Shown here one piece after another: positions 1 through 64,000 of a DNA stretch of 64,000 nucleotides (the first letter of the stretch is position 1; every line of letters begins with the position of its first letter). Position numbers and translations under genes: made by a program. The notes beneath the pieces were generated by a model that saw only the letters and a list, made by a program, of their open reading frames with translations, made no database searches and was not told the DNA's origin. The stretch is from Candidatus Nitrosotenuis chungbukensis (lineage in GTDB: Archaea > Thermoproteota > Nitrososphaeria > Nitrososphaerales > Nitrosopumilaceae), in contig NZ_AVSQ01000009.1 in assembly GCF_000685395.1 (NCBI RefSeq), positions 1-64,000 on the forward strand, written 5' to 3'.

Positions 1-2
1 TC

Positions 3-83
3 TGTGAGCTGGTAAAACATCAGGATGTTTTTCATCGGAAAAAGTACGGGTTTGTGTCTTTTGCAAAAATTCAAGCTATTTGA
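3..83 (+). CDS. C-terminal fragment of an unidentified protein
   Basis: The frame is open from the window edge to a TGA at 81-83 and encodes 26 residues rich in Lys, His and aromatic residues, ending SFAKIQAI. It reads like the tail of a protein whose body lies outside the window. I do not recognise the family. A minus-strand frame is also open over the same bases, so the strand call is tentative. The 265 bases that follow, up to tfb, are AT-rich and hold only the tfb promoter as far as I can see; the longest frame there (93-344) has a composition typical of random AT-rich DNA. Confidence 0.4.
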   Translation, partial: CELVKHQDVFHRKKYGFVSFAKIQAI

Positions 84-348
84 TTTTGAGTTTTGTTAGA
101 CTTTGGATTGCTAGTTTCTCGGTTTAGTAATTTTTGCTGGCGTAATTTTTTCCCTGTCAAAAATTTCTCAAAAAATCTTTTGATTAATTTTTGTTTTTGT
201 AAATCAACTGACGGTGATTACCTCGCCGTGTTAATCGGGTCAGAATTATTACTAACCCATGTTTCCACTCCACGAACAATATTGCCAAAAAACGCATTCA
301 TTATAGTTAAATCTTTTTATTTAGAATCAAAAAACTTGGTTTGAACTT

Positions 349-1260
349 ATGACACAAACTTCACGAAGTAGCGATAGATGTCCACGTTGCTCTAAAGGAT
401 CAATGTTAACAGATGGAAGTACAGGAGAGATGTTTTGTAATACCTGCGGTTTTGTCGCAACCGAAAGAGTTGAGGAAGAAGGACCAGAATGGCGTTCATT
501 TTCAAAAGAAGAAGGAGAGAACCGAACTAGAACGGGAACCCCAACTTCGCTTGCAATGCACGATATGGGCCTTGCAACCATAATCGGTCAGGCAGACAAG
601 GACGCATCGGGAAAGCCCCTTACATCCTCAATGAAAAGCACCATTGAGAGACTCCGAACTTGGGATAGCCGAAGCCAGGTACACGAACCAGTAGACAGGA
701 ACTTTAGACAGGCATTCAGCGAGTTAGACAGGCTAAAAGACAAGTTGGCACTATCTGATGCCGTAATCGAAAAGACCGCCTATATCTACAGAAAGGCACT
801 TGATAAAGGCCTTGTTAGAGGTCGCTCAATTCCAGGACTAGTTGCTGCAGCGCTATATGCAGCGTGCAGAAATACAGAGACTCCAAGAACGCTTACAGAT
901 GTGGCAAATGGAATCAACATCAAGCGAAAGGATGTAGCAAGATGTTACAGATTGCTTCTCAGGGAGCTAGAACTGAAAATGCCAGTAGTAGATCCAATCA
1001 AGGGAGTTGCAAGGATTGCAAGTATTGCAGACCTAAGCGAGAAGACAAAAAGAAAGGCACTTGAATTCCTAAAGGAAGCTAGCCGTATTGAGGTATCTGC
1101 TGGAAAGGATCCGATGGGCCTTGCAGCAGCAGCACTTTACTTGGCTTGTGTGATGTTAGGAGAGAACAAGACTCAGAAAGACATCGCTCAAGCAGCAGGT
1201 GTAACAGAAGTAACAATCCGAAATCGATACAAGGGTCTTAAAGAAGCACTAAAACTCTAA
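349..1260 (+). CDS. tfb: Transcription initiation factor IIB (TFB)
   Basis: This 303-residue protein is archaeal TFIIB, which bridges TBP-bound promoter DNA and RNA polymerase. The N-terminal zinc ribbon uses C11, C14, C30 and C33. A linker corresponding to the B-finger follows at about 40-75. Two cyclin-like repeats span about 110-195 and 205-295, and a helix-turn-helix near 274-297 would contact the BRE. Length is normal for the family. A TATA-like tract at 314-323 lies about 30 nt before the ATG, so the transcript should be nearly leaderless. The organism probably has further TFB paralogues that are not visible here. Confidence 0.97.
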   Translation: MTQTSRSSDRCPRCSKGSMLTDGSTGEMFCNTCGFVATERVEEEGPEWRSFSKEEGENRTRTGTPTSLAMHDMGLATIIGQADKDASGKPLTSSMKSTIERLRTWDSRSQVHEPVDRNFRQAFSELDRLKDKLALSDAVIEKTAYIYRKALDKGLVRGRSIPGLVAAALYAACRNTETPRTLTDVANGINIKRKDVARCYRLLLRELELKMPVVDPIKGVARIASIADLSEKTKRKALEFLKEASRIEVSAGKDPMGLAAAALYLACVMLGENKTQKDIAQAAGVTEVTIRNRYKGLKEALKL

Positions 1261-1269
1261 TCTTTTTTT
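1261..1269 (+). terminator. T-rich tract after tfb
   Basis: A run of seven T within tcttttttta begins right after the tfb stop codon and has no preceding hairpin. U-tracts of this type are the usual archaeal termination and aCPSF1-cleavage signal; the aCPSF1 gene itself is at 44370-46307. Assignment rests on position and composition only. Confidence 0.45.
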
Positions 1270-1313
1270 AATTATTCTAAAATCTTAATATCGATTGATT
1301 TCCACTTTTACTT

Positions 1314-1751
1314 GTGGGAAAGAAACTGACAGTTATAGTCATGATCGTAATCACCATAGCTGCTGCAGCTGCAATTGGCTCATCGTCGTTTTCTGGAACA
1401 AAAAACCAACATGAGGAAATTTATCATGTAATGCTTGCAGATCCCAAATTATACCATGATGGAGTATTTACTGATACGTTTACTATCAAAGAGGGTACAT
1501 ACCAATTCAGATTTGTCCCAAATGGCGACAGCCCCAAAGTCCTGACAATCACGCTCAAGGGAAGTTCGTTTTCGTTTTCTGAAGACTTTATGCTGGAGGG
1601 AACGCTGCAGGACACCGGAATTTCGAAATACTATACATGGAAGTACAACGGGCAGGATACAATAAGCGTGCCAGAGGATCAAGAACTACAGATCAGTATT
1701 AATCCACAAGGAAATATTTTGGGGCCGGTTTCTGTTTATCTAATTAAATAG
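1314..1751 (+). CDS. Small secreted or membrane-anchored protein, unknown function
   Basis: The product has 145 residues. A GTG start gives a short Lys-rich N-terminus followed by a hydrophobic stretch (residues 5-24, ending in an Ala-rich run) that fits a signal anchor or signal peptide. The rest is a beta-rich domain with many Thr, Ser and Tyr residues (FTIKEGTYQFRFVPNGDSPK), suggesting an extracytoplasmic beta-sandwich. I do not recognise a named family. It follows tfb by about 50 bases with its own AT-rich upstream region. Its stop codon abuts the candidate structured RNA beginning at 1751. Confidence 0.75.
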   Translation: MGKKLTVIVMIVITIAAAAAIGSSSFSGTKNQHEEIYHVMLADPKLYHDGVFTDTFTIKEGTYQFRFVPNGDSPKVLTITLKGSSFSFSEDFMLEGTLQDTGISKYYTWKYNGQDTISVPEDQELQISINPQGNILGPVSVYLIK

Positions 1752-1852
1752 GCTGGCGTGGCCCCAAACGCAGAACTTGAGAGATTCCCTCTCACTTGCA
1801 TAACGCAAATGCGTTAATGGTTTGCCTAATTGTTCTGCTGGACCACGCGTCC
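1751..1852 (+). ncRNA. Candidate structured RNA, family unknown
   Basis: The segment folds by inspection into a closed multibranch shape. P1 is 1756-1761 with 1843-1848 (GCGTGG/CCACGC). P2 is 1770-1776 with 1832-1838 (GCAGAAC/GTTCTGC). Inside P2 are two perfect six-pair hairpins, 1778-1783/1789-1794 with a 5-nt loop and 1801-1806/1811-1816 with a 4-nt loop. The local G+C is clearly higher than the flanking spacer. No open frame explains it. It does not match the tRNA, 5S, SRP or RNase P layouts I know. It could instead be a 3' UTR element of the upstream gene, and strand is inferred only from the G-U-tolerant pairing and context. Confidence 0.45.
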
Positions 1853-2010
1853 TTCAGTCGATAGGAATTATGTCCTTTCGCATTGTTTCATATAGGAATT
1901 TATCTTATTTAAGATTTAGTGTGAATTTTTACATAAAAGATCTCCTTATAATCAAATTATTTTGGCAATGCTTTGAAAAGCAATAATATCAAACCCTACG
2001 CAACCAAGTC

Positions 2011-2754
2011 ATGAGTCTTTCAGGAAAGGTTGCCCTCGTAACGGGAGGCAGCAGAGGAATTGGAAAATCAATTGCCACGCTTTTTCTAAGAGAGGGTGCA
2101 AAGGTGGCAATAACTGGCAAGGACACGGACAGGCTTGAACAAGTAAGAAAAGAACTTGTAGATGTTTTGACAATACCTGCAGATATACGAAATGAAAAAA
2201 AGGTACAGTCTGCAGTAGAGAAAACAATAGAAAAATTTGGCAGACTAGATATCTTAGTAAACAATGCCGGAATACTTCCACGAGTCAAAATGCTACATCA
2301 GATCAGGGAATCAGAATGGAATGAGGTCATTGACGTAAACTTGACAGGGCAGTTTCGTTTTACAAAAGCAGCCATTCCATATTTGCAAAAGAACGGCGGA
2401 AGCATAATCAACATCGCATCAAACGCAGGACTAAAGGCGTTTGATAACTTTCATGCGGACGCATATACGGCGTCAAAGGGAGCCCTTGTTTTGCTGACAA
2501 AGTCATGGGCACTAGAATATGCCAAAGATAAGATCAGGGTAAATTGTATTTGCCCTGGCGTTGTCGATACTGACATGACAAAAGAATTTCTTACCACGCA
2601 AGCACAGAGGGAAATGCTTGATTTGGAATATCCGATTGGAAGAATTGGTACTGTGGAAGACATCGCAAGATCTGCACTGTATTTTGCATCTGACGGTTCA
2701 GGATGGGTCACAGGCTCTGTTTTGGCAATAGATGGCGGCGAGTCAGCAAAATAG
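2011..2754 (+). CDS. Short-chain dehydrogenase/reductase (FabG-like)
   Basis: A 247-residue classical SDR that should reduce or oxidise a carbonyl or hydroxyl substrate with NAD(P)H. The cofactor motif TGGSRGIG is at 11-18, NNAG at 84-87, the catalytic Ser near 137, and the YTASK active site has Tyr152 and Lys156. The C-terminal PGVVDTDM and DGG segments are standard. Length is typical. A TATA-like aataatatc at about 1983-1991 sits 25 nt before the ATG, fitting a leaderless message. The substrate cannot be told from sequence; FabG-type acyl or sugar reduction are both possible. Confidence 0.9.
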   Translation: MSLSGKVALVTGGSRGIGKSIATLFLREGAKVAITGKDTDRLEQVRKELVDVLTIPADIRNEKKVQSAVEKTIEKFGRLDILVNNAGILPRVKMLHQIRESEWNEVIDVNLTGQFRFTKAAIPYLQKNGGSIINIASNAGLKAFDNFHADAYTASKGALVLLTKSWALEYAKDKIRVNCICPGVVDTDMTKEFLTTQAQREMLDLEYPIGRIGTVEDIARSALYFASDGSGWVTGSVLAIDGGESAK

Positions 2755-2794
2755 TCCATCCCTCATAAATTCAAGCCAAATCAATTTAATATCG

Positions 2795-3022
2795 ATGTTT
2801 CAAGGAAATTTGTTGAGTCCGCAAAAGAAAAGAAAGGCCAGGATTATCATTTTGCTTGCCATGATCTGGTTTGTGATTTCCCTTCCTTTGCCGTGGCTTT
2901 ACCAAACACCTGAGGAGGCAAGGCCGCAAATGTACATCTTACTACAGATGATAGGCATTATTTCGATTCCATTCGTAGTACTTGGAGTTGCCTGGACACT
3001 AAAGCCGGAACTGACCACATAG
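2795..3022 (+). CDS. Small two-helix membrane protein, unknown function
   Basis: About 75 residues with a basic N-terminus (QKKRKARI) followed by two predicted membrane helices, roughly residues 16-35 and 46-65 from this ATG. The frame is open further upstream into the SDR gene, but a TATA-like tttaatatc at 2785-2793 implies transcription starts near 2812. A leaderless TTG at 2810 or 2813 is therefore also possible. I do not recognise the family. It lies four bases before the cysQ-like gene, so the two are probably co-transcribed. Confidence 0.6.
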   Translation: MFQGNLLSPQKKRKARIIILLAMIWFVISLPLPWLYQTPEEARPQMYILLQMIGIISIPFVVLGVAWTLKPELTT

Positions 3023-3026
3023 TAAA

Positions 3027-3854
3027 TTGTCAATCAAACTACCATTTGCAAATCCACTAGACGAGGCCAGACTTGCCGTTGACGCTGCAATACGGGCAAG
3101 TAAGGTAGTGATGGAAATTTATGCTCAGGATTTTGCAATAGAGCGCAAAGACGATGACTCCCCAATAACAAAGGCAGACTTGGAAAGCAATCAGATCATA
3201 AAAGAAACCCTCTCAAATTCTGGCTTGCCAATTTTGTCAGAAGAAGATGAGGATGACAAATCGAGGCTAGAACATGAGAAGATTTGGATTGTTGATCCGC
3301 TGGACGGCACAAGCGATTTTGTAAACAAGACTGGGGAGTTCACAATCATGATCGCCCTAGTCGAAAAGAAAAAACCCATTCTTGGGATAATTTCAAGGCC
3401 AACTACAGACATGTTGTTTTTGGCGCAAAAAGGAAGCGGCGCATTTGTTTTTGAAAAAGAATCGTGGAAAAGACTTGCCGTAAGTAAAACCAACGAATTA
3501 AAAAAATGCAATGCCGTTGGAAGCAGATTTCATTTAACAGAGGCAGAAAAGGAGTTTTTCAAAAGCCTTGGGGTTGAAAGTTTTGCAAGCAGGGGCAGCT
3601 CACTAAAGGTTGCGGAAATTTGCATGGGAATGGCTGACATTTATCTCACAACCTCAAGCAAGATAAAACAGTGGGATACTTGTGCGTCTTATTGTCTGAT
3701 TACCGAATCTGGAGGAAAAATGACCGATATGTATGGGGGCGATATTCTATACAATACTGAAAGAATAAACCATGAAAACGGTCTACTTGTGACAAACAGT
3801 CTTGTGCATGATCAGATAATCAAAAAATACCAATCACTTGGCCAGGTTTTTTGA
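3027..3854 (+). CDS. cysQ: Inositol-monophosphatase superfamily, CysQ-like 3'(2'),5'-bisphosphate nucleotidase
   Basis: A 275-residue lithium-sensitive phosphatase-fold enzyme. The metal site is SEED at 71-74, WIVDPLDGT at 87-95 (Asp90, Asp93) and WDTCA at 216-220 (Asp217). The stretch GEFTIMIALVEKKKPILGII resembles CysQ, which hydrolyses PAP or PAPS, more than generic inositol monophosphatase. The convergent neighbour is APS kinase, which makes PAPS, so recycling of PAP/PAPS is a sensible role; this is inference. It starts at a TTG four bases after the previous gene. Its last 21 bases overlap the end of cysC on the other strand. Confidence 0.75.
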   Translation: MSIKLPFANPLDEARLAVDAAIRASKVVMEIYAQDFAIERKDDDSPITKADLESNQIIKETLSNSGLPILSEEDEDDKSRLEHEKIWIVDPLDGTSDFVNKTGEFTIMIALVEKKKPILGIISRPTTDMLFLAQKGSGAFVFEKESWKRLAVSKTNELKKCNAVGSRFHLTEAEKEFFKSLGVESFASRGSSLKVAEICMGMADIYLTTSSKIKQWDTCASYCLITESGGKMTDMYGGDILYNTERINHENGLLVTNSLVHDQIIKKYQSLGQVF

Positions 3855-4349
3855 TTTTAAGAAATTTAACAGATTTTGAACGCTTTGCTCTAGTGTTTCT
3901 TTTTCCGTATCAAGCACAAAGTCCGGATTTGGGGGGGCTTCGTATGGATCGCTTATGCCAGTAAAGTTCTTGATTTCGTTGGCTCGCGCCTTTTTGTACA
4001 TTCCCTTGACATCGCGGGTTTCACACTCTTGTAACGAGCATTTTACGTACACCTCAAAGAACCGTGTGTCATCCCCGACTATTTTTCTTGCGTCCTCTCT
4101 GTTTTCAACAAATGGACTAACCAGAGAAACGCCGCATGGGACGTTGTGCTTCAGGAGCAGTTTTGCTAAATGTGCAACTTTTTTGTTGTGTTCGACTCGC
4201 CCCTCTTTGGAGAAGTCCTTTGGCGATAGCCATTCCCGCAATTCGTCGCCATCTAATATGGCAAGGTTTGGGACGTGTTTCTGCATTGCCCTAACTATCG
4301 TAGTCTTGCCAGAACATGGAAGGCCAGTCATCCATACCACAAATGTCAT
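3834..4349 (-). CDS. cysC: Adenylyl-sulfate (APS) kinase
   Basis: The 171-residue product phosphorylates adenylyl sulfate to PAPS using ATP. The P-loop GLPCSGKTT is at residues 9-17, followed by LDGDELREWLS. The family core EVYVKCSLQECETRDVKG and the KARANEIKNFTGISDPYE segment are characteristic of CysC. Length suits a stand-alone kinase without a sulfurylase domain. It converges on the cysQ-like gene with a 21-base overlap. No sulfurylase or reductase gene is visible nearby, so the pathway context is incomplete here. Confidence 0.92.
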   Translation of the reverse strand: MTFVVWMTGLPCSGKTTIVRAMQKHVPNLAILDGDELREWLSPKDFSKEGRVEHNKKVAHLAKLLLKHNVPCGVSLVSPFVENREDARKIVGDDTRFFEVYVKCSLQECETRDVKGMYKKARANEIKNFTGISDPYEAPPNPDFVLDTEKETLEQSVQNLLNFLKSKNLAK

Positions 4350-4393
4350 TTCATTTTAACTCAAAATTATAGTTCTTAAAGACTTTACGAAAA

Positions 4394-4933
4394 TTACGAG
4401 ATAAACCAGACTTGTTTTTCCAGATACTCGATCTCCTTCATTACAGTTTCAATCTTTGTTGATACGGCCATTACTGACTGGAACTGCTCATACATTGCCT
4501 GCTCCTCCTCTTTTGAGAGAACCTCAGGTGCTCTTTTGAAGAACTCGTCTTCCTTAGAGAGGTGGTCATTTAGGTAAATGGCATATGTCCGCAGGAACCT
4601 TGCAACCGGTTCTCGTGCGTCTTCGCCGTTTTTCCATCTTTGAACGTGTTTTGCAATGTTTTTTGCAATTCTCCTGCTAAATTCGTGTTCTATTGTGAAT
4701 TTTCTAATTTCTTCTTTTAGTGTGTCATAACTGGCAACGCATGCAAAATACGAGTCCTCCTCCCTGGAATAATGAATTGCATCCAAAAACTCGGAAATTA
4801 CAAAGGTGATTTTTTCTAAATCAGAAATGGGAATTGGTTTTTCTGCATACAGATCCTTGTGGCACTTTATGACGATTTTTTCTAGGCGCCTTATCTTGAG
4901 ATGATCTTGCCGGAGGGTTTCAGTCGCACTCAT
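4394..4933 (-). CDS. Hemerythrin-like (HHE) domain protein
   Basis: A 179-residue, helix-rich protein with the spaced His and acidic residues of the hemerythrin cation-binding family: DHLKIRR near 9-15, HYSREEDSYF near 74-83, EHEFSRR near 103 and DHLSKEDEFF near 139-148. Such domains bind a di-iron centre that carries or senses oxygen, nitric oxide or peroxide. The protein appears soluble and single-domain. The ATG is followed directly by SATETLRQDHLK, a normal start for the fold. Neighbours give no clear functional link. Confidence 0.85.
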   Translation of the reverse strand: MSATETLRQDHLKIRRLEKIVIKCHKDLYAEKPIPISDLEKITFVISEFLDAIHYSREEDSYFACVASYDTLKEEIRKFTIEHEFSRRIAKNIAKHVQRWKNGEDAREPVARFLRTYAIYLNDHLSKEDEFFKRAPEVLSKEEEQAMYEQFQSVMAVSTKIETVMKEIEYLEKQVWFIS

Positions 4934-4965
4934 TTGGTATTGGTATAATTTTGCAGATTATAAAT

Positions 4966-5061
4966 TCAAGGTGAGCAGATTTTACAGTCGCACTTCATCA
5001 TGCCGTCCTTCTGCATGCAGTTATCGTGCTTTTCTTCAAAGCATTTGAGGCAAATTACCAT
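4966..5061 (-). CDS. 31-residue Cys-rich mini-protein, probable zinc site
   Basis: The frame runs ATG to TGA in the gap between hemerythrin and an SDR and reads MVICLKCFEEKHDNC followed by a Gly-Met-Met-Lys turn and CDCKIC. Cys pairs at 4/7 and 24/26/29, with His12 and Cys15 between, look like a small metal-binding knuckle. The same C-x(n)-H-x(n)-C-x(n)-C-x-C plan recurs in the 34-residue gene at 7114-7218, which argues both are real. Function unknown. Confidence 0.6.
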   Translation of the reverse strand: MVICLKCFEEKHDNCMQKDGMMKCDCKICSP

Positions 5062-5097
5062 AAATCTAGTAAAATCATATCACTATTATCGGTTTGG

Positions 5098-5745
5098 CTA
5101 GAGGACAGAATTAGAGTTTGCGCCATCAAAGTTTATCGTGACGCCGGATAGATACTTGATTTTGTTTTCAACTATAGATTTGACAAAATTTCCAATTTCT
5201 GAAGGCTCCCCTAGTCTTTTCATCGGTAATGACTTTGCGTATTTGTTAATATCTCCAACCAGTTCTTTCATTCTGTCTGTGTTGATTGGCCCTGGCGCAA
5301 TATTGATGCAATTGATATTTTTTGATACGAGTTCCTTGCTCAGTACTTTGAAAACTGCAGTGAACGCAAGTCGGTATGCGCTTGAGATTATCAATCTCGG
5401 GTTCGGTTCCTTGATAACATTAGATGTTATTACAAAAACATAGCCGCCATTCCTTACCTTTAGTTTTTGTAACAACAAACAGAATCCCAAGAATAGCTGG
5501 TTGTGGTATTTTTGCCAGTCCTTTTCGGTAACATCATGGAATTGTTTTGGTGCGGGGCCACCCGTGTTCAAAACCAAAATGTCCGTTTCTTTGTGTTTTT
5601 TGATGAAATTTTTTACACTGTTCAAATCTGATGTGTCAATGTCTTTTCGTGATGCAGCAAACACATCACATCCAATAGAAGACAATGATTCTGCAATTGC
5701 CTTGCCTATCCCACGTGTACCGCCAAGAACTATTGCCTTCATCAT
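5098..5745 (-). CDS. Atypical short-chain dehydrogenase
   Basis: A 215-residue Rossmann protein with the cofactor motif GGTRGIG at 8-14, but NTGGP where classical SDRs have NNAG. Around the active site the sequence is SSAYRLAFTAV, so a Tyr is present but the Lys four residues later is replaced by Phe. This matches a divergent SDR subgroup that I know to lack the YxxxK pair, so it is not necessarily inactive. The segment APGPINTDR is typical. Substrate unknown. The gene is a separate unit from the phosphoesterase upstream, with an AT-rich 36-base gap. Confidence 0.8.
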   Translation of the reverse strand: MMKAIVLGGTRGIGKAIAESLSSIGCDVFAASRKDIDTSDLNSVKNFIKKHKETDILVLNTGGPAPKQFHDVTEKDWQKYHNQLFLGFCLLLQKLKVRNGGYVFVITSNVIKEPNPRLIISSAYRLAFTAVFKVLSKELVSKNINCINIAPGPINTDRMKELVGDINKYAKSLPMKRLGEPSEIGNFVKSIVENKIKYLSGVTINFDGANSNSVL

Positions 5746-5781
5746 ACAGTGATATTAGAGTAATTCATTTTAATTTACTGT

Positions 5782-6609
5782 TTATTCCAGGCCGAAGAGA
5801 ATTACTTTTTTTGGATCGTGTTGGATTACGCCAAAATGCGGCTTTGCAAAGCCCCCACTATGGTGTCCTTGTGGGCCTCCGAGCCCAACTCGAAACAAAT
5901 AGTTGCTGGTTTTGTCAATCTCAAACTCGCGTTTGTGCACAACAAACGATTCAATTTTTTCTGTTACGGGCTGAAATGGCCAAATGTTTGTAATTTCATT
6001 TTGGTTCTGCCGTATGGCTGCTTCTATGTGCTGATGGCCGCATAGGATAATGAAATTCTCAAGCTTAGTTTTCCCCTCCTCAAATGCAGAAGACGCCCTG
6101 TAATGATATCCATAATAACTGTAAAACTCGTTGTTTTCCTCAGATAGTCTTTGCCAGGTTTTTTGATACAGCCATGGATCTCCTCCCTCTTTGGTTATTT
6201 TTTTTGGGTCTAATGGCCCCCCGTGGACGCAGAGAAGCTTGTTTTTTGCATCTATTATTTGCTGCTCCCCAAACGTCCCATCCTTGTTTTGATGAAAAAA
6301 TTCAAGGTCTTGTTCGGATAATAATTCATGCGCTCTTGCACTTGCAAACGAGCTACCGCTGATTGATTTTTTGTACAGTACACTCTCATCGTGATTTCCC
6401 ATCACAGATATGACAGGATATGTTTTTGAAAGTCCTTGTATTTTTTGCAAGACCTCTTTTGGGCCGGTTCCCCTCTCCAAGAGATCTCCTAGATTAATTA
6501 TTCTCGATATCTTGCCGTATTTTTCTTCAAATTCGGGGGAAAGTGCAATTTTCAGAATAGTCTCAAGTCCGTCCATGTCTGCGTGAATGTCGGAAAATAC
6601 TAGATCCAT
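5782..6609 (-). CDS. Calcineurin-like metallophosphoesterase
   Basis: The 275-residue protein has the full metallophosphoesterase signature: SDIHADMDG at 6-14, GDLLERG at about 42-48, GNHDES at about 70-75, a VHGG motif near 130 and CGHQH near 195. These bind two metal ions and hydrolyse phosphoester bonds. The overall plan resembles the PrpE/ApaH type of serine/threonine phosphatases or diadenosine tetraphosphatases. The actual substrate cannot be inferred. The TATA-like region ttattatata just upstream on the minus strand fits its own promoter. Confidence 0.88.
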   Translation of the reverse strand: MDLVFSDIHADMDGLETILKIALSPEFEEKYGKISRIINLGDLLERGTGPKEVLQKIQGLSKTYPVISVMGNHDESVLYKKSISGSSFASARAHELLSEQDLEFFHQNKDGTFGEQQIIDAKNKLLCVHGGPLDPKKITKEGGDPWLYQKTWQRLSEENNEFYSYYGYHYRASSAFEEGKTKLENFIILCGHQHIEAAIRQNQNEITNIWPFQPVTEKIESFVVHKREFEIDKTSNYLFRVGLGGPQGHHSGGFAKPHFGVIQHDPKKVILFGLE

Positions 6610-6671
6610 TTTCGATAAACTATCTTAAATTTATTATATAATGCAATCATTTGTGAGGAAAAAATCATCAT

Positions 6672-6713
6672 GTGCCGAATTGGAATTGGTTTTATGACAT
6701 GGTGCCGAATTGG
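6672..6713 (+). repeat. 12-bp direct repeat, 30-bp period
   Basis: GTGCCGAATTGG occurs at 6672-6683 and again at 6702-6713, exactly 30 bp apart (about three helical turns). A partial third element, tgccg, follows at 6719. The repeat lies between the divergent phosphoesterase gene and the 6777 gene, upstream of the latter's TATA-like ttatag (6747-6752). Position and phasing suit a regulator binding to one face of the helix. No matching regulator is identifiable. Confidence 0.6.
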
Positions 6714-6776
6714 TCAATGCCGGTTAATAAAGCAAGTACGCACAGATTATAGATTAAGCCGATTCATGGTTGCCAA

Positions 6777-7106
6777 ATGTATGACGATCTGGTAAAGGAG
6801 GCAGTACGTGGACAAACTGCAGACAGTGCGTCTGCCATAATGCAAAGCACCGTTCCAAACGAGGTAAAAGGATTCATCCCGGATTTAGTGTCGCAGCTAG
6901 ACCAAGGAGTAGACCCGTCAGATGTCGCAGACCAGGCACTAAACAAGACATTTGACATCGTACAGTCGTCCTTGTTAGGAGATGCGTCAAACCACGTAAT
7001 CGACAAATTCGGGCACAGGATAGTAGATCTGCTTTTTGGGGTACCGTTTCTGAATATTTTGCAAAAGGCATCACTACTCATATCAAATAGTACAAATCCG
7101 TTTTAG
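6777..7106 (+). CDS. Conserved-looking small soluble protein, unknown function
   Basis: The product has 109 residues, is predicted mostly helical, and has no membrane segment or cysteine. It begins MYDDLVKEAVRGQ and ends in a hydrophobic helix followed by SNSTNPF. A TATA-like ttatag about 27 nt upstream of the ATG supports a leaderless start. The direct repeat at 6672-6713 lies upstream and may regulate it. I do not recognise a family. Confidence 0.65.
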   Translation: MYDDLVKEAVRGQTADSASAIMQSTVPNEVKGFIPDLVSQLDQGVDPSDVADQALNKTFDIVQSSLLGDASNHVIDKFGHRIVDLLFGVPFLNILQKASLLISNSTNPF

Positions 7107-7113
7107 TTTGTAT

Positions 7114-7218
7114 TTATGAAAAGGATGTGCAGTTGCAGCCCTTGACTAGGCATTTGCCGTTTTTGTCATGTATGGCAGAATCATGAAAACAGCCAGACAT
7201 GAGATTTTTGCACTTCAT
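7114..7218 (-). CDS. 34-residue Cys-rich mini-protein, probable zinc site
   Basis: The frame converges on the 6777 gene with a 7-bp gap. The peptide starts MKCKNLMSGCFHDSAIHD and ends GKCLVKGCNCTSFS, giving Cys at 3, 10, 23, 28 and 30 with His at 12 and 17. The arrangement of a His-Asp segment, a Gly turn and a closing C-x-C repeats that of the 31-residue gene at 4966-5061. I infer a small metal-binding protein. Function unknown. Confidence 0.55.
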   Translation of the reverse strand: MKCKNLMSGCFHDSAIHDKNGKCLVKGCNCTSFS

Positions 7219-7249
7219 AGACTTGATTAGAATTCCTGATTAATTCGCT

Positions 7250-7372
7250 TTATGCTATGACTACTTGGACTTGTCTTGATTCATGTTTGCAAATGTCCTT
7301 GTGCAGGTTTGCGTGCACCTCTTGTTTGAATGTCAGGTCGCATCTATAACATTTCCAAGCTGTTGTTGTCAT
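7250..7372 (-). CDS. 40-residue C2H2-type zinc-finger protein
   Basis: From the ATG at 7372 the peptide reads MTTTAWKCYRCDLTFKQEVH and continues to a His/Cys cluster. Cys8 and Cys11 are followed after 12 residues by His24 and then Cys28 or His30, with Phe15 in the usual core position. This is a single classical zinc finger that could bind nucleic acid or a partner protein. The frame is open further upstream to 7519, but that extension is low-complexity and unlike protein. It may be in the same transcript as the mini-protein at 7114. Confidence 0.65.
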   Translation of the reverse strand: MTTTAWKCYRCDLTFKQEVHANLHKDICKHESRQVQVVIA

Positions 7373-7548
7373 AATGGAACAAACGATATTTTTGTATATA
7401 ATTAAGACGTAGCTTTTATTCATAGAAATGATCAGTGTGTTTATTCGCCGTATAGCGATATTTTTGAGAAGTGCGTCTACAATACAACCCTTAGATGTCA
7501 AAACAGCGATTTCCCTCAAAATTTAAGAGTCCCCCTTAGTTCGTTGAT

Positions 7549-8424
7549 TTGTTGTCTGTTACAGTAATTGGGGGAAAAGCATCAGAAGATCTGGCAAAAA
7601 AACTGTCTAAAAGACTAAAGGCAGACTTTATTTCATCGGATCTTAGAATTTTTCCAGACGGAGAAAGCAAAATTACCATAAACGCCAACCCAAAAAAAGG
7701 CAAAATCATTATTGTAAATTCGACATATCCACCGGTTGATTCCAATCTAATGCAGACATTATCGTTAATCGCAAAAGCAAGACAGTTTTCATCAGATGTG
7801 ATCTCAGTCATACCCTACTTGGGTTATGCAAGACAGGACAGAGAGTTTCTTCCGGGTGAAATAGTGACTCTTTCAGTTATAGCGAAGCTGCTCAAGGCAT
7901 CTGGCGCATCAAAGGTGATTGTTGTTGACATTCACAGTCAAATGGGTTTGAAACACTTTGACATTCCAATTAAAAATGTCTCTGCAGTACAAGAACTTGT
8001 AAATCATTTTAAAAAGCTAAAGCTAAAGGATCCGCTTGTTGTATCACCTGACCTTGGAGGAGCTACGCGTGCGGAAGAGTTTGCAAAATTATATGGAACT
8101 GATTTTATTGCACTTAAAAAACAACGTGACCGAAAGACCGGGAAAGTAGAAATCATGACTTTGAATTTGGACGGAGTAAAAGGTAGGGATTTGGTCCTAG
8201 TAGATGACATGATTAGCACAGGAGGTAGCATAGTAAAGGCAACGGAATTTCTCAGGAAGCAGAAATGCGGGAAAGTCTATGTTGCATGCACACATGCTTT
8301 ACTAATTGACAGTGCGGAAAATAAGATAAGAAAGGCAGGCATCTCTGGAATCATCTCCACAAACACAATTCCAGGAAATACATCTGTTGTTGATGTTTCA
8401 GGAATCATAGCAAAGGCTATCTAG
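7549..8424 (+). CDS. prs: Ribose-phosphate pyrophosphokinase (PRPP synthetase)
   Basis: The 291-residue enzyme makes PRPP from ribose 5-phosphate and ATP for nucleotide, His and Trp synthesis. FPDGES near 39-44 and the PRPP-binding loop LVDDMISTGGS near 219-229 are diagnostic, together with VVSPDLGGATRAEEFAK near 162-178. The start is a TTG doublet (7549 or 7552), with a TATA-like atttaag about 27 nt upstream. It begins a tightly packed run with the next three genes; the trmG10-like gene starts at the base after its stop. Confidence 0.95.
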   Translation: MLSVTVIGGKASEDLAKKLSKRLKADFISSDLRIFPDGESKITINANPKKGKIIIVNSTYPPVDSNLMQTLSLIAKARQFSSDVISVIPYLGYARQDREFLPGEIVTLSVIAKLLKASGASKVIVVDIHSQMGLKHFDIPIKNVSAVQELVNHFKKLKLKDPLVVSPDLGGATRAEEFAKLYGTDFIALKKQRDRKTGKVEIMTLNLDGVKGRDLVLVDDMISTGGSIVKATEFLRKQKCGKVYVACTHALLIDSAENKIRKAGISGIISTNTIPGNTSVVDVSGIIAKAI

Positions 8425-9372
8425 ATGCCAGAAAGCTTTTTCATCGTTTCGAAAGAATATCTGGAGCTTGCAGTAGACGAGGTGACAGCTATTGCAAAAA
8501 TGTATGATAGGTTCTGCAAAGTCAAGCCAATTTCAAATCTCATCATCATACAGTCAAAGACACCTTGGGAAAAAATAGCAGGTCGTGCCACATTTGTAAA
8601 AATCGCAGGCCAGATAGAGCGAAAAATGTCTGGCGTGTTTCTTGATGAGAAAAACTACAACCTACTATTTGGTGCAAAATCATTTATGTGTAAGGCAATC
8701 AATCTTTCACAAAAGACAATTAACATTACAGAAATAGAACGCTCATTAGGAAACATGGTTGTAACATTTTGCAATGCAAAGGTTTCCTTGGAAGATCCAG
8801 ATGTTACTATTTATCTAATATTCACAGATACTGAAAACTTCTTTGGTTTTACGACAAGATTCAAACCGCTAGAACGACCAAAAAAACTAACAAAGTTCCA
8901 TCATGAATTGGATTGGAAGTTGACTCGCGCAATGATTAATCTGGCAAGGTTAAATGATGATGAAGTTGTGTGTGATCCTTTTTGTGGCACCGGTAGTACG
9001 CTTTTGGAGGCAGAATCCATGGGAATAAAATCAATTGGGATTGATTTTGATGAAAAAATGTGTAAGATTTCAAAGGATAATCTAGCGGAGAATAATTTCA
9101 AATCCAAAGTAATCAATCAGAACTATGACTATATGCTACAAATCAAGGATAGTTTTGATGGAATAGTAACTGATTTGCCATACGGGACAGCGTCAAAAAT
9201 ATCGGAACCTCCGCAAAAACTAATGCAAAACTTTGTATCAAAAATGCCAAAAGGTAAAAAGTTTGCAATTATGTGCAAAAAAGGCCTTGATTCAAATCTC
9301 AAGATAAAACTAACAAAAAAATATGAAATCTATAGGCATAAGAGCTTGACGAGGATGATTCTGGTAAAATGA
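8425..9372 (+). CDS. trmG10: tRNA (guanine-10-N2) methyltransferase, TrmG10/Trm11 type
   Basis: A 315-residue protein with an N-terminal THUMP-like RNA-binding region (about 1-150) and a C-terminal Rossmann methyltransferase. The SAM-binding motif is [14 protein letters not shown] near 188-201, and the N6/N2-amino methylase motif DLPYG is near 251-255. This is the architecture of archaeal Trm-G10, which makes m2G and m2,2G at tRNA position 10. It starts immediately after prs and overlaps the RNase Z gene by four bases, so it is co-transcribed with another tRNA-maturation gene. Confidence 0.88.
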
Positions 9373-10268
9373 AACTGGTATTTTTAGGCACATCAGCCGC
9401 ACAGCCAACAGAAAATCGCGGATTATCTTCTACGTGTCTTGAAAAAGACGGGGAAATTCTGATGTTTGATGCAGGGGAAGGCACCCAGGTTTCATATCTA
9501 AAATCCGGATTGGGATGGAATAAAAAGATGAAAATTTTTGTTACTCATTTGCACGGCGATCATTGCATCGGAGTGTTAGGGCTTTTGCAAACGATGACCT
9601 TACAGCACAGGACAGAGGCGATGGAAATCTACGGCCCTGACGGAATTGACATATTCATAGGTGAAAACGTCAGAATTCTAAATTTCGGTTTGTCATTTCC
9701 AGTCAAAATAACTGTAGTGACCCCAGGACTGGTTTGTGAAGAAAAAACTTATTCTGTATATGTGGAAGAGGCAGAACATTCCACCCCAGCATTTTCTTAT
9801 TTGTTCGAAGAAAAAGACAAGCCAGGCAAATTTGATTTGCAAAAAATAAAAAGCCTTGGCATTCCAGAGGGAAGCCTCTGGCATGATCTCCAGATGGGAA
9901 AAGAAATTACATTTGAAAACAAGACGGTAAAACCGTCAGATATCATGGGAGAGAAAAGGCCTGGCAAAAAGATTGGGATATCTGGCGATACAAGACCTAC
10001 AAAAAAGCTTGAGGCATTTTTTAAAAACTGTGATTATCTAAGCTTTGATTCCACATTTTCTGATAAAATAAAGGAAAAAGCGATAGAGACAGGACACAGT
10101 ACGGCAAAGGAAGCGGCTACGCTTGCAAAAAACGCAAGTGTTTCAAATTTGATCTTGACTCATTTTTCTGCGCGATACAAAGACGAAGCGGAGTTGCTCG
10201 AAGAAGCAAAAAGCATTCATGGTTCGGTGATTGCAGCAAGAGACTTGCTGGAAATTGAGATAAAATAA
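9369..10268 (+). CDS. rnz: Ribonuclease Z (tRNA 3' endonuclease)
   Basis: The 299-residue metallo-beta-lactamase enzyme cleaves the 3' trailer from pre-tRNA. The N-terminus [10 protein letters not shown] and metal motif [10 protein letters not shown] (about 58-67) are typical, as are the later GDTRPT and ETGHST segments. The ATGA overlap with the methylase gene implies translational coupling. Length is normal for the short RNase Z form. Its product is a substrate of the CCA-adding enzyme encoded at 13808-15142. Confidence 0.94.
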
Positions 10269-10270
10269 GC

Positions 10271-10987
10271 ATGTTTGAGTCTGTTTCAGACCGAATCAGA
10301 GACGCAGAAAAAATTGTCTTTGTGACAGGTGCTGGGATTTCGCAGGAAAGCGGAATTCCGACATTTAGGGGAAAAGACGGATATTGGAGAAAGTATGATC
10401 CTATGCAGCTTGCAACAATTGACGCGTTCTATCAAAATCCAAAACTTGTCTGGGAGTGGTACGAGGATAGAAGAAAAAACATCCTTGCTGCGCATCCAAA
10501 CAAGGGTCATTTGGCAATTTCCGATCTTGCAAAATACAAAGACGTTATCGTACTGACGCAAAACATTGACGGGCTACACCAGAGAGCTGGAAGCAACCAG
10601 GTTCTTGAGCTTCACGGTAGCATAATTAGAATAAAATGCACTGTTTGTGATTTCAAAGATAACATTACAGGCAGTTTTGATGAATTGCCGCCAAAATGCA
10701 AGTGTGGTGGGATACTAAGGCCAGATGTTGTGTGGTTTGGAGAAGCCTTACCACAAGATATCTGGCGTGATGCCATAAATCACGCAAAGAGTTGCGATGT
10801 TATGATAATTGCAGGAACCTCGTTGGCCGTGTCTCCTGCAAACACTCTTCCAATCTTTGCAAAACAAAATGGAACTGTATTGATCGAAGTGAATCCAGAG
10901 CGAACCGTAATGTCTGAGCACATGGATCTGTCGATAATGGAAACATCCACAAATGCGCTGCCCCAACTGATTTCATTATTAGAGTAG
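10271..10987 (+). CDS. cobB: NAD-dependent protein deacylase (sirtuin, class III-like)
   Basis: A 238-residue Sir2 protein. It has the NAD-binding GAGISQESGIPTFRG near 21-35, the QNIDGLHQ catalytic segment near 97-104 with His in ELHG near 116, and a four-Cys zinc module (C-x2-C then C-x-C). WEWYEDRRK carries the Tyr-x-x-Arg pair that binds acidic acyl groups in SIRT5-type enzymes, so desuccinylation is plausible in addition to deacetylation. It is the last gene of the prs-trmG10-rnz run, two bases after rnz, and ends one base from the convergent crcB. Confidence 0.93.
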   Translation: MFESVSDRIRDAEKIVFVTGAGISQESGIPTFRGKDGYWRKYDPMQLATIDAFYQNPKLVWEWYEDRRKNILAAHPNKGHLAISDLAKYKDVIVLTQNIDGLHQRAGSNQVLELHGSIIRIKCTVCDFKDNITGSFDELPPKCKCGGILRPDVVWFGEALPQDIWRDAINHAKSCDVMIIAGTSLAVSPANTLPIFAKQNGTVLIEVNPERTVMSEHMDLSIMETSTNALPQLISLLE

Positions 10988-10988
10988 T

Positions 10989-11369
10989 TTAGGCGCTGGC
11001 AATATAGCTCATTAGCATTCTACCAGCCATTAGTGCGCCAATTGAAAGTCCAACGTTTGCCATTATGTTAATTGCAGCAAGACCAAATTGCGAATTATCC
11101 ATAAGATTTGTTGTTTGGAGTGCAAAGGCAGACATCGTAGTAAGCGAGCCACAAAAACCCACTGCCACAAAAAGCGCGTATTTTGCTTCGAGATTCCATT
11201 GCTGCGCAAGCACTACAAACATGCCAAGTATGAATGCACCAATGATGTTCACCACCAATATGCTAACAGAAAGCGTACCCAACATCATTTGGGAATCGGT
11301 GATTTTGTATCTTAGAAAGGTTCCAAGTACTCCCCCAACTGAAAGAAAGACAATCTCTAATCCTTTCAT
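10989..11369 (-). CDS. crcB: Fluoride exporter (Fluc/CrcB)
   Basis: The 126-residue protein has four predicted membrane helices. It carries the family motifs GGVLGTFLRY near 12-21, a conserved Asn in VNIIGAF near 40 and GFCGSLTTMSAF near 71-82 (the fluoride track and Na-binding TM3 break). Fluc proteins work as dual-topology dimers that expel fluoride passively. Only one copy is visible. It follows the 11379 gene by nine bases. I see no fluoride riboswitch fold upstream. Confidence 0.92.
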   Translation of the reverse strand: MKGLEIVFLSVGGVLGTFLRYKITDSQMMLGTLSVSILVVNIIGAFILGMFVVLAQQWNLEAKYALFVAVGFCGSLTTMSAFALQTTNLMDNSQFGLAAINIMANVGLSIGALMAGRMLMSYIASA

Positions 11370-11378
11370 AGCTTTTCC

Positions 11379-12185
11379 TTAGCTAGGTGGTTGTGTAAAT
11401 ACACCATAGATGGCAGTATCCTGATCTCCTTGCGGATTGTAAACAGAGGATGATACCGTACCGTAATCTGGGTGCTCTACTACCATTTCAATTATGTGAG
11501 GACTAGACGATATATCATTTACATTAGTATCAAATTTTGATGAAAAGAATTCGCCTACAAATAACTGCTTTTCAGAATTTCGCAATGTTACCGTTACTTT
11601 GACTGTCTTTCCAGACGTATCTTCATACTGGATAGAGATTGTATTGTCATCATGTCGTACTGTCTTTAACTGCAAGGTTTCAAAGATTTTTGACTGTGGT
11701 AATGATTCTACTGCAATCGCTTCTGCATTTACAGGATTAGTTGTTTCTGTTACTTGAACTGGCTCTTGTTTTTGAAATTTGCAGTTTTCCAAGTCAATCG
11801 TATGCGTTAGTTCTTTTTTGCCGTTTACTGTCTTTGCCATTTGGGGGATTGAGATTTTGCATTTTTGCTGCTCTTCGTCTTTTTCATACACTTGGCCATA
11901 GTAGGTTTGCTGTTTTGGCGAGATCACCATGTCCTGTATTTGTTTGACTGGATTTAGATCGTCCGCACTTGGAGTCATTGTATCAATTTTGTTTTCTACC
12001 GTATCGACTGTTTGATCTATTGTTCCACTTACTTTACGGATTGTGTTATCTTTGAAATCACCAACGTCGTCCGCGACTGCATTAAAGGCGATATTGGCGC
12101 TAGAAGGCAATTTTGCTAAATATGGGTAAAGTGAAAATCCGCCTACGATGAGTATTGCGCTTATTACAACAAGCTTTAGCAGCAT
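11379..12185 (-). CDS. Membrane-anchored extracytoplasmic protein, unknown function
   Basis: A 268-residue protein with an N-terminal hydrophobic segment (about 3-22) that acts as a signal anchor. It then has a helical, charged region with a regular TIDQTVDTVENKID pattern and a C-terminal beta-rich domain rich in Thr, Val and Gln. No catalytic motif is evident and I do not recognise a family. It is the first gene of a two-gene unit with crcB. It ends in GVFTQPPS. Confidence 0.7.
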   Translation of the reverse strand: MLLKLVVISAILIVGGFSLYPYLAKLPSSANIAFNAVADDVGDFKDNTIRKVSGTIDQTVDTVENKIDTMTPSADDLNPVKQIQDMVISPKQQTYYGQVYEKDEEQQKCKISIPQMAKTVNGKKELTHTIDLENCKFQKQEPVQVTETTNPVNAEAIAVESLPQSKIFETLQLKTVRHDDNTISIQYEDTSGKTVKVTVTLRNSEKQLFVGEFFSSKFDTNVNDISSSPHIIEMVVEHPDYGTVSSSVYNPQGDQDTAIYGVFTQPPS

Positions 12186-12259
12186 ATAACCAAATGTTTT
12201 GAAATGGCGTTAAAAGTTCAGAAATTCATTCTAGCTGAGCAAATAGGAAAAAAAGCTGA

Positions 12260-12649
12260 CTAATCAGTTAGCCATTCTATTACACGCTCGATGTTCTTTG
12301 AGCGTAGGGTTATCTTGATTGGTCCCAAGGCAGATTCATCTGCATGTTCACAAAGCGAAATGCTATTGACAAAAGCAGCCTGTTTGTTGAGATAAAACCA
12401 AGTTTCATCGCCATCCAAATTATCGTCCAAAAAACGCAAGTATACATTCTGTGAGCGATGTTTTTGAATCGACTCACGAATTTTTGATAGTGACTCTATT
12501 TCCCTCGATGTTGCGGTGATGGAGCCTTTGCCAATTTTAAATTCGGCATTGTTTAGCACGTTTGTCATTACCTGTTCAATTTTTTCTGGATCTTCAGAAG
12601 GATTGATCTCACAGAATGCCTCTATTTTACAGTCTAAAATTGGAATCAA
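12260..12649 (-). CDS. UPF0201 family protein
   Basis: The 129-residue protein has the marks of archaeal UPF0201: NPSEDPEKIEQVM near 15-27 at the start, a central RESIQKHRSQNVYLRFL stretch, then YLNKQAAF and GPIKITLR before the C-terminal WLTD. Function is unknown; an RNA-related role has been suggested for related COGs. It begins at a TTG one base after the UPF0200 kinase stop, so the two are translationally linked. I recall the two domains being fused in Archaeoglobus, which supports a joint function. Confidence 0.8.
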   Translation of the reverse strand: MIPILDCKIEAFCEINPSEDPEKIEQVMTNVLNNAEFKIGKGSITATSREIESLSKIRESIQKHRSQNVYLRFLDDNLDGDETWFYLNKQAAFVNSISLCEHADESALGPIKITLRSKNIERVIEWLTD

Positions 12650-12650
12650 T

Positions 12651-13202
12651 TTACTTTAACCACTTTTGAATGAGATCATACGCAGTATCGATAAGCTCAG
12701 AAACTGTAAGGTTGTTATTTGATATAGTCTCGTCTGCAAGTGCAATTGATGCACTGATACCAACACCGATTTCCCTGCTGTCACGTTCGTCAAACATTGT
12801 TCTATCATGAGGATCGTCGGATCTTGCTCGTACGGTTAGAAAATTAAAGCGGGTGTTAGTTGATGCATGAATTGCCAATAATTTGACTGTTGCAATTTTT
12901 TTCAAGACTTCGATTTCCGCATTAGAGCGAACTCCGTCTATTATAACAACGTCAGATTTTGAATTGATGATTTGATCCTTGATTAGTTCTGCTACTGCGC
13001 CCTGCCCATTTTTTTCACGTAGATCAAGCATTAGCTTGCCGAGGTTCTGGCCTGTTGGTTCAAGATTTCTTCTTTTTGCTTCAGATCTAACAGCATCTCC
13101 CATGTTGATGCTTGTGAACCCTTTTTGCTGCAAACCAGATGCAATTGTCGACTTGCCAGCCCCTGGCATTCCCGTAAGACATACGATTAGTTTTGGCAAC
13201 AA
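12651..13202 (-). CDS. UPF0200 family nucleotide kinase-like protein
   Basis: A 183-residue P-loop protein. The Walker A motif GMPGAGKST is at about 11-19, and the fold continues with SINMGDAVR, VVIIDGVRS (Walker B-like) and the RARSDDPHDRTMFDERDSRE lid region. It is related to adenylate and dephospho-CoA kinases, but the substrate of UPF0200 proteins is not established. It is transcribed just ahead of its UPF0201 partner. The start codon and length fit the family. Confidence 0.85.
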   Translation of the reverse strand: MLPKLIVCLTGMPGAGKSTIASGLQQKGFTSINMGDAVRSEAKRRNLEPTGQNLGKLMLDLREKNGQGAVAELIKDQIINSKSDVVIIDGVRSNAEIEVLKKIATVKLLAIHASTNTRFNFLTVRARSDDPHDRTMFDERDSREIGVGISASIALADETISNNNLTVSELIDTAYDLIQKWLK

Positions 13203-13271
13203 GCTTAGTTTTTTGTGCCTAGCGTATGAAGCTACCGGAAGCCATTAAAAAGCCGAAAACAAAAATCTGTA

Positions 13272-13811
13272 ATGCGTACCTTTGTCGCAGTAGAGATAAC
13301 AGATCAAAATATTTTAAATTCGATAAAGAATCTGCAATCCGATCTCAGAATAGAGGCAAAGCCCGTAGAGTCGCAAAACATGCACTTTACATTATTGTTT
13401 CTTGGTGAAATATCAGACGACATGGCACAAAGAGTACAAAACGAACTAAAAACTATCCAGTTTGATTCGTTTGATATTAGTTTTGAGGGAGTAGGAGCGT
13501 TTCCAAAGCCAAAATTCCCAAGAGTTGTGTGGATTGGGGTAAAAGGTGGTGCGGGGGAGCTTGTAGAACTTGCAAAGACTGTAGAAAAAAAACTGGCTCC
13601 TCTTGGATTTAAAAGTGATAAAGAGTTCAAACCACACATTACAGTATTTAGAATTAAAAATAAAATTGGCGACATTACAGACGAATTGGTAAAATATTCC
13701 AATGAAAAATTTGGCTCGCAGAAAATTTCAGGAATTAAATTCAAAAAAAGCATTCTTACGCCAAGCGGTCCAATCTACTCTGATTTGCAGGAGATAAAGG
13801 CGTCAAGATGA
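13272..13811 (+). CDS. thpR: RNA 2',3'-cyclic phosphodiesterase (LigT/ThpR)
   Basis: The 179-residue 2H-family protein has two HxTx motifs, HFTLLFLGE near 38-46 and HITVFRIKN near 123-131, which together form the catalytic site acting on 2',3'-cyclic phosphates of RNA ends. A TATA-like ttaaaaag lies about 27 nt before the ATG. The stop overlaps the cca start by four bases (ATGA), tying it to tRNA 3'-end metabolism. Confidence 0.92.
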   Translation: MRTFVAVEITDQNILNSIKNLQSDLRIEAKPVESQNMHFTLLFLGEISDDMAQRVQNELKTIQFDSFDISFEGVGAFPKPKFPRVVWIGVKGGAGELVELAKTVEKKLAPLGFKSDKEFKPHITVFRIKNKIGDITDELVKYSNEKFGSQKISGIKFKKSILTPSGPIYSDLQEIKASR

Positions 13812-15142
13812 AAATTCTAAAGCAGGTAGAAAAAATCGTCATTCCTAATGCCAAGCTGCAAGAACATAAAAAATCAATTGTAGATAATGTGTTAGATCTT
13901 GTACAGAAACAAATTACAAAATATCCCCAAGTGACTGGAATCGAAGTAGGAGGATCTTATGCAAAAGGAACCTGGCTGCCGGAAAAAGCAGACATTGACG
14001 TTTTCATTAAATTCCAAACCAGCGTATCTGAGAAGGATTTTGCGAATATTGGAAAGAAAATAGGTTTTGATGCGCTAAAAAACTTCAAGCCATACATCAG
14101 ATATGCAGAACATCCATTCGTCGAGGCAAAAATCAAGGACACCAAGGTGAATCTAGTACCCTGTTACGACGTGGAGGAAGGAAAATGGAAAAGTTCTGCT
14201 GACAGGTCCACTTTTCACACAAAATTCATGAAAAAATCACTTTCAGAATCCATGAAAGACGAAGTCAGAGTGCTCAAAAGGTTTCTTATGAACAACGGCA
14301 TTTACGGTGCAGAGATTGCAAGGCAGGGCTTTAGTGGATATGTAGCAGAGGTACTGGTGCTGAATTTCGGAAGCTTTCTTGGAGTACTCAAGGCAATATC
14401 TGAGATAAAGCAGGGCCAGATCATCGGAAACGCAACAAAAGAATTCGATACCCCAATAGTAATTATGGATCCTATAGACGGAAAGAGAAATCTTGCTGCT
14501 GCCATTTCGACTGACAACATTGGAAACTTTGTGTTTGTATCAAGAGCATTTCTAAAAAATCCTTCAATCAAGTTTTTCATGCCGAGAAAAATTCAAAAAA
14601 CACCAAAAAGCGTAACCAAAAACACACTAGTTCTGACATTCAGATACAGGCCACGAAGTCCCGACATAATTTGGGGTCAAGTAAAGAGGGCTGCAAATTC
14701 AATTGCCACACAAATAGGGCAGGCCGGCTTTGTTGTGTTGAAGAAATCCGCTCTAGTTGAGGAGGATACTTCAAGTGCCGCACTGCTGTTCTTGTTGCAA
14801 ACAACCAAACTAGATGAAAGCTATCTTAGGGTTGGGCCAGATTTCTTTGGTGCTGATTTTTCTGCAAAATTCATCATAGCCAATAAGAAAAAGAGCATAA
14901 TGATGTGGGTAAACGATGACGGCAAGGTGTGTTCCCTTCAGAAAAGGCCACAATCAGATGCATCGCTATTGGTGAAAAATTTACTGAAAAAGAATATTGA
15001 AAAATCCGGCATATCGGCCGGATTAAAAGAAGACATATCACGTTTCAATCTTGTATTGGGCGATAAAATAACAAGCAAATCCATTAAAGAGGCAATTGCA
15101 AAACTTGTCTCAACTGATGAAACCGTCTTTTCTTCCAGTTGA
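13808..15142 (+). CDS. cca: CCA-adding tRNA nucleotidyltransferase (archaeal class I)
   Basis: The 444-residue enzyme builds or repairs the CCA end of tRNAs. The polymerase-beta-type site is VGGSYAKGTWLPEKADIDVF near 48-67, with the two metal-binding Asp in DIDVF. The class I palm, a central archaeal domain (NGIYGAEIARQGFSGYVAEVL) and a C-terminal tail complete the normal length. It overlaps thpR by four bases and the downstream kinase gene by 26, so the three form one operon. Confidence 0.95.
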   Translation: MKILKQVEKIVIPNAKLQEHKKSIVDNVLDLVQKQITKYPQVTGIEVGGSYAKGTWLPEKADIDVFIKFQTSVSEKDFANIGKKIGFDALKNFKPYIRYAEHPFVEAKIKDTKVNLVPCYDVEEGKWKSSADRSTFHTKFMKKSLSESMKDEVRVLKRFLMNNGIYGAEIARQGFSGYVAEVLVLNFGSFLGVLKAISEIKQGQIIGNATKEFDTPIVIMDPIDGKRNLAAAISTDNIGNFVFVSRAFLKNPSIKFFMPRKIQKTPKSVTKNTLVLTFRYRPRSPDIIWGQVKRAANSIATQIGQAGFVVLKKSALVEEDTSSAALLFLLQTTKLDESYLRVGPDFFGADFSAKFIIANKKKSIMMWVNDDGKVCSLQKRPQSDASLLVKNLLKKNIEKSGISAGLKEDISRFNLVLGDKITSKSIKEAIAKLVSTDETVFSSS

Positions 15143-15872
15143 CAAGCTAGCCCAAGAACCATACTCTGGAATACTTGGATATCCAAAGGCCACAAAAAAG
15201 CAGATTGCCTTGAGAATCGCAGAGCTGCAAGAGCTTGGAATATCAGGAGTATTGTTTGACGGTCCCATGACAATAGGCACTGTAAACGTACTAGGAAAGG
15301 GTTATGCAGGAATTGTTGTTTTGGCAAAAAAAGGAACAAAAAAAATTGCGCTGAAAATTAGAAGGACGGACTCCCCAAGGAAAACCATGGAACGGGAAAC
15401 CATTTTGCTGCGAGCGGCAAACAAGGCAGGTGTTGGACCCATATTACTTCAGAGCAGCAAGAACTTTATTGTAATGGAGTATCTTGCAGGCAAGAAAATT
15501 TTTGACTGGATAAGCGATCTCAGAGGAGGAAGCGCATCCGAACTAAAAGCGGTCATAAAAAAAGTGCTTTCTGACTGTCATAGGTTGGATATGGCAGGAA
15601 TTGATCATGGAGAGCTAAGCAACATCACAAAGCATGTCATTGTTGGAAAATCAATCAAGATCATTGATTTTGAAAGCTCAAGCCTTGAACGAAGAGTATC
15701 AAATGTTACATCAGCTACACAAGCCATTTTCATTGGATCAGGCCTTGCAAAAACAGTCCAAAAAATTTACAGTGTTCCACCAAGGCCGAAAATTATTAAC
15801 GCATTACGGGAATATAAGAAACAACAAACACAGCAAAGTTTTGATAATGTGTTTAGAATACTAAAGCTCTGA
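15117..15872 (+). CDS. RIO-like predicted Ser/Thr protein kinase (COG2112 type)
   Basis: About 251 residues with a kinase fold lacking a long C-lobe. Recognisable parts are a Gly-rich loop GKGYAGIVV near 56-64, a Lys in IALKIRR near 76-82, the catalytic HGELSN (His-Gly-Glu in place of HRD) near 163-168 and the metal-binding IIDFESSS near 182. These match the small archaeal COG2112 kinases. A frame extension to 15096 exists, but ATG 15117 is the first good start. It overlaps cca and is followed by the glycosylase after one base. Confidence 0.8.
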   Translation: MKPSFLPVDKLAQEPYSGILGYPKATKKQIALRIAELQELGISGVLFDGPMTIGTVNVLGKGYAGIVVLAKKGTKKIALKIRRTDSPRKTMERETILLRAANKAGVGPILLQSSKNFIVMEYLAGKKIFDWISDLRGGSASELKAVIKKVLSDCHRLDMAGIDHGELSNITKHVIVGKSIKIIDFESSSLERRVSNVTSATQAIFIGSGLAKTVQKIYSVPPRPKIINALREYKKQQTQQSFDNVFRILKL

Positions 15873-15873
15873 A

Positions 15874-16479
15874 TTGTCAGAAAAAGCAATAAGATTTTTA
15901 AAAAAAGATCCAAAGATGGCCAAAATAATTTACCAAGTTGGAGAATACAAAATCAGTCTTGTGAAAAATCCATACAGATCTTTGATTGATGCAATCATAA
16001 CACAGCAGCTTTCCGGTGCAGCTGCGGATTCAATTTCAAAAAAATTCCAGAAGATATACCAGAGGTATCCAAAGCCAGTCGAGGTGATCAATACTTCTGA
16101 TTCCAGGCTTAGATCAGCAGGACTATCGAAGATGAAAGTAGATTATATCAAAGACTTGTCAGAAAAGATTCAGTCAAAGGATCTCAGGCTCAGCTCGCTA
16201 AAGGACAAGTCAGATGAGGAGGTAATATCGCACCTGACACAGGTCAAAGGAATCGGCAGGTGGACCGCGGAGATGTTTCTAATTTTTTCACTTGGCAGGC
16301 TCGATGTTCTGCCTGTTGGTGATTTGGGCCTCAAAAAAGGCATTCAACGCCTTTACTCCATGCCCGATCTCCCTGAAAAAGAGGAAATTGAGAAAATCGC
16401 TGAGAAGTGGCGCCCATACAGGACGGTTGCAACGTGGTACATTTGGAAAAGCCTAAATCAATTTGGCAAAATCGGATAA
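15874..16479 (+). CDS. DNA-3-methyladenine glycosylase (HhH-GPD, AlkA-like)
   Basis: The 201-residue base-excision enzyme has LIDAIITQQLSGAAAD near 33-48, the helix-hairpin-helix VKGIGRWTAEMFLIF near 124-138, and the catalytic Asp in PVGDLG near 149. AlkA-like enzymes remove alkylated purines. There is no Fe-S cluster motif. It starts at a TTG one base after the kinase stop and closes the thpR-cca-kinase operon. It could also act on other damaged bases; the HhH-GPD fold does not fix specificity. Confidence 0.9.
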   Translation: MSEKAIRFLKKDPKMAKIIYQVGEYKISLVKNPYRSLIDAIITQQLSGAAADSISKKFQKIYQRYPKPVEVINTSDSRLRSAGLSKMKVDYIKDLSEKIQSKDLRLSSLKDKSDEEVISHLTQVKGIGRWTAEMFLIFSLGRLDVLPVGDLGLKKGIQRLYSMPDLPEKEEIEKIAEKWRPYRTVATWYIWKSLNQFGKIG

Positions 16480-16524
16480 AACTAGAATTGAGTAGCACCT
16501 TTTATTATTACGAATGTGGATTTA

Positions 16525-17496
16525 ATGAGGTTGCAAAGCGTAATTCTTGTTTTGGCTGTAATTGTTATGATGTTTGCTGTAAGCTCAGCCTGCACCATGC
16601 ATCTTGCATATGCAGAAGAAATTCCAAACTCCATAAAAAACAAGATCAGCTCTTGGGTTTCAAATCAGAGGGCAGACGATTTTTCTGATGCCATGACTAG
16701 TCTCAGCAATCTTGAAATTCTCAAAGCTAAGATCACATCAAAACAGAACATCTACTCCTTACCAAATTACGGCGAAACTACTTTCATCAAGATCTCAGGA
16801 AAGACGGGCGAACATGGTGAGGCAAAATACGTATCCCTTGCTGTAGTAGATCCAGACGGCGCAAAGTCAGAATATACCATTCCGGTGCTAGAGAGCGGGA
16901 CATATTACACGATGATTCCCTTAACGCATAACTCACCAAAGGGAACTTACACCATAACAGCACAGTATGAGGGAAAAAGGCTTCCAGAATCATACTTTTA
17001 TGTAGAGTATCCAAACGCGATAATCCCAAGCTGGGTCGCACGCGTTGCAAAATGGTGGCTTGAGGAAAAAATTACAGATGAGGATTTTCTTGCGGGAATT
17101 AGCTACCTAATTAACAACAAAATAATCAGGTTTGGTGCAGGCGATACAATTCAGGAATCTGCATTGAATGTAAGCGTGGACGGGCAAAAAGCAGTCAGAC
17201 GTGGAACCGCTCAAAATATTTCAGTCCACGTTACAGATGCAGGCAGCCCAGTGGATGGCGCAACCGTGTTTGTACGGGTGGAAGATTATGGTGAGGATGT
17301 TTTTGAAGAATTTAATGGGTTCACGGATTCCAGAGGAGAATACAGTGTTTCATGGGAGATCAGCGAGGACTTTCCAAATCTCAAAACCCTGCTAGTATAT
17401 GTAGATGTGACTGACGGACTGTCATCTATCACCAAGGTGTTTACATTTGAGGTGTATTGCCTATGCGGGGAGCCAAACTGCAAGTGTCGTACTTGA
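16525..17496 (+). CDS. Secreted Ig-like protein with W-x(n)-WW repeats
   Basis: From ATG 16525 (an in-frame GTG at 16516 is possible) the 323-residue product starts with a signal peptide ending near AYAEE. Residues about 30-65 (IPNSIKNKISSW...) and about 168-205 (IPSWVARVAKWWLEEK...) are two copies of a helical repeat also found in the 43276 gene. Between and after them are beta-sandwich regions, the last resembling a carboxypeptidase-regulatory or Ig-like domain (GATVFVRVEDYG). The tail is Cys-rich (CLCGEPNCKC). I expect a cell-surface role; function unknown. Confidence 0.8.
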   Translation: MRLQSVILVLAVIVMMFAVSSACTMHLAYAEEIPNSIKNKISSWVSNQRADDFSDAMTSLSNLEILKAKITSKQNIYSLPNYGETTFIKISGKTGEHGEAKYVSLAVVDPDGAKSEYTIPVLESGTYYTMIPLTHNSPKGTYTITAQYEGKRLPESYFYVEYPNAIIPSWVARVAKWWLEEKITDEDFLAGISYLINNKIIRFGAGDTIQESALNVSVDGQKAVRRGTAQNISVHVTDAGSPVDGATVFVRVEDYGEDVFEEFNGFTDSRGEYSVSWEISEDFPNLKTLLVYVDVTDGLSSITKVFTFEVYCLCGEPNCKCRT

Positions 17497-17502
17497 AAAT
17501 GA

Positions 17503-17577
17503 TGGGACCGGTGAGATTTGAACTCACGATCTCTAGCACCCCAGGCTAGCATCTTAACCAAGCTGGACTACGGCCCC
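17503..17577 (-). tRNA. tRNA-Pro (anticodon GGG)
   Basis: The 75-nt minus-strand segment folds as a cloverleaf. The acceptor GGGGCCG pairs with CGGTCCC and the discriminator is A. The anticodon stem CTAGC/GCTAG closes the loop CTGGGGT with anticodon GGG, and the T-arm is GTGAG/CTCAC with loop TTCAAAT. CCA is not encoded. No intron is present. The D-stem has one A-C mismatch. It lies 6 bp past the convergent secreted-protein gene. Confidence 0.95.
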
Positions 17578-17633
17578 TCAAAACTTGGAGCAAATTATGA
17601 AATTATAAATCGTAGGTTCGGCTAATAGAGATC

Positions 17634-17843
17634 ATGAAACTCTGCTCCATTTGTCACAAAATTTCTGCAACAGATGATGATCACCTTCACTGTAAAGAAA
17701 AGCTGAGAATTGAGCTGGAGGCAGAGGACTTTAAAAATAGCATTCCTGAAAAGCTAGACATTGCAAGAAACGCAGGCGATGTTCAAACAGACATCAAGGC
17801 ATTGCTTGGCCACATGTCAAGAGAAAAGAAGTCAGAATCATAG
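17634..17843 (+). CDS. Small protein with N-terminal zinc-knuckle-like motif
   Basis: The 69-residue product starts MKLCSICHK and has Cys4, Cys7, His17 or His19 and Cys20, a likely zinc site, followed by a charged helical tail. It ends with a six-base overlap into the convergent FAD oxidoreductase gene. It is one of several tiny Cys/His proteins in this window. Function unknown. Confidence 0.65.
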   Translation: MKLCSICHKISATDDDHLHCKEKLRIELEAEDFKNSIPEKLDIARNAGDVQTDIKALLGHMSREKKSES

Positions 17844-18977
17844 CCATTTTTCTAGTCGTTCTTTTTCGAATTGTTCCTTTTCTACCATGTGTTCAGTTGC
17901 CGGCTTGTCAAGTCGTGTTATTGGATTTGGCTCTGCAAACATGTCGACGTAAACATATCCGGCAGTCGTTCCCATCTCAACAAAACATCCTCCCCTTCCT
18001 TCGAAAATTGAATTTGTTTTTTCTTTCCTAATTTGAGAGATTATGTCTTGTGCAACTGCAACACCCTGGCCTTCTGCAAATATCCCAGCCTTTGGAACTG
18101 CAATTTTTTCTGTAGCCATCATGTTTGTGACATCACCAATGGCATAGACCTTATCGAATTGTGTCCTGCAGTCCCGCTTCACAGGGATGAACATCCCTTC
18201 TTGTGCGAGTCCGGTGTCATAGATTACTTGGGGTGCCTTGTGCGGAGGAACTGCAATCAGTAAATCAAAATTTGCAGTACTTTGATCTTCGAATTTTAAC
18301 GTGTTTTGCTCGACTGATATGATCTTGTGCGAGCCGTGAAACCTGATGTTTTCTGATTCTAATATGTCCAAGAGTTGTTTGCTTACCACTGGCCCTGCTG
18401 CGGGAAGTGTGATTGGGCCCAAACTGTAAAAATCAATCGAGATGTTTTTTCTAGTTCCAATCTCTTGCAGCATAGAATTGATTATCAGTGCAGCTTCAAA
18501 TGGAGCGGGAGGACACTTGTACGGCATCCCAGTGATTGCAAAGGCAATCTTGCCTGATTTTATATCAAGTATTTTTTGTCTGATCTTTGACACGTGTTCC
18601 AAATCATACAGGATCATTCCGTTTGCAGAAAGGCCTGGGATTTTTTCAGGCGCAAGTTCAACTCCTGCTGCAACAATCAGATAATCGTAGGAGAGTTCCT
18701 TTGTGGCTGTTTTTACTTTTTGTTGGCCTGTATCGATTAGTGTTACTTGCTCGTTTACAAAATCAATTCCTTTCTTCACTATTGTATTCAAAGGTCTTTT
18801 TGAGGTCTCGAATTTTCTTGTCCCCTTTATGATCCAAAGCTTGACTAGATCCATCATGAAATAGTCCTTCCTGTCGATGATGGTAATTTTTACATCGGAT
18901 GGAAGGTTTGCCCGCAGTTCGTTTGCGGCTGCAAGTCCGCCAAATCCTCCTCCGATAATGAGAATTTGTAATGCCAT
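17838..18977 (-). CDS. FAD-dependent pyridine nucleotide-disulfide oxidoreductase, SQR/NDH-2 type
   Basis: A 379-residue two-dinucleotide-binding-domain flavoprotein. The N-terminal FAD motif GGGFGGLAAANEL is at about 8-20, the second Rossmann region follows near 150, and the YAIGDVTNM FAD-ribityl motif is near 298-306. CPPAPFEAAL contains a Cys at the place where sulfide:quinone reductases have a redox Cys, but the full Cys set is not clear. It may be a type II NADH dehydrogenase or SQR-like enzyme. It starts one base after the SDR stop, forming a two-gene operon. Confidence 0.85.
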   Translation of the reverse strand: MALQILIIGGGFGGLAAANELRANLPSDVKITIIDRKDYFMMDLVKLWIIKGTRKFETSKRPLNTIVKKGIDFVNEQVTLIDTGQQKVKTATKELSYDYLIVAAGVELAPEKIPGLSANGMILYDLEHVSKIRQKILDIKSGKIAFAITGMPYKCPPAPFEAALIINSMLQEIGTRKNISIDFYSLGPITLPAAGPVVSKQLLDILESENIRFHGSHKIISVEQNTLKFEDQSTANFDLLIAVPPHKAPQVIYDTGLAQEGMFIPVKRDCRTQFDKVYAIGDVTNMMATEKIAVPKAGIFAEGQGVAVAQDIISQIRKEKTNSIFEGRGGCFVEMGTTAGYVYVDMFAEPNPITRLDKPATEHMVEKEQFEKERLEKWL

Positions 18978-18978
18978 T

Positions 18979-19719
18979 CTAGCGTTCTTGTGTCACGGGT
19001 CTGATCAGAATTTCATTTACGTTTACGTGGCTTGGGGCCTCTACTGCATACAGGATTGCATTTGCAATGTCTTCTCCTTGTAATGCCTCCATCTTTTTTG
19101 TAGACTCGACAAATGATTTGAGGTTGTCATCCGTTATGGTGTTTGTGAGCTCAGTTGCTACAACGCCTGGCTCAACGCATGTTACCCGTATTCCAGAGCG
19201 CTGGCTGAATTCTTGCCTGAGCCCTTCGCTTATGGCAGTTACTGCGTGCTTTGTTGCACAGTAGACGGTTCCTGAAGGAAACACGATTCTTCCTGCAACA
19301 GATGAAATGTTGACAATGTGTCCTGATTTTTTTGCATACATGTGCGGGATCACGGCAGCAGTGCAATAGAGCACGCCTTTTATGTTGACATCAATCATTT
19401 GATCCCATTCGTTTACTTTGAGATTTTTCATAAAACTCAATGGCATCAAGCCTGCGTTGTTTACTAGGATGTCTACCGTCCCCCATTTTTTGATCACCGC
19501 GTCAACAAACGAGTCACATTCTGATTTTTTTGTCACGTCAAGTTTTTGGACAAAGACCTCCCCCCCGTTTTTAGTAATTTGATCTTTCAGGGATTCCAAT
19601 TTATCGGTGCGCCTTGCACCAATTGCCACCTTTGCGCCAGCCTTTGATAGTGCCAGGGCAGTTACGTATCCAATTCCGCTACTTGCGCCGGTAACTATGG
19701 CAACTTTATCTTTTATCAT
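18979..19719 (-). CDS. Short-chain dehydrogenase (YdfG-like)
   Basis: From ATG 19719 the 246-residue protein starts MIKDKVAIVTGASSGIG, the standard SDR N-terminus. NNAG and the active-site YCATK are present, with Ser in NISSVAG upstream. The frame extends to 19761, but a minus-strand TATA-like CATAAAAC about 28 nt away supports the shorter start. The closest familiar type is YdfG, acting on 3-hydroxy acids such as serine or on malonic semialdehyde. It leads a two-gene unit with the flavoprotein. Confidence 0.87.
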   Translation of the reverse strand: MIKDKVAIVTGASSGIGYVTALALSKAGAKVAIGARRTDKLESLKDQITKNGGEVFVQKLDVTKKSECDSFVDAVIKKWGTVDILVNNAGLMPLSFMKNLKVNEWDQMIDVNIKGVLYCTAAVIPHMYAKKSGHIVNISSVAGRIVFPSGTVYCATKHAVTAISEGLRQEFSQRSGIRVTCVEPGVVATELTNTITDDNLKSFVESTKKMEALQGEDIANAILYAVEAPSHVNVNEILIRPVTQER

Positions 19720-19802
19720 TACATCCAGTTTGGTTCTGATCATTGTTTTATGTTTTTGCAAAAACTTTACGGTTTATTAGATGACAAAACCAAATGTAGC
19801 CA

Positions 19803-20021
19803 TTGAAGAAGGTCGATTGCTCATACTGTGGCAACGAAACAGAGTTACCGTTTGAATGCAATTACTGCAAAGATCCTTTCTGCTCTGAGCACAGGCTGCC
19901 AGAAGAACACAGGTGTGTCAAGCTGTCCCAGATCAGAGCAAAACGGTTTGGGCAAAAAAGCATAATCAGAGAGCAAAAGGGCGGAATTTTCAAAAAAATA
20001 TTTCGTAGACGGAAAAACTAG
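19803..20021 (+). CDS. AN1-type zinc-finger protein
   Basis: The 72-residue protein holds one AN1 finger with ligands C6, C9, C19, C22, C27, H30, H36 and C38, including the typical FCSEHRLPEEH segment. The basic tail (KKIFRRRKN) may contact nucleic acid or a ribosome. AN1 fingers in eukaryotes act in ubiquitin and stress pathways; the archaeal role is unknown. The start is a leaderless TTG, with TATA-like ggtttattag about 27 nt upstream. Stop codons overlap the convergent gene as CTAG. Confidence 0.88.
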   Translation: MKKVDCSYCGNETELPFECNYCKDPFCSEHRLPEEHRCVKLSQIRAKRFGQKSIIREQKGGIFKKIFRRRKN

Positions 20022-20293
20022 TACAGTGATCTGCCAGGCTTTAGTTTTGAGAGCCTTGCCTGATAGAACAATGCTGCAGCAAGTGCAAACAAGACAAGTG
20101 CTGTAAGCCAGTGTGCAGTAATCAAGGTCAGATAGGCAATTGCAAACCCAATAGAAAGTATTGCCTGGGATGTCAGCTTTATCCAGTTTTTGAGCTTGAT
20201 TGCCCTGCTTGCCATTTCTACAAGAAACAGTCCCGCAACTGGATAGATGGTAAGCAAGAGAAAGTCTACGACATCAATGTTGAGGTGAGACAT
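20018..20293 (-). CDS. Small membrane protein, unknown function
   Basis: The 91-residue product has three predicted membrane helices (about 9-29, 36-58 and 60-80) and a short basic tail. I do not recognise a family. It is encoded 35 bases downstream of the Gins51 gene on the same strand and may share its transcript. Its stop codon overlaps that of the AN1-finger gene. Confidence 0.65.
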   Translation of the reverse strand: MSHLNIDVVDFLLLTIYPVAGLFLVEMASRAIKLKNWIKLTSQAILSIGFAIAYLTLITAHWLTALVLFALAAALFYQARLSKLKPGRSLY

Positions 20294-20328
20294 CTTTGAT
20301 TATTGTTTTGGCAGGTCAGTATAATTAT

Positions 20329-20886
20329 CTAGTCTTCCAAATGCAGCTTAATTGAAATGTTTTTGGCAATCAAGGCCTGAGCGTTCTCGTTTGGGATTGT
20401 CGCAATATCTTCTGTCTTAAATGGCCCATATTTTGTAAAATCAGCACCTACAAACTGATCAAAGTCTTGTAGGAACCTAACCGTAATTGGTTTTGTCTTG
20501 TGTTTTTTCGATACGGATTCTAGGACCTTGGTTCTTCCATTCAGGGTTGCAGAGAGAATCATTTCCTTTCTTTCGCGAATGTCCTGCTGGGATTCCAAGA
20601 TGAATTTTTCTGCATCAAGAAGATTTGTAAAGTCAAGATCTTTCTGCTCTATTACCTTTTCAATCCTAGTCTTCAACAGAAGCGTCGTGATTTGAGTTAT
20701 CATCTCGACAAGCTTATTTTTTATCTTGTTCTCGATCCCGTCATACCCCTCACTTTTTAGCTTCCCGACATAATCTGAAATCGAAGCATAAAGCTCTGGA
20801 TCCAGTTCCTGTACCGAATCATTCTCCACCTCTCTAAGTAGAACACTATACAACGAGTTTACATCTATTTTTTTTGCTTCTGACAT
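20329..20886 (-). CDS. gins51: GINS complex subunit Gins51 (Gins15)
   Basis: A 185-residue protein with a large helical A domain (about 1-125) followed by a small beta B domain (about 132-183). The order A then B is that of Gins51, the Sld5/Psf1-like subunit. The B domain has KPITVRFLQDFDQFVG, the YGPFKTEDIATIP turn and NAQALIAKN, characteristic of GINS. The complex joins MCM and the Cdc45/RecJ-like protein in the replicative helicase. It is one of four replication genes in this window. Confidence 0.87.
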   Translation of the reverse strand: MSEAKKIDVNSLYSVLLREVENDSVQELDPELYASISDYVGKLKSEGYDGIENKIKNKLVEMITQITTLLLKTRIEKVIEQKDLDFTNLLDAEKFILESQQDIRERKEMILSATLNGRTKVLESVSKKHKTKPITVRFLQDFDQFVGADFTKYGPFKTEDIATIPNENAQALIAKNISIKLHLED

Positions 20887-20942
20887 TACGCACCTGAATC
20901 CTTAAATGGTAGATTCCTTCGTGTAAAATTGAAGAGAGTAAA

Positions 20943-22403
20943 TTGCCATATAAAGTAACTCACGGTGAAGCAACGCAGATAAAATATTCCTCCGACGAGG
21001 TTTTCGCAAAGATAAAGCACGAGAACATCAGATTTATCGATTTACAGTTTTCTAGTCTGCTTGGCAGATTCCACCACACCACAATATCTGCCGATACTTT
21101 TACTCCCGAACAAATGCAGGACGGGCTTCCAAAGCTTGACGGATCCTCAATTGTCGGATTTACCAGCGTGGACGACTCCGATCTGGTCTTAAAGCCGGAT
21201 CCAAACACATTTGCAATAATCCCGTGGATTACTGAGAAAAAAACGGCCAGACTGCTCTGCGACATTTACTGGGGTCGTGGAAGGGGAAGGCTAGAACGTG
21301 ACCCGAGAGGAATTGCACAAAAGGCCGAAGAGTATCTAAAAACACAGGGCTTTGATTTCAGCTATTGGGGTCCTGAGGTAGAATTCTTTGTTTTTGACAA
21401 GGTTCACTGGGATGTTCTGACTCCATACAAGGGCCAGTCATATTCTATAGAATCAAAAGAAGCTCCATGGAGTCAGGAAGGAACGGGTTACCCGATGGGG
21501 CTGCAAGAAGGATACTATCCAAGTACGCCATCTGATACATTGACCTCGTTTAGAAATGAATGTGTGGATGTTCTGAATGAGTATTTTGGAATTTTGTGCG
21601 ACAATCATCACCACGAGGTTGCTACTGCTGGTCAGTGTGAAATTGACATCAAATATGATTATTTGACTAATGCCGCAGACGGTGCACAGACATACAAGTT
21701 TGCCATTAGAAACATTGCTCAGAAGTTTGGCAAGGTTGCAACAATGATGCCAAAGCCGATTTCCATGGATGCCGGCTCTGGCATGCACACAAACGTCAGT
21801 CTATGGAAGAATAAGAAGAATGTATTTTATGACAAGGATGAAAAAGACGAGATCAGTCAAACTGGGAGATACTTTTGCGGTGGAGTTTTATCTCATGCAA
21901 GGGCATTATGTGCAATTACAAACCCAACTACAAACTCCTATCACAGGCTAGTTCCCGGATATGAGGCGCCAGTGTACATTGCATGGAGTCCTAGCAACAG
22001 GTCTGCTGCAATCAGAGTTCCACAACACTTTACTGGAGAAAAATACGCGTATCTTAAAAGATTTGAATACAGAGCGCCAGATCCTTCCGCAAACCCCTAC
22101 CTGGTATTTGCAGCTGTATTATCAGCAGGTCTTGACGGAATAAAGAAAAAGACAGAGCCAGGCGATCCAGTTCTAGAAGACATTTACAAGATGTCAAAAG
22201 AAGAGCGTGCAAAACGTGGAATAAAGACGGTTCCGGCTAACTTGGGCGAGGCATTAGACGAACTGGAAAGCGACCGCAAGTTCCTCAACCCAATTTTCAC
22301 AAACGATGTGATTGACAAAATAATAGAATTAGAAAGAAAGGATCATCGCGAGATTTCGATAAGACCTCATCCGCACGAGTTCTACCTTTACTTTGATGTC
22401 TAA
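20943..22403 (+). CDS. glnA: Glutamine synthetase, type I
   Basis: The 486-residue enzyme condenses glutamate and ammonium with ATP. DGSSIVGFTSVDDSDL near 65-80, YWGPEVEFFVFD near 139-150, MDAGSGMHTNVSLW near 275-288 and NRSAAIRVP near 352-360 are GS signatures. The Tyr adenylylation motif NLYDLPPEE is not present, so covalent control of the bacterial kind is unlikely. It starts at a TTG. In an ammonia oxidiser this would be the main ammonium assimilation step. Stop codons overlap the convergent gene as CTAA. Confidence 0.96.
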   Translation: MPYKVTHGEATQIKYSSDEVFAKIKHENIRFIDLQFSSLLGRFHHTTISADTFTPEQMQDGLPKLDGSSIVGFTSVDDSDLVLKPDPNTFAIIPWITEKKTARLLCDIYWGRGRGRLERDPRGIAQKAEEYLKTQGFDFSYWGPEVEFFVFDKVHWDVLTPYKGQSYSIESKEAPWSQEGTGYPMGLQEGYYPSTPSDTLTSFRNECVDVLNEYFGILCDNHHHEVATAGQCEIDIKYDYLTNAADGAQTYKFAIRNIAQKFGKVATMMPKPISMDAGSGMHTNVSLWKNKKNVFYDKDEKDEISQTGRYFCGGVLSHARALCAITNPTTNSYHRLVPGYEAPVYIAWSPSNRSAAIRVPQHFTGEKYAYLKRFEYRAPDPSANPYLVFAAVLSAGLDGIKKKTEPGDPVLEDIYKMSKEERAKRGIKTVPANLGEALDELESDRKFLNPIFTNDVIDKIIELERKDHREISIRPHPHEFYLYFDV

Positions 22404-22681
22404 AATATCGATCTTCCAGTAAACTGCAAAACATAAGTAAGCGATATTGCAACTAGGCCAAACCCAATTCCAATATAGATTCCGCGTCTTTTCTCTGAGG
22501 TTGCTGCCTTGTACACCAAGATTGTCCCTGCCAGACCGACAAACAGTATCGTCACTCCAAGAACCGTATAGTCAAGTGTACCACCCTGGATAAACGGGTA
22601 AAATATGCCAGAAAGCAATGCCAAAAATCCTATCAGATACGCGTACTTGACGCTGGTAATTACCTTAGTTGCGGTACTCAA
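22400..22681 (-). CDS. Small membrane protein, unknown function
   Basis: The product has 93 residues and three predicted membrane helices (about 12-33, 40-58 and 68-87) linked by short loops, with EKRR on one loop. It overlaps the glnA stop by four bases. No family recognised, and no ammonium-transporter or PII feature is visible despite the glnA context. Confidence 0.65.
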   Translation of the reverse strand: MSTATKVITSVKYAYLIGFLALLSGIFYPFIQGGTLDYTVLGVTILFVGLAGTILVYKAATSEKRRGIYIGIGFGLVAISLTYVLQFTGRSIF

Positions 22682-22743
22682 TGATTTTTTCTAAAGAATG
22701 TTGGCAAATAAACGTTTGAGGATATGGTTTGTAATTTGTATAA

Positions 22744-24450
22744 CTACATCATTCCTTCCATGCCTTCCATACCAGGCATGCCGCCCATGCCACCCATTCC
22801 TGGCATGCCGCCCATGCCACCCATTCCTGGCATGCCGCCTTCTCCCCCTGGCGGTCCTGCGGACTTGGCAATTGCAATTACATCATCAATTCTAAGAAGC
22901 ATACATGCGGCCTCGGTTGCTGAAGACACGATTTGATTCTTTACTGCTAGCGGTTCGATTATTTCGCTTGTTTTCATGTTGCCTACCTTGCCCTTCATGA
23001 CGTCAATGCCGGTCCATTTTTCTCCCTTGAGCTGTTTTGAGCGCAAGTTAGTCAGCGTGTCAATGGGATCCATCCCGGCATTCTCAGAAAGCGTCAATGG
23101 GATTATTTCAAGCGAGTCTGCAAATTTTTCCACTGCAAGCTGCTCTCGGCCTTCAAGTGATTTTGCCCAAGATCTAATCTTTGTTGCAGCAAATGTTTCT
23201 GGAGCCCCGCCGCCTGCTACAATTGCCGGGTTTTCCATCACATCCTTTACTACCATTATTGCATCGTGAACTGATCTTTCAACCTCGTCAACTACCCTTT
23301 GTGAGCCGCCCCTTAACAGAAGTGTTACGGCCTTTGGATTCTTGCATCCTTCGACAAAGACCCATCTGTCTTCTTCAATTTTTCTTTCTTCCACTAGTTG
23401 TGCAGATCCGAGATCCTTTTCAAATAGGTCATCAAGGTTAGTAACTATTCTAGCACTGGTCGCTTTTGCAAGCTTTGTCAGGTCGCTTTCTTTTACTCTT
23501 CTTACTGCCAAGATCCCTGCTCGAGCCAGGTAGTGCTGCGCCATGTCATCGATTCCTTTTTGACACAGCAAGACGTTTGCGCCAGATGCGATAACCTTGT
23601 CCACCATGTTTTTGATCATTCTGTTTTCTTCATCTAGGAATGTCTTCATTTGTTGTGGATTTGAGATATTGATTTTAGCGTCAAATTCAGTTTTGTCAAT
23701 TTCAAGCGCAGAGTTGATTAGTGCAATTTTTGCATCGGTGATCTTTTTTGGCATCCCGCTGTGTATTACTTCCTTGTCCAAGACTATGCCCTCAATTAGA
23801 ACGGAATCCTTCATAGATCCTCCTGCCTTCTTTTCTACTTTGACGTCATCTTGGTCAATTACGAATTTGTTGTTGTCTTTTTCTGCTACAGATATTACTG
23901 CCTTTACAATAAGATCTGCCAGATAATCGGAATCCTTTCTCACGATTTTTGTCTGCATCGAGGTTCTTGCAATTTTTGTTAAAATTGATTTGTCGTTTGC
24001 GGTAACTTCTTCTGCGATTTCTTTTAGATATTGTAATGCTTTTCTTGATGCCTTTTTGTAGCCGTCAACTATGACTGTCGGGTGAACGTTCTGGGCTAGC
24101 AGTGATTCTGCGTTTTCCAACAGTGCGCCTGCCAAGACAACTGCAGATGTGGTTCCATCCCCTACTTCGGAGTCAGTTGTCTTTGAAATTTCAACTAGCA
24201 TTTTTGCTGCAGGGTGCTGGACGTCAATTTCTTTTAGAATTGTGGCACCGTCGTTTGTTATTGTAACGTCGCCTAAGGCATCAACTAGCATTTTGTCCAT
24301 TCCCCTTGGACCTAGGCTGCTACGGACTATTTCGGCAATAATTTTAGCTGCCTGAATGTTGTTTTTCTGGGCTTCGCGGCCTTTGCTTTCAGACGAGCCT
24401 TCTTTTAGTAAGATAACTGGTAAACTTCCCCTCTGGGTTTGCATACTCAT
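22744..24450 (-). CDS. thsA: Thermosome subunit (group II chaperonin)
   Basis: From ATG 24450 the protein has 568 residues. [28 protein letters not shown] and [16 protein letters not shown] are the ATP-binding signatures, and the tail is a Met/Gly-rich repeat (GGMPGMGGM). It folds proteins in a double ring with a built-in lid. A minus-strand TATA box TATAAAAG at 24475-24482 is 28 nt from this ATG; a TTG at 24459 and an ATG at 24444 are alternatives. Other chaperonin subunits may lie elsewhere. Confidence 0.96.
22775..22839 (-). repeat. 27-bp tandem repeat encoding the thermosome GGM tail
   Basis: Two complete 27-bp units (22775-22801 and 22802-22828) and an 11-base partial third unit encode the Gly-Met-Pro repeats of the chaperonin C-terminus. 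Identity between the units is complete, suggesting recent copy-number change by slippage. It is coding sequence, not a CRISPR array. Confidence 0.85.
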
Positions 24451-24474
24451 AACGATCAAGATTTTATTTTTCCC

Positions 24475-24482
24475 CTTTTATA
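24475..24482 (-). promoter_or_regulatory. TATA box of the thermosome gene
   Basis: TATAAAAG on the minus strand, followed by GGGG, lies 28 nt upstream of ATG 24450. It is the clearest TATA box in the window and is used here to choose the start codon. The divergent glyA gene has its own tttttaaatt at 24516-24525, 27 nt before its ATG. Confidence 0.75.
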
Positions 24483-24546
24483 CTTTGTTTGTTTTTTGAA
24501 ATTACAAAATCGGTGTTTTTAAATTGGGAAAACAAGCCGCTACAAC

Positions 24547-25869
24547 ATGGCAAAGACCTCAAATCGAGACTCGTACAAGAAAATTCTATCGAGCCTTCAG
24601 ACTCACAACAAGTGGTTTGAGAACTCTATACCGCTAATAGCAAGTGAAAATATTCCAAGCCCAGCCGTAAAAGAGGCGCTGCTTTCAGACTTTGGAAACA
24701 GATATGCAGAAGGCTGGCCCGGCGAGCGCGTTTATGCAGGCTGCATCTACATTGACGAGGTCGAATTTGAGTGCATGGCACTTGCAAAAAAACTCTTCAA
24801 GGCAGAGTTTGCTGACGTAAGACCAATTTCTGGCGTTGTGGCAAACCTTGCAATTTATTCTGCTTTTACCAATCCTGGAGACATCATGATTGCACCGTCA
24901 ATTCCTGCAGGCGGCCACATTTCCCATGGCAAAAAGGAGCATTCTGGAACTGCAGGACTGGTACACGGACTTGATGTTGAATTCTATCCATTTGATGCCG
25001 AAGAAATGACTATCGATGTAGATAAAACCAAAGACAAAATTGAAGAGCTCAAAAAGGCAGGAAGGCTTCCCAAGATGGCAATGTTTGGAGGCTCGTTGTT
25101 TCTGTTTCCACATCCAGTAAAGGAGCTTGCCGATTTTATGAAAAGCCATAATATTTACATCAATTATGACGCGGCACACGTAGCAGGTCTGATTGCAGGA
25201 GGCCGGTTCCAAGATCCTCTAAGGGAGGGGGCAGACAGCATGACAATGAGTACGCACAAGACCCTGTTTGGCCCTCAGGGAGGCCTAGTCCTGGCATCTG
25301 CACAATACGGCGAGGCAATAAAAAAGGCAACGTTTCCTGGTCTTACGAGCAGCCATCACATTCATCACATGGCGGCAAAGGCAATCACCTTTACAGAAGC
25401 ATTAGAGTTTGGCAAGGATTATGCAAAACAGGTGATAAAGAATGCAAAAATATTGGCAGAGGCTTTGAGCGAAAATGGGTTCAAGGTTTTGGGAGAAAGA
25501 CGCGGGTTCACGGAATCTCACCAGATTGCAGTAAACGTTCTTGATTACAGTGATGGTGGAAAGGTAGAGGCAGACTTGGAAAAGGCAAACATTATCGTAA
25601 ACAGGCAGCTGATCCCAGGCGACATCAAGGCAGGAAGAAACTATTTCCATCCAGGCGGAATCAGGCTAGGCGTTGCAGAGATAACAAGGCTTGGCATGAA
25701 GGGATCCGAAATGAAAGAGATTGCGTCATTTATCAAAAAAATTGTAATTGACAAAAAGGATCCAAAGAAAATGATATCAACTATCAAGAAATTCAGAAAG
25801 GACTATCAAAAGGTGCATTACTGCTTTGACAACAAGCTTGGCGCCTACGAATACGTAAAGCTCAGATAG
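24547..25869 (+). CDS. glyA: Serine hydroxymethyltransferase
   Basis: The 440-residue PLP enzyme interconverts serine and glycine with a folate- or pterin-type C1 carrier. IPLIASENIPSPAVKEAL near 27-44, DAAHVAGLIAGG near 208-219 and the PLP lysine in STHKTLFGPQGG near 234-245 are diagnostic. It is slightly longer than bacterial GlyA and of archaeal type. A TATA-like element lies 27 nt before the ATG, divergent from the thermosome promoter. It ends two bases from the convergent PolD gene. Confidence 0.94.
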   Translation: MAKTSNRDSYKKILSSLQTHNKWFENSIPLIASENIPSPAVKEALLSDFGNRYAEGWPGERVYAGCIYIDEVEFECMALAKKLFKAEFADVRPISGVVANLAIYSAFTNPGDIMIAPSIPAGGHISHGKKEHSGTAGLVHGLDVEFYPFDAEEMTIDVDKTKDKIEELKKAGRLPKMAMFGGSLFLFPHPVKELADFMKSHNIYINYDAAHVAGLIAGGRFQDPLREGADSMTMSTHKTLFGPQGGLVLASAQYGEAIKKATFPGLTSSHHIHHMAAKAITFTEALEFGKDYAKQVIKNAKILAEALSENGFKVLGERRGFTESHQIAVNVLDYSDGGKVEADLEKANIIVNRQLIPGDIKAGRNYFHPGGIRLGVAEITRLGMKGSEMKEIASFIKKIVIDKKDPKKMISTIKKFRKDYQKVHYCFDNKLGAYEYVKLR

Positions 25870-25871
25870 AA

Positions 25872-28800
25872 TTATTCGTAATCGGTAAGAAGTAATTGAT
25901 CGCCTTTTCTTTTACCAAATACCAAGTCTATTTCGTCCGATAAAGTGTAGATTCTTCCCCTCAGGTATGGGCCCACCTCGTATTTTTCGACGAGTCTCTT
26001 TGCAAGTTTGAGGTATTTTTCAATAGAGGGCCTAGTTATTGTCTGGATTAGATTATTTCCGCAGATGCAGTGCTGGAGCAACGGGGTTCGCCTGTATTTT
26101 CTCCCGCACGCGGTACACCTGAATTTCTGCCTCCCGTATGCCCTCAGGTTTCCAATTATATCCGGAACAAGATGTGTCGTGATGACATTTGTGACAATCT
26201 CGTTTGCGTCAACTGCGTTTATGAGTTCGGCATTTCGAATCTGCATGTCGAATTTGTCAAGCATTGATCCAAGTGTAGAGTAGGCACTCCTTGATCTTGA
26301 TGTGGTAAGAGTCGACGTGGAATGCGTGTAATGATACCCGTAGAATTGCTCATTTGTTTCAAGGCGTGATTTTATTATTTCAACGCAGGATATCTCTGAG
26401 GCCTTTTTTCCCTGGAATGTGGATTCAAAAAATTCAAGTGGAAGTTTTTTTGTCACCTCAAAGTTGTGGGCCTGCGGCTGGGATTCGTGAGGAAGAACTA
26501 TCGGTTGTATTAAAAGCGGGGCGTCCATCAAACCACCTATTTTGTCTGACAGAAACTGTCTAGAAAAATTAAGCAGTGCGTCCATCAGCAGCATTATCGA
26601 GTCGGCGTCTCCATCTGCGTCACGACGTTTTGCAGAATGCCAGTTTGGTGTGCCGTAGCAGACATGTGTTTCAGTGTAACCAATTATTCTCCCCACTATG
26701 CCAACCGATGTATGCGGCGCCAGGCCAATTACCAAATGTCCAACAAGGTCATCTATGTTTCTTACATTATAGAATGCAGATTTTCCGTAGAACTTTTCAA
26801 GTTCAATGTCAATGTACCTGCACGTCTGCACGAGATACCTTCCACTTTCAAATGGGATGATCACATCCTGCATTCTGATTTCGACGATCTGATCAGGGCT
26901 TGTCAGTGGATTTCCGTCAGCATCGTGCGTGTAGCCCAATTCCCTGAGTTTTTCAACCGATGTTCCAATCCATGACGGTTTGAAGTGAGTCAGGGGCGAG
27001 TTTGTTGCATCAAAGCGCACAGTCCCGTCCTTGAACACTGTTAGATCCAGGCTCTGACGGATGAGTCCTTTCTCAAGGGGCTCTGCTATCCTGTCCTGGT
27101 TGATTAGTTCCATCACGCCCTTGAACGGCTCTTGCACCCGTATTCCCATTTTTTCCTGCGCAAGGAGTATCTTTTGTTTCAATGGGAATGGTTTGAACGA
27201 GTGAGTTGGCGCCTTTTTCTTGCATTTTTGGCAGTATGGGGCATCAAGGTCTGATCTGCAGACGGGACAGACATAATCAGTCGATGTTCTGTTTCCGCAT
27301 TTTTGGCAGTTTATGCTAATTGACGGTTCATTGCAATTTTTGCACATGCGGTGGAAAATATTGCAGTAAAAGTCAGAAGATGCATTACTTGCCTTGAGCA
27401 GGTCACGTGTCATGCCACCCTTTTCGCCCACCGGGAATAGCGTGTGGACAGGCGGCTTCATTTGTCTTGCTGCCGCTTTTTCAGGCCTTCCGATTCTTAC
27501 TCCAATCGAGATTGAAAATTTGGGTCGTATTTTGATTCCAGATGATTCTGAGATTATTTCCGGTACGGTGTTTTGGTTTTCAAATTTGATTGGATTTGCA
27601 AACAACAACTCGTAAAATATTCGAGCCTCCATTTCCCTAAGAATCAGGTCGTCCTCTGAGACCTCATGGGGAACCCCGAGTTTCTCTAGGATTATTTTGT
27701 GTTTTTTTGGATATGTGATTGTGTCATCTGCTATGTTTGTCGGTTGCAGGATTTCTTTTAGTTCGTCAACTGAAATCTGCTCCCAATAGTACAGGTACTT
27801 TGGGTGCAGAGGAATTTTGAAGTTTAATGAGATTTCCAACGCCTCGTCAAACGACGGCGTCTTCTCCAGCTTTTCCATCCCAGAGTTTGGCTCATATTTG
27901 ATTAGTTTTTCACGCAGTTCCTCCACCCAGTATTCCTCGACGTAGCCACTTGGGAACAGTTGTGAGTTGTTCTCAAGAAAATCCCCATATGAGATTAGAA
28001 TATCGCCGAGGTGGATTATTTTGTCTATGTCATTTTTGATTCTGATGCCGTGTTCTACGTTTTGGATTTTTACCACGTTTCCGTTTTTGAGCCTGACTAT
28101 TGGGGTCTCAATGGTATCAACAAAGGCAACCGTTGCGCCCTTGCTTGGAACGTCAAGCTTTACCTGCGTGCCAACAGCTATTGTGTGGTGGAGTATTTCC
28201 GCCACCACTGGGTGCACGCCTACTGATGCAAAGCCCGTATTGCATGACCTGCCATAGCGAAGTCTGAATCCTCCAAGCTTGTTTGGCAGAGACAGGACGG
28301 ATCTGCCTGCGATCACTTCCTTGAGCCTTTTTGCGGACGCGCCCTCGTCGTCGCCTGTCTGGACTGCGCCTTTTAGCTCATTTAGCCACTCCCACCCTTC
28401 TAGGCCATACAGCTCTATTCTTTTGAGCAGTTTCTTTGATCTTCCAATCAATCCGTCGTTTAAAACCCGAAGGGCGCCTCCCCTTACACGATCAGTCTTG
28501 ATCCTAGCCATGTTTTTGTGGTTGACCACCTCGTTTGGATCAGTATCTACGCCATCAAGTTCAACAGGCAGGTTTGAAATTACTGTAACAATGTCCTCGT
28601 CAAGGACGTGAAACTGGAAACTTCCGACATCCCTCTCATAGATTCTAAGCTCCTCTACAAACCGGCCCGTTTCGTCGTCAAACGTGTTTGCCACGTATTT
28701 TGCAAGGCCTACTGCCTTTCTTACATGGTCTGCAATTAGCATCGTTACTGCGGATTCTGTCCCCCCCGCGGATCTCATCGGTCCTGCGATTGAAACTGAA

Positions 28801-29246
28801 AGATATTCAGAGCCATCCCTGTTGGTTTTGATTGTCACCTCGCTTATTCCCTGAAGCGGTGCAATTGTGACCCCTTCTGTGACTATTGCAAGGCCTACCC
28901 TTACTGCAAGGTCCAGTCTTTCTTCCAGTGATGAGTCCTCAGGCAAGTAATTTCCCAAGGCAATGCTTTTTGATAGTTCGAGGGCTGCAAGCTCCTTTCC
29001 CTTTACTTTTAACAGTTCGCGCAACGGGTCCGCTATGTCAATGTCGTGCATCTTTGCAACACGGTCGGCAAGGTCAAAGGCAATCTTTGGCTCCACTATT
29101 CCCGATGAATCCACGTGGGTCGATTTTGCTTCTGCCGCCTTTTCGAATGTCTGGTATGCCTTCTCCGATAGACGTCCATAATATTCCAGATAATAGTCAG
29201 GCATTGGAACCCCCTTAATTCGGGATATAGCCGTGTCTTCAGACAT
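25872..29246 (-). CDS. polC: DNA polymerase D large subunit (DP2)
   Basis: The 1124-residue catalytic subunit of the archaeal replicative polymerase PolD. The active-site motif RRDADGDAD supplies the metal-binding Asp residues near 930. Cys-rich zinc modules are visible near 655-715 (CKNCNEPS, CQKCGN, CPVCRSDL) and near the C-terminus (CTACGRKY, CICGNN). The RSAGGTESA region near 155 is conserved. Length shows no intein, which many archaeal DP2 genes carry. It lies two bases downstream of GGGP synthase on the same strand; the small subunit is at 33435-34862. Confidence 0.97.
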   Translation of the reverse strand: MSEDTAISRIKGVPMPDYYLEYYGRLSEKAYQTFEKAAEAKSTHVDSSGIVEPKIAFDLADRVAKMHDIDIADPLRELLKVKGKELAALELSKSIALGNYLPEDSSLEERLDLAVRVGLAIVTEGVTIAPLQGISEVTIKTNRDGSEYLSVSIAGPMRSAGGTESAVTMLIADHVRKAVGLAKYVANTFDDETGRFVEELRIYERDVGSFQFHVLDEDIVTVISNLPVELDGVDTDPNEVVNHKNMARIKTDRVRGGALRVLNDGLIGRSKKLLKRIELYGLEGWEWLNELKGAVQTGDDEGASAKRLKEVIAGRSVLSLPNKLGGFRLRYGRSCNTGFASVGVHPVVAEILHHTIAVGTQVKLDVPSKGATVAFVDTIETPIVRLKNGNVVKIQNVEHGIRIKNDIDKIIHLGDILISYGDFLENNSQLFPSGYVEEYWVEELREKLIKYEPNSGMEKLEKTPSFDEALEISLNFKIPLHPKYLYYWEQISVDELKEILQPTNIADDTITYPKKHKIILEKLGVPHEVSEDDLILREMEARIFYELLFANPIKFENQNTVPEIISESSGIKIRPKFSISIGVRIGRPEKAAARQMKPPVHTLFPVGEKGGMTRDLLKASNASSDFYCNIFHRMCKNCNEPSISINCQKCGNRTSTDYVCPVCRSDLDAPYCQKCKKKAPTHSFKPFPLKQKILLAQEKMGIRVQEPFKGVMELINQDRIAEPLEKGLIRQSLDLTVFKDGTVRFDATNSPLTHFKPSWIGTSVEKLRELGYTHDADGNPLTSPDQIVEIRMQDVIIPFESGRYLVQTCRYIDIELEKFYGKSAFYNVRNIDDLVGHLVIGLAPHTSVGIVGRIIGYTETHVCYGTPNWHSAKRRDADGDADSIMLLMDALLNFSRQFLSDKIGGLMDAPLLIQPIVLPHESQPQAHNFEVTKKLPLEFFESTFQGKKASEISCVEIIKSRLETNEQFYGYHYTHSTSTLTTSRSRSAYSTLGSMLDKFDMQIRNAELINAVDANEIVTNVITTHLVPDIIGNLRAYGRQKFRCTACGRKYRRTPLLQHCICGNNLIQTITRPSIEKYLKLAKRLVEKYEVGPYLRGRIYTLSDEIDLVFGKRKGDQLLLTDYE

Positions 29247-29247
29247 G

Positions 29248-30000
29248 TTATTTCTTAATATTCTTGATACTATTTGCTATTTCGGCTAGTCTTTTGAGGC
29301 TGTTGCCTTCTCTCTCAAGCATTGTTCCAATCACCAAGGCGTCTGCCCCAGCCGCAACTATCTCCTTTGCCGTGTTGACATCCCTTATGCCTCCACCTAC
29401 GATTAGAAACCCCCTGAAGACCTTTCGCACAGCCCTCACCATCTCTGGCTTGACACTCTGCTTGGCGCCTGAGCCTGCCTCCAGGTAGACAAATCTCATG
29501 CCCAGAAACTGGGCTGCAAGGGAATATGCCGCAGCAATGCCTGCCTTGTCAAATGGGATCGCCCTAGCTGCGCCAACAAACCAGGCGGTTGTTCCCTCAC
29601 CAATTATGATGTATGCTGTGGGAAGCGGCTCTAGCCCAAACTTTAGTACGCTTGGGGCTCCAAGAGCCTGAGCCTGCGTTATATAGTATGGATTTTCCGA
29701 GTTCAAAAGAGAGCTAAACAAAATAGCGTCGGCCTGTGGAACCACACCGGTAACATTGCCTGGAAATAGAATTATTGGAATTTTTATTGATTTTTTCAGA
29801 GTTTTTACAACTTGTGCCATCTCGATTTGATCGGTTGCTGAAGAACCTCCAACAAGTATGGCAGATGCACCTATTTTTTCCACGTTTTTTGCCAGCGTTA
29901 CAGATTCTCTGATCTTTGATACTTCAGAATCAATCAGTACAAAGATTAATGCCGCTTTCTTCCTTCGTGATGCATGAAGGTATTCTTCGATTTTTCCCAT
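29248..30000 (-). CDS. Geranylgeranylglyceryl phosphate synthase
   Basis: The 250-residue TIM-barrel enzyme makes the first ether bond of archaeal lipids from G1P and GGPP. LEAGSGAKQSV near 173-183, VGGGIRD near 202-208 and the phosphate-binding AGADALVIGTMLE near 217-229 are the family signatures. The G1P it uses comes from the dehydrogenase encoded at 47043-48089. It is the first gene of a unit that continues into the PolD large subunit, linking membrane and replication genes on one transcript. Confidence 0.94.
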   Translation of the reverse strand: MGKIEEYLHASRRKKAALIFVLIDSEVSKIRESVTLAKNVEKIGASAILVGGSSATDQIEMAQVVKTLKKSIKIPIILFPGNVTGVVPQADAILFSSLLNSENPYYITQAQALGAPSVLKFGLEPLPTAYIIIGEGTTAWFVGAARAIPFDKAGIAAAYSLAAQFLGMRFVYLEAGSGAKQSVKPEMVRAVRKVFRGFLIVGGGIRDVNTAKEIVAAGADALVIGTMLEREGNSLKRLAEIANSIKNIKK

Positions 30001-30065
30001 ACCAATGGTTCGGAATAAGCGCTTTAAAGTTTAATTGATATGGCGGTATACAGATTTGTATAGCT

Positions 30066-30428
30066 ATGGCAGAGATTGAGGATTCTAATTTTAACAATAT
30101 TATTCGTCAAATTATCAAAAAATCGTTGTTTACAGAGAAACAAATTAAAATTATTTTAAACCGGAAGAACATATCTGAGTTCGAGTTTAGCATCTCAAAA
30201 GGTGCTTATTTTAGGCAGGTAGGCCAGTCAAGGGACAAGCTAATGGGTCTATATTATTCGATAATATTGCTTCGTGGTTTGGGAGTATTGCTTCCAGATG
30301 ATATCGATGTGATATCTAGGCTCGCAGAACAGGTTTCTGTGATAAAAGATAGTGATGTTTTTCCTGAAAGGGAGGAACAGGTGATAAACATCATAGACAA
30401 ACTGGTTGCTCAGGCGTGTGGAATGTGA
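30066..30428 (+). CDS. Small helical protein, unknown function
   Basis: The 120-residue product is acidic and predicted helical (ISRLAEQVSVIKDSDVFP). The N-terminal half KKSLFTEKQIKIILNRK resembles a helix-turn-helix but I cannot assign it firmly. The ATG lies between the divergent GGGP synthase gene and the wHTH gene. Its stop codon sits inside a perfect inverted repeat (30423-30438). No family recognised. Confidence 0.65.
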   Translation: MAEIEDSNFNNIIRQIIKKSLFTEKQIKIILNRKNISEFEFSISKGAYFRQVGQSRDKLMGLYYSIILLRGLGVLLPDDIDVISRLAEQVSVIKDSDVFPEREEQVINIIDKLVAQACGM

Positions 30429-30438
30429 TGTGTCACAT
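30423..30438. promoter_or_regulatory. Inverted repeat at gene end
   Basis: ATGTGA-TGTG-TCACAT is a perfect 6-4-6 inverted repeat covering the stop codon of the 30066 gene and followed by ttttg. A related half-site, gtgatgtgac, occurs near 30461-30470. It could be a weak terminator hairpin or an operator for the winged-helix protein encoded just downstream. The evidence does not separate these. Confidence 0.4.
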
Positions 30439-30553
30439 GTTTTGTACGATTCAGATCTGAGTGATGTGACAGTAAATGACATTGGTGTTGATGTAAAGTG
30501 TGAAATTATGTTGGCCAATCACAATAAATCACAACAATTTATCATTTTAAGTG

Positions 30554-31111
30554 ATGTTAGTAGAGATACCAGACCCTCAAATCATTGCTGGTGTGATAAT
30601 TGCGTTCTTTGTAGGCATATTCGGCATGCTCGTTTACAATAAAATTAGGTCATTTACGAACCAAAAGGGTCCAGATCCCTCCCACCTATCACGCATGGAG
30701 TACTATGAAAGGCAGTTAATTGATATGAAAATACGCATGGACGCACTAGATTTGGAAGAAAAGCCCCCAGTTGAGGCGGTTTTGGAGAAAATAGAGCCCA
30801 TAATTGAGAGAAAAGAGCAGGCTGTGGTCAAAAAAGAGCCTGAAAGACAGGTTCAGAAGCCCAGAATGCCCAATATGGACTTTAACGGTGTTGCAGAACA
30901 CGTGTTGGGACTAATCACACTCAAGGAAATGACGTCACGTGACATCCAAATCACAATAGGAAGGAGTAGAGAGCATACTTCAAGGCTCATGAAGCGGCTT
31001 TTCGAGGAGGGCTTGGTGGAAAGAAATACCAAGCTAAAACCATTCACTTACAAGATAACCGAAAAGGGAAGAGCCAAATTGGGATCTCCAGAACAGGCAG
31101 TTACCGCCTAA
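30554..31111 (+). CDS. Membrane-anchored winged-helix DNA-binding protein
   Basis: The protein has 185 residues from ATG 30554 (GTG 30551 is in frame). Residues about 10-28 form one membrane helix, followed by a charged coiled segment and a Pro/Glu-rich linker. Residues about 110-180 form a MarR/ArsR-like winged helix (LITLKEMTSRDIQITIGRSR, then a wing KPFTYKITEKG). This places a DNA-binding domain at the inner membrane face. A TATA-like caataaatc near 30521-30529 is 28 nt upstream. The target is unknown; membrane-tethered regulators can sense surface signals or tether DNA. Confidence 0.8.
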   Translation: MLVEIPDPQIIAGVIIAFFVGIFGMLVYNKIRSFTNQKGPDPSHLSRMEYYERQLIDMKIRMDALDLEEKPPVEAVLEKIEPIIERKEQAVVKKEPERQVQKPRMPNMDFNGVAEHVLGLITLKEMTSRDIQITIGRSREHTSRLMKRLFEEGLVERNTKLKPFTYKITEKGRAKLGSPEQAVTA

Positions 31112-31224
31112 TTCGGACAATCATTAGTTTCAGTTTTCAGAATTTCTTGTCAAATTAAGTCGTTTTTTATTATAAAATTATTTTCTAATAATTTATAAAT
31201 ATCACAGATTATAAAATTATAATA

Positions 31225-31380
31225 ATGCCAGAAAATGAAGAATTGGTCAAGATCACGGCCACAGGAACCATATCCATACCAAAACAGTTTAGGAAATACT
31301 TGGGAATGCAGAAAGGAGATTATGTCAAAGTCGTCCTTCAGGACGATTCCATGGTTCTAAAAAGAGCTGTTATTTCCTAA
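31225..31380 (+). CDS. AbrB/SpoVT-fold DNA-binding protein
   Basis: The 51-residue protein is a single swapped-hairpin domain: KITATGTISIPKQFRKYLG, then QKGDYVKVVLQDD and a final VLKRAV strand. Such proteins dimerise and bind DNA, as transition-state regulators or antitoxins. No toxin gene accompanies it. ATG 31225 is preceded by a TATA-like tttataaat at 31191-31199, giving a leaderless start. It overlaps the convergent 31377 gene by four bases and lies about 390 bp from the replication origin region. Confidence 0.85.
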   Translation: MPENEELVKITATGTISIPKQFRKYLGMQKGDYVKVVLQDDSMVLKRAVIS

Positions 31381-31766
31381 TCGGGCCGTTTTTGTGCTAT
31401 TTTGGCTATCTGGTAAACCCACTCTCTACCGTTTCGTAGGCGGTCTATCCTGCCTTTGGTGTTAAACCTGGCCAAATATGTCGAAATTATGCTAAGTTTT
31501 ATCGGCTCGTTGTACTCATCCTCAAATTTCTCCAATAATTCAGTTGAGGTAAACTTGCCCATTGGGAAGTATTTGTCTACAATATGCCATATTTTTGCTC
31601 CAACCGAGTCTAATTGTGGCACCTCTTCCTGATCTTCAATGTTTAGTAGGTTCATCATTTCAAATATCTTCAATACCTTATCTCTAGTGATATTCCCCTC
31701 GATGTTAAAGTTGTATTTTGCACCGTCCGAGTCCTCCAAATCAATGCGTATGCGCTTCTTGGCCAT
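31377..31766 (-). CDS. Origin-adjacent protein with probable winged-helix domain
   Basis: A 129-residue basic/acidic protein beginning MAKKRIRIDLEDSDGAKY. The C-terminal half (about 70-125) looks like a winged helix: STELLEKFEDEYNEPIKLSI, then TYLARFNTKGRIDRLRNGRE and an aromatic wing end. I do not recognise a named family. Its start codon faces the GTTAAC-rich region, with two GTTAAC hexamers 14-27 bp upstream overlapping its likely promoter. Autoregulation or an origin-binding role is therefore plausible but unproven. Confidence 0.7.
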   Translation of the reverse strand: MAKKRIRIDLEDSDGAKYNFNIEGNITRDKVLKIFEMMNLLNIEDQEEVPQLDSVGAKIWHIVDKYFPMGKFTSTELLEKFEDEYNEPIKLSIISTYLARFNTKGRIDRLRNGREWVYQIAKIAQKRPD

Positions 31767-31779
31767 CGTGATCGATCGT

Positions 31780-31965
31780 GTTAACTGGTTAACAATTGAA
31801 CAGATCCTCTTAGAATTGTTAACAATTGGGGTTGTTAACGTTGACCGTATGGCTCACGCCTAGCCAATCTCTATATGTTAACAAATTAGCTTTACCTAAT
31901 TATTTGGAATTACCTTGTTCCCATGCCTGGAGTGGAAATAATGGGGTCTATCTTGGCTCGTTAAC
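31780..31965. promoter_or_regulatory. Cluster of six GTTAAC hexamers
   Basis: GTTAAC starts at 31780, 31788, 31818, 31834, 31877 and 31960. The copy at 31818 is the centre of a 14-bp palindrome AATTGTTAACAATT. Six copies of a given hexamer in under 200 bp is far above chance even in AT-rich DNA. The first two overlap the promoter of the 31377 gene. The motif is not part of the ORB boxes, so a second DNA-binding protein is implied. Confidence 0.65.
31925..31958 (+). repeat. ORB-like box 1 (direct)
   Basis: The core CTGGAGTGGAAATAATGGGG is followed by TC, four bases and TTGGCT. Box 2 repeats the same arrangement 62 bp downstream. The TGGAAA core and following G-run match the archaeal origin recognition box bound by Orc1/Cdc6. 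Confidence 0.75.
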
Positions 31966-31986
31966 ATTGTTAATGCCATTCTTCAC

Positions 31987-32020
31987 GCCTGGACTCGAAA
32001 TAAAGGGGTCAAAATTGGCT
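31987..32020 (+). repeat. ORB-like box 2 (direct)
   Basis: The core CTGGACTCGAAATAAAGGGG is followed by TC, four bases and TTGGCT, with the same spacing as box 1. The 62-bp distance to box 1 is close to six helical turns, so bound initiators would lie on the same face. Confidence 0.75.
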
Positions 32021-32066
32021 TTTCTGGCGTCTGTCTTAACAACTCCTTAACTGTTTGTTAATTACT

Positions 32067-32092
32067 CACACACCTTCATTTCCACTCTTTCT
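32067..32092 (-). repeat. ORB-like box 3 (inverted)
   Basis: Read on the minus strand the core is GAGTGGAAATGAAGGTGTG, matching GAGTGGAAATAATGGGGTC of box 1 at most positions. It faces away from the AT-rich tract at 32098-32200, while box 4 lies on the far side in the opposite orientation. Flanking inverted boxes around the unwinding element are typical of archaeal origins. Confidence 0.65.
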
Positions 32093-32201
32093 TCTTTCAA
32101 ATTTTTTTTGAAAAATAAATTAAAAATAATTAATTACGAACTAAACTACAACTACTAATTGTATTCTAAACATAACTAATTCATTGTTAAATGAAATGGT
32201 T

Positions 32202-32227
32202 ATGGACTGGAAAAATAGGTGTGTGAG
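32202..32227 (+). repeat. ORB-like box 4, at the orc1/cdc6 promoter
   Basis: ATGGACTGGAAAAATAGGTG ends six bases before the orc1/cdc6 ATG. It resembles box 2 (TGGACT.GAAA..A.GG.G). Its place over the expected transcription start suggests that Orc1/Cdc6 represses its own gene, as reported for other archaeal initiators; that is inference here. Confidence 0.6.
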
Positions 32228-32232
32228 ATTCA

Positions 32233-33438
32233 ATGAATGATGATCCTGTAGACAGACTTTTGGATGCTGCAGAAAGCGGCAAATCAATCATAAAAGACAG
32301 GAAGGTATTACATTTTACCTATCTTCCAGACGTGATTTTACATAGGAAAGATGAGCAGGAAAAGCTTACCCAATCACTACTTCCAATATTAAAACAATCA
32401 AGGCCGTCAAACATTCTGATTTACGGCAAACCTGGTACTGGAAAAACACTAGTTGTAAAAAAAATACTAACTAAAATTCAACAACGAGTAGAAAAATCAA
32501 ACTTTCCAATAAAATTGATTTATACAAACTCTAAGGACGAGACAACCCTTTATGGACTACTTGTGAGTATCGGGAGGCAACTTGGTTTAGAAAAAGAAGA
32601 CCTGCCACCAACTGGGCTGGCAACGAGCGAGGTCTTCAAACGCCTTTTAAAATCAATTGAAACAAACCAATACAACATCATACTTGTTATAGACGAAATA
32701 GACTATCTGGCGCATCTGGTGTCAAAAACCGGGAAGGACATTCTTTATCAGCTTACTAGGGCAAATGAGCGGCTAAAGAAGGGAAGCATGACGCTTGTAG
32801 GAATATCAAACGACCTTACCTTCAAAGATAGGCTTGATGGACGCGTAATCAGCTCGCTAGGCGAAGAAGAGATCGTCTTTACCAATTATGACGTTAATCA
32901 GCTAAAGGAAATCCTTCTTGATAGGATCAAGGAGGCCTTTTTGGACGATGTGGTAGAGACATCAGCACTGAACCTATGTGCTGCAATGGCAGGACGTGAG
33001 CATGGGGATGCAAGAAGGGCAATCGACCTATTGAGGGTGGCAGGCGAGATCGCCGAAAGGCAGCAATCCGAAACCGTAAGGGAAGAACACGTGAGAATAG
33101 CGTCCCAGAAAATGGAGGAGGATAAGGAGGTAACGGCTCTTAAATCATACCCGCTTCACGAAAAACTACTGATTATAGCAGTGATGAAGGCATCTGGCCT
33201 ATCCACAGGAGAAATATTTTCAGCCTACAAAAGCCTCTGCAAGGCAATACGGCAAAAAGAACTCACACAGAGGAGGGTCACCCAAATGCTTGGCGAAATA
33301 GAGATGTCTGGAATAATTTCGGGTAAGATTGTTCATCAGGGAATCCACGGAAGAACAAAAAAATTCACGCTCACCATTTCTGCTGAAACAGTGAAAGATA
33401 CTTTCAAAAACGAAGTTACTCTGGAGGATATTATCTAA
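32233..33438 (+). CDS. cdc6: Origin initiator Orc1/Cdc6
   Basis: The 401-residue AAA+ initiator binds ORB boxes and loads MCM. Walker A is YGKPGTGKT near 70-78, Walker B is VIDEID near 155-160, sensor 1 is VGISND near 190, and a basic C-terminal winged helix (about 305-390) reads RRVTQMLGEIEMSGIISGKI. ATG 32233 immediately follows ORB box 4. It converges on the PolD small subunit with a CTAA stop overlap. It is the only Orc1/Cdc6 in this window; I cannot say whether the genome has more. Confidence 0.96.
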   Translation: MNDDPVDRLLDAAESGKSIIKDRKVLHFTYLPDVILHRKDEQEKLTQSLLPILKQSRPSNILIYGKPGTGKTLVVKKILTKIQQRVEKSNFPIKLIYTNSKDETTLYGLLVSIGRQLGLEKEDLPPTGLATSEVFKRLLKSIETNQYNIILVIDEIDYLAHLVSKTGKDILYQLTRANERLKKGSMTLVGISNDLTFKDRLDGRVISSLGEEEIVFTNYDVNQLKEILLDRIKEAFLDDVVETSALNLCAAMAGREHGDARRAIDLLRVAGEIAERQQSETVREEHVRIASQKMEEDKEVTALKSYPLHEKLLIIAVMKASGLSTGEIFSAYKSLCKAIRQKELTQRRVTQMLGEIEMSGIISGKIVHQGIHGRTKKFTLTISAETVKDTFKNEVTLEDII

Positions 33439-34862
33439 TTTTTGGATGCAAAGTCTTTTGTGTAGACTTTGAAAGTTTTCAGATTAACCAAAACCACCAT
33501 TCCCGGCGTCGGCGTAATTCCAACGCTTGTCTGGAACGGTGTTTGGGCCTGCCATGCACCTGAATTTAGGATTAGGACTCCTCTGTACAGGTCTAAATCT
33601 ATGACATGGACATGGCCTCCATGGAAAATGTCTGGAACCTCATCAATCACCATAAGATCCTCCAATTCTGGCGCAATCGGGGTCTGACTGCCATAAATTG
33701 GACTCATATGCCTGGCCTTGAGCAAATACTGCATGACTTTTGCAGGCTTGTCGTAACTTAATCCAGGCGTGGTCTTTACAATATCATCGATGCTCTGACC
33801 GTGGAAAATGAGCACCTTTACCCCATTTAGTGAAACCATTGCCGGATTGCCAATCATGAAAAAATTCTTCCTGCCCCAGAGGTTTGGGTTGTATTTTGCA
33901 GGAATTGCAGGCTGCGGGAGAGCGCGTCTTCCCGGATCGTGGTTTCCGGGCGCTATGAAGACCTTGATATGTTTTGGAATCTTATCCAAAATGTCAAACA
34001 CCATCTGGAGTTGCGCGCTTGTGTCAAGGGCCACTAGCTCCTTGTCCTGGTTTGGGTAGATTCCAATCCCGTCCACCACGTCGCCGCCCAGGACTATGAA
34101 TCTCACTCTTCGCGCGATTGGATCTGGGCTTGAAAGCCACGAAATCATCTCTAGGAACTCTTTTTCCATAAAGTACTTGCTGCCTATGTGAAGATCGGAC
34201 AAAAAGAGGGCATAAGTCTCGGTTTTTGAGCGGTTTGGCAGATGATCCGGAATATCAGGCAAAATGATGTCCTTGACAATAAAGCCGCCGTTCTTTGCCG
34301 CTACGATTTTTTCCATAATAAATTGGTCCATCAGCAAGGAAGACGCCACACTTTGCAGATCTTCGTCAATAACTATGGTCTCAATCGAACCTGTAATGTC
34401 ATCTATGGTTATCTTGGTTATGTTTCTGTCCGTTTTTCTGTCCGTTACAAGGCCGCAGACATAGATTTCCTCCTTTGATTTGGTTGAAATCACTGCTGAG
34501 ATGGATTTGAGCATTTTTGATTCTGGACGGTTTGATATGATTTTCTTTAGTTTGGCATACCTGCTTGAGAATAACGCAGTAAAGCCGTCAACTCCCTCAG
34601 CTGTGGCAATCTTTGTGGTTGGATCAAATAGAATTTCGTGAAAATCGTCTAGAATTTCATCTTCTGCGATTCCCAAAAATACCTCAAGATCCTGCTGGCT
34701 AATCAGGAACAGTTTCTGCCTTTCTTTTTCTCGAACAACCTGCTTGATGATTTTCTCTAATTCCTTCACATCTATCTGCTCTAGAATTCTGAGTGCGTTT
34801 GGATGGATCTGAAAGCCCTTGTTTAATGCAAAATCTAACGCAGAACTGACATCCCTTATCAT
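33435..34862 (-). CDS. polB: DNA polymerase D small subunit (DP1), 3'-5' exonuclease
   Basis: From ATG 34862 the protein has 475 residues. The N-terminal third holds a helical and OB-fold region. The C-terminal Mre11-like nuclease has FLSDLHIGSKYF, LGGDVVDG, APGNHDPGR, FHGQ and FHGGHVHV, the full metal set, so proofreading should be intact. A TATA-like tttaattaaa near 34886-34895 is about 28 nt from this ATG; a TTG at 34883 is an alternative. Together with 25872-29246 it makes the complete PolD. Confidence 0.95.
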   Translation of the reverse strand: MIRDVSSALDFALNKGFQIHPNALRILEQIDVKELEKIIKQVVREKERQKLFLISQQDLEVFLGIAEDEILDDFHEILFDPTTKIATAEGVDGFTALFSSRYAKLKKIISNRPESKMLKSISAVISTKSKEEIYVCGLVTDRKTDRNITKITIDDITGSIETIVIDEDLQSVASSLLMDQFIMEKIVAAKNGGFIVKDIILPDIPDHLPNRSKTETYALFLSDLHIGSKYFMEKEFLEMISWLSSPDPIARRVRFIVLGGDVVDGIGIYPNQDKELVALDTSAQLQMVFDILDKIPKHIKVFIAPGNHDPGRRALPQPAIPAKYNPNLWGRKNFFMIGNPAMVSLNGVKVLIFHGQSIDDIVKTTPGLSYDKPAKVMQYLLKARHMSPIYGSQTPIAPELEDLMVIDEVPDIFHGGHVHVIDLDLYRGVLILNSGAWQAQTPFQTSVGITPTPGMVVLVNLKTFKVYTKDFASKN

Positions 34863-34898
34863 GATGAAGGTTTCATAAAACAAGTTTTAATTAAATCT

Positions 34899-35492
34899 GT
34901 GGAAAACAAGACTCAAATAATCTACAACAAATTTTTTGTTGTGCTAAATCGGAGAATATTGTTCTTCTTTGTCTTTTTAGCCGTGTTCTCAATTGCCTTC
35001 TCTATCGGAGCCGAGATGGAGGTATCAGAGGAAGATGCCGGTCTTTTCCTAGACGAATTTAACAAATTGCTAGACTCACTAAAGGGCGAAAATTTTGGGT
35101 TAGAGATATTTCTTCATAACATAGAGATTGCGTTACCCATGTTTATCCCGGGCTTTGGTATTGTATGGGGAATATTCTCTGCGTTTTCTACAGGCTTTGC
35201 GTTTGCTGCCATAGCTACTACAAACTCACTATTGGAAAAAATCCCGCCAATTACAATGATCTTTACCACACCGTTTGGCCTAATGGAGCTTGCAGCATAT
35301 TCTATTGGTATGTCACGAAGCTTCCTTTTGATAGCAGACATTCTCAAAAAAAGATCCATCTTACAACAATGGAAGCAGACGGTGCTGGAAATAGGCATTG
35401 TAATAGGACTGCTGTTGCTGGGAGGAATCGTAGAAGCATACATGATTGAAACACTCGCAGGCCCAAACGTCACACTTCCAAAAGTGAACTGA
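34899..35492 (+). CDS. SpoIIM/DUF95-family membrane protein
   Basis: The 197-residue product starts at a GTG and has about five predicted membrane helices. NIEIALPMFIPGFGIVWGIF near 68-87 and the helix pair ending TPFGLMELAAYSIGMS near 123-138 match the stage II sporulation M family, whose archaeal members have unknown roles, possibly in membrane remodelling or transport. It is divergent from PolD small subunit, with about 36 bp between the starts. Confidence 0.75.
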   Translation: MENKTQIIYNKFFVVLNRRILFFFVFLAVFSIAFSIGAEMEVSEEDAGLFLDEFNKLLDSLKGENFGLEIFLHNIEIALPMFIPGFGIVWGIFSAFSTGFAFAAIATTNSLLEKIPPITMIFTTPFGLMELAAYSIGMSRSFLLIADILKKRSILQQWKQTVLEIGIVIGLLLLGGIVEAYMIETLAGPNVTLPKVN

Positions 35493-35571
35493 TCCAATTG
35501 ACAAAATTTAGTAGAATAGGCAAAAACAATTCATTAGTAAATTATAAACGAAATCAGAGGATAGTCATACT

Positions 35572-36459
35572 GTGAGACTTGTATATGTAGCAGGTTTGGT
35601 GCTGATTAGCGTTTTAGTTGGCATATCTGCTCAAAACGCAAACGCCCAGCTTGGCGTCAACAAGGCATTTACCCTAGAGGGAACTGGCTATGCGATATCT
35701 GGCAGCTCTGTTTTACCTGCAACCGCCGATTTACAATTTACAATAAACCAAAAGGGCACTAAGGCCGAATTTGTCCTGCAAAATGGATTACTTGACATAA
35801 ATGGGGTGGAGCTTACTTCCTCCGATATTAGTGGTACATTGCTAAGAAATGGACAGTACTTTAGAATTGAATCCAATGTTTCAGATTCTGATGATCAAGA
35901 ATTTTCACTCAAAGCATTTGGAAGATTGGTGGCAAAAACCCAGACCAACTCTATCTACAGTCTGACTGGAACGTTAACAGACTCTGCAGATATATCAACA
36001 AGACTGGTCTATACGATCAAAGTTTTAGAATTCACAACAACAGTAAAGCCGACAGATACGAGCAAAAAGAACGAAGTAATGGTTCGTATTTTGGAGGGCT
36101 CTGCAAGTCCAGAGGAGCAGACGTACAAAGAGAGAACAAATGACTTTTTCTTAAAATATTTTTCAGAGGATAGAATATCTATTCCGGTAGGTGGAACAGT
36201 TACGTTCGTAAATGAAGATGTGTCTTCTCACAGCCTAAAAAGTGGCATTGCTCATACTGTGTCACGTCACAAAATGTTCACTGCAGACGGAAAGATTTCA
36301 AGTGGTGACATATTACCAGGCAAGTCTTGGAGCGTGACGTTTGCAGAGCCTGGATTCTACAGGATCTTTGATGACAAATACCAATGGATGGACACAACAA
36401 TTTTTGTGACCCAAGAATCCAGCTCAAAAACTCTGGGCTCTGGCAATCCGCGCAACTAG
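35572..36459 (+). CDS. Secreted protein with cupredoxin-like C-terminal domain
   Basis: The 295-residue product has a signal peptide ending near ANAQ (about residue 25), a middle beta domain (about 30-155) and a C-terminal plastocyanin-like fold (about 200-285: ISIPVGGTVTFVNEDVSSHS, then GFYRIFDDKYQWM). Only one His at the expected first ligand site is clear, and the Cys of a type 1 copper site is absent. Copper binding is therefore doubtful. Leaderless GTG with TATA-like aattataaac about 27 nt upstream. Stop codons overlap cbiE as CTAG. Confidence 0.75.
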   Translation: MRLVYVAGLVLISVLVGISAQNANAQLGVNKAFTLEGTGYAISGSSVLPATADLQFTINQKGTKAEFVLQNGLLDINGVELTSSDISGTLLRNGQYFRIESNVSDSDDQEFSLKAFGRLVAKTQTNSIYSLTGTLTDSADISTRLVYTIKVLEFTTTVKPTDTSKKNEVMVRILEGSASPEEQTYKERTNDFFLKYFSEDRISIPVGGTVTFVNEDVSSHSLKSGIAHTVSRHKMFTADGKISSGDILPGKSWSVTFAEPGFYRIFDDKYQWMDTTIFVTQESSSKTLGSGNPRN

Positions 36460-37160
36460 TCCTTGAAATTGATGTATGACTCTAAACTAGACTGATTGAT
36501 CACCATTACGGAAAGATCGGAAAACTCCTTTCCTTCCAAATCTTTGACTGTACCTACAAACTCTGTTTCTCGCTCTGTGGTCAAAAATTCAAAAACATGT
36601 ACCTTTAGGCTCGTGGTATCAAAACCGTTTTTTCTGAGGTAATGGGCAATCTCTGACTGCATAAAGTGTTTTTCAGGCGCTTTTGGCCATGGTCGTGGAA
36701 CCAAAACAACACTAAATCCATCGATGAGTGCCTTTTGCAACTCAAGTTTCTTTTCTTCAATTGTGGTGGTTACATGCATTGTGATTACCTTGGATTTGTC
36801 CAGTGGAACTCTGGCCTTTGAAGCAGCAACTTGGATCGCACTAATTCCGGGGATTATTTCGACATCGCCAAAAATTTCGATCAACCTGTCTACGACCTCT
36901 GATTCAGAAAAATTAACATCGCCGGTAAACGGAATGACTAATTTTTTGTCGCCAAGCGTTTTAGCAACTTCCTGGTATGCTTCTTCCTGATTTTTCATTG
37001 TTATTTCATAGACTTGTTTTCCTTTGATCAGTAAGTCTATCGTGTTTAGAGTATACTTGTAACCAATAATGATATCACAATTCTGTATTACATCCTTGAC
37101 AATTCCTGTGACATATCTGCTGGAGCCAGGTCCTACACCTACCGCATAAACTTGGGCCAT
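36456..37160 (-). CDS. cbiE: Cobalt-precorrin-7 (C5)-methyltransferase CbiE
   Basis: A 234-residue SAM-dependent tetrapyrrole methyltransferase. VYAVGVGPGSSRYVT near 4-18 is the family N-terminus, FTGDVNFSES near 77-86 and EIIPGISAIQVAASK near 100-114 follow. These fit CbiE/CobL-N, which methylates C5 in cobalamin synthesis. The decarboxylating partner CbiT is not adjacent. It is directly followed upstream by the 37161 gene with no gap. cbiH at the right edge and bluB at 52853 suggest a complete B12 pathway in the genome. Confidence 0.85.
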   Translation of the reverse strand: MAQVYAVGVGPGSSRYVTGIVKDVIQNCDIIIGYKYTLNTIDLLIKGKQVYEITMKNQEEAYQEVAKTLGDKKLVIPFTGDVNFSESEVVDRLIEIFGDVEIIPGISAIQVAASKARVPLDKSKVITMHVTTTIEEKKLELQKALIDGFSVVLVPRPWPKAPEKHFMQSEIAHYLRKNGFDTTSLKVHVFEFLTTERETEFVGTVKDLEGKEFSDLSVMVINQSSLESYINFKD

Positions 37161-37643
37161 TTACTTGGCCCTCTGCTTATTGATAAATTCCACGATTGGA
37201 CTCCAGTTTACCTTGAGAAATTTTACTGGATCCTTAACCGGATACGTTACCCAATCCTTTACCACTGATAGCTGATAGTTTTTTTCCTTGCCATCTTTTT
37301 TTAGCTTTAATTTTAGGACGCTCCCCCATTTTTTTCCTTCAGACTCTACACCGACTACATTATCAAAGATGTATTCCTCATTTTTCTTATTTTCCAAGTC
37401 CTGCGCCAGTTCTTTCCCATCATACCCATCATGGATAAGCATTGGATCGTCTGATTTCAAAAGGGTAACCACCTGTCTTTCGACTGCAGCACTCCACCAT
37501 CGTGATTTTGCCTCGGTTTTACTGACAAAAGCAAGACGCCTGTCGGTTAGAATAAACATGCATTCCTTCCCTCTGGAAAAAAGCTTCTTTTCCACTTTCC
37601 ACACGGAAACCAAATGAGCTTTGATCTGTTCATCAGATTCCAT
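37161..37643 (-). CDS. Small soluble protein, PH-like fold suspected
   Basis: From ATG 37643 the protein has 160 residues; a TTG at 37655 is in frame. The pattern ECMFILTDRRLAFVSKTEAK followed by beta strands (YIFDNVVGVESEGKKWGS, LKLKLKK) and a closing helix resembles bacterial PH-like (bPH) domains that bind lipid or protein partners. I do not recognise a named family. It abuts cbiE (stop at 37161, cbiE start at 37160), so the two are likely co-transcribed; no B12 role is evident. Confidence 0.65.
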   Translation of the reverse strand: MESDEQIKAHLVSVWKVEKKLFSRGKECMFILTDRRLAFVSKTEAKSRWWSAAVERQVVTLLKSDDPMLIHDGYDGKELAQDLENKKNEEYIFDNVVGVESEGKKWGSVLKLKLKKDGKEKNYQLSVVKDWVTYPVKDPVKFLKVNWSPIVEFINKQRAK

Positions 37644-37712
37644 AGTGTAATTCAAAAATTACTTGTTAAAAACTAATACAATTAGCTTTTATCTGCGAAT
37701 TGTGGGGGGAGT

Positions 37713-39266
37713 ATGTTGAAATTCGGACTGGTTTTCTCTCTTGCATCCGTAGTTGTATTTTTAGGAATCCTGCCCGTTTTTGCTCAAACAACCGAAGTAT
37801 CAGACAAGGTAGTTGTCTTGCATACACAGTCAGGCGACATGGTAATTGAGCTTTTTCCAAACGACGCGCCAAAAACCGTTGCAAATTTTTTAAACCTAAC
37901 TGAACACCAAATTTATGACAGGACTGTTTTTCATAGAGTCATAAAAGATTTCATGATTCAGGGTGGAGATCCAAAATCAAAACCTGGCGCATCTGAACAT
38001 TTTTCAGATTGGGGAAGCGGTGATGTGGGATATACAATTCCCGGCGAATTTAATACAATTAAGCACAAACGTGGAATCGTCTCAATGGCACGCGGCTTTG
38101 ATCCGGACAGTGCAAGCTCACAGTTTTTCATTGTTCATGAAGACTCATTCTTTTTAGACCAAAACTATGCCGCCTTTGGGCGTTTGGCAACAAACACTAG
38201 CTATGAGACCCTTGATAAAATTGCCAACCTGACAACTGGGGGGGAACAGATGAACAATCGCCCACTCGATTTTGAAAAGGGCGAAATTTTAAAAGCTGAA
38301 GTAAAAATGCGAGCAGAAATTCCAGACCTGCTTGATTTGGGTGAGCCAGAAAGGGTAGAGTCATTTACAAATCAGAATACGCAGGAATACTCCACCGAAA
38401 AGTTTGACATTTCATTTCTTGCGCCCGCTGGCTGGCTAGTGCAGGAACCGCCTACGAAAACTCCAAACTCTCCAGATATCGTTGCAGTGGGTCCAAAAAT
38501 TGCTGGCTTTACCCCCGCCATTTCCATATCTGTAAAAGCTGCCAATGGAACATCGCTTGACGATTATTCAAACGAGATCAAAAATTCTCTACAAAAGACA
38601 ATAGACGCTGGCAATCTCTCAATTCTGTCAGAAGACAAAACAGCAATCAATGGAAATGAGGCTATTACCAAAGTCATGTTGGCAAAATTCAACACAGGCA
38701 GTGGGCAAATCAATGTAAAGTTCAAAGAAACAATAATCAAGGCCAACGACAAATTCTACATCCTTACCTACACAAACAGCGACAGAAATTTTGACAATGC
38801 TCTTGACAAATTCAGCCAAGTCGTTGATTCTTTCAAGACGACGGCAGCGAAAACTCCGAATCCCGATAGCTCAGAAAAATCCGGATGCCTTATTGCGACT
38901 GCAGCATATGGCTCTGAACTTGCGCCACAAGTACAGCTGTTAAGGGAGGTACGGGATAACGTTCTGGGCACAAACTCCGGAACATCATTTATGACTGCAT
39001 TTAACGCAGTTTACTATTCCTTTAGCCCAACCATATCTGATTGGGAAAGACAAAGCCCAATATTCAAAGATGCAGTAAGGATTACGCTTCAGCCGCTTTT
39101 ATCATCGCTTTCAATTTTGAACTATGCTGAAATTGACTCTGAGCAAGAAATGCTGGGATATGGCATAGGTGTGATTTTACTTAACATCGGAATGTACTTT
39201 GTAGTTCCTGCAATTATTATCGTAAAGTCAAAAAATAAAATTCAGAAGTTTATTGCAAAAACCTAG
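37713..39266 (+). CDS. Secreted cyclophilin fused to PsbP-like and CFI-type domains
   Basis: A 517-residue exported protein. A signal peptide (1-24) precedes a cyclophilin PPIase (about 28-190: VFHRVIKDFMIQGGDP, GIVSMARG, SSQFFIVHED). A second beta domain (about 220-370) starts EKFDISFLAPAGWLVQEPP and resembles PsbP-like lipoprotein domains. The third part begins SGCLIATAAYGSELAPQVQL near 388 and ends in a membrane helix near 475-500; this CFI-type tail occurs in many thaumarchaeal surface proteins. The order suggests an extracytoplasmic folding catalyst anchored at the C-terminus. It overlaps the convergent doxX-like gene by 17 bp. Confidence 0.82.
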   Translation: MLKFGLVFSLASVVVFLGILPVFAQTTEVSDKVVVLHTQSGDMVIELFPNDAPKTVANFLNLTEHQIYDRTVFHRVIKDFMIQGGDPKSKPGASEHFSDWGSGDVGYTIPGEFNTIKHKRGIVSMARGFDPDSASSQFFIVHEDSFFLDQNYAAFGRLATNTSYETLDKIANLTTGGEQMNNRPLDFEKGEILKAEVKMRAEIPDLLDLGEPERVESFTNQNTQEYSTEKFDISFLAPAGWLVQEPPTKTPNSPDIVAVGPKIAGFTPAISISVKAANGTSLDDYSNEIKNSLQKTIDAGNLSILSEDKTAINGNEAITKVMLAKFNTGSGQINVKFKETIIKANDKFYILTYTNSDRNFDNALDKFSQVVDSFKTTAAKTPNPDSSEKSGCLIATAAYGSELAPQVQLLREVRDNVLGTNSGTSFMTAFNAVYYSFSPTISDWERQSPIFKDAVRITLQPLLSSLSILNYAEIDSEQEMLGYGIGVILLNIGMYFVVPAIIIVKSKNKIQKFIAKT

Positions 39267-39663
39267 GAATTTTCTTTAATGCGTGGGAAAGGGATATCCG
39301 GCCCGGTCCTATTGCAATTATTGCCAAGTTTCCTGCCAGCAAGATCAAGTCAATCTCGAATCCGCGCTCACCAGTCAAGCTTGCAGCCTGCTTTACTAGG
39401 AAAATTGCTCCAAGCATAACTATGGATAATAATGCAGAGGAAATTCTGGTCAAAACGCCAATAATTAATAGGATTCCTGGCACAAATTCTGCAAGTGCGA
39501 TAGGAATTTGCATTTCTGCTGGGATGCCAAGGCTTGTCAAAAACCCAACAAATCCGGGATTGAATTTTTGGGAACCGTGTACCATGAAAATTACGCCAAT
39601 TGCAGCCCTTATTCCAAAATGAGTAATGTCATGAAGTTTGCCTTGTCGAATTGCTGCATCCAT
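39250..39663 (-). CDS. DoxX-family membrane protein
   Basis: From ATG 39663 the protein has 137 residues and four predicted helices. FGIRAAIGVIFMVHGSQKF and GILLIIGVLTRISSALLSIV are typical of DoxX, and the GERGFEIDLILLAGNLA segment near the end is conserved. DoxX proteins are linked to quinol oxidation or redox and detoxification complexes, with unclear mechanism. The frame extends to an ATG at 39705, but the shared TATA at 39684-39694 supports 39663. Confidence 0.82.
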   Translation of the reverse strand: MDAAIRQGKLHDITHFGIRAAIGVIFMVHGSQKFNPGFVGFLTSLGIPAEMQIPIALAEFVPGILLIIGVLTRISSALLSIVMLGAIFLVKQAASLTGERGFEIDLILLAGNLAIIAIGPGRISLSHALKKIPRFLQ

Positions 39664-39683
39664 CAATCGTATATGCTCTGACG

Positions 39684-39694
39684 ATATAATAAAA
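39684..39694. promoter_or_regulatory. Shared TATA element for two divergent leaderless genes
   Basis: ATATAATAAAA reads as a TATA box in both directions. Its centre is 30 nt from TTG 39719 on the plus strand and 26 nt from ATG 39663 on the minus strand, matching the spacing seen at other starts here. No second AT-rich box lies between the two genes. Confidence 0.5.
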
Positions 39695-39718
39695 GGTGTT
39701 GCCATAACTATAGAGAAC

Positions 39719-40576
39719 TTGACAAGATCAAAGAAACTGTCTCATTTAGAATACAAGAAACGACTAATCAAAATCTGGAACGAAGTTGCCCCAAGATACC
39801 ATAAGAGATGGGCAAAGTACGACATTGGCCCGTTTAGGAGCAGTTCAGAGCTAGTAAAACTGGCTGATGTTCGGCCCGGTCATATGGTTCTGGATTTGGC
39901 CTGTGGAACTGGTGCCATCACAAAAAGAATTGCCGCAAAGGTAGGTTCAACTGGCAGAGTCGTGGGTGTTGACAGCTCCATATCTGCAATTAAGATTGCA
40001 AAAAAAGAAATCAACAATAAAACCAATCTGGACTTTATTTTATCAGATGCGGAATTTATAAAATTCAATAAAAAATTTGATCTAGTTACGTGCCAATACG
40101 CATTGTTCTTTTTTCCAAACGCGGGCAAAGTCTTACGGAACATCAAACAGTATTTGAAAAAAAATGGAACGTTGGCGTTAACATTGCACGGGAATAAAGA
40201 CACGGTTCCATATTTTAGTAGCATTTTGGATGTGGTGGAAAAATTCATACCCGATTATGTTCCGCAAGGAACGCCAAACCTTGATAGATTTGGAACTAGT
40301 TCTAATCTGAAAAAAACCATTTCAGCATCAGGCTTTATTGACATCAGAATACAAGAATACACATTTACCTACCGCCCTGGAACATTTTCTGACTACTGGC
40401 AAAACTACCTCAAATATCTTGCAAAACCACTAAGAGAAAAAATCAAAACGTTATCTGCTGAGCAAAGGAGAAAAATGAAGGACCAAATCAAGCAAAATAC
40501 GCTTCCCCATACAAAAAAGAGCGGGCAAATCGTATTCCCGTGGAAAATTCTCATATTAACTGCAAAAAAACCTTAA
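39719..40576 (+). CDS. SAM-dependent methyltransferase (UbiE/class I type)
   Basis: From TTG 39719 the protein has 285 residues. Motif I is VLDLACGTGAITKRIA, followed by VGVDSS and LVTCQYALFFFPN, the class I fold seen in UbiE/COQ5-like enzymes. The C-terminal half (TYRPGTFSDYWQNYL) resembles quinone or small-molecule methylases. Substrate unknown. The upstream frame to 39638 overlaps the divergent gene and is unlikely to be used. Confidence 0.82.
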   Translation: MTRSKKLSHLEYKKRLIKIWNEVAPRYHKRWAKYDIGPFRSSSELVKLADVRPGHMVLDLACGTGAITKRIAAKVGSTGRVVGVDSSISAIKIAKKEINNKTNLDFILSDAEFIKFNKKFDLVTCQYALFFFPNAGKVLRNIKQYLKKNGTLALTLHGNKDTVPYFSSILDVVEKFIPDYVPQGTPNLDRFGTSSNLKKTISASGFIDIRIQEYTFTYRPGTFSDYWQNYLKYLAKPLREKIKTLSAEQRRKMKDQIKQNTLPHTKKSGQIVFPWKILILTAKKP

Positions 40577-40582
40577 AAAAAT

Positions 40583-40622
40583 TGTTGGGGCTCCAATGAA
40601 TTTTGGAAGCATACTCCCAACA
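40583..40622 (+). terminator. Strong hairpin in the only spaced convergent gap
   Basis: TGTTGGG (40583-40589) pairs with CCCAACA (40616-40622). Inside, GCTCCAA (40590-40596) pairs with TTGGAAGC (40603-40610) with one bulged A. The hairpin sits a few bases after the methyltransferase stop codon, between convergent genes. It could terminate or protect the mRNA 3' end, or be a separate small RNA. A second, 6-bp GTGATC/GATCAC hairpin spans the stop of the peptidase gene at 40692-40714. Confidence 0.5.
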
Positions 40623-40704
40623 ACTGACTCCACTTGACACTATTGCAACAGATTTCTAATTAGGTTCATGTATGTACAAAATGAACAGCACATGTGATCA
40701 AGAG

Positions 40705-41769
40705 TTAGATGATCACTAAATCTTTTGTAAATTTATGCAAAACCATCGGCCTGTCTTTTACAATAACAGAGTCTTCTATTCTTACTCCAAACTTTTTTGG
40801 AATGTAGATGCCAGGCTCTACGGTTATTGCCATGTCCTTTTGCAAAATGGTCTGGCTTTTTTGGCTTATTGTCGGAAATTCGTGCACTTCAAGTCCAATC
40901 CCATGTCCAGTTGAGTGAATAAAATACTGACCATAATTTTTTTTATCGATATAATTTCTGCAAGCATCGTCTATTGATCTGCACAACGCTCCTATCCTTA
41001 CATTTTTTAAACCAGCCTTCTGCGATTCCTTCACTATCTCGTAGACCTCTTTTGCATTATCACTGAGGGTTCCCAAACCAAACGTTCTAGTCGCATCGCT
41101 AACATATCCTTTGTAGCGTAGTGTGAGGTCAACTACTATCATGTCACCCCTGGCAAATTTTCTCCTAGTTACCTGTGCATGAGGCAATGCGCCGTTTGGC
41201 CCTCCTGCAATTATCAGAGGATTCAAAGTTGATCTGTATCCGGTACTGAACATCTCACGTTCCATGGCAAAAGACATCAAAATAGACTGAAGCTCCGATT
41301 CCCGTAACCCTGTCTTTATTTTTTTGACACAGAGCTCGTACATTTCGTCAATTATCTGTGATGCCTTCTTTAGAATGGTAATTTCCTTAGAGTCTTTTAC
41401 TTCGCGTGCTCGATAAAATGGATCAGTCGAATATTTTATGGAGGGAATAGATTTTTTGAGCGATTCCATGGTAGGATAATTCTGGCAATCTGTGCATACT
41501 CTGCTGTTTTTTACTTTTGACGCCAAACTAGAAATCAAACCGACGCCGCGCTCTGCCGTAACCACTTTACAGTCAACGGATTCTTCTTCTGCCCTTCCAA
41601 CTTCGAGCTCAGGCGAAATTATGGTAGTCTGGCCGTTTTTTTCTAATATGCCGACTGCCTCGCCCCAAAAACCAGTCATGTAATAGAGGTTTTCAGGCTC
41701 AAAAGATACAAGAACATCACAATCTAGACCGTGAGTATATTTGAGGAGCCTTTTTCGTCGTTCTTCCAA
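40705..41769 (-). CDS. pepQ: Xaa-Pro dipeptidase/aminopeptidase (M24)
   Basis: From TTG 41769 the protein has 354 residues, beginning LEERRKRLLKYTHGLD (initiator read as Met), which matches the PepQ N-terminus. The pita-bread metallopeptidase site is seen in VVDLTLRYKGYVSDATRTF (two Asp), HSTGHGIGLEVHE (His), AITVEPGIY and GVRIEDSVIV (Glu). It cleaves dipeptides or peptides with Pro in second position. The open frame continues to 41880, but that extension is unlike the family and overlaps the divergent gene's promoter. Confidence 0.9.
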   Translation of the reverse strand: MEERRKRLLKYTHGLDCDVLVSFEPENLYYMTGFWGEAVGILEKNGQTTIISPELEVGRAEEESVDCKVVTAERGVGLISSLASKVKNSRVCTDCQNYPTMESLKKSIPSIKYSTDPFYRAREVKDSKEITILKKASQIIDEMYELCVKKIKTGLRESELQSILMSFAMEREMFSTGYRSTLNPLIIAGGPNGALPHAQVTRRKFARGDMIVVDLTLRYKGYVSDATRTFGLGTLSDNAKEVYEIVKESQKAGLKNVRIGALCRSIDDACRNYIDKKNYGQYFIHSTGHGIGLEVHEFPTISQKSQTILQKDMAITVEPGIYIPKKFGVRIEDSVIVKDRPMVLHKFTKDLVII

Positions 41770-41840
41770 TTTGAAATGATAACGGGTTAGTGGATTTATG
41801 TTTGTTGCAAAGTTTGTATATTGGAAACTCAGCTTTTCTA

Positions 41841-42857
41841 ATGTTGGAAGAAAACACGGGGAAAAGAAAAGTTGTAGCACTGCTTTCAGGCGGTTTAGAT
41901 AGTCAGCTTGCAGTAAAAATGATGCAAAGCCAGGGCTTTGAAGTATCTGCAGTTGCGATCAAGACTCCATTTTGTGATTTTGATTGTGGAAGAGGATGCG
42001 GTTTTGAAATTAGGGAAAGAGCAGATACGCTCGGTGTCAACCTGAAGACTGTTTACCTTGGAGATGAATACATTGAGATGTTAAAGAACCCAAAACATGG
42101 ATTTGGATCGGGTATGAACCCATGCATTGACTGCAGATCAATGATGTTCAAGGCTGCAAAAAAACACATGGATGAGATCGGAGCTGATTTTATCATTTCA
42201 GGAGAAGTATTGGGACAAAGACCGATGAGTCAACATGGGCCAGCACTGAAAACCATAGAAAAAGAATCAGAGTTGGAAGGATACATAGTAAGGCCACTGT
42301 CTGGTGCGCTGTTGCCAAAAACAATACCTGAAGAAAATGGTTTGATCAAAAGAGAAAACTTGGGTATGGTTCGGGGCCGCACAAGAAGAATGCAATTGCA
42401 AATGGCACAGGAATATGGAATTGAGAATCCTCCAAATGCAGGAGGAGGTTGTCTTCTTACAGATCCTGCATTTGCAATACGAGCAAAAGATCTTTTTGCA
42501 CACATTGATAACCCAACAACAAACGATATTGACTTACTAAAAATAGGAAGGCACTTTCGTCTTGATAAAACAACAAAACTAATTGTGGGGCGAAATCAGG
42601 ACGAGAACAACATGATTAAAGCTCTGGCATTGCCAAATGATATTGTGTTTTATGCAAAAGATCATGTTGGACCAAACGCACTTTTGCGTGGTGACAATGT
42701 TGAAAACCACAAACAAATCTCTGCCGCGATAACATTGCGCTATTCCGATGCTCCAAAAGAAACTTCGGGAACCGTAATAGCTGAAAAAGCCAACGACAAA
42801 TCGGACATCTCGGTAATCAGAGCAGAAGAATCTGAATATCTCCAGTACAGGGTTTAG
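41841..42857 (+). CDS. PP-loop ATPase, tRNA-thiolation type (MnmA/ThiI-related)
   Basis: From ATG 41841 the protein has 338 residues. The PP-loop LLSGGLDSQLA near 13-23 binds ATP. FCDFDCGRGCGF near 45-56 is a four-Cys cluster not found in MnmA. NPCIDCRSMMF near 93-103 resembles the MnmA catalytic-Cys region, and AGGGCLLTDP near 210-219 supplies a second Cys. The C-terminal domain is unlike MnmA. I infer sulfur transfer to tRNA, possibly with an Fe-S or zinc site in the extra cluster. The substrate position is not determined by sequence. Confidence 0.75.
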   Translation: MLEENTGKRKVVALLSGGLDSQLAVKMMQSQGFEVSAVAIKTPFCDFDCGRGCGFEIRERADTLGVNLKTVYLGDEYIEMLKNPKHGFGSGMNPCIDCRSMMFKAAKKHMDEIGADFIISGEVLGQRPMSQHGPALKTIEKESELEGYIVRPLSGALLPKTIPEENGLIKRENLGMVRGRTRRMQLQMAQEYGIENPPNAGGGCLLTDPAFAIRAKDLFAHIDNPTTNDIDLLKIGRHFRLDKTTKLIVGRNQDENNMIKALALPNDIVFYAKDHVGPNALLRGDNVENHKQISAAITLRYSDAPKETSGTVIAEKANDKSDISVIRAEESEYLQYRV

Positions 42858-42929
42858 GAACAAAAATTACGCACTATTTTACATTTGATGCGAAAGACTT
42901 TTTGAGGGTGTAGATCGCATTCATTATAG

Positions 42930-43208
42930 ATGCAAAAACAGGAAAGCCCAACATACCTAAAGGCAATTACGATTCGTGACCCAAGTGACATTCATTCAAT
43001 AAAAGACGACATGAAAAAAAACATGATACTCATACTACGGGTTACTCCGCTTGCACAAAAAGACGTAGAGCAACTACGAAAGCTAGTTGAGGAATTGTAT
43101 AGTCTGGCAAAAAGCCATGATGCTGACATTGCAAGATTGGGCGAAGAAAGAATCATAGTTACACCACCAGGCGTTAAAATCTGGAAACCAGAATACGATC
43201 TAAAATAA
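42930..43208 (+). CDS. sepF: SepF-like cell-division protein
   Basis: The 92-residue product is the archaeal SepF core: SIKDDMKKNMILILRVTPLA, a helix EQLRKLVEELYSLAKS and ARLGEERIIVTPPGVKIW. SepF is the FtsZ membrane anchor in archaea that use FtsZ; in this phylum, which divides with CdvABC, its role is less clear. The usual N-terminal amphipathic membrane-binding helix seems absent or very short (QKQESPTYLKAI), so membrane anchoring may differ. Confidence 0.85.
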   Translation: MQKQESPTYLKAITIRDPSDIHSIKDDMKKNMILILRVTPLAQKDVEQLRKLVEELYSLAKSHDADIARLGEERIIVTPPGVKIWKPEYDLK

Positions 43209-43275
43209 AATATTAAAACAAAACGAATCATTCCTACGTCTACTTAATATCAAAACAACATCAAATGTTGTAAAA

Positions 43276-44364
43276 TTGAGAAAATCTGTTTTATTGTTTA
43301 CCTTGCTGTCAATCCTAACGCTTACATCTGGAGCACAACTAGCAGCTGCACAAAGCTCTGATAACAAGGAAAAAATGAACATAATTCAGAACTGCGAAAA
43401 AATTTATCCGGAATTACAAAAATTAGGAAACATCAAATTTCGTGAAAGGTATCAGTACTTTGATAGTTTTAGAGACTGTATCGTACTGTATAACGATTCT
43501 AGGTGGGATTCTACAGACTCAGATCGTATAGATCGACTAGTTTTACTCTTGGAAAAACCAATACAAACCAAAATCATACGAGATCGCTTCAATGATACTC
43601 CAAGCATTCCTCCATGGATAAAAGATGACGCAAAACGATGGGAGGAAGGAGATGAAAAAGACAACGTTTTTTCATATGGTATAAGGTACATGATGAATTC
43701 TAAAATAATAAAATCTGCAAACGCGTTAGACTACAAAAATTGTTCGTCTGGAAGCATTTGCTTGTCTCAGAATGATTTTGTGAAATACTCAATTAAAAAC
43801 AGCGGTAATAACGATACAATCATTCTGACACACACATTTGGTGATGAATTCAACAACATCATACCTGTGATCTCAGAAGAATCTTCAAAAAACAGTAAAT
43901 CTGTTACAAATTTTCAAATAAACAAAACAACGGGACTTGTGAAACACGACAAGAAATGTTGTATTCAATATCCGTTTGTACATCAAATTCCTATGGCTCT
44001 GGGAACAAAACTCAACCAAGAACATTCATCTGAGGTGGTAAGTGAGGTGATTTTTTCATTCAAGGATTACAAAAGACCCTCGTTTGTCGCAAAAGAAAAG
44101 ACAGGGAAATACCTGGAAATCGTAGACAAAGAAACAGGAATAGTCTTTTTTTCAAAATATCAGGACAAAACAAAACCATTGCAGACAGTACAACTTGTTG
44201 ACACTAATATTCTCAAAAAAGACACAACAATCCGATACAATGATATGAAAATTCCATTTTGGTTTAAAAACACCGTTAAATGGTGGACAGAAGGAAAAAT
44301 TTCAGATTCTGAATACGTTTCAGGAATATCGTATCTGCTAAAAAATGATATTTTGCGTATCTGA
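43276..44364 (+). CDS. Secreted protein with two W-x(n)-WW repeats
   Basis: The 362-residue product starts at a TTG and has a signal peptide ending near AAAQ (about 25). Residues 111-147 (IPPWIKDDAKRWEEG...) and 326-362 (IPFWFKNTVKWWTEGK...) are copies of the helical repeat also seen in the 16525 gene. The middle is beta-rich and contains Cys pairs (NCSSGSICL, KCCIQY). The last repeat ends exactly at the C-terminus. Likely surface-exposed; function unknown. It ends five bases before the convergent aCPSF1 gene. Confidence 0.8.
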   Translation: MRKSVLLFTLLSILTLTSGAQLAAAQSSDNKEKMNIIQNCEKIYPELQKLGNIKFRERYQYFDSFRDCIVLYNDSRWDSTDSDRIDRLVLLLEKPIQTKIIRDRFNDTPSIPPWIKDDAKRWEEGDEKDNVFSYGIRYMMNSKIIKSANALDYKNCSSGSICLSQNDFVKYSIKNSGNNDTIILTHTFGDEFNNIIPVISEESSKNSKSVTNFQINKTTGLVKHDKKCCIQYPFVHQIPMALGTKLNQEHSSEVVSEVIFSFKDYKRPSFVAKEKTGKYLEIVDKETGIVFFSKYQDKTKPLQTVQLVDTNILKKDTTIRYNDMKIPFWFKNTVKWWTEGKISDSEYVSGISYLLKNDILRI

Positions 44365-44369
44365 TAAGC

Positions 44370-46307
44370 TCAAAACAGCCTAACTGCTTCTTGGACCTGT
44401 GGGTAGTGTGCAGGAACTCTAAACATTCTGCGAACGGTCATCGCAAGATTTTCACATTTCCTTCTTTCGCCGTGATTTACAAGAACTCTTCTTAGCTTTG
44501 GCCTTAGTTTGTGGATAAATGAGAGCAGCTGATTATAGTCGCTGTGACCGCTAAATCCGTCAAGCTTTATCATTGAACAGTTGATGTTTACGACCTCCAC
44601 CTTTCCGTCTTTTCCCAAGAGCGATACTTGTTTTGCGCCATCTAATACTCTGCGTCCAAGCGTTCCATTTACCTGATATGAGACAAAAATTATTTTGTTC
44701 TTGCTTCCCGGCGCAATGTTTTTGAAATATTCTAGGACGGGACCACCCTCCAGCATACCTGACGTTGCAAGTATGATACACGGCGTACCTTCCCGCAGCG
44801 GCTCTTCTCTTGCGTCAGAGTGTTCTATGTTAGTAAAGTATTCTGAATCAAACGGATTGTCATCAGTCTCAAGAATTTTCTGCCTAAGCTCACGTGCTAG
44901 ATATTCTGGGTATGCCTCATGAATTGCGGTCGCTTCTGATATCATGCCCTCCATAAACACAGGCGCTTCCATCATTTGGCCTGCCTTCATGTAATGATCA
45001 ATTACCATCATTATTTCCTGCGCGCGTCCAACTGCTGGAATGGGGATAAGCACCTTGCCGCCGTCGACAAGCGCATTATTGACTGCGTTAATGAATGCAG
45101 ATTCGACTTCTTGCCTTGTCGGCTGAATGTCTTCTTTTGCACCATACGTACTTTCAATTAGCAGAGTTTCAACTCGTGGATAGTTCCATGAGGCACTTTC
45201 AAACAAAATACTTTTTCCAAACTTTATGTCTCCAGTGTATACAAAATTATGATCACCATTACCAATATGGAAATGACACGTTGCTGATCCTAAAATATGC
45301 CCTGCATTTGAAAAGACAAGTTTGATGTCAGGCGAAATATCTGTTACGGTTCCATATGGAATTGTAATTGCTTGCTTCATAATTTGCTTGACGTCTCTTT
45401 CTGCATACAATGCGGCTCGCCCCTGTGCAGCAGCTACCTTTACTGCATCCAACTGAATCAAATTCATCATCGGCAGTGTTGGCTCTGTGCAGTAGATCGG
45501 CCCTTTATATCCATACTTACAGAGAACTGGCAAGAATCCTGTATGATCCAAGTGCGCATGACCTATGACAATTGCATCAATCTCGTCCAACGTGACATTT
45601 GCCCAGTCAAGTCGTGGAAATGCCTCCATCGGGCTCCTAGCTCCTGGGTTGATGCCACAATCAATCAAAATTTTACTCTCAGGAGTAGTCAGTATCATGC
45701 TTGATCTTCCTACCTGGCCAAAGCCACCAAGGGTTAACAACGAAACTTCGGATTTTTGGGCTAGGCGAGGGCGGAATATGCTTTCACCAATCTGCTTGAG
45801 ATGCTTTGCCCTGTCTGACGCGGAAACCTTGAGATTGTAGTTTATTGCCTGAATTGTGCTTGACGGAACCGTCGTTGCCTTTCTTACCCGTATTCTCCAA
45901 CCCATGCTTTCTGTCAACTGTGGGCTGTTAAAGCTAGGATTATTGTACAGTAACCACGGTCGTTTTACCTCTATTGAGACCTCACCAGTGGTGGTGTCAA
46001 AAAAGGCACCCTGAAGCTCTGCTTCCTTAGGCAAAGCTTTTGCAATTACCTGTCTTGCCTCGTCCTCCGGCTTTCTGATGGATTCCTCGGTTCTTACTAC
46101 GATTCTTTTTTTAATCACATTGACTAGATCAGAAATAATCTCGTTGTGCTCCATCAAGTATAGTGGAGATTTTGTGTATAGTGCAATCCTTGGCCCCTCG
46201 TAGTCGATTTTACTTACTTTGGCCTCTTTTGGAATACTTTGCAGTATGGTTGCCATTACATTCTGGGTTGTTGATTGTGTATCCTTTTCCTGTTGTTTTT
46301 TTTGCAT
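44370..46307 (-). CDS. fttA: aCPSF1/FttA, transcription-terminating beta-CASP ribonuclease
   Basis: The 645-residue protein is the archaeal CPSF73 homologue that cleaves nascent RNA at U-tracts and terminates transcription. N-terminal KH domains cover about 20-160, and the metallo-beta-lactamase core has GHAHLDHTGFLP near 251-262. The beta-CASP motifs, STYGAKE near 388 and the C-terminal SGHSD near 589, are intact. An in-frame ATG at 46256 (MATILQSIPKEAK) matches some family starts. It follows the proteasome gene by seven bases, making a psmB-fttA operon. Confidence 0.95.
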   Translation of the reverse strand: MQKKQQEKDTQSTTQNVMATILQSIPKEAKVSKIDYEGPRIALYTKSPLYLMEHNEIISDLVNVIKKRIVVRTEESIRKPEDEARQVIAKALPKEAELQGAFFDTTTGEVSIEVKRPWLLYNNPSFNSPQLTESMGWRIRVRKATTVPSSTIQAINYNLKVSASDRAKHLKQIGESIFRPRLAQKSEVSLLTLGGFGQVGRSSMILTTPESKILIDCGINPGARSPMEAFPRLDWANVTLDEIDAIVIGHAHLDHTGFLPVLCKYGYKGPIYCTEPTLPMMNLIQLDAVKVAAAQGRAALYAERDVKQIMKQAITIPYGTVTDISPDIKLVFSNAGHILGSATCHFHIGNGDHNFVYTGDIKFGKSILFESASWNYPRVETLLIESTYGAKEDIQPTRQEVESAFINAVNNALVDGGKVLIPIPAVGRAQEIMMVIDHYMKAGQMMEAPVFMEGMISEATAIHEAYPEYLARELRQKILETDDNPFDSEYFTNIEHSDAREEPLREGTPCIILATSGMLEGGPVLEYFKNIAPGSKNKIIFVSYQVNGTLGRRVLDGAKQVSLLGKDGKVEVVNINCSMIKLDGFSGHSDYNQLLSFIHKLRPKLRRVLVNHGERRKCENLAMTVRRMFRVPAHYPQVQEAVRLF

Positions 46308-46314
46308 GAAATCA

Positions 46315-46947
46315 CTATAGTGCGATTATTGCTTTCTTTTGCTCTTTTGTCAAAAGACGGAATCCATCTTTGTCGATAACTGCGACATTGATGCCGTCGC
46401 CAGTTCCGATATTTCTTACGATTGCTGCCTTTACAGCACGTAACGCTATGACCTTGGCCTGTTCAGTTGTAAGATTGTCCTTGTACTCTTCTTCCAATAG
46501 ACCGTATGCCACAGGAGACCCGCTGCCGGTGGTTACGTATTTCTTCTCCTCAACTGAGCCGAACATGTCTATATTTAGAAGTGCGGGACCGTTTTTGTCA
46601 TATCCGCCAATCAAAATGTCTGCAATAAACGGATAGCCTCTGTTCTGATGGAACAAGAGCGAACAGAGTCTTGCAAGGGATTTGATTGGAATGTTCTCGT
46701 TCTTTTGGACTCGGTGTATGGCTGCATGATAGCGTAAGACGTCTGTTATGTTTTGTGCATCAGCGACACCGCCTGCTAATGTCAAACCTGCGTGTTTTGC
46801 CAGTTGCTGGATTTTCATGGTGTTGTTGTTGGCAATGAAATAGCCTGCGCTTGCACGCATGTCTGCGCAAAGGATTACTCCATCAGTAGCCTTGATACCT
46901 ACAGTGGTAGTTCCGTGTAAAATCTTCTCTTCTACATTAGTTGACAA
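46315..46947 (-). CDS. psmB: Proteasome beta subunit
   Basis: The 210-residue precursor has a short propeptide ending in HG, then the mature N-terminus TTTVGIKATDGVILCADMRA, which supplies the catalytic Thr1, Asp and Lys. GSGSPVAYGLLEEEY is the conserved later segment. It starts at a TTG, with AGGAG about 12 nt upstream, one of the few visible Shine-Dalgarno-like sites here. Archaea of this group often have a second, inactive beta subunit; this one has the active residues. Confidence 0.95.
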   Translation of the reverse strand: MSTNVEEKILHGTTTVGIKATDGVILCADMRASAGYFIANNNTMKIQQLAKHAGLTLAGGVADAQNITDVLRYHAAIHRVQKNENIPIKSLARLCSLLFHQNRGYPFIADILIGGYDKNGPALLNIDMFGSVEEKKYVTTGSGSPVAYGLLEEEYKDNLTTEQAKVIALRAVKAAIVRNIGTGDGINVAVIDKDGFRLLTKEQKKAIIAL

Positions 46948-47012
46948 ATAAAATGCTCCTAGATGTTCTGGAATGGCTTTGACCCTTTTAAATAACTTAT
47001 TGTTGGAGGGAG

Positions 47013-47037
47013 GTTGATAAGGAGTGAAACTATCAAC
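47013..47037. promoter_or_regulatory. Dyad or hairpin in the egsA 5' region
   Basis: GTTGATA (47013-47019) and TATCAAC (47031-47037) are perfect inverted repeats separated by 11 bases that contain AGGAGTG. The element lies just downstream of a TATA-like ttttaaata (46987-46995) and ends six bases before GTG 47043. As RNA it would hold a Shine-Dalgarno-like sequence in the loop; as DNA it could be an operator. Confidence 0.5.
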
Positions 47038-47042
47038 AATTT

Positions 47043-48089
47043 GTGCTCAACTCCGCCTCTCACACAATGGAGCTACCACGGCTAATTGTGATCGGTGACA
47101 AAAACCTCGGAAATATAGGGAAATTTCTACATTCCTTAAATGAGCCAAAAAAGGTCTCTGTAATTTCCGGCAGGCACGTTAAAAAAATAATTCAAAACAA
47201 ATTTCAAAAATCCTTACTCAAGACCGGAATCAAAAGCGTCTGGCATGATGCCAATAACAACGATGAGACGTCAATAGACAAAATTCAGAATGACGTCAAA
47301 AAAGACAAAAGCGACCTAATCATTGGAATGGGCGGCGGCAGATCAGTGGACATTGCAAAAATGATCTCATTTAATCTGGAAAAGCCGTTTGTCAGCGTAC
47401 CTACCGCCGCATCACACGATGGAATCGCAAGTCCTTTTGTCTCCATACGTGGCGACAAACCGCATTCTGTTGTGGCAACCGCACCGCTTGGTGTTTTTGT
47501 TGATATTGACGTGATTAAAAGGGCGCCAAAGAAACTCTTGGCAAGTGGATGCGGCGATCTGATTGCAAAAATCACCGCAGTCAGGGACTGGGAAATCGGG
47601 AGAGACAAAACAGGAGAATATTTTGGAAGATATTCTGCAAACCTTGCATCCATGAGTGCAAAAATCCTTCTAGAGGCATCAGAAAAGAGAAAAGTCCCAG
47701 ACATAAGAGAAATAGTTGAGGCGTTGATCAGTGCAGGAGTTGCGTCGTGTATTGCGGGAAGCAGCAGACCGTGCTCTGGAGCAGAGCATCTCTTCTCACA
47801 CGCGCTAGATAAGCTTGCCCCTGGAATAGGACTTCATGGGGAGAAATGTGGAATTGGTGCAATCATGATGGCAAAACTGCAAGGACAAGATTGGAAAAAA
47901 ATAACAAAGACTTTGAAAAACGTCGGTGCGCCTACCACCGCAAAGGAAATCGGCCTGACACAAAACCTGCTTACAAAGGCACTTGTTATTGCACAGTCGC
48001 TAAGACCTGAAAGGTACACAATTCTAAAGGAAATTCACATGACTGAAAAAACGGCCTTAGATCTTGCAAAAAGCACTAACGTGCTGTGA
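47043..48089 (+). CDS. egsA: sn-Glycerol-1-phosphate dehydrogenase
   Basis: The 348-residue enzyme reduces DHAP to G1P, setting the stereochemistry of archaeal lipids. GMGGGRSVDIAK near 97-108 binds the cofactor, VPTAASHDGIASPF near 119-132 and SGAEHLFSHALD near 243-254 carry the metal-binding residues. GTG 47043 is used here; ATG 47067 (MELPRLIVIG) is an attractive alternative. Upstream is a possible regulatory dyad. It supplies the GGGP synthase encoded at 29248-30000. It abuts the convergent FKBP gene. Confidence 0.95.
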   Translation: MLNSASHTMELPRLIVIGDKNLGNIGKFLHSLNEPKKVSVISGRHVKKIIQNKFQKSLLKTGIKSVWHDANNNDETSIDKIQNDVKKDKSDLIIGMGGGRSVDIAKMISFNLEKPFVSVPTAASHDGIASPFVSIRGDKPHSVVATAPLGVFVDIDVIKRAPKKLLASGCGDLIAKITAVRDWEIGRDKTGEYFGRYSANLASMSAKILLEASEKRKVPDIREIVEALISAGVASCIAGSSRPCSGAEHLFSHALDKLAPGIGLHGEKCGIGAIMMAKLQGQDWKKITKTLKNVGAPTTAKEIGLTQNLLTKALVIAQSLRPERYTILKEIHMTEKTALDLAKSTNVL

Positions 48090-48818
48090 TTAAGCTGCCT
48101 TGGTCTCTTTTGCTTCGGAAGATTTTGCCTCTGCCTTTTTGTTGGCATAGCTTTCAATAAAGTTGATCTTCTCTAGGCTTGGCACGAACTTGAATATGTC
48201 GATCTGAGCAAAGTGTTTGATCACTCGCAAACCTTCTGCACCAAAAATTTCTTCAGGTATTGTGACATCAAGTGTTTTGCCGTTTAATTTTGAAACTATC
48301 TTTGAATCTTCAACTGGCAGGTGTCTCTTTAGAATCGCAGCAATCTTGTCTTCGTCAGTCTCAAGCGATTTGATGTTGTTCACATCATAGGTGATTGTCT
48401 TGCCCGCAAATCTGTGGTTAAAGTCAACTTGGACTCGACCAGATCCGATGAATCTGACAATTCCAACCTTTTGGTCTACCTCTATTGTATCTCCTACTGT
48501 TACCTTTTCTGCATCCTCGCCAAGCTTTCTAAGCGGGATCATTCTTACCTTTCCTGGATCACGATCGCCAAATCCCTTGTCAGGAGTGACATCTACTGTG
48601 AGTTTGTCGCCTGCCTTGGCATTTGCCAGCGCGTCGTCTAATCCTTTGATTACCCACGATTCTCCAACAGAAACAAGTTTTGGCTGGTACTTGGCATTTT
48701 CTTCAAAAATGGAGTGCTTTTTTGCCTCTTCTGCTATTGTTGTTTCAAAAACCTCGTTTGAGTCTTTTACTTTTGCAGTATAATCGATTAGAACAAGTGA
48801 ACCTTTAGTGAAAGTCAA
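48090..48818 (-). CDS. FKBP-type peptidyl-prolyl isomerase (long archaeal type)
   Basis: A 242-residue protein whose N-terminus KGSLVLIDYTAKVKDSNEVF, WVIKGLDDALANAKAGDKL and later DFNHRFAGKTITYDV match archaeal FKBPs of the SlyD kind with an inserted flap. A C-terminal domain of about 90 residues and an Ala/Lys/Glu-rich tail follow, as in the long (26-30 kDa) archaeal FKBPs. It would act as a cytosolic folding catalyst and chaperone. Confidence 0.92.
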   Translation of the reverse strand: MTFTKGSLVLIDYTAKVKDSNEVFETTIAEEAKKHSIFEENAKYQPKLVSVGESWVIKGLDDALANAKAGDKLTVDVTPDKGFGDRDPGKVRMIPLRKLGEDAEKVTVGDTIEVDQKVGIVRFIGSGRVQVDFNHRFAGKTITYDVNNIKSLETDEDKIAAILKRHLPVEDSKIVSKLNGKTLDVTIPEEIFGAEGLRVIKHFAQIDIFKFVPSLEKINFIESYANKKAEAKSSEAKETKAA

Positions 48819-48860
48819 CGCGATCCGTCATCGGATTTCCTTATATTAAGTTAAGGCGAG

Positions 48861-50003
48861 CTAAAGCGGTTTTAGTTTTTCTTCAGCTACTCTAAGTGCA
48901 TCTGGATTAGTTTTGTAACCCATCATGTCAAGTGTGGATGAAATGGAAGATATGGTTCTCATGACATGGTACTTGTTTACCTCTCCCATGCAACCGACTC
49001 TGAACACCTTGCCTTTCAGATTTCCAAATCCTCCTGCCACTAGCACACGGAATTTTTCTGCAAGTGTGTTTCTGAATTTTTTATCTTCTAATCCTTCCAA
49101 GTAATTCAGTGCGACGACAACTGTCGAACGGTCAGCTTCTTTTGCAAAAGGAGTAAGTCCAATTGCGCTGAGCCCTGAGTATAATGCTTGAGAGCAAATT
49201 CTGTGGCGTCTGATTCGTGCATCCAGTCCTTCTTCTAAAATCATGCTCAATGCCTCTCTGTATGCATACAATAATGGCAGCGCTGGAGTAAACGGAGTGT
49301 GTTTTGCCTCTTCGTAGTATTTGAAATACCTTGATAAATTAAAGTACATTGTATTTGGGGGATTTTCCATCATGTATTTTTTTGCTCTCTTGTTTACTAC
49401 GATTGGTGAAATTCCAGGTGGTGCGGCAAATGCTTTTTGTGCGCCAGTCATGCAAACATCAATTCCCCACTTGTCAACATACAGTTCCTCCCCCCCTACA
49501 ATTGAGACACCGTCAACAACATAGTAAGAGTCGTTGCGTGCAGTAAGATCTTTTATTCTATCCAGATATTTTATCATGGTTCCTGTGGAAGTTTCATTCC
49601 ATACGCAATAGAAAGCCTTGACATCCTTGTTATTGTCAAATGCAGCCTTTACATCGTCAAAGGTAGCGTTTTGTCCAGGCGTTGTCTCTAATTTTACTAC
49701 GTTTGCCCCAGCCCACTCTAGCATCTGGGCAAGCCTGCCGCTGAATTCTCCGTTGACGGGAATTATTACCTTGTCTCCTTTTTTGATTAAGTTTATGACA
49801 CTTGCCTCAACGGCACCAGTGCCGGAAGCAGATAGACAAACTGCCTCACCGTCTGTCTGAAACACTTTTTTTGTTTTCTCTACCGCGTCTTCATATAATT
49901 CAACAAAATCGTCACTTCTATGATTTATCATTGGAGTAATCATTGAACGCATCACTCTTTCTGGTACATTTGTTGGACCGGGTAACATGACTAAATATTC
50001 CAA
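48861..50003 (-). CDS. Class V aminotransferase, alanine/serine-glyoxylate type
   Basis: The 380-residue PLP enzyme begins with the family N-terminus MLPGPTNVPERVMRSM. ASGTGAVEASVINL, VDGVSIVGGEEL and the PLP lysine in TGAQKAFAAPPG are present. Related enzymes transaminate alanine or serine with glyoxylate or pyruvate. The exact donor is uncertain. TTG 50003 is used, with a TATA-like ttataaataaa about 35 nt upstream; ATG 49988 is an alternative. Confidence 0.87.
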   Translation of the reverse strand: MEYLVMLPGPTNVPERVMRSMITPMINHRSDDFVELYEDAVEKTKKVFQTDGEAVCLSASGTGAVEASVINLIKKGDKVIIPVNGEFSGRLAQMLEWAGANVVKLETTPGQNATFDDVKAAFDNNKDVKAFYCVWNETSTGTMIKYLDRIKDLTARNDSYYVVDGVSIVGGEELYVDKWGIDVCMTGAQKAFAAPPGISPIVVNKRAKKYMMENPPNTMYFNLSRYFKYYEEAKHTPFTPALPLLYAYREALSMILEEGLDARIRRHRICSQALYSGLSAIGLTPFAKEADRSTVVVALNYLEGLEDKKFRNTLAEKFRVLVAGGFGNLKGKVFRVGCMGEVNKYHVMRTISSISSTLDMMGYKTNPDALRVAEEKLKPL

Positions 50004-50045
50004 ATAATTTCGCCTGAAAGGATGTTTTAGTGGCTTTATTTATAA

Positions 50046-50540
50046 TTAAAGATTGGTTAGTCTATTTTTGGCGTTGATCTTTAACAATACTTTTTGGGTG
50101 CCTTTTGGTACCAATTCCGCCCAATCCTGATCTTCCTTGATTCTGACTCGAATGTCTGTACCAGACAAAATTTCTCTTTGCTTTAGCGGAACTGAAATTA
50201 CCCTGACTCCGCGTTTGCCAAAGAGCGTATGCGTAAATTCATCATTTGAAAACACCACATCGTATCTTGGAACTATCTCATCTACTCGATATGTCCACCT
50301 TTCGTGGTCATCTACATCTGGAATGTAGTAGATCCTCACTTTTTTTAATGTAGCATCATCAAGGGACGATTCTATCATTTCTCTTCTTTCGTCTGCAGTA
50401 AACGGATTTCTTTTTTCATTGGATTTGTTGGAGCTTCCTATTCCGATTAGTAATTCATCTACGTTTGATAGTGCAAATTTGACTGCATCCAAATGGCCAA
50501 TATGAAACGGTTGAAACCTTCCTATTAAGAGGCCAATCAC
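50046..50540 (-). CDS. nadM: Nicotinamide-nucleotide adenylyltransferase
   Basis: The 164-residue archaeal NMNAT joins NMN and ATP to NAD. GRFQPFHIGHL near 7-17 is the nucleotidyltransferase HxGH-type motif, NPFTADERREMI near 46-57 and SGTDIRVRI near 129-137 are further family marks. Length is typical. The gene precedes the aminotransferase on the same strand with a 42-bp gap containing the latter's promoter. Confidence 0.94.
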   Translation of the reverse strand: MIGLLIGRFQPFHIGHLDAVKFALSNVDELLIGIGSSNKSNEKRNPFTADERREMIESSLDDATLKKVRIYYIPDVDDHERWTYRVDEIVPRYDVVFSNDEFTHTLFGKRGVRVISVPLKQREILSGTDIRVRIKEDQDWAELVPKGTQKVLLKINAKNRLTNL

Positions 50541-50601
50541 ATTTTCTATTTTTTCTAATTTACATAAAAACTATCATAAGCAGTTAAGCTAGAGCAAATT
50601 C

Positions 50602-51630
50602 ATGGAGATTTTGAAAATTGACGGCTCACACGGGGAAAGTGGAGGACAAATCCTCCGCAGCGCAGTAACATTATCGTCAATAACAGGAAGACCAATACAA
50701 ATTGAAAACATTCGCAAAAACCGCAAGATACCTGGACTGAGAGCGCAACACCTATCAGCTGTAAAACTGCTTGCAAAACTCTGCAATGCCAAAGTGGAAG
50801 GGCTGCACATCGGATCTTCAACTATAGCATTTCATCCAAATCAACTACAGGACATGTCTTTACAGGAAAATGTCGGTACAGCTGGTAGCATCTCTTTGAT
50901 TTTACAAGTATTGATACCTGCAGTTGCACTTGCAAGGAGGAAATTAGAACTATCTATAATTGGAGGAACAGACGTGCTTTGGAGCCCCACCGGTGATTAT
51001 ACAAAACATGTGCTAGGAGAGGCGTTCTCAAGAATAGGAATTAATTTTTCAATGAAAATAAAAAAGCGCGGATATTATCCAAAGGGGGGCGGAATAGTTG
51101 ACGTTCTGGTACACCCATCAAAAAAACTAAATCCAATATTTCTTACAAAGCAAAATACAAAGGACGCAAAAGTACTATGCTCTCATTCTGGAATATATGA
51201 CGTTGAGTCATTTGTGGATGATGTAAATAACACTCTGAAAAAAAATGGGTTTTCAGCGCAATCTCAAATTAATGAACAGCCCGCTCAAAATCAGGGTGCA
51301 TCACTAGTTGTTTTCAGTCAGGATTCCACATCGATCAATGGCGCAGACGAATTGCTGGATTTTAAAAATAAAGACATCTTTGGCAAAAAATGCCAAAACA
51401 GTTTTCTTGAATCTAATCTTGGGGTTGACACCAACTTATCTGACATGCTGGTAGTACCGCTAAGCCTGATAAATGAAACGTCTGTTTTTACAGTAAGAGA
51501 AATTTCAGAACACCTGCAAACAAATCTTTACATCACGTCAAAAATTACCGGATGCAAGTACGGTGTAGGTAAAATTGATAACGGCTATGAAATAAGAATT
51601 CAAGGAAACTCAGACTCCAGCATCCAATAA
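50602..51630 (+). CDS. rtcA: RNA 3'-terminal phosphate cyclase
   Basis: The 342-residue enzyme converts RNA 3'-phosphates to 2',3'-cyclic phosphates with ATP. DGSHGESGGQILRSAVTLSS near 6-25 is the RtcA signature, GSISLILQVLIPA near 95-107 follows, and SEHLQTN near 302-308 places the adenylated His at about 304. RtcA products would be ligated by RtcB or opened by ThpR-type phosphodiesterases (13272-13811). It overlaps the convergent membrane-protein gene by 21 bp. Confidence 0.95.
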   Translation: MEILKIDGSHGESGGQILRSAVTLSSITGRPIQIENIRKNRKIPGLRAQHLSAVKLLAKLCNAKVEGLHIGSSTIAFHPNQLQDMSLQENVGTAGSISLILQVLIPAVALARRKLELSIIGGTDVLWSPTGDYTKHVLGEAFSRIGINFSMKIKKRGYYPKGGGIVDVLVHPSKKLNPIFLTKQNTKDAKVLCSHSGIYDVESFVDDVNNTLKKNGFSAQSQINEQPAQNQGASLVVFSQDSTSINGADELLDFKNKDIFGKKCQNSFLESNLGVDTNLSDMLVVPLSLINETSVFTVREISEHLQTNLYITSKITGCKYGVGKIDNGYEIRIQGNSDSSIQ

Positions 51631-52107
51631 TGAGGCCATAAATAAAACCGCGACAGAAAGGCCCACAGTTACTTGGCCGACGATTATTATCTTTGTGCGT
51701 AGCTTTGTGATTTGAGAATCAGATAGCTGTTTTGACATTATTTTCTGTTCCACCTCCTTTCTAATTATTCTGACATGAACTCCAAACGCCACTAGCAAAC
51801 CTATAACAAAAATTATTTTGATGACTAAAAGCATGCCATAACTGGTTGAAAATAAAAAATCCGGCCTAATCAGCATCTGGTGCGCATTAAATATTCCAGT
51901 TGCAATCATAATTACCAGTGATGGAATTGCGACTCGGTTGAACTTCCTTCCAACCTTTATCATAATTTGCAGCCTGTCCTCTACTGATGAGGACATTGTC
52001 TTTAGGACTGGAGCAAAAACCATTGCAATAAACAAAGAGCCCCCAACCCAAATAGCAGAAGCTACCAAATGAATCCACGTGATGATAGCTTGTTCAATTG
52101 CCATCAC
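51610..52107 (-). CDS. CopD-like/DUF membrane protein
   Basis: A 165-residue protein with four predicted helices. IITWIHLVASAIWVGGSLFI near 8-27 is the hallmark of the CopD/YdjZ-like family of copper-resistance and heme-associated membrane proteins. A second His, in NAHQMLIRP, and a third, in GVHVRII, could bind copper or heme. Copper handling would make sense in ammonia oxidisers, which are copper-rich, but this remains inference. Confidence 0.7.
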   Translation of the reverse strand: MMAIEQAIITWIHLVASAIWVGGSLFIAMVFAPVLKTMSSSVEDRLQIMIKVGRKFNRVAIPSLVIMIATGIFNAHQMLIRPDFLFSTSYGMLLVIKIIFVIGLLVAFGVHVRIIRKEVEQKIMSKQLSDSQITKLRTKIIIVGQVTVGLSVAVLFMASLLDAGV

Positions 52108-52185
52108 TCATGATGAATCTGTGTACAAATATTATCTATTTGACCTGAACAACATTTTTTAGTTGTAGTATTTTGGTACAAATGA

Positions 52186-52680
52186 TTGTTCATTCAAGGA
52201 AAGGGCATAATTTATGTCGCAATAGCGGGGCTTTTAGCTATGCTTGGGGGAATCACTTGGTATGCAAGTCTTGACAACCCACAGCTTGGCATGGCAGAAA
52301 TTCAACTGACCAATGTCAAAGTTGTAAACACAAATACCGTTGACAACCGAGTTACCCTAGAAGTCAGTTTTCTAATCAAAAATCCGAGCGAAAAAACATT
52401 CACAGTATCAAACATAGATTACGAGTTATTTGCAAATGGCAAACCTGTTGGAAAAGGCTCATACTCAACTGAGGACATTGCTCTTCCAGGACGAGCCGCA
52501 TTCTATCCTGGCTCGCAAATTGAATTGCCAACAAACCTCAACTTGATACTCTCTGACAGCAATACCGATGAATACAATTCAATAATCAATGGTCAGGATC
52601 TAAAGTTTAGCGCAAAGGGTAAAATGGTTGTTGAATCGGCTTGGAGCCTAGTAGAAAGGGATTTTGACACCTCACAGTAA
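52186..52680 (+). CDS. Membrane-anchored LEA14-type (WHy) domain protein
   Basis: The 164-residue product starts at a TTG with one N-terminal membrane helix (about 7-27) and continues with a beta-sandwich resembling the WHy/LEA14 domain: VTLEVSFLIKNPSEKTFTVS, then YELFANGKPVGKG. Such domains are tied to desiccation or stress tolerance in plants and bacteria. A related plan occurs in the 58301 gene. Function here unknown. Confidence 0.7.
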   Translation: MFIQGKGIIYVAIAGLLAMLGGITWYASLDNPQLGMAEIQLTNVKVVNTNTVDNRVTLEVSFLIKNPSEKTFTVSNIDYELFANGKPVGKGSYSTEDIALPGRAAFYPGSQIELPTNLNLILSDSNTDEYNSIINGQDLKFSAKGKMVVESAWSLVERDFDTSQ

Positions 52681-52712
52681 ACAGAACGCAAAAACTTGTG
52701 GTGATTATTTAG

Positions 52713-52786
52713 TGGGCCGAGAGAGATTCGAACTCTCGATCACCGCCGTGTCGAGGCGGTATCCTAACCAGCTAGACTACCGGCCC
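52713..52786 (-). tRNA. tRNA-Val (anticodon GAC) with C33
   Basis: The 74-nt minus-strand cloverleaf has acceptor GGGCCGG/TCGGCCC, discriminator A, anticodon stem CCGCC/GGCGG and T-arm GAGAG/CTCTC with loop TTCGAAT. The 7-nt anticodon loop is TCGACAC: U32, C33, then GAC at 34-36, giving Val. Position 33 (base 52753) is C where almost all elongator tRNAs have U. An 8-nt loop or an alternative register (CGA, Ser) does not fit the stem or the short variable loop. Confidence 0.85.
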
Positions 52787-52852
52787 AATGAAGTACAGAA
52801 CCTGGTGCCTACATTATTAATCTTTAAACGGGAAGGAGCAAACTAGATTAAA

Positions 52853-53572
52853 ATGAGCGACAAGTTTTCAAACCAAGAAAAATCCGGCCTATACAAGGCA
52901 ATTTACACAAGGAGAGATGTTCGCTCCCACTTTAACTCAAAACCAATAGGCGACGAAATCTTGACACGAATCCTAAATGCCGCGCATCGTGCTCCATCTG
53001 TGGGATTTTCCCAACCGTGGAACTTTATTCTGATAAGAGACTCTCAAACAAAAGCAAAGGTAAAACAATCATTTGAAGAGGAAAAAAGCAGATCTACAAA
53101 CCAAGTCGATGATTCAAAAAAAGAAAAATACACCTCGCTAAAACTGGAAGGAATTTTAGAATCAGACGTAAACATTTGCATCACTTATGATCCAACAAGA
53201 TTTGGGCCATTTGTGATCGGAAGATCAAGCATACCGGAAACCGGAATCTATAGCGTATGCTGTGCAGTGCAGAACCTCTGGCTTGCCGCAAGATCAGAAG
53301 AGATAGGGGTGGGCTGGGTCAGCATTCTGTCCAATGATACGCTAAAAAAAGCACTAGATCTGCCTGATCACATTGTCCCCGTGGCGTACCTGTGCTTGGG
53401 ACATGTGGAGGAATTTGCAGAAAAGCCTGATCTGGAAGCTGCAAAATGGCTGCCCCGATTAGAGCTAAAAGACGTTGTATATTTTGAGAAATGGGGGCAA
53501 ACTCAAAACACGCCCATTTGGAGCCAAATACACGAGCTAATTAGGACAAACCTTGATTACGCTTTTAAATAA
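52853..53572 (+). CDS. bluB: 5,6-dimethylbenzimidazole synthase
   Basis: The 239-residue flavin-destroying nitroreductase-fold enzyme makes the lower ligand of cobalamin. TRRDVRSHF near 20-28, AAHRAPSVGFSQPWNFIL near 44-61 and CAVQNLWLAARSEEIGVGWV near 143-162 closely match BluB rather than generic nitroreductases. This implies DMB-cobalamin synthesis de novo, consistent with cbiE and cbiH in the window. ATG 52853 has a TATA-like tctttaaac about 28 nt upstream. Confidence 0.92.
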   Translation: MSDKFSNQEKSGLYKAIYTRRDVRSHFNSKPIGDEILTRILNAAHRAPSVGFSQPWNFILIRDSQTKAKVKQSFEEEKSRSTNQVDDSKKEKYTSLKLEGILESDVNICITYDPTRFGPFVIGRSSIPETGIYSVCCAVQNLWLAARSEEIGVGWVSILSNDTLKKALDLPDHIVPVAYLCLGHVEEFAEKPDLEAAKWLPRLELKDVVYFEKWGQTQNTPIWSQIHELIRTNLDYAFK

Positions 53573-53592
53573 TCACTCTGCAGTTTCTGGCT

Positions 53593-53686
53593 GGGCTTGT
53601 AGCGCAGAGTCAATTATGACGCGAAACATGGATAGCGCGGCAGCCTCCTAAGTTGCAGGTCGAGGGATCGAAGCCCTCCAAGCCCG
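53593..53686 (+). tRNA. tRNA-Arg (anticodon CCT) with enlarged D-loop
   Basis: Acceptor GGGCTTG/CAAGCCC, D-stem GCGC/GCGC, anticodon stem GCAGC/GTTGC with loop CTCCTAA (anticodon CCT) and T-stem GAGGG/CCCTC are all paired. The D-loop (53606-53634) has 29 nt instead of about 10, with an internal GTCA-ATTA-TGAC hairpin, suggesting a non-canonical intron of about 18-20 nt. The T-loop is ATCGAAG, so positions 54 and 60 differ from the usual T and T. It may be a real spliced tRNA or one that is decaying. Confidence 0.8.
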
Positions 53687-53743
53687 TCCAATTTTTTTCA
53701 AAATATTATTTTAATTTAAATACAGAATGGTCAACAAGAGAGC

Positions 53744-54265
53744 GTGAAAACTGTAGTAATTTCCGGCAGCCCAAGAAAAACCGCAAATACCCAAATCATG
53801 ATGAAATTTGTTTACGATTATGCCAAATCAAAGAACCAGGACATAAAATTCATTAATTTGTCAGAGGGTGGAATCGACTATTTCAGTGGATCAAATGAAA
53901 ATTATAGCCAAACAACACTGCAAGCTGCCAAAGATATAATGGATGCAGACGTGTGGATTATAGGCACGCCGATTTATAATTCGTTTTTCAGTGCGGCACT
54001 AAAAAATCTCTTTGAGTTTGTCAATTACAAAAGCACGGCGGGAAAAACTGCAGGTCTTGCAATCCTTGCGTCCGGAAACATTGGCTTTATCGATGTTCAA
54101 ACACTACTGACACAGCTAATGAGCTACTTTAGGGTAGTCACAAACCCAAAGGCCGTCTTCATGACTGTCGATGCAATAAAGGATGGCCAAATTGGAGAAA
54201 ATGAAAAAACAAAACTAAAAGAACTGGTTGATGAAACTATGCTTCTTGCATCTAGGCAAAAGTAG
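53744..54265 (+). CDS. NADPH-dependent FMN reductase (flavodoxin-fold)
   Basis: The 173-residue product has the FMN-binding SGSPRKTANT near 7-16 and the second loop GTPIYNSFFSAALKN near 74-88 of the NADPH-dependent FMN or quinone reductase family. It starts at a GTG. Physiological acceptors may be flavins, quinones or metals. It overlaps the convergent secreted-protein gene by 14 bp. Confidence 0.88.
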   Translation: MKTVVISGSPRKTANTQIMMKFVYDYAKSKNQDIKFINLSEGGIDYFSGSNENYSQTTLQAAKDIMDADVWIIGTPIYNSFFSAALKNLFEFVNYKSTAGKTAGLAILASGNIGFIDVQTLLTQLMSYFRVVTNPKAVFMTVDAIKDGQIGENEKTKLKELVDETMLLASRQK

Positions 54266-54671
54266 AGCTTTTGTCAAGATACACCACTTTGAATATCTTG
54301 ACAGTATAGTCGCCCTCAAAGATTTTAGTAACTACGTCATTTGTTACGTCTCTTACCCTGAACTTGTATTCGTATGAGCCGTCCTTTTTGACATCAGTTT
54401 GGGCAAAATGAACTGCCTCGCCATTTTTGTAAATCTGAATTATTACCGGATACTCCTCTACAGGACTTGCTATTTTTCCTTCAACAAAACCCCATGGTAA
54501 TTTGTTTTCTTTTGGTGCATGAAAAGGCACGATTGTTTTTTCAAGTCCAATTGATGAGTTAATTGGAGTTATTGTTGTCTGAGTATCTACTGTTTCTGCA
54601 GATGAAGTAGAGATTGCCGAAAGAATTGCAATCATTGCAAAACTTGCAAATACTGTTTTGTTTAGAAACAT
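54252..54671 (-). CDS. Small secreted beta-sandwich protein
   Basis: The 139-residue product has a signal peptide ending near SSAE (about 25) and one beta-rich domain (about 58-135: WGFVEGKIASPVEEYPVIIQ, then KKDGSYEYKFRVRD) of the kind used in thaumarchaeal surface proteins. No catalytic features. Function unknown. Confidence 0.7.
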   Translation of the reverse strand: MFLNKTVFASFAMIAILSAISTSSAETVDTQTTITPINSSIGLEKTIVPFHAPKENKLPWGFVEGKIASPVEEYPVIIQIYKNGEAVHFAQTDVKKDGSYEYKFRVRDVTNDVVTKIFEGDYTVKIFKVVYLDKSSTFA

Positions 54672-54727
54672 TAGGAATAATCATGAAATAGTCAAATATT
54701 AACATGACGTATCAATTACACGTGTTA

Positions 54728-54844
54728 ATGAACCAAGACATTCTAAATGACGGATGTGTGTGCAAATGCCACTTTGGTGGTGCAGTAAGTTGTCCTGGAT
54801 GCAAACGAAATCACAAATCGAGTATATGCAAGCACTGTCAGTAG
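54728..54844 (+). CDS. 38-residue Cys-rich mini-protein, probable zinc site
   Basis: The peptide reads MNQDILNDGCVCKCHFGGAV and continues SCPGCKRNH and ICKHCQ. Seven Cys (10, 12, 14, 22, 25, 34, 37) and three His give at least two metal knuckles. It lies one base before the convergent 54846 gene and about 56 bp after the divergent secreted protein start. It is too dense in Cys to be random. Function unknown. Confidence 0.65.
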   Translation: MNQDILNDGCVCKCHFGGAVSCPGCKRNHKSSICKHCQ

Positions 54845-54845
54845 C

Positions 54846-55307
54846 TTATTTCTTCGTGCCCTTTTCTTTTGATGCAAGAACTTTGAGATTTGCAAGTTCT
54901 GCTTTGAGCGCCTCAATTTGAACTAGGGTTTCTAGACTTGCGATCTGCTGCTTTAATCGATCAATTTCGCCATCTTTGAGCTTTACAGTATCGTGTAATT
55001 CGTTTAACTGAGCTGTAAATGTGGTCTTGGCCGTGTTTAATTCGTCATATGTCGCTGTCTTTGCTTGTGCTGTTTGCGATCTGTGTTCTATGCTAGGTGA
55101 GCTTTTTTTTTCCTCATGACCATGTTTGTGGGCATAGTCAGCACTTTTTTGTGCAGCCCAACAAATTCCTACCAAAAACCACGTTACAATTGATGATACT
55201 AGTAGCAGTTGGTGTAGCGCGGCAGGCATTACAAAGTAAAGCCATGTCAAAATTGAAGCAAAAATAGCAACAACAACCGTGGCTAGATGGTTGCCCAGAT
55301 AACCCAT
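54846..55307 (-). CDS. Membrane protein with C-terminal coiled coil
   Basis: The 153-residue product has two predicted membrane helices (about 6-27 and 32-52), a His/Lys-rich linker (HKHGHEEKKSS) and a heptad-like coiled coil (about 85-145: LKDGEIDRLKQQIASLETL). The His-rich linker might bind metal. It may oligomerise through the coiled coil. Unknown family. Confidence 0.7.
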   Translation of the reverse strand: MGYLGNHLATVVVAIFASILTWLYFVMPAALHQLLLVSSIVTWFLVGICWAAQKSADYAHKHGHEEKKSSPSIEHRSQTAQAKTATYDELNTAKTTFTAQLNELHDTVKLKDGEIDRLKQQIASLETLVQIEALKAELANLKVLASKEKGTKK

Positions 55308-55386
55308 GTCTATGCGGAGACCATGTCGAATATAACAGTAATGCTTGATTTTGGAATTTGATAATAAAAGAAAAGATAAGCGAAGT

Positions 55387-55623
55387 TTATTCGTCTTTTT
55401 CTTGACTTGCAGCGGATTCCAGTTGTGGGATCTCTGATTGTAAAATTTTAATTTTTGTCAATAGTTCGTTTCTGAGATCTCTTGCAACTCTTCGTACTGT
55501 AGGTCGTGGAACGCCAAGCTCATCAACCACTTTGGAGTAAATGTCTTGTTTGTCAGTTAGCCCCTTTTCAAGATAAGAATTGATTGCTTGTTTAATGACG
55601 GTGCTTTGATTTGTGCGATTCAC
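55387..55623 (-). CDS. Small helix-turn-helix DNA-binding protein
   Basis: The 78-residue product has an HTH at about 22-52 (TDKQDIYSKVVDELGVPRPT, VRRVARDLRNEL) and an acidic tail. It starts at a leaderless GTG, with a minus-strand TATATAG at about 55643-55650. A small chromatin or regulatory protein is likely; its targets are unknown. The spacer to the next gene (55624-55876, 253 bp) is AT-rich, with promoters at both ends and no further gene that I can see. Confidence 0.75.
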   Translation of the reverse strand: MNRTNQSTVIKQAINSYLEKGLTDKQDIYSKVVDELGVPRPTVRRVARDLRNELLTKIKILQSEIPQLESAASQEKDE

Positions 55624-55876
55624 AATCTGTAATTTTTTCCGTTCTATATAAGACTATAACTTTTTCAAACAAACATTAGAGCTGTATTTTACTTCAAAAA
55701 ATTCTTATACCATTTAATATTCCAAACTTGATTTTAATTGTAAAATAAATATTCTATAACTTGGTACCAAATTAAAAAACGCATCAAAACAAAACTTTGT
55801 AATAATTACAATCTTGCTTGAATTACTTAGCTAAAAATAGTAAGACTCTTATGATAAAGACGGAGCCTGTCATTGT

Positions 55877-56356
55877 TTGGCAAAGGTAACAATAGAAACC
55901 AGATTTGGAAAAATTGTATTTAAACTATTACCTGAAATTGCTCCGGAAACCGTTAGAAACTTTGCAAAGCTTGCCGGCTCTGGATTTTATGATGGGACGC
56001 TATTCCATAGAGTTATTCCTGGCTTTATGATTCAGGGGGGGGATCCGAATACCAAAAAGCCAGACAAAGGTAGGTGGGGACAAGGTGGCCCTGGCTACAC
56101 GGTCAAAGCCGAATTCAATTCCCGCTCACATTTACGTGGAATAGTGTCGATGGCAAGAGCAACGGATCCAAACAGCGCAGGCTCGCAGTTCTTTATAGTT
56201 ACCACCGACAGCACGTTTTTAGACAGACAGTATACCGTGTTTGGGGAGGTAATTGAGGGAATGAGTGTGGCAGATGCCATAGTCAATCAGCCACGTGATA
56301 GAAACGACTGTCCGCTCCAGGACATACAGATGTCAAAGGTAACGATGTCAGAATAA
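55877..56356 (+). CDS. ppiB: Cytosolic cyclophilin peptidyl-prolyl isomerase
   Basis: The 159-residue single-domain PPIase has FHRVIPGFMIQGGDP near 44-58, GIVSMARA near 90-97 and AGSQFFIVTTD near 102-112, containing the catalytic Arg and the Phe and Gln pocket. No signal peptide. TTG start with TATA-like ttatgataa about 27 nt upstream. A secreted relative is encoded at 37713-39266. Confidence 0.93.
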   Translation: MAKVTIETRFGKIVFKLLPEIAPETVRNFAKLAGSGFYDGTLFHRVIPGFMIQGGDPNTKKPDKGRWGQGGPGYTVKAEFNSRSHLRGIVSMARATDPNSAGSQFFIVTTDSTFLDRQYTVFGEVIEGMSVADAIVNQPRDRNDCPLQDIQMSKVTMSE

Positions 56357-56361
56357 TAAAA

Positions 56362-57258
56362 ATGAAAAAAATCATACTTGGAATCATACTTGGCGTATTA
56401 TTTTCATCAGTAGGCACTGTATTTGCGCAACAAGCAACAATTGGCAACCCTCCAACACAGATAGTAAAAATCACAATAGACGAGGATGGATCTGCCCATG
56501 TTATTCATGTGGTGGAACCGAGCATACAGCCACAACAAGTAACTGTCATTCAGAACAATTTTACTAATTTGCAAATTAAAGAGGAGAACGGCTACATACC
56601 TCAGTATGGGGAGGTAAGCGGAAATGTAAAGAGCTTCATGCTGTTCCCAACAGACAAAAGAACTCTCATCGAATATGATCTGAAAAACGTAGTGAAGCTA
56701 AAAGATGGAATGTGGAGATGGGACTATGTGTATCTTGCAGAGACCAAGTTCTATCTTCCAGAAGATGCTAATCTAATATTTACAAATGAAACCCCAATCA
56801 ACCTTGCCGAGAAAAGGGGAGTCAACTGTCACGGTTGCCAAGTAAAACTAGAATATGAGTTGGGCCAGACAGAAATTGTAAAGCAGGTTCAATGGCAAGA
56901 CAAAAAATTCGACGTCAGAATCATAACACTGGCCGATATCTCGTCATTCAAATTTGATCAACCAAACAAAAAAATCACATTTGATGTAAACGATGAAAAC
57001 AAGTACGTTACATTGATCATACCACTCGAATTGCTTTGGAATCCTTACCAAGTGCTACTTAATGGAAATACCACACTGGATAATGAATTTTATTCGGACG
57101 GCAAAACCATGTGGCTTGGCATAAAGCCTGACAAAGTAGGTACCGTAGAAATAATTGGCGTTTCTGCAGTGCCCGAATTTCCTCTAGTGTCACTTTTGAT
57201 ATTTGGCTCCGCAATGGTTGTTGCCGTAAGATACAAGAACAAATTTAGTCTCCGCTAG
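56362..57258 (+). CDS. Secreted protein with PEFG-CTERM-like sorting tail
   Basis: The 298-residue product has a signal peptide (1-22, ending VFAQQ), a beta-rich body with one CHGC motif near 154-157, and a C-terminal VPEFPLVSLLIFGSAMVV segment followed by basic residues. This PEF motif plus helix plus basic end is the archaeal PEFG-CTERM protein-sorting signal, here with P in the fourth position. The protein is presumably processed by an archaeosortase and attached to the surface. It starts five bases after ppiB. Confidence 0.8.
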   Translation: MKKIILGIILGVLFSSVGTVFAQQATIGNPPTQIVKITIDEDGSAHVIHVVEPSIQPQQVTVIQNNFTNLQIKEENGYIPQYGEVSGNVKSFMLFPTDKRTLIEYDLKNVVKLKDGMWRWDYVYLAETKFYLPEDANLIFTNETPINLAEKRGVNCHGCQVKLEYELGQTEIVKQVQWQDKKFDVRIITLADISSFKFDQPNKKITFDVNDENKYVTLIIPLELLWNPYQVLLNGNTTLDNEFYSDGKTMWLGIKPDKVGTVEIIGVSAVPEFPLVSLLIFGSAMVVAVRYKNKFSLR

Positions 57259-57400
57259 AACCACAGGAACAGAACCCATACTCATCGATTCTTACATTGC
57301 AGAGGGGGCATTTTTCCCCGTAATCGACCTCCCACGGCTCCTTACCAAACAACTTGAAATGATCGTCAATTTCTTCCGGTACGATTCGCTTTTTTGCCAA
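57245..57400 (-). CDS. 51-residue protein with C-terminal zinc ribbon
   Basis: The frame runs from TTG 57400 to TAA and reads AKKRIVPEEIDDHFKLFG, then WEVDYGEKCPLCNVRIDEYG and FCSCGSSGD. Two Cys pairs (31/34 and 44/46) make a plausible zinc ribbon. A minus-strand TATTATA about 26-30 nt upstream supports a leaderless TTG. It overlaps the PEFG-like gene by 14 bp. Function unknown. Confidence 0.6.
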   Translation of the reverse strand: MAKKRIVPEEIDDHFKLFGKEPWEVDYGEKCPLCNVRIDEYGFCSCGSSGD

Positions 57401-57490
57401 TAATCCAATATGGTAAAAAAAGGTATAATAGCATTCAATAACAAAAAATCAAATTTGTGAATTTATTAATAGAAATGACCTGATCAATCT

Positions 57491-57676
57491 ATGAGGTGTG
57501 ACTGTGGATGTCATTGCATAAGGTGCAAGAGCACAAACCTTGAGTCATTCCAAGTGGGAAATGTAGAACCTGATGGGTATTTTGACATGCATCACACCTG
57601 TAAAGAATGTAATACGCATTTTGATCATCTGGATGGCACTGTTTTTGCCAAATGTGATATCTGCAAACACGATTAG
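57491..57676 (+). CDS. 61-residue Cys-rich zinc-binding protein
   Basis: The product starts MRCDCGCHCIRCKS and has further CKEC (37-40) and CDIC (55-58) pairs, with nearby His residues. It should hold two or more zinc ions, with a treble-clef or ribbon plan. A TATA-like tttattaatag is about 25 nt upstream, so the ATG is leaderless. The stop overlaps the convergent gene as TTAG. Confidence 0.75.
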   Translation: MRCDCGCHCIRCKSTNLESFQVGNVEPDGYFDMHHTCKECNTHFDHLDGTVFAKCDICKHD

Positions 57677-58167
57677 CTGATAATTTGGGGTTCCTTGAAA
57701 TAGTAGGTTTTATTTTCCTGCGAGTTTTTCTCAAGTTCCTTATGAAATGCCATTCTTGATAGTGCTTTTGATACATCAAGGGGGCTTGCGATCCAACCGT
57801 ATTCTCTTAGGTGCTCTACTGTCTCTGAAACTGTTCTCGGTTTTGCAAAGAACAGATCTCTTTCTAACAGTTCAATCTTACTTGGCACCTCATCCTGGTC
57901 TATGGGGGTTGGCGGTGAAAATTCTGGTTCATGCACTTCGGCGTCATTTAGTATCTTAAGGTAATCCAAATTTGCTTGATATGCCTGCGTTATTTCTCTT
58001 GGCGGCTCTAGCGAAACGACCTCATCGCTGATAATTCTGGCCCTGCCTTCTCCAAGCCTGCTTGTAAGGTCAGAAATCACTTGGCCTATTGTTTCATTAT
58101 CTATGTAAAAGTCTCTAGATTCAACTTCTACCTCGTTTTCACCGAATTTGAGCCTAATTTTTGCCAT
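57673..58167 (-). CDS. Conserved-type soluble protein with possible winged-helix end
   Basis: From ATG 58167 the protein has 164 residues: MAKIRLKFGENEVEVESRDF, a Pro-rich acidic middle (EFSPPTPIDQDEVPS) and a helical C-terminus (PRTVSETVEHLREYGWIASP, SKALSRMAFHKELEK) that resembles a winged-helix or HTH region. A minus-strand AATAAATG about 26 nt upstream supports this start over 58245. I do not recognise a named family. Confidence 0.7.
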   Translation of the reverse strand: MAKIRLKFGENEVEVESRDFYIDNETIGQVISDLTSRLGEGRARIISDEVVSLEPPREITQAYQANLDYLKILNDAEVHEPEFSPPTPIDQDEVPSKIELLERDLFFAKPRTVSETVEHLREYGWIASPLDVSKALSRMAFHKELEKNSQENKTYYFKEPQIIS

Positions 58168-58300
58168 TTGTATTAAAAACGACAAATTTTCATTTATTCT
58201 ACTAGCTCTAAGTAGCTTTAAGATTGGATCAAAAATTTTACACATCTTATCGGAAATTTTTTGTCCCTGTTATAGAAAAACAAATTTTTGATCAATAGGC

Positions 58301-58747
58301 ATGGGTAAAAAAGCACTTGCCGTCATTCTGGTTATAACAGGCATTGCCGTATTTGGATATACTCAATACGCGTCAGCTTCTCAAATTAGCGTTGCAATAA
58401 CTAGCAGCAAACTAATTGAAAAAACTGACAAGGGCTCATTGTACAATCTGGAGCTGGAATTCAAAAATCCGTCACTATTGATGCTTAATGCAGGAAAAAC
58501 TGATTTTACGTTATCAACTGAGGACAAAACGCTGGGAGGAGGAACCTTGGATCCGTTCATGCTTCCAGCTATGGGAAAGATTACAACAAATGGTATGTTT
58601 TTAAAAGATCAGAGCACCGATTCTAAGAATCCACAGGTAAAGATCTCTGGAACCACAAAATACCAGTTGCTGTTTGCCACACTTGATGTGCCGTTTACAT
58701 ACTATCCGACACAGGACCAAACTAGAGAATTTATACAAGACTCTTAA
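58301..58747 (+). CDS. Membrane-anchored LEA14-like domain protein
   Basis: The 148-residue product has an N-terminal helix (about 5-22) and a beta-sandwich with SLYNLELEFKNPSLLMLNAG, similar in plan to the 52186 gene. It probably sits outside the cytoplasmic membrane. A TATA-like ttatag about 28 nt upstream supports ATG 58301. It may be co-transcribed with the sugar kinase 12 bases later. Function unknown. Confidence 0.65.
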   Translation: MGKKALAVILVITGIAVFGYTQYASASQISVAITSSKLIEKTDKGSLYNLELEFKNPSLLMLNAGKTDFTLSTEDKTLGGGTLDPFMLPAMGKITTNGMFLKDQSTDSKNPQVKISGTTKYQLLFATLDVPFTYYPTQDQTREFIQDS

Positions 58748-58759
58748 TTTTTCCAATTA

Positions 58760-59653
58760 ATGCTTACTGTTTTTGGATCAACTGCGTTAGACACCATACG
58801 AACCCCAAACAAGGTTCTCAAGGATGTCTTGGGCGGTGCGGCGACTTTTGCCGGAATCTCTGCCAGTTTCTTTGTGGACACTGGATTAATCGCCGTGGTT
58901 GGAAGCGACTTTCCAAAAAAATACCACAACACACTTGCAAAATATCTTGATCTGCGGGGATTTGTTATTCAAAAAGGAAAAACGTTTCGTTATGACGGCA
59001 GCTATGATCAAACCCTCAGTACTAGAACAACGAATAAGACTGAGTTGAATGTTCTTGGTACGTTCAAACCCGAGGTTCCTGAGTCATATAAAAAATCGGA
59101 ATTTGTATACCTTGCAAACAATGATCCTGATCAAAATTCATCACTGATACGGGAATTTGACAACCTAAAATTCTCAATGTGTGATACTATAGAATTTTGG
59201 ATTTCAACAAAACGCAATTCTGTCATAAAAATGATAAAGAATGTAGATGCCGTTGTGATTAATGACGAGGAGGCAAAACTCCTCACAAAAGAACACAATT
59301 TGATCAAATGCGCAAAAAAGATGATGAGCTGGGGCGCAAAATACATAATCATCAAAAAGGGGGAGCATGGCTCGCTTCTCTTTTTTGATGACGTTATTTT
59401 TCCATCCGTCGCATTTTCGCTTGAAGATATTGTAGATCCAACTGGAGCTGGCGACTCGTTTGCAGGCGCAATGATTGGGTATTTGGCAAGCAAAAAAAGC
59501 ACAAATCTTTCTGACATAAAAAAATCCGTAATCTATGGAAATGTGATGGGATCGTTTGCAGTAGAAAGATTTGGCCTAGATGGACTACTTTGTACGAACA
59601 AGAAAAAAATCGAAGCTAGGATACAACAATACCAAAAAATGATCGACTTCTGA
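58760..59653 (+). CDS. PfkB-family carbohydrate kinase
   Basis: The 297-residue ribokinase-like enzyme has an N-terminal GGAATFAG segment near 28-35 and the catalytic DPTGAGDSFAGAMIGYL near 225-241 with its anion hole and base Asp. Substrate could be a sugar, nucleoside or sugar phosphate; sequence does not decide. Typical length. It lies between an LEA14-like and a dUTPase-like gene. Confidence 0.87.
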   Translation: MLTVFGSTALDTIRTPNKVLKDVLGGAATFAGISASFFVDTGLIAVVGSDFPKKYHNTLAKYLDLRGFVIQKGKTFRYDGSYDQTLSTRTTNKTELNVLGTFKPEVPESYKKSEFVYLANNDPDQNSSLIREFDNLKFSMCDTIEFWISTKRNSVIKMIKNVDAVVINDEEAKLLTKEHNLIKCAKKMMSWGAKYIIIKKGEHGSLLFFDDVIFPSVAFSLEDIVDPTGAGDSFAGAMIGYLASKKSTNLSDIKKSVIYGNVMGSFAVERFGLDGLLCTNKKKIEARIQQYQKMIDF

Positions 59654-59686
59654 AAGGTTATAGACAACAGATCCAAAAAGCAAACC

Positions 59687-60016
59687 ATGGATAAACTAGA
59701 ATCTCTCTTCTCACTCCAAAAAGGACTTTCGGAAATGATGAACCTTGATAGATACCCAAAAGACACCGAGGGAAAAATATCTGCACTATGTACTGCAATA
59801 ATTCACGAAGCTACCGAGTTGCAGCGCACAACAAATTGGAAGTGGTGGAAAAAACCGACTCCGTTTGATATAGCAGACGCAAAAGAAGAACTAATTGACA
59901 TCTGGCATTTTGTAGTACAGGCATCACTTGAGCTAAATTTGACACCTGATGACATACTAGACGAGTACAAAAGAAAAAATGAAATTAACCGAAACAGACA
60001 GAAAAACGGATACTAG
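59687..60016 (+). CDS. Dimeric dUTPase-like/MazG-type nucleotide pyrophosphohydrolase
   Basis: The 109-residue all-alpha protein has the EATELQR near 41-47, KWWKKPTPFDIADAKEELID near 51-70 and D-x-W-H-F segments that make the metal site (E-x2-E and E-x2-D) of the dimeric dUTPase/MazG family. It would hydrolyse dUTP or related nucleotides to protect DNA from uracil. A single helical unit suggests dimerisation. It ends three bases from the convergent mtrA-like gene. Confidence 0.78.
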   Translation: MDKLESLFSLQKGLSEMMNLDRYPKDTEGKISALCTAIIHEATELQRTTNWKWWKKPTPFDIADAKEELIDIWHFVVQASLELNLTPDDILDEYKRKNEINRNRQKNGY

Positions 60017-60019
60017 ATT

Positions 60020-60478
60020 TTAGATAATCCTGTCCAGTCTGGTTTCCCCAATTCTGTCCACAAGTGTTATTTGTTTTTGAAATTTTTCCACGTCTTTTCT
60101 TGAAACAGTAAGAAATGGGCTTGGACTGTGCGAGTTTACTATTCTACTGTCATCGTCAATACCGTACTTGTATAATGACACCAATGCATGACCTGTCTTG
60201 TGACCCGAGACTTCTTTTCCGCAAACAATCAGAGTTTGAAGATTTGGGTTTTTGATAATGTTACGGATCAACTCGTCAATTCCCTTGTTTTCGGAAAGCA
60301 ATCTTCCAGATATGGCAATTTTTCCCATCAAATCAGAATTTGATATTTCCTTCAAGAGTTCCATGCTTGACAAAGTACACACGGCAATCGTTGACTCGCT
60401 GTTTCCAAGAAAAACCTCCTCATGTATTGGAAATATTATTTTGCAAACTTCTCCTGCGATATTTAATAGCGGATTCAA
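60020..60478 (-). CDS. MtrA-like corrinoid-domain protein
   Basis: The 152-residue product resembles the soluble N-terminal domain of methyltransferase subunit MtrA: IAVCTLSSMELLKEI near 31-45, ISGRLLSENKGIDELIRNII near 56-75 and LIVCGKEVSGHKTGHALVSL near 83-102, which includes the His that ligates cobalt in MtrA. The C-terminal membrane helix of true MtrA is absent, as are other Mtr genes. It overlaps the aminotransferase gene by four bases. A corrinoid or other carrier role is inferred; methanogenesis is not implied. Confidence 0.75.
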   Translation of the reverse strand: MNPLLNIAGEVCKIIFPIHEEVFLGNSESTIAVCTLSSMELLKEISNSDLMGKIAISGRLLSENKGIDELIRNIIKNPNLQTLIVCGKEVSGHKTGHALVSLYKYGIDDDSRIVNSHSPSPFLTVSRKDVEKFQKQITLVDRIGETRLDRII

Positions 60479-61575
60479 GTCAGTACGCTGCGGATTGTTC
60501 TGGCAGTTAGTCTCAAATTGTCTTCTGTGACCATTGGCTGTACGGGCAGGGAAAGGACACTGCGCGCAGCCCAGTCCGTAACTGGCAGATTTAGCTTTTT
60601 ACCATAGTATGGTGTCTTGTGGACAGGCGTGGAATAATAAATTGCAGCACCAATCCCATTTGAATTCAAATCCTTCATTATCCTGCCTCTTAATCTTGTG
60701 GCAACAGTGTAAAGATACCAGTTTACCTCCTCATACTTTCTTTTTTGTGGAAGGATTAGATCCAAACCTGAAAGCAGATCTGTGAGAATTTTTGCATTTG
60801 TCTTCCGCTTGAGCAAAAATTTTGGTAACTTTTTCATCTGTACTTTGGCAATTGCCGCATTGATCTCCGGCAGCCTAAAATTCAGGCCAAGTATCCTCGT
60901 ATCGTATCCGTGAACCATTCCGTGATTTCTTATCATGAGAAGCTTTTCCCGCAGACTTTTGTTGCTTGTAACTATGACTCCGCCCTCACCCGAAGTCATT
61001 ACCTTTGCTGCATACAGACTAAAACAACCAAGCTCAGAAAACGTGCCAGTTTGCTTTCCTTTGTAGCTTGATCCCATAGATTGAGCTGCATCCTCAATTA
61101 TGCGCAAACTGTGCTTTCTCGCAATCTCGGAAATCTCATCCATGTATGCGACATTGCCGTACAGGTGAACTGGGATTATGACCTTTGATTTTTTTGTTAT
61201 CTTTTTTTCCAAATCTGTTGGATCCATGGTGTAATTGTCGCGTCTAATATCAACAAAGATTGGCTTTGCGCCAACTGATACGACTGCATTTGCAGTTGCA
61301 ACAAATGTGAAGGAAGGCAAAAGGACCTCGTCGCCACTTTTTATATCAAGTGCGTATAGCGCTGCCTGTAATGCAGCTGTGCCTGAATTTACTGCTATTG
61401 CATACTTTGATTTTACAAAGGAAGATGCCAATTTTTCAAACTCTTGAACGTTTTTTCCGCCAAGATTTGCAGCAGAGGTAAGCGCACCTTTTTTCAGAAC
61501 TGACACAACTTCGGAAATCTCTTCCTTTCCAATAATCGGAATATTTACTGGAATCGTCATGGCTTGCTTTTCCAA
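60475..61575 (-). CDS. DegT/DnrJ/EryC1 family sugar aminotransferase
   Basis: The 366-residue PLP enzyme has SGTAALQAALYAL near 62-74, PSFTFVATANAVV near 84-96, EDAAQSMGSSYKG near 161-173 and the PLP lysine in YAAKVMTSGEGG near 188-199. Family members make 4-amino or 3-amino sugars for surface glycans and glycosylation. The TTG at 61575 is 28 nt from the shared TATA at 61599-61607; ATG 61560 is an alternative. It is linked by a four-base overlap to the MtrA-like gene. Confidence 0.9.
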   Translation of the reverse strand: MEKQAMTIPVNIPIIGKEEISEVVSVLKKGALTSAANLGGKNVQEFEKLASSFVKSKYAIAVNSGTAALQAALYALDIKSGDEVLLPSFTFVATANAVVSVGAKPIFVDIRRDNYTMDPTDLEKKITKKSKVIIPVHLYGNVAYMDEISEIARKHSLRIIEDAAQSMGSSYKGKQTGTFSELGCFSLYAAKVMTSGEGGVIVTSNKSLREKLLMIRNHGMVHGYDTRILGLNFRLPEINAAIAKVQMKKLPKFLLKRKTNAKILTDLLSGLDLILPQKRKYEEVNWYLYTVATRLRGRIMKDLNSNGIGAAIYYSTPVHKTPYYGKKLNLPVTDWAARSVLSLPVQPMVTEDNLRLTARTIRSVLT

Positions 61576-61598
61576 ATAACTCTAATAAACTTGGTTAA

Positions 61599-61607
61599 TT
61601 TTTATAG
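61599..61607. promoter_or_regulatory. Shared TATA element, second divergent pair
   Basis: TTTTTATAG, or CTATAAAAA on the minus strand, is centred 29 nt before ATG 61632 and 28 nt before TTG 61575. As at 39684-39694, one box could serve both divergent genes. A minus-strand tttattag at 61584-61591 offers a second possibility for the aminotransferase. Confidence 0.45.
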
Positions 61608-61631
61608 CTAGTACTCAGAGTTGTGACATTA

Positions 61632-62198
61632 ATGAAAGTAGATTACTTGCGTGAAAACGAAACAGGCTACAAAGTGTTTTTGTACATTTTCTATACTTGT
61701 TCATTTTTGATGCTATCAATCACAGCGTACGGGGTTTATGCGATGTTACAAGAATGGAGTGCACATGGAACATACGTGATGGGCGAAGTCTTGGTAAAAA
61801 CCGAATTCCCATTTCCGCATTTTGCCAAACTCACAACCTGGTTGTTCTTCTCTACAATTATCGGCTGGTACTGCTGTTCGCGAATAGGCTGGAAAAGAAC
61901 AGTGAGGCTTTACACGTGGAAGATGGCACTACTGCAGCTAATGCTTCTAGGATTTACTGTAATCTGTCTTTATGAAGTCTTGTACAACTTTATGGTGCTA
62001 AACGCGCAAGTTACCGCCGGAATCAAGGATGGAAACGTGCCAGACATTGACGCACTCACAATCGCATATCCTGATCCGTCAAGACCCTGGAATCTCATTT
62101 TTGCAACAAAGATGTTCCTTGCAGGATTTTTGATCAGTGCCCATGCGTTCTATCTTAGCACAAAACCAAGAAAGTCAATTGACGACATAAACCCGTAA
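61632..62198 (+). CDS. Four-helix membrane protein, unknown function
   Basis: From ATG 61632 (GTG 61623 is in frame) the protein has 188 residues and about four membrane helices (near 16-38, 66-86, 97-120 and 160-178). Between helices 3 and 4 lies an extracytoplasmic loop NVPDIDALTIAYPDPSRPW. No AmoA, AmoB or AmoC features. I do not recognise a family. Confidence 0.65.
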   Translation: MKVDYLRENETGYKVFLYIFYTCSFLMLSITAYGVYAMLQEWSAHGTYVMGEVLVKTEFPFPHFAKLTTWLFFSTIIGWYCCSRIGWKRTVRLYTWKMALLQLMLLGFTVICLYEVLYNFMVLNAQVTAGIKDGNVPDIDALTIAYPDPSRPWNLIFATKMFLAGFLISAHAFYLSTKPRKSIDDINP

Positions 62199-62246
62199 AT
62201 CCAAACTCGGAAAATGTTTTAAACATATGTGAGAAAAGTCAAGCAT

Positions 62247-62717
62247 ATGTCAGTAAAACCAATTCCGGATGGTTATGGTACAGTTACGCCTACCATAACG
62301 GTACATGAGGCAGCAAAGGCAATTGAGTTTTATAAAAAAGCATTTGACGCACAAGAAATTTTTCGATTTCCAAGCCCTGATGGAAAAACAATAATGCATG
62401 CAGAAATTAAAATTGGAAATTCAATTGTAATGCTAAATGATGAGTTTCCACAAATGAACTGCCGTTCTCCACAATCAATAGGTGGTACAGGCTCATCTAT
62501 TTTTCTGTACGTCAATGATGCTGATGCAACATTTAACAAAGCGATTTCTGCTGGGGCAAAACCACTCGTGCCGTTAATGGATGCATTCTGGGGAGACAGA
62601 TTTGGCTCAATTCAGGATCCTTTCGGACATGTTTGGAGCATTGCAACTCACAAAAAGGACATGACTCCTGAGGAAATAAAGACGGCCCAAGAAGCGTTCA
62701 AAAACACATGCCAATAA
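62247..62717 (+). CDS. VOC (glyoxalase/PhnB-like) family protein
   Basis: From ATG 62247 the protein has 156 residues. TVTPTITVHEAAKAIEFYKK near 12-31, SIFLYVNDADATFNKAISAG near 81-100 and DRFGSIQDPFGHVWSIATH near 114-132 match the PhnB/YcdC-like branch of the vicinal oxygen chelate fold. Enzymes of this class handle glyoxal, antibiotics or phosphonates, but many are uncharacterised. TATA-like ttttaaac about 28 nt upstream. Confidence 0.85.
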   Translation: MSVKPIPDGYGTVTPTITVHEAAKAIEFYKKAFDAQEIFRFPSPDGKTIMHAEIKIGNSIVMLNDEFPQMNCRSPQSIGGTGSSIFLYVNDADATFNKAISAGAKPLVPLMDAFWGDRFGSIQDPFGHVWSIATHKKDMTPEEIKTAQEAFKNTCQ

Positions 62718-62781
62718 TCTACGATTTTTCATAACGTCCAGTCATTAGCTTTATAGGGTTACAAGTAAAAGTTGAACCAAA

Positions 62782-63822
62782 TTGGATGTTACAACAAAGA
62801 TAGATCTTGTCGCAAGGCCGCCAACTGAGGAAATAGTAACAAAAGAAGAACTGACAAATCTTTTTGAAACAAATTCAAAACCAAAGCACTACATTGGGCT
62901 TGAGATTTCCGGGTTTCTCCACCTAGGCAGCCTGATCAGTACGGGGTTTAAGATTAATGACTTTATCAAAGCAGGCGTACAATGTAATGTCTTTTTGGCC
63001 GATTGGCACACGTTAATCAACGATAAGCTTGGCGGAAACTGGGAAACAATCTCCAAAGTTTCAAAGTATTATGAGGATGCATTCAAAACAGTATGCCCAG
63101 GCGTTGGAATAATCCGTGGAACCGAACTATACAACTCTACAAAAGAATACTGGAAAGACCTAGTTCAATTCACAAAACACATGTCACTTGCAAGAACCAT
63201 GAGAACGCTTACCATAATGGGAAGATCTGAAAGCGAGGAAAAAATAGACCTGGCAAAGCTTCTCTATCCGCCGATGCAGGCAGTGGACATTCATTCCATG
63301 GAAATTGATATTGCGCATGCGGGAATGGATCAGAGAAAAATCCACATGCTTGTTAGAGAAATTTTTCCAAAAATGAAGTGGAAGGTTCCAGTCGCGGTAC
63401 ACCACAGCCTGCTTCCGGGGTTGCTAGAGCCGGTACCAGACGATGATTTAGGATCAAAAATGAGCAAATCAAAGCCGGGATCAGGAATTTTCATTCATGA
63501 TTCTGATGAGGAAATAGGAAACAAAATAAAAAAGGCTTGGTGCGATGTTGCACAGATATCAAACAATCCAATTCTACAAATTGTAAAGAATGTGATTTTC
63601 CACGAATTCAACGAAATCTATATCGCACGGCCACAAAAATTCGGAGGAAACGTAACGTATGGTAATTATCCTCAACTCGAAGCAGACTTTGCCGCAGGAA
63701 AACTGCATCCGTCTGACCTAAAACAAACAGTTGCAGATCACTTGATAAAAATAATTGCCCCAATTCGTGACAAGATTGCGCTGGATCCGGAGCTATACTC
63801 CACAATAAAAAACAGTGTTTAG
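62782..63822 (+). CDS. tyrS: Tyrosyl-tRNA synthetase
   Basis: The 346-residue class I synthetase has the HIGH-like ISGFLHLGSL near 43-52, FLADWHTLIND near 71-81 and the KMSKSKPGSGIFI loop near 228-240. The archaeal/eukaryal TyrRS plan without a C-terminal S4 domain fits. TrpRS is less likely given the overall sequence and length. Leaderless TTG with TATA-like ctttatag about 27 nt upstream. The stop overlaps the convergent cbiH gene as TTAG. Confidence 0.88.
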   Translation: MDVTTKIDLVARPPTEEIVTKEELTNLFETNSKPKHYIGLEISGFLHLGSLISTGFKINDFIKAGVQCNVFLADWHTLINDKLGGNWETISKVSKYYEDAFKTVCPGVGIIRGTELYNSTKEYWKDLVQFTKHMSLARTMRTLTIMGRSESEEKIDLAKLLYPPMQAVDIHSMEIDIAHAGMDQRKIHMLVREIFPKMKWKVPVAVHHSLLPGLLEPVPDDDLGSKMSKSKPGSGIFIHDSDEEIGNKIKKAWCDVAQISNNPILQIVKNVIFHEFNEIYIARPQKFGGNVTYGNYPQLEADFAAGKLHPSDLKQTVADHLIKIIAPIRDKIALDPELYSTIKNSV

Positions 63823-64000
63823 CTTTGCAGATTATATTTCGATGTGTAGCCACGTGGATTAATCATTAAATTCTTAAAGTTATAGGTTGACGAGTTGCCA
63901 ATTATCACAGTACTGATCATGCCAAGCTTGTCTGCATGCTCTTCCATGTTTTCAAGATCTGTCATGACTATTGTCTGGGATTCACGGAACGCTCCTTTTA
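63819..64000 (-). CDS. cbiH: C-terminal end of CbiH/CobJ (precorrin-3B C17-methyltransferase), partial
   Basis: The last 59 residues before the window edge include QTIVMTDLENM, MISTVIIGNSSTY and MINPRGYTSKY. STVIIGNS followed by the NPRGY motif is characteristic of the CbiH/CobJ C-terminus. The gene runs off the right edge. It is the third cobalamin-synthesis gene here, on the same strand as cbiE, and may begin a larger cbi cluster outside the window. Confidence 0.8.
   Translation of the reverse strand, partial: KGAFRESQTIVMTDLENMEEHADKLGMISTVIIGNSSTYNFKNLMINPRGYTSKYNLQS

Follow-up and report, generated by a model that had tools for sequence, protein, structure and literature searches.

The gap at positions 31767-32232 of the window, i.e. 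of the whole 64,000-nucleotide (64-kb) stretch of DNA that was analysed, raises the question of whether Orc1/Cdc6 is the only protein reading this archaeal replication origin. In the usual description, an archaeal origin consists of ORB boxes and an unwinding element, and Orc1/Cdc6 is its reader. The sequence-only reading of the same 466 bp recognised an origin of this type, and its inventory of boxes omitted both 12 TTMACA/TGTKAA boxes and the divergent gene of a winged-helix (wHTH) protein. We consider it quite probable that two systems organise this origin, Orc1/Cdc6 acting on the ORB boxes and the wHTH protein on the TTMACA boxes. The grounds are computational: the boxes, their conservation, the linkage of the two genes, the co-occurrence of protein and boxes, and the covariation between one residue and one base.

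The gap of 466 bp separates two divergent genes. On one side lies the unannotated, origin-linked wHTH gene (31377..31766, minus strand, 129 aa), and on the other the orc1/cdc6 initiator gene (32233..33438, plus strand, 401 aa; Cdc6_lid and Cdc6_C; TIGR02928). No other Cdc6_C match exists in the genome, which comprises 1.76 Mb in 24 contigs. A gene resembling the small subunit of DNA polymerase D (DP1; 33435..34883, minus strand; DNA_pol_E_B and Metallophos) converges with cdc6. The best matches of the wHTH gene suggest the genome of a Nitrosotenuis-like, ammonia-oxidizing archaeon. The divergent, adjacent arrangement of wHTH gene and cdc6 is found in all 76 named genomes having cdc6 on the contig, with a median gap of 483.5 bp (range 456-818); in the other four of the 80 named loci with a wHTH gene, the contig extends only about 120-520 bp upstream. 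Outside the class, the same arrangement is seen in 31 of the 59 genomes read, only a short stretch having been read for some of the remaining 28.

Several features of this gene neighbourhood can be mentioned in passing. In G007 (L007), G005 (L030), and G042 and G056 (L042, L043), an extra small open frame lies between the origin boxes and cdc6; the gap is then 790-1241 bp long and the boxes are retained. An AbrB/MazE-antitoxin-like small frame (31225-31378, plus strand; MazE_antitoxin, E 2.2e-8) terminates at the wHTH gene's 3' end. Both PolD subunits are encoded less than 7 kb from the origin (25872-29246 and 33435-34883, both on the minus strand), which resembles the replication islands reported in other archaea in the accessible text of PMC2643942.

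The ORB boxes themselves are those described by the sequence-only reading. Boxes 1 (31922..31958) and 2 (31984..32020), both on the plus strand, are direct repeats of 37 nt and share 81% identity. The inverted box 3 (32065..32087, minus strand) and box 4 (32205..32227, plus strand), which lies beside cdc6, form a 23-nt inverted pair with 83% complementarity, separated by 117 nt. These 117 nt (32088..32204) constitute the putative duplex unwinding element. Boxes 3 and 4 do flank this tract; it had been called nearly pure A+T, and the measured value is 82%, a richness that is equalled in just 0.03% of the 117-bp windows of the 64 kb. Boxes 1 and 2 are the only perfect matches genome-wide to the ORB-like pattern TGGANTNGAAATNNNGGGGTC. 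When up to three mismatches are allowed, there are 12 matches in the 1.76 Mb genome, box 4 having three mismatches; the pattern at this threshold is uninformative by itself, because its reversed control gave 11. ORB repeats flanking an A+T-rich tract are thus found here, as in archaeal cdc6-linked origins.

Comparison with relatives was the check proposed for these boxes, and both the boxes and their arrangement are indeed kept upstream of cdc6. Among the 76 named relatives, 59 have two direct ORB-like boxes, 13 have a single one and 4 lack them, so that 72 in all retain at least one; together with the adjacency of cdc6, this supports the origin with its unwinding element. The TTGGCT word, which had been proposed as a possible lineage-specific extension, does follow boxes 1 and 2; it was rejected as a part of the box since only 11 ORB boxes out of 27 within the genus, and 8 out of 133 among the named relatives, are followed by it. 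The GC skew, sampled in 20 kb pieces of three complete relatives (G009, G012, G013), changes sign across the origin and shifts the same way between the replichores of each; the p values are 0.006, 0.099 and 0.157, so that only one is significant singly, and in two of the three genomes the best skew split coincides with the origin. Of the two sides of the origin, the plus-coordinate one has the lower skew in these genomes, and the cumulative skew therefore peaks at the origin, with no minimum. In most bacteria the cumulative skew has its minimum at the origin.

A single cdc6-linked origin was reportedly described in Nitrosopumilus maritimus by Pelve et al. in 2013. The accessible parts of later accounts give one mapped origin in this species (PMC4010727, PMC5333045), with ORB repeats lying ahead of the cdc gene (PMC5797428), as in the present locus. 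That the gap is a chromosomal replication origin thus appears well supported by comparison, given the 76 linked loci, the ORB boxes and the N. maritimus precedent, and weakly by skew, given the p values. This cdc6-linked ORB origin type is already known; the novel part consists of the TTMACA boxes and the divergent wHTH gene, neither of which is mentioned in the accessible parts of the N. maritimus accounts (PMC4010727, PMC5333045, PMC5797428). No description of the boxes or of the wHTH protein was found in the literature accessible without subscription, which excludes Pelve 2013, nor any paper in the same literature bringing together TTAACA, a replication origin and archaea.

The TTMACA/TGTKAA box cluster spans 31779..32061. 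Strict boxes start at 31779, 31789, 31817, 31819, 31833, 31876, 31878, 31961, 31968, 32036 and 32056, and a further one at 32185. Twelve boxes in the 466-bp gap compare with a mean of 0.50 per 466 bp over the 64-kb window, in which all the top-ranked 466-bp windows for box count overlap the origin. Only the box at 32185 lies inside the unwinding tract (32088-32204), the other 11 being outside it. The main array is located about 170-450 bp upstream of cdc6, past the unwinding tract, and it is interleaved with ORB1 and ORB2, between which two boxes form a palindromic pair, TTAACA-N-TGTTAA (31961..31973). Across 18 genera of the family, no 6-mer of the gap exceeds TTAACA/TGTTAA in enrichment, with 158 occurrences observed and 16.7 expected from dinucleotide-preserving shuffles; this word is present in all 18 genera and ranks above the ORB words. 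Other lineages carry TTCACA in place of TTAACA.

An ordinary archaeal origin, with ORB boxes only and the remaining repeats belonging to the A+T-rich background, would fit the origin type known in N. maritimus and the base composition of the region. The dinucleotide-preserving shuffles, which keep this composition, nevertheless fail to yield the boxes, and the box base shifts together with a protein residue, as detailed below; such an origin is thus a very improbable description of the locus. The shorter GTTAAC was tried as a motif and rejected, its density in the 64 kb not exceeding that of the shuffles (10 against 12.8); it is the wider TTMACA that is conserved. Six of the 10 GTTAAC copies in the window lie within 180 bp of the origin. 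Triples of TTAAC in the organism's own genome gave five rows, four of them at the origin and one elsewhere, and, against counts of 19 and 23 for the reversed control, can be called rare.

Three of the box motifs close to ORB3 build a 26-bp tripartite element, TTMAC-N6-TTMAC-N5-GTKAA (32036..32061, plus strand), with conserved spacing: two direct boxes 11 bp apart are followed by an inverted one. Among 46 genomes searched whole, this spacing occurs in 18, each time at the cdc6 origin and nowhere else, a result to be read with the fact that the exact spacing was picked after matches had been seen. Twelve further matches in these 46 genomes have another spacing, one being at the origin and 11 elsewhere. 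When the gaps are left free (2-7), 34 rows are obtained versus 18 for the reversed control, and 19 of the 30 distinct places are at the origin. In the 76 named origins, the element is exact in 50 and within one mismatch in 57, versus none of 76 within one mismatch in the shuffles; 16 origins need three mismatches and one needs four.

What could read these boxes? The wHTH protein encoded across the gap is widespread: 52 of 61 relatives have it, as do 185 of 200 genomes of the class and 131 of 200 genomes of a phylum sample, the last figure corresponding to 98 of 167 outside the class. Of the 15 class genomes without it, 13 were searched for Cdc6 (all but G126 and G209), and 12 of these gave no strong match either, which suggests that the locus is probably missing from their assemblies. 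The window protein has no Pfam match at E<=0.001. At E<=1, 26 of the 30 members aligned show a weak similarity to Penicillinase_R (BlaI), the best with E 1.1e-7; the window protein itself scores 13.5 bits, below the gathering cut-off of 22.6. NCBIfam gave only CopY_TcrY (E 0.0048, far below the family cut-off), and a PDB profile search nothing below E 0.06. The structure model (pLDDT 79.8, pTM 0.53) has an N-terminal beta-hairpin and helix, followed by a C-terminal winged helix (55-120) with a predicted recognition helix at 91-103. A fold search limited to residues 51-124 retrieved many winged helices, the best being Fur (Z 10.6, 70 residues, rmsd 2.0), and MecI and BlaI are among the Foldseek matches at E about 0.01.

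BlaI, MecI and CopY (Penicillinase_R) share with this system a winged helix, an ACA/TGT site core and a variable base before the core. They differ from it by the weak sequence similarity, by the position of the winged helix, which here forms the C-terminal half behind an N-terminal part of another kind, and by the linkage to an origin. The CopY-type site is RNYKACANNTGTMRNY, with a variable base ahead of ACA according to the accessible text of PMC7253601. The binding chemistry looks plausible, since it is this same base that tracks a recognition-helix residue here, and the wHTH protein most likely binds the TTMACA boxes.

The distribution of protein and boxes agrees with such a pairing. All 97 linked genomes, in which both genes flank the gap, have at least three boxes each (797 in total). 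In comparison, 20 genomes with a strong Cdc6 match, in which the wHTH protein was not found, contain 11 boxes upstream of cdc6 for 16.0 expected. These 20 remain from 27 protein-negative genomes with a strong Cdc6 match, seven having been dropped because the upstream stretch was too short. A Cdc6 search of 41 genomes gave 27 strong matches, some of which were used further. The covariation set initially held 144 rows (143 genomes), from which 47 were dropped, cdc6 being absent from the fetched stretch.

The base before ACA depends on the family, giving either TTAACA or TTCACA, and it varies with residue 93 of the wHTH protein, which sits in the predicted recognition helix. With Ile, Val, Leu or Ala at this position, TTAACA is in excess in 53 of 54 genomes; with Thr, TTCACA is in excess in 39 of 43, with two ties. 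The pattern was first seen in about 45 genomes and then tested on 52 newly fetched ones, which follow it in 25 of 26 and 24 of 26 cases. Exceptions and ties amount to five of the 97 genomes (G079, G254, G266, G251, G218). Phylogenetic regression on the wHTH tree, with column 93 masked, ranks residue 93 first of 506 residue states (LR 27.3, p 1.7e-7), ahead of state M at residue 6 (LR 18.7); with lambda fixed at 1, i.e. strict Brownian motion, the association is weaker (p 6e-4). Independent switches are few, Fitch counts being five for residue 93 and four for the box type. On a Cdc6 tree of 60 genomes with near full-length Cdc6, residue 93 again comes first (LR 37.3), out of 1,597 states of which 437 are from the wHTH protein and 1,160 from Cdc6; the runner-up is wHTH residue 111 (LR 14.6).

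These data bear on the possibility that another protein, either a nucleoid protein or Cdc6 itself, reads the boxes, with the wHTH gene merely a linked neighbour. Linkage alone could be inherited, and binding by the wHTH protein is itself deduced from comparison. The covariation, however, peaks in the recognition helix of the wHTH protein, with no Cdc6 state above LR 12.1, and genomes having cdc6 without the wHTH gene show no box enrichment. Residue 93 also fits the box type in six genomes where the two genes lie apart. Another reader is thus improbable, and the wHTH protein is retained as the candidate.

In four of these six genomes (G238, G360, G231, G295) the wHTH gene and cdc6 share a contig, at a distance of 19 to about 500 kb, and in two (G335, G258) they are on different contigs. 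All six show box enrichment upstream of cdc6, with TTCACA:TTAACA counts of 6:5, 5:0, 5:1, 3:1, 5:0 and 6:1, and all six proteins have Thr93, matching the TTCACA excess. The other nine of the 15 unlinked genomes (G220, G306, G268, G319, G276, G242, G284, G235, G347) show no clear box enrichment at cdc6; their homologues are mostly weaker ones, and greater distance between homologues is the sole explanation offered. Remote homologues and no boxes are seen in the genomes with the handles f26, f45, f47 and f52. As a separate observation, residue 93 is Met in the genomes of family f2, G037, G108, G121 and G177 (L320, L336-L338), in which neither cdc6 nor a box array lies within 1 kb upstream of the wHTH gene; the tripartite element is retained beside cdc6 in G037 and G053.

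The main rival is a purely transcriptional role, the TTMACA boxes being operators at which a BlaI/CopY-type repressor would control its own gene as well as cdc6, and replication being affected through Cdc6 levels only. The winged helix is indeed BlaI-like, and the first boxes lie in the upstream region of the wHTH gene. The boxes also stay upstream of cdc6 when the wHTH gene is elsewhere, as an operator of cdc6 would. Against this, the main array sits among ORB1 and ORB2, on the far side of the unwinding tract from cdc6, and the tripartite element keeps near ORB3 (median distance 22 nt, range 6-305, in 49 origins). An operator travelling with the wHTH gene was considered and rejected: upstream of nine unlinked wHTH genes that were tested there are 12 boxes for 8.2 expected, so autoregulation through TTMACA boxes does not look general. 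We regard the purely transcriptional role as rather unlikely and conclude, from sequence comparison, that the array belongs to the origin and not to one promoter. Part of it may still be an operator, because the boxes also cover the wHTH promoter.

An origin with two systems could work as follows. Orc1/Cdc6 would bind the four ORB boxes, with the unwinding tract enclosed between ORB3 and ORB4. The wHTH recognition helix would contact the interleaved TTMACA boxes, residue 93 reading the variable base, and the protein would most probably coat the ORB1-ORB2-ORB3 shoulder as an ordered array, in which the conserved 26-bp element, with its 11-bp repeat, abuts ORB3. The wHTH array would then probably either build or restrain the Orc1 complex that loads MCM, and the protein would also control its own promoter, lying under the first boxes.

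A winged-helix protein tied to an origin is also known from Sulfolobus oriC3, where the accessible text of PMC5333045 describes WhiP. Compared by description, WhiP is a Cdt1 relative that replaces Orc1/Cdc6 at its own origin, whereas Cdc6 and the ORB boxes are kept here. In Caulobacter, CtrA sites of the form TTAA-N7-TTAAC are found at the chromosomal origin. The likeness lies in TTAAC-type boxes controlling an origin; CtrA is a bacterial response regulator, and the resemblance goes no further.

The nearest precedent is probably ucm/UBP at Sulfolobus oriC1, where the accessible text of PMC12141716 likewise describes, beside the ORB boxes, another conserved motif that is recognised by a small sequence-specific protein. 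There, ucm is embedded in the unwinding element, and UBP, which contacts DNA through beta-hairpins, has more than 300 chromosomal sites and is reported to be recent in Sulfolobales and Desulfurococcales (PMC12141716, same parts). In contrast, the present array is multi-copy and mainly outside the unwinding tract, a motif midway in this element not being found with 11 of 12 strict boxes beyond 32088-32204, and the protein is predicted to be a winged helix. The best reading is that the two systems are analogous and probably not homologous, the wHTH protein being set apart from UBP by description.

It seems likely, with slightly less assurance than for the locus itself, that a second origin code extends across much of the phylum: TTMACA boxes and tripartite element, an unnamed wHTH reader with a co-evolved residue 93, ancestral to several classes and a counterpart of UBP. 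If true, the parts list of origins would change for much of the phylum, and a handle on the control of single origins would be gained. The UBP authors ask, in the accessible text of PMC12141716, whether other lineages have analogous proteins; a second origin-binding factor of this kind would be the counterpart they seek. Ammonia oxidizers, and other classes too, are thereby given a candidate gene and a site, down to one putative contact between residue and base.

A third conserved motif is seen at the wHTH end of the gap, GATCGATC beside TTGAAC-N-GATCC (31772-31812, and in the gaps of relatives). Similar GATC/TTGAA elements lie between box 4 and cdc6 in several genera, and GATCGA, ACGATC and CGGATC are within the 40 most enriched 6-mers of the gap.
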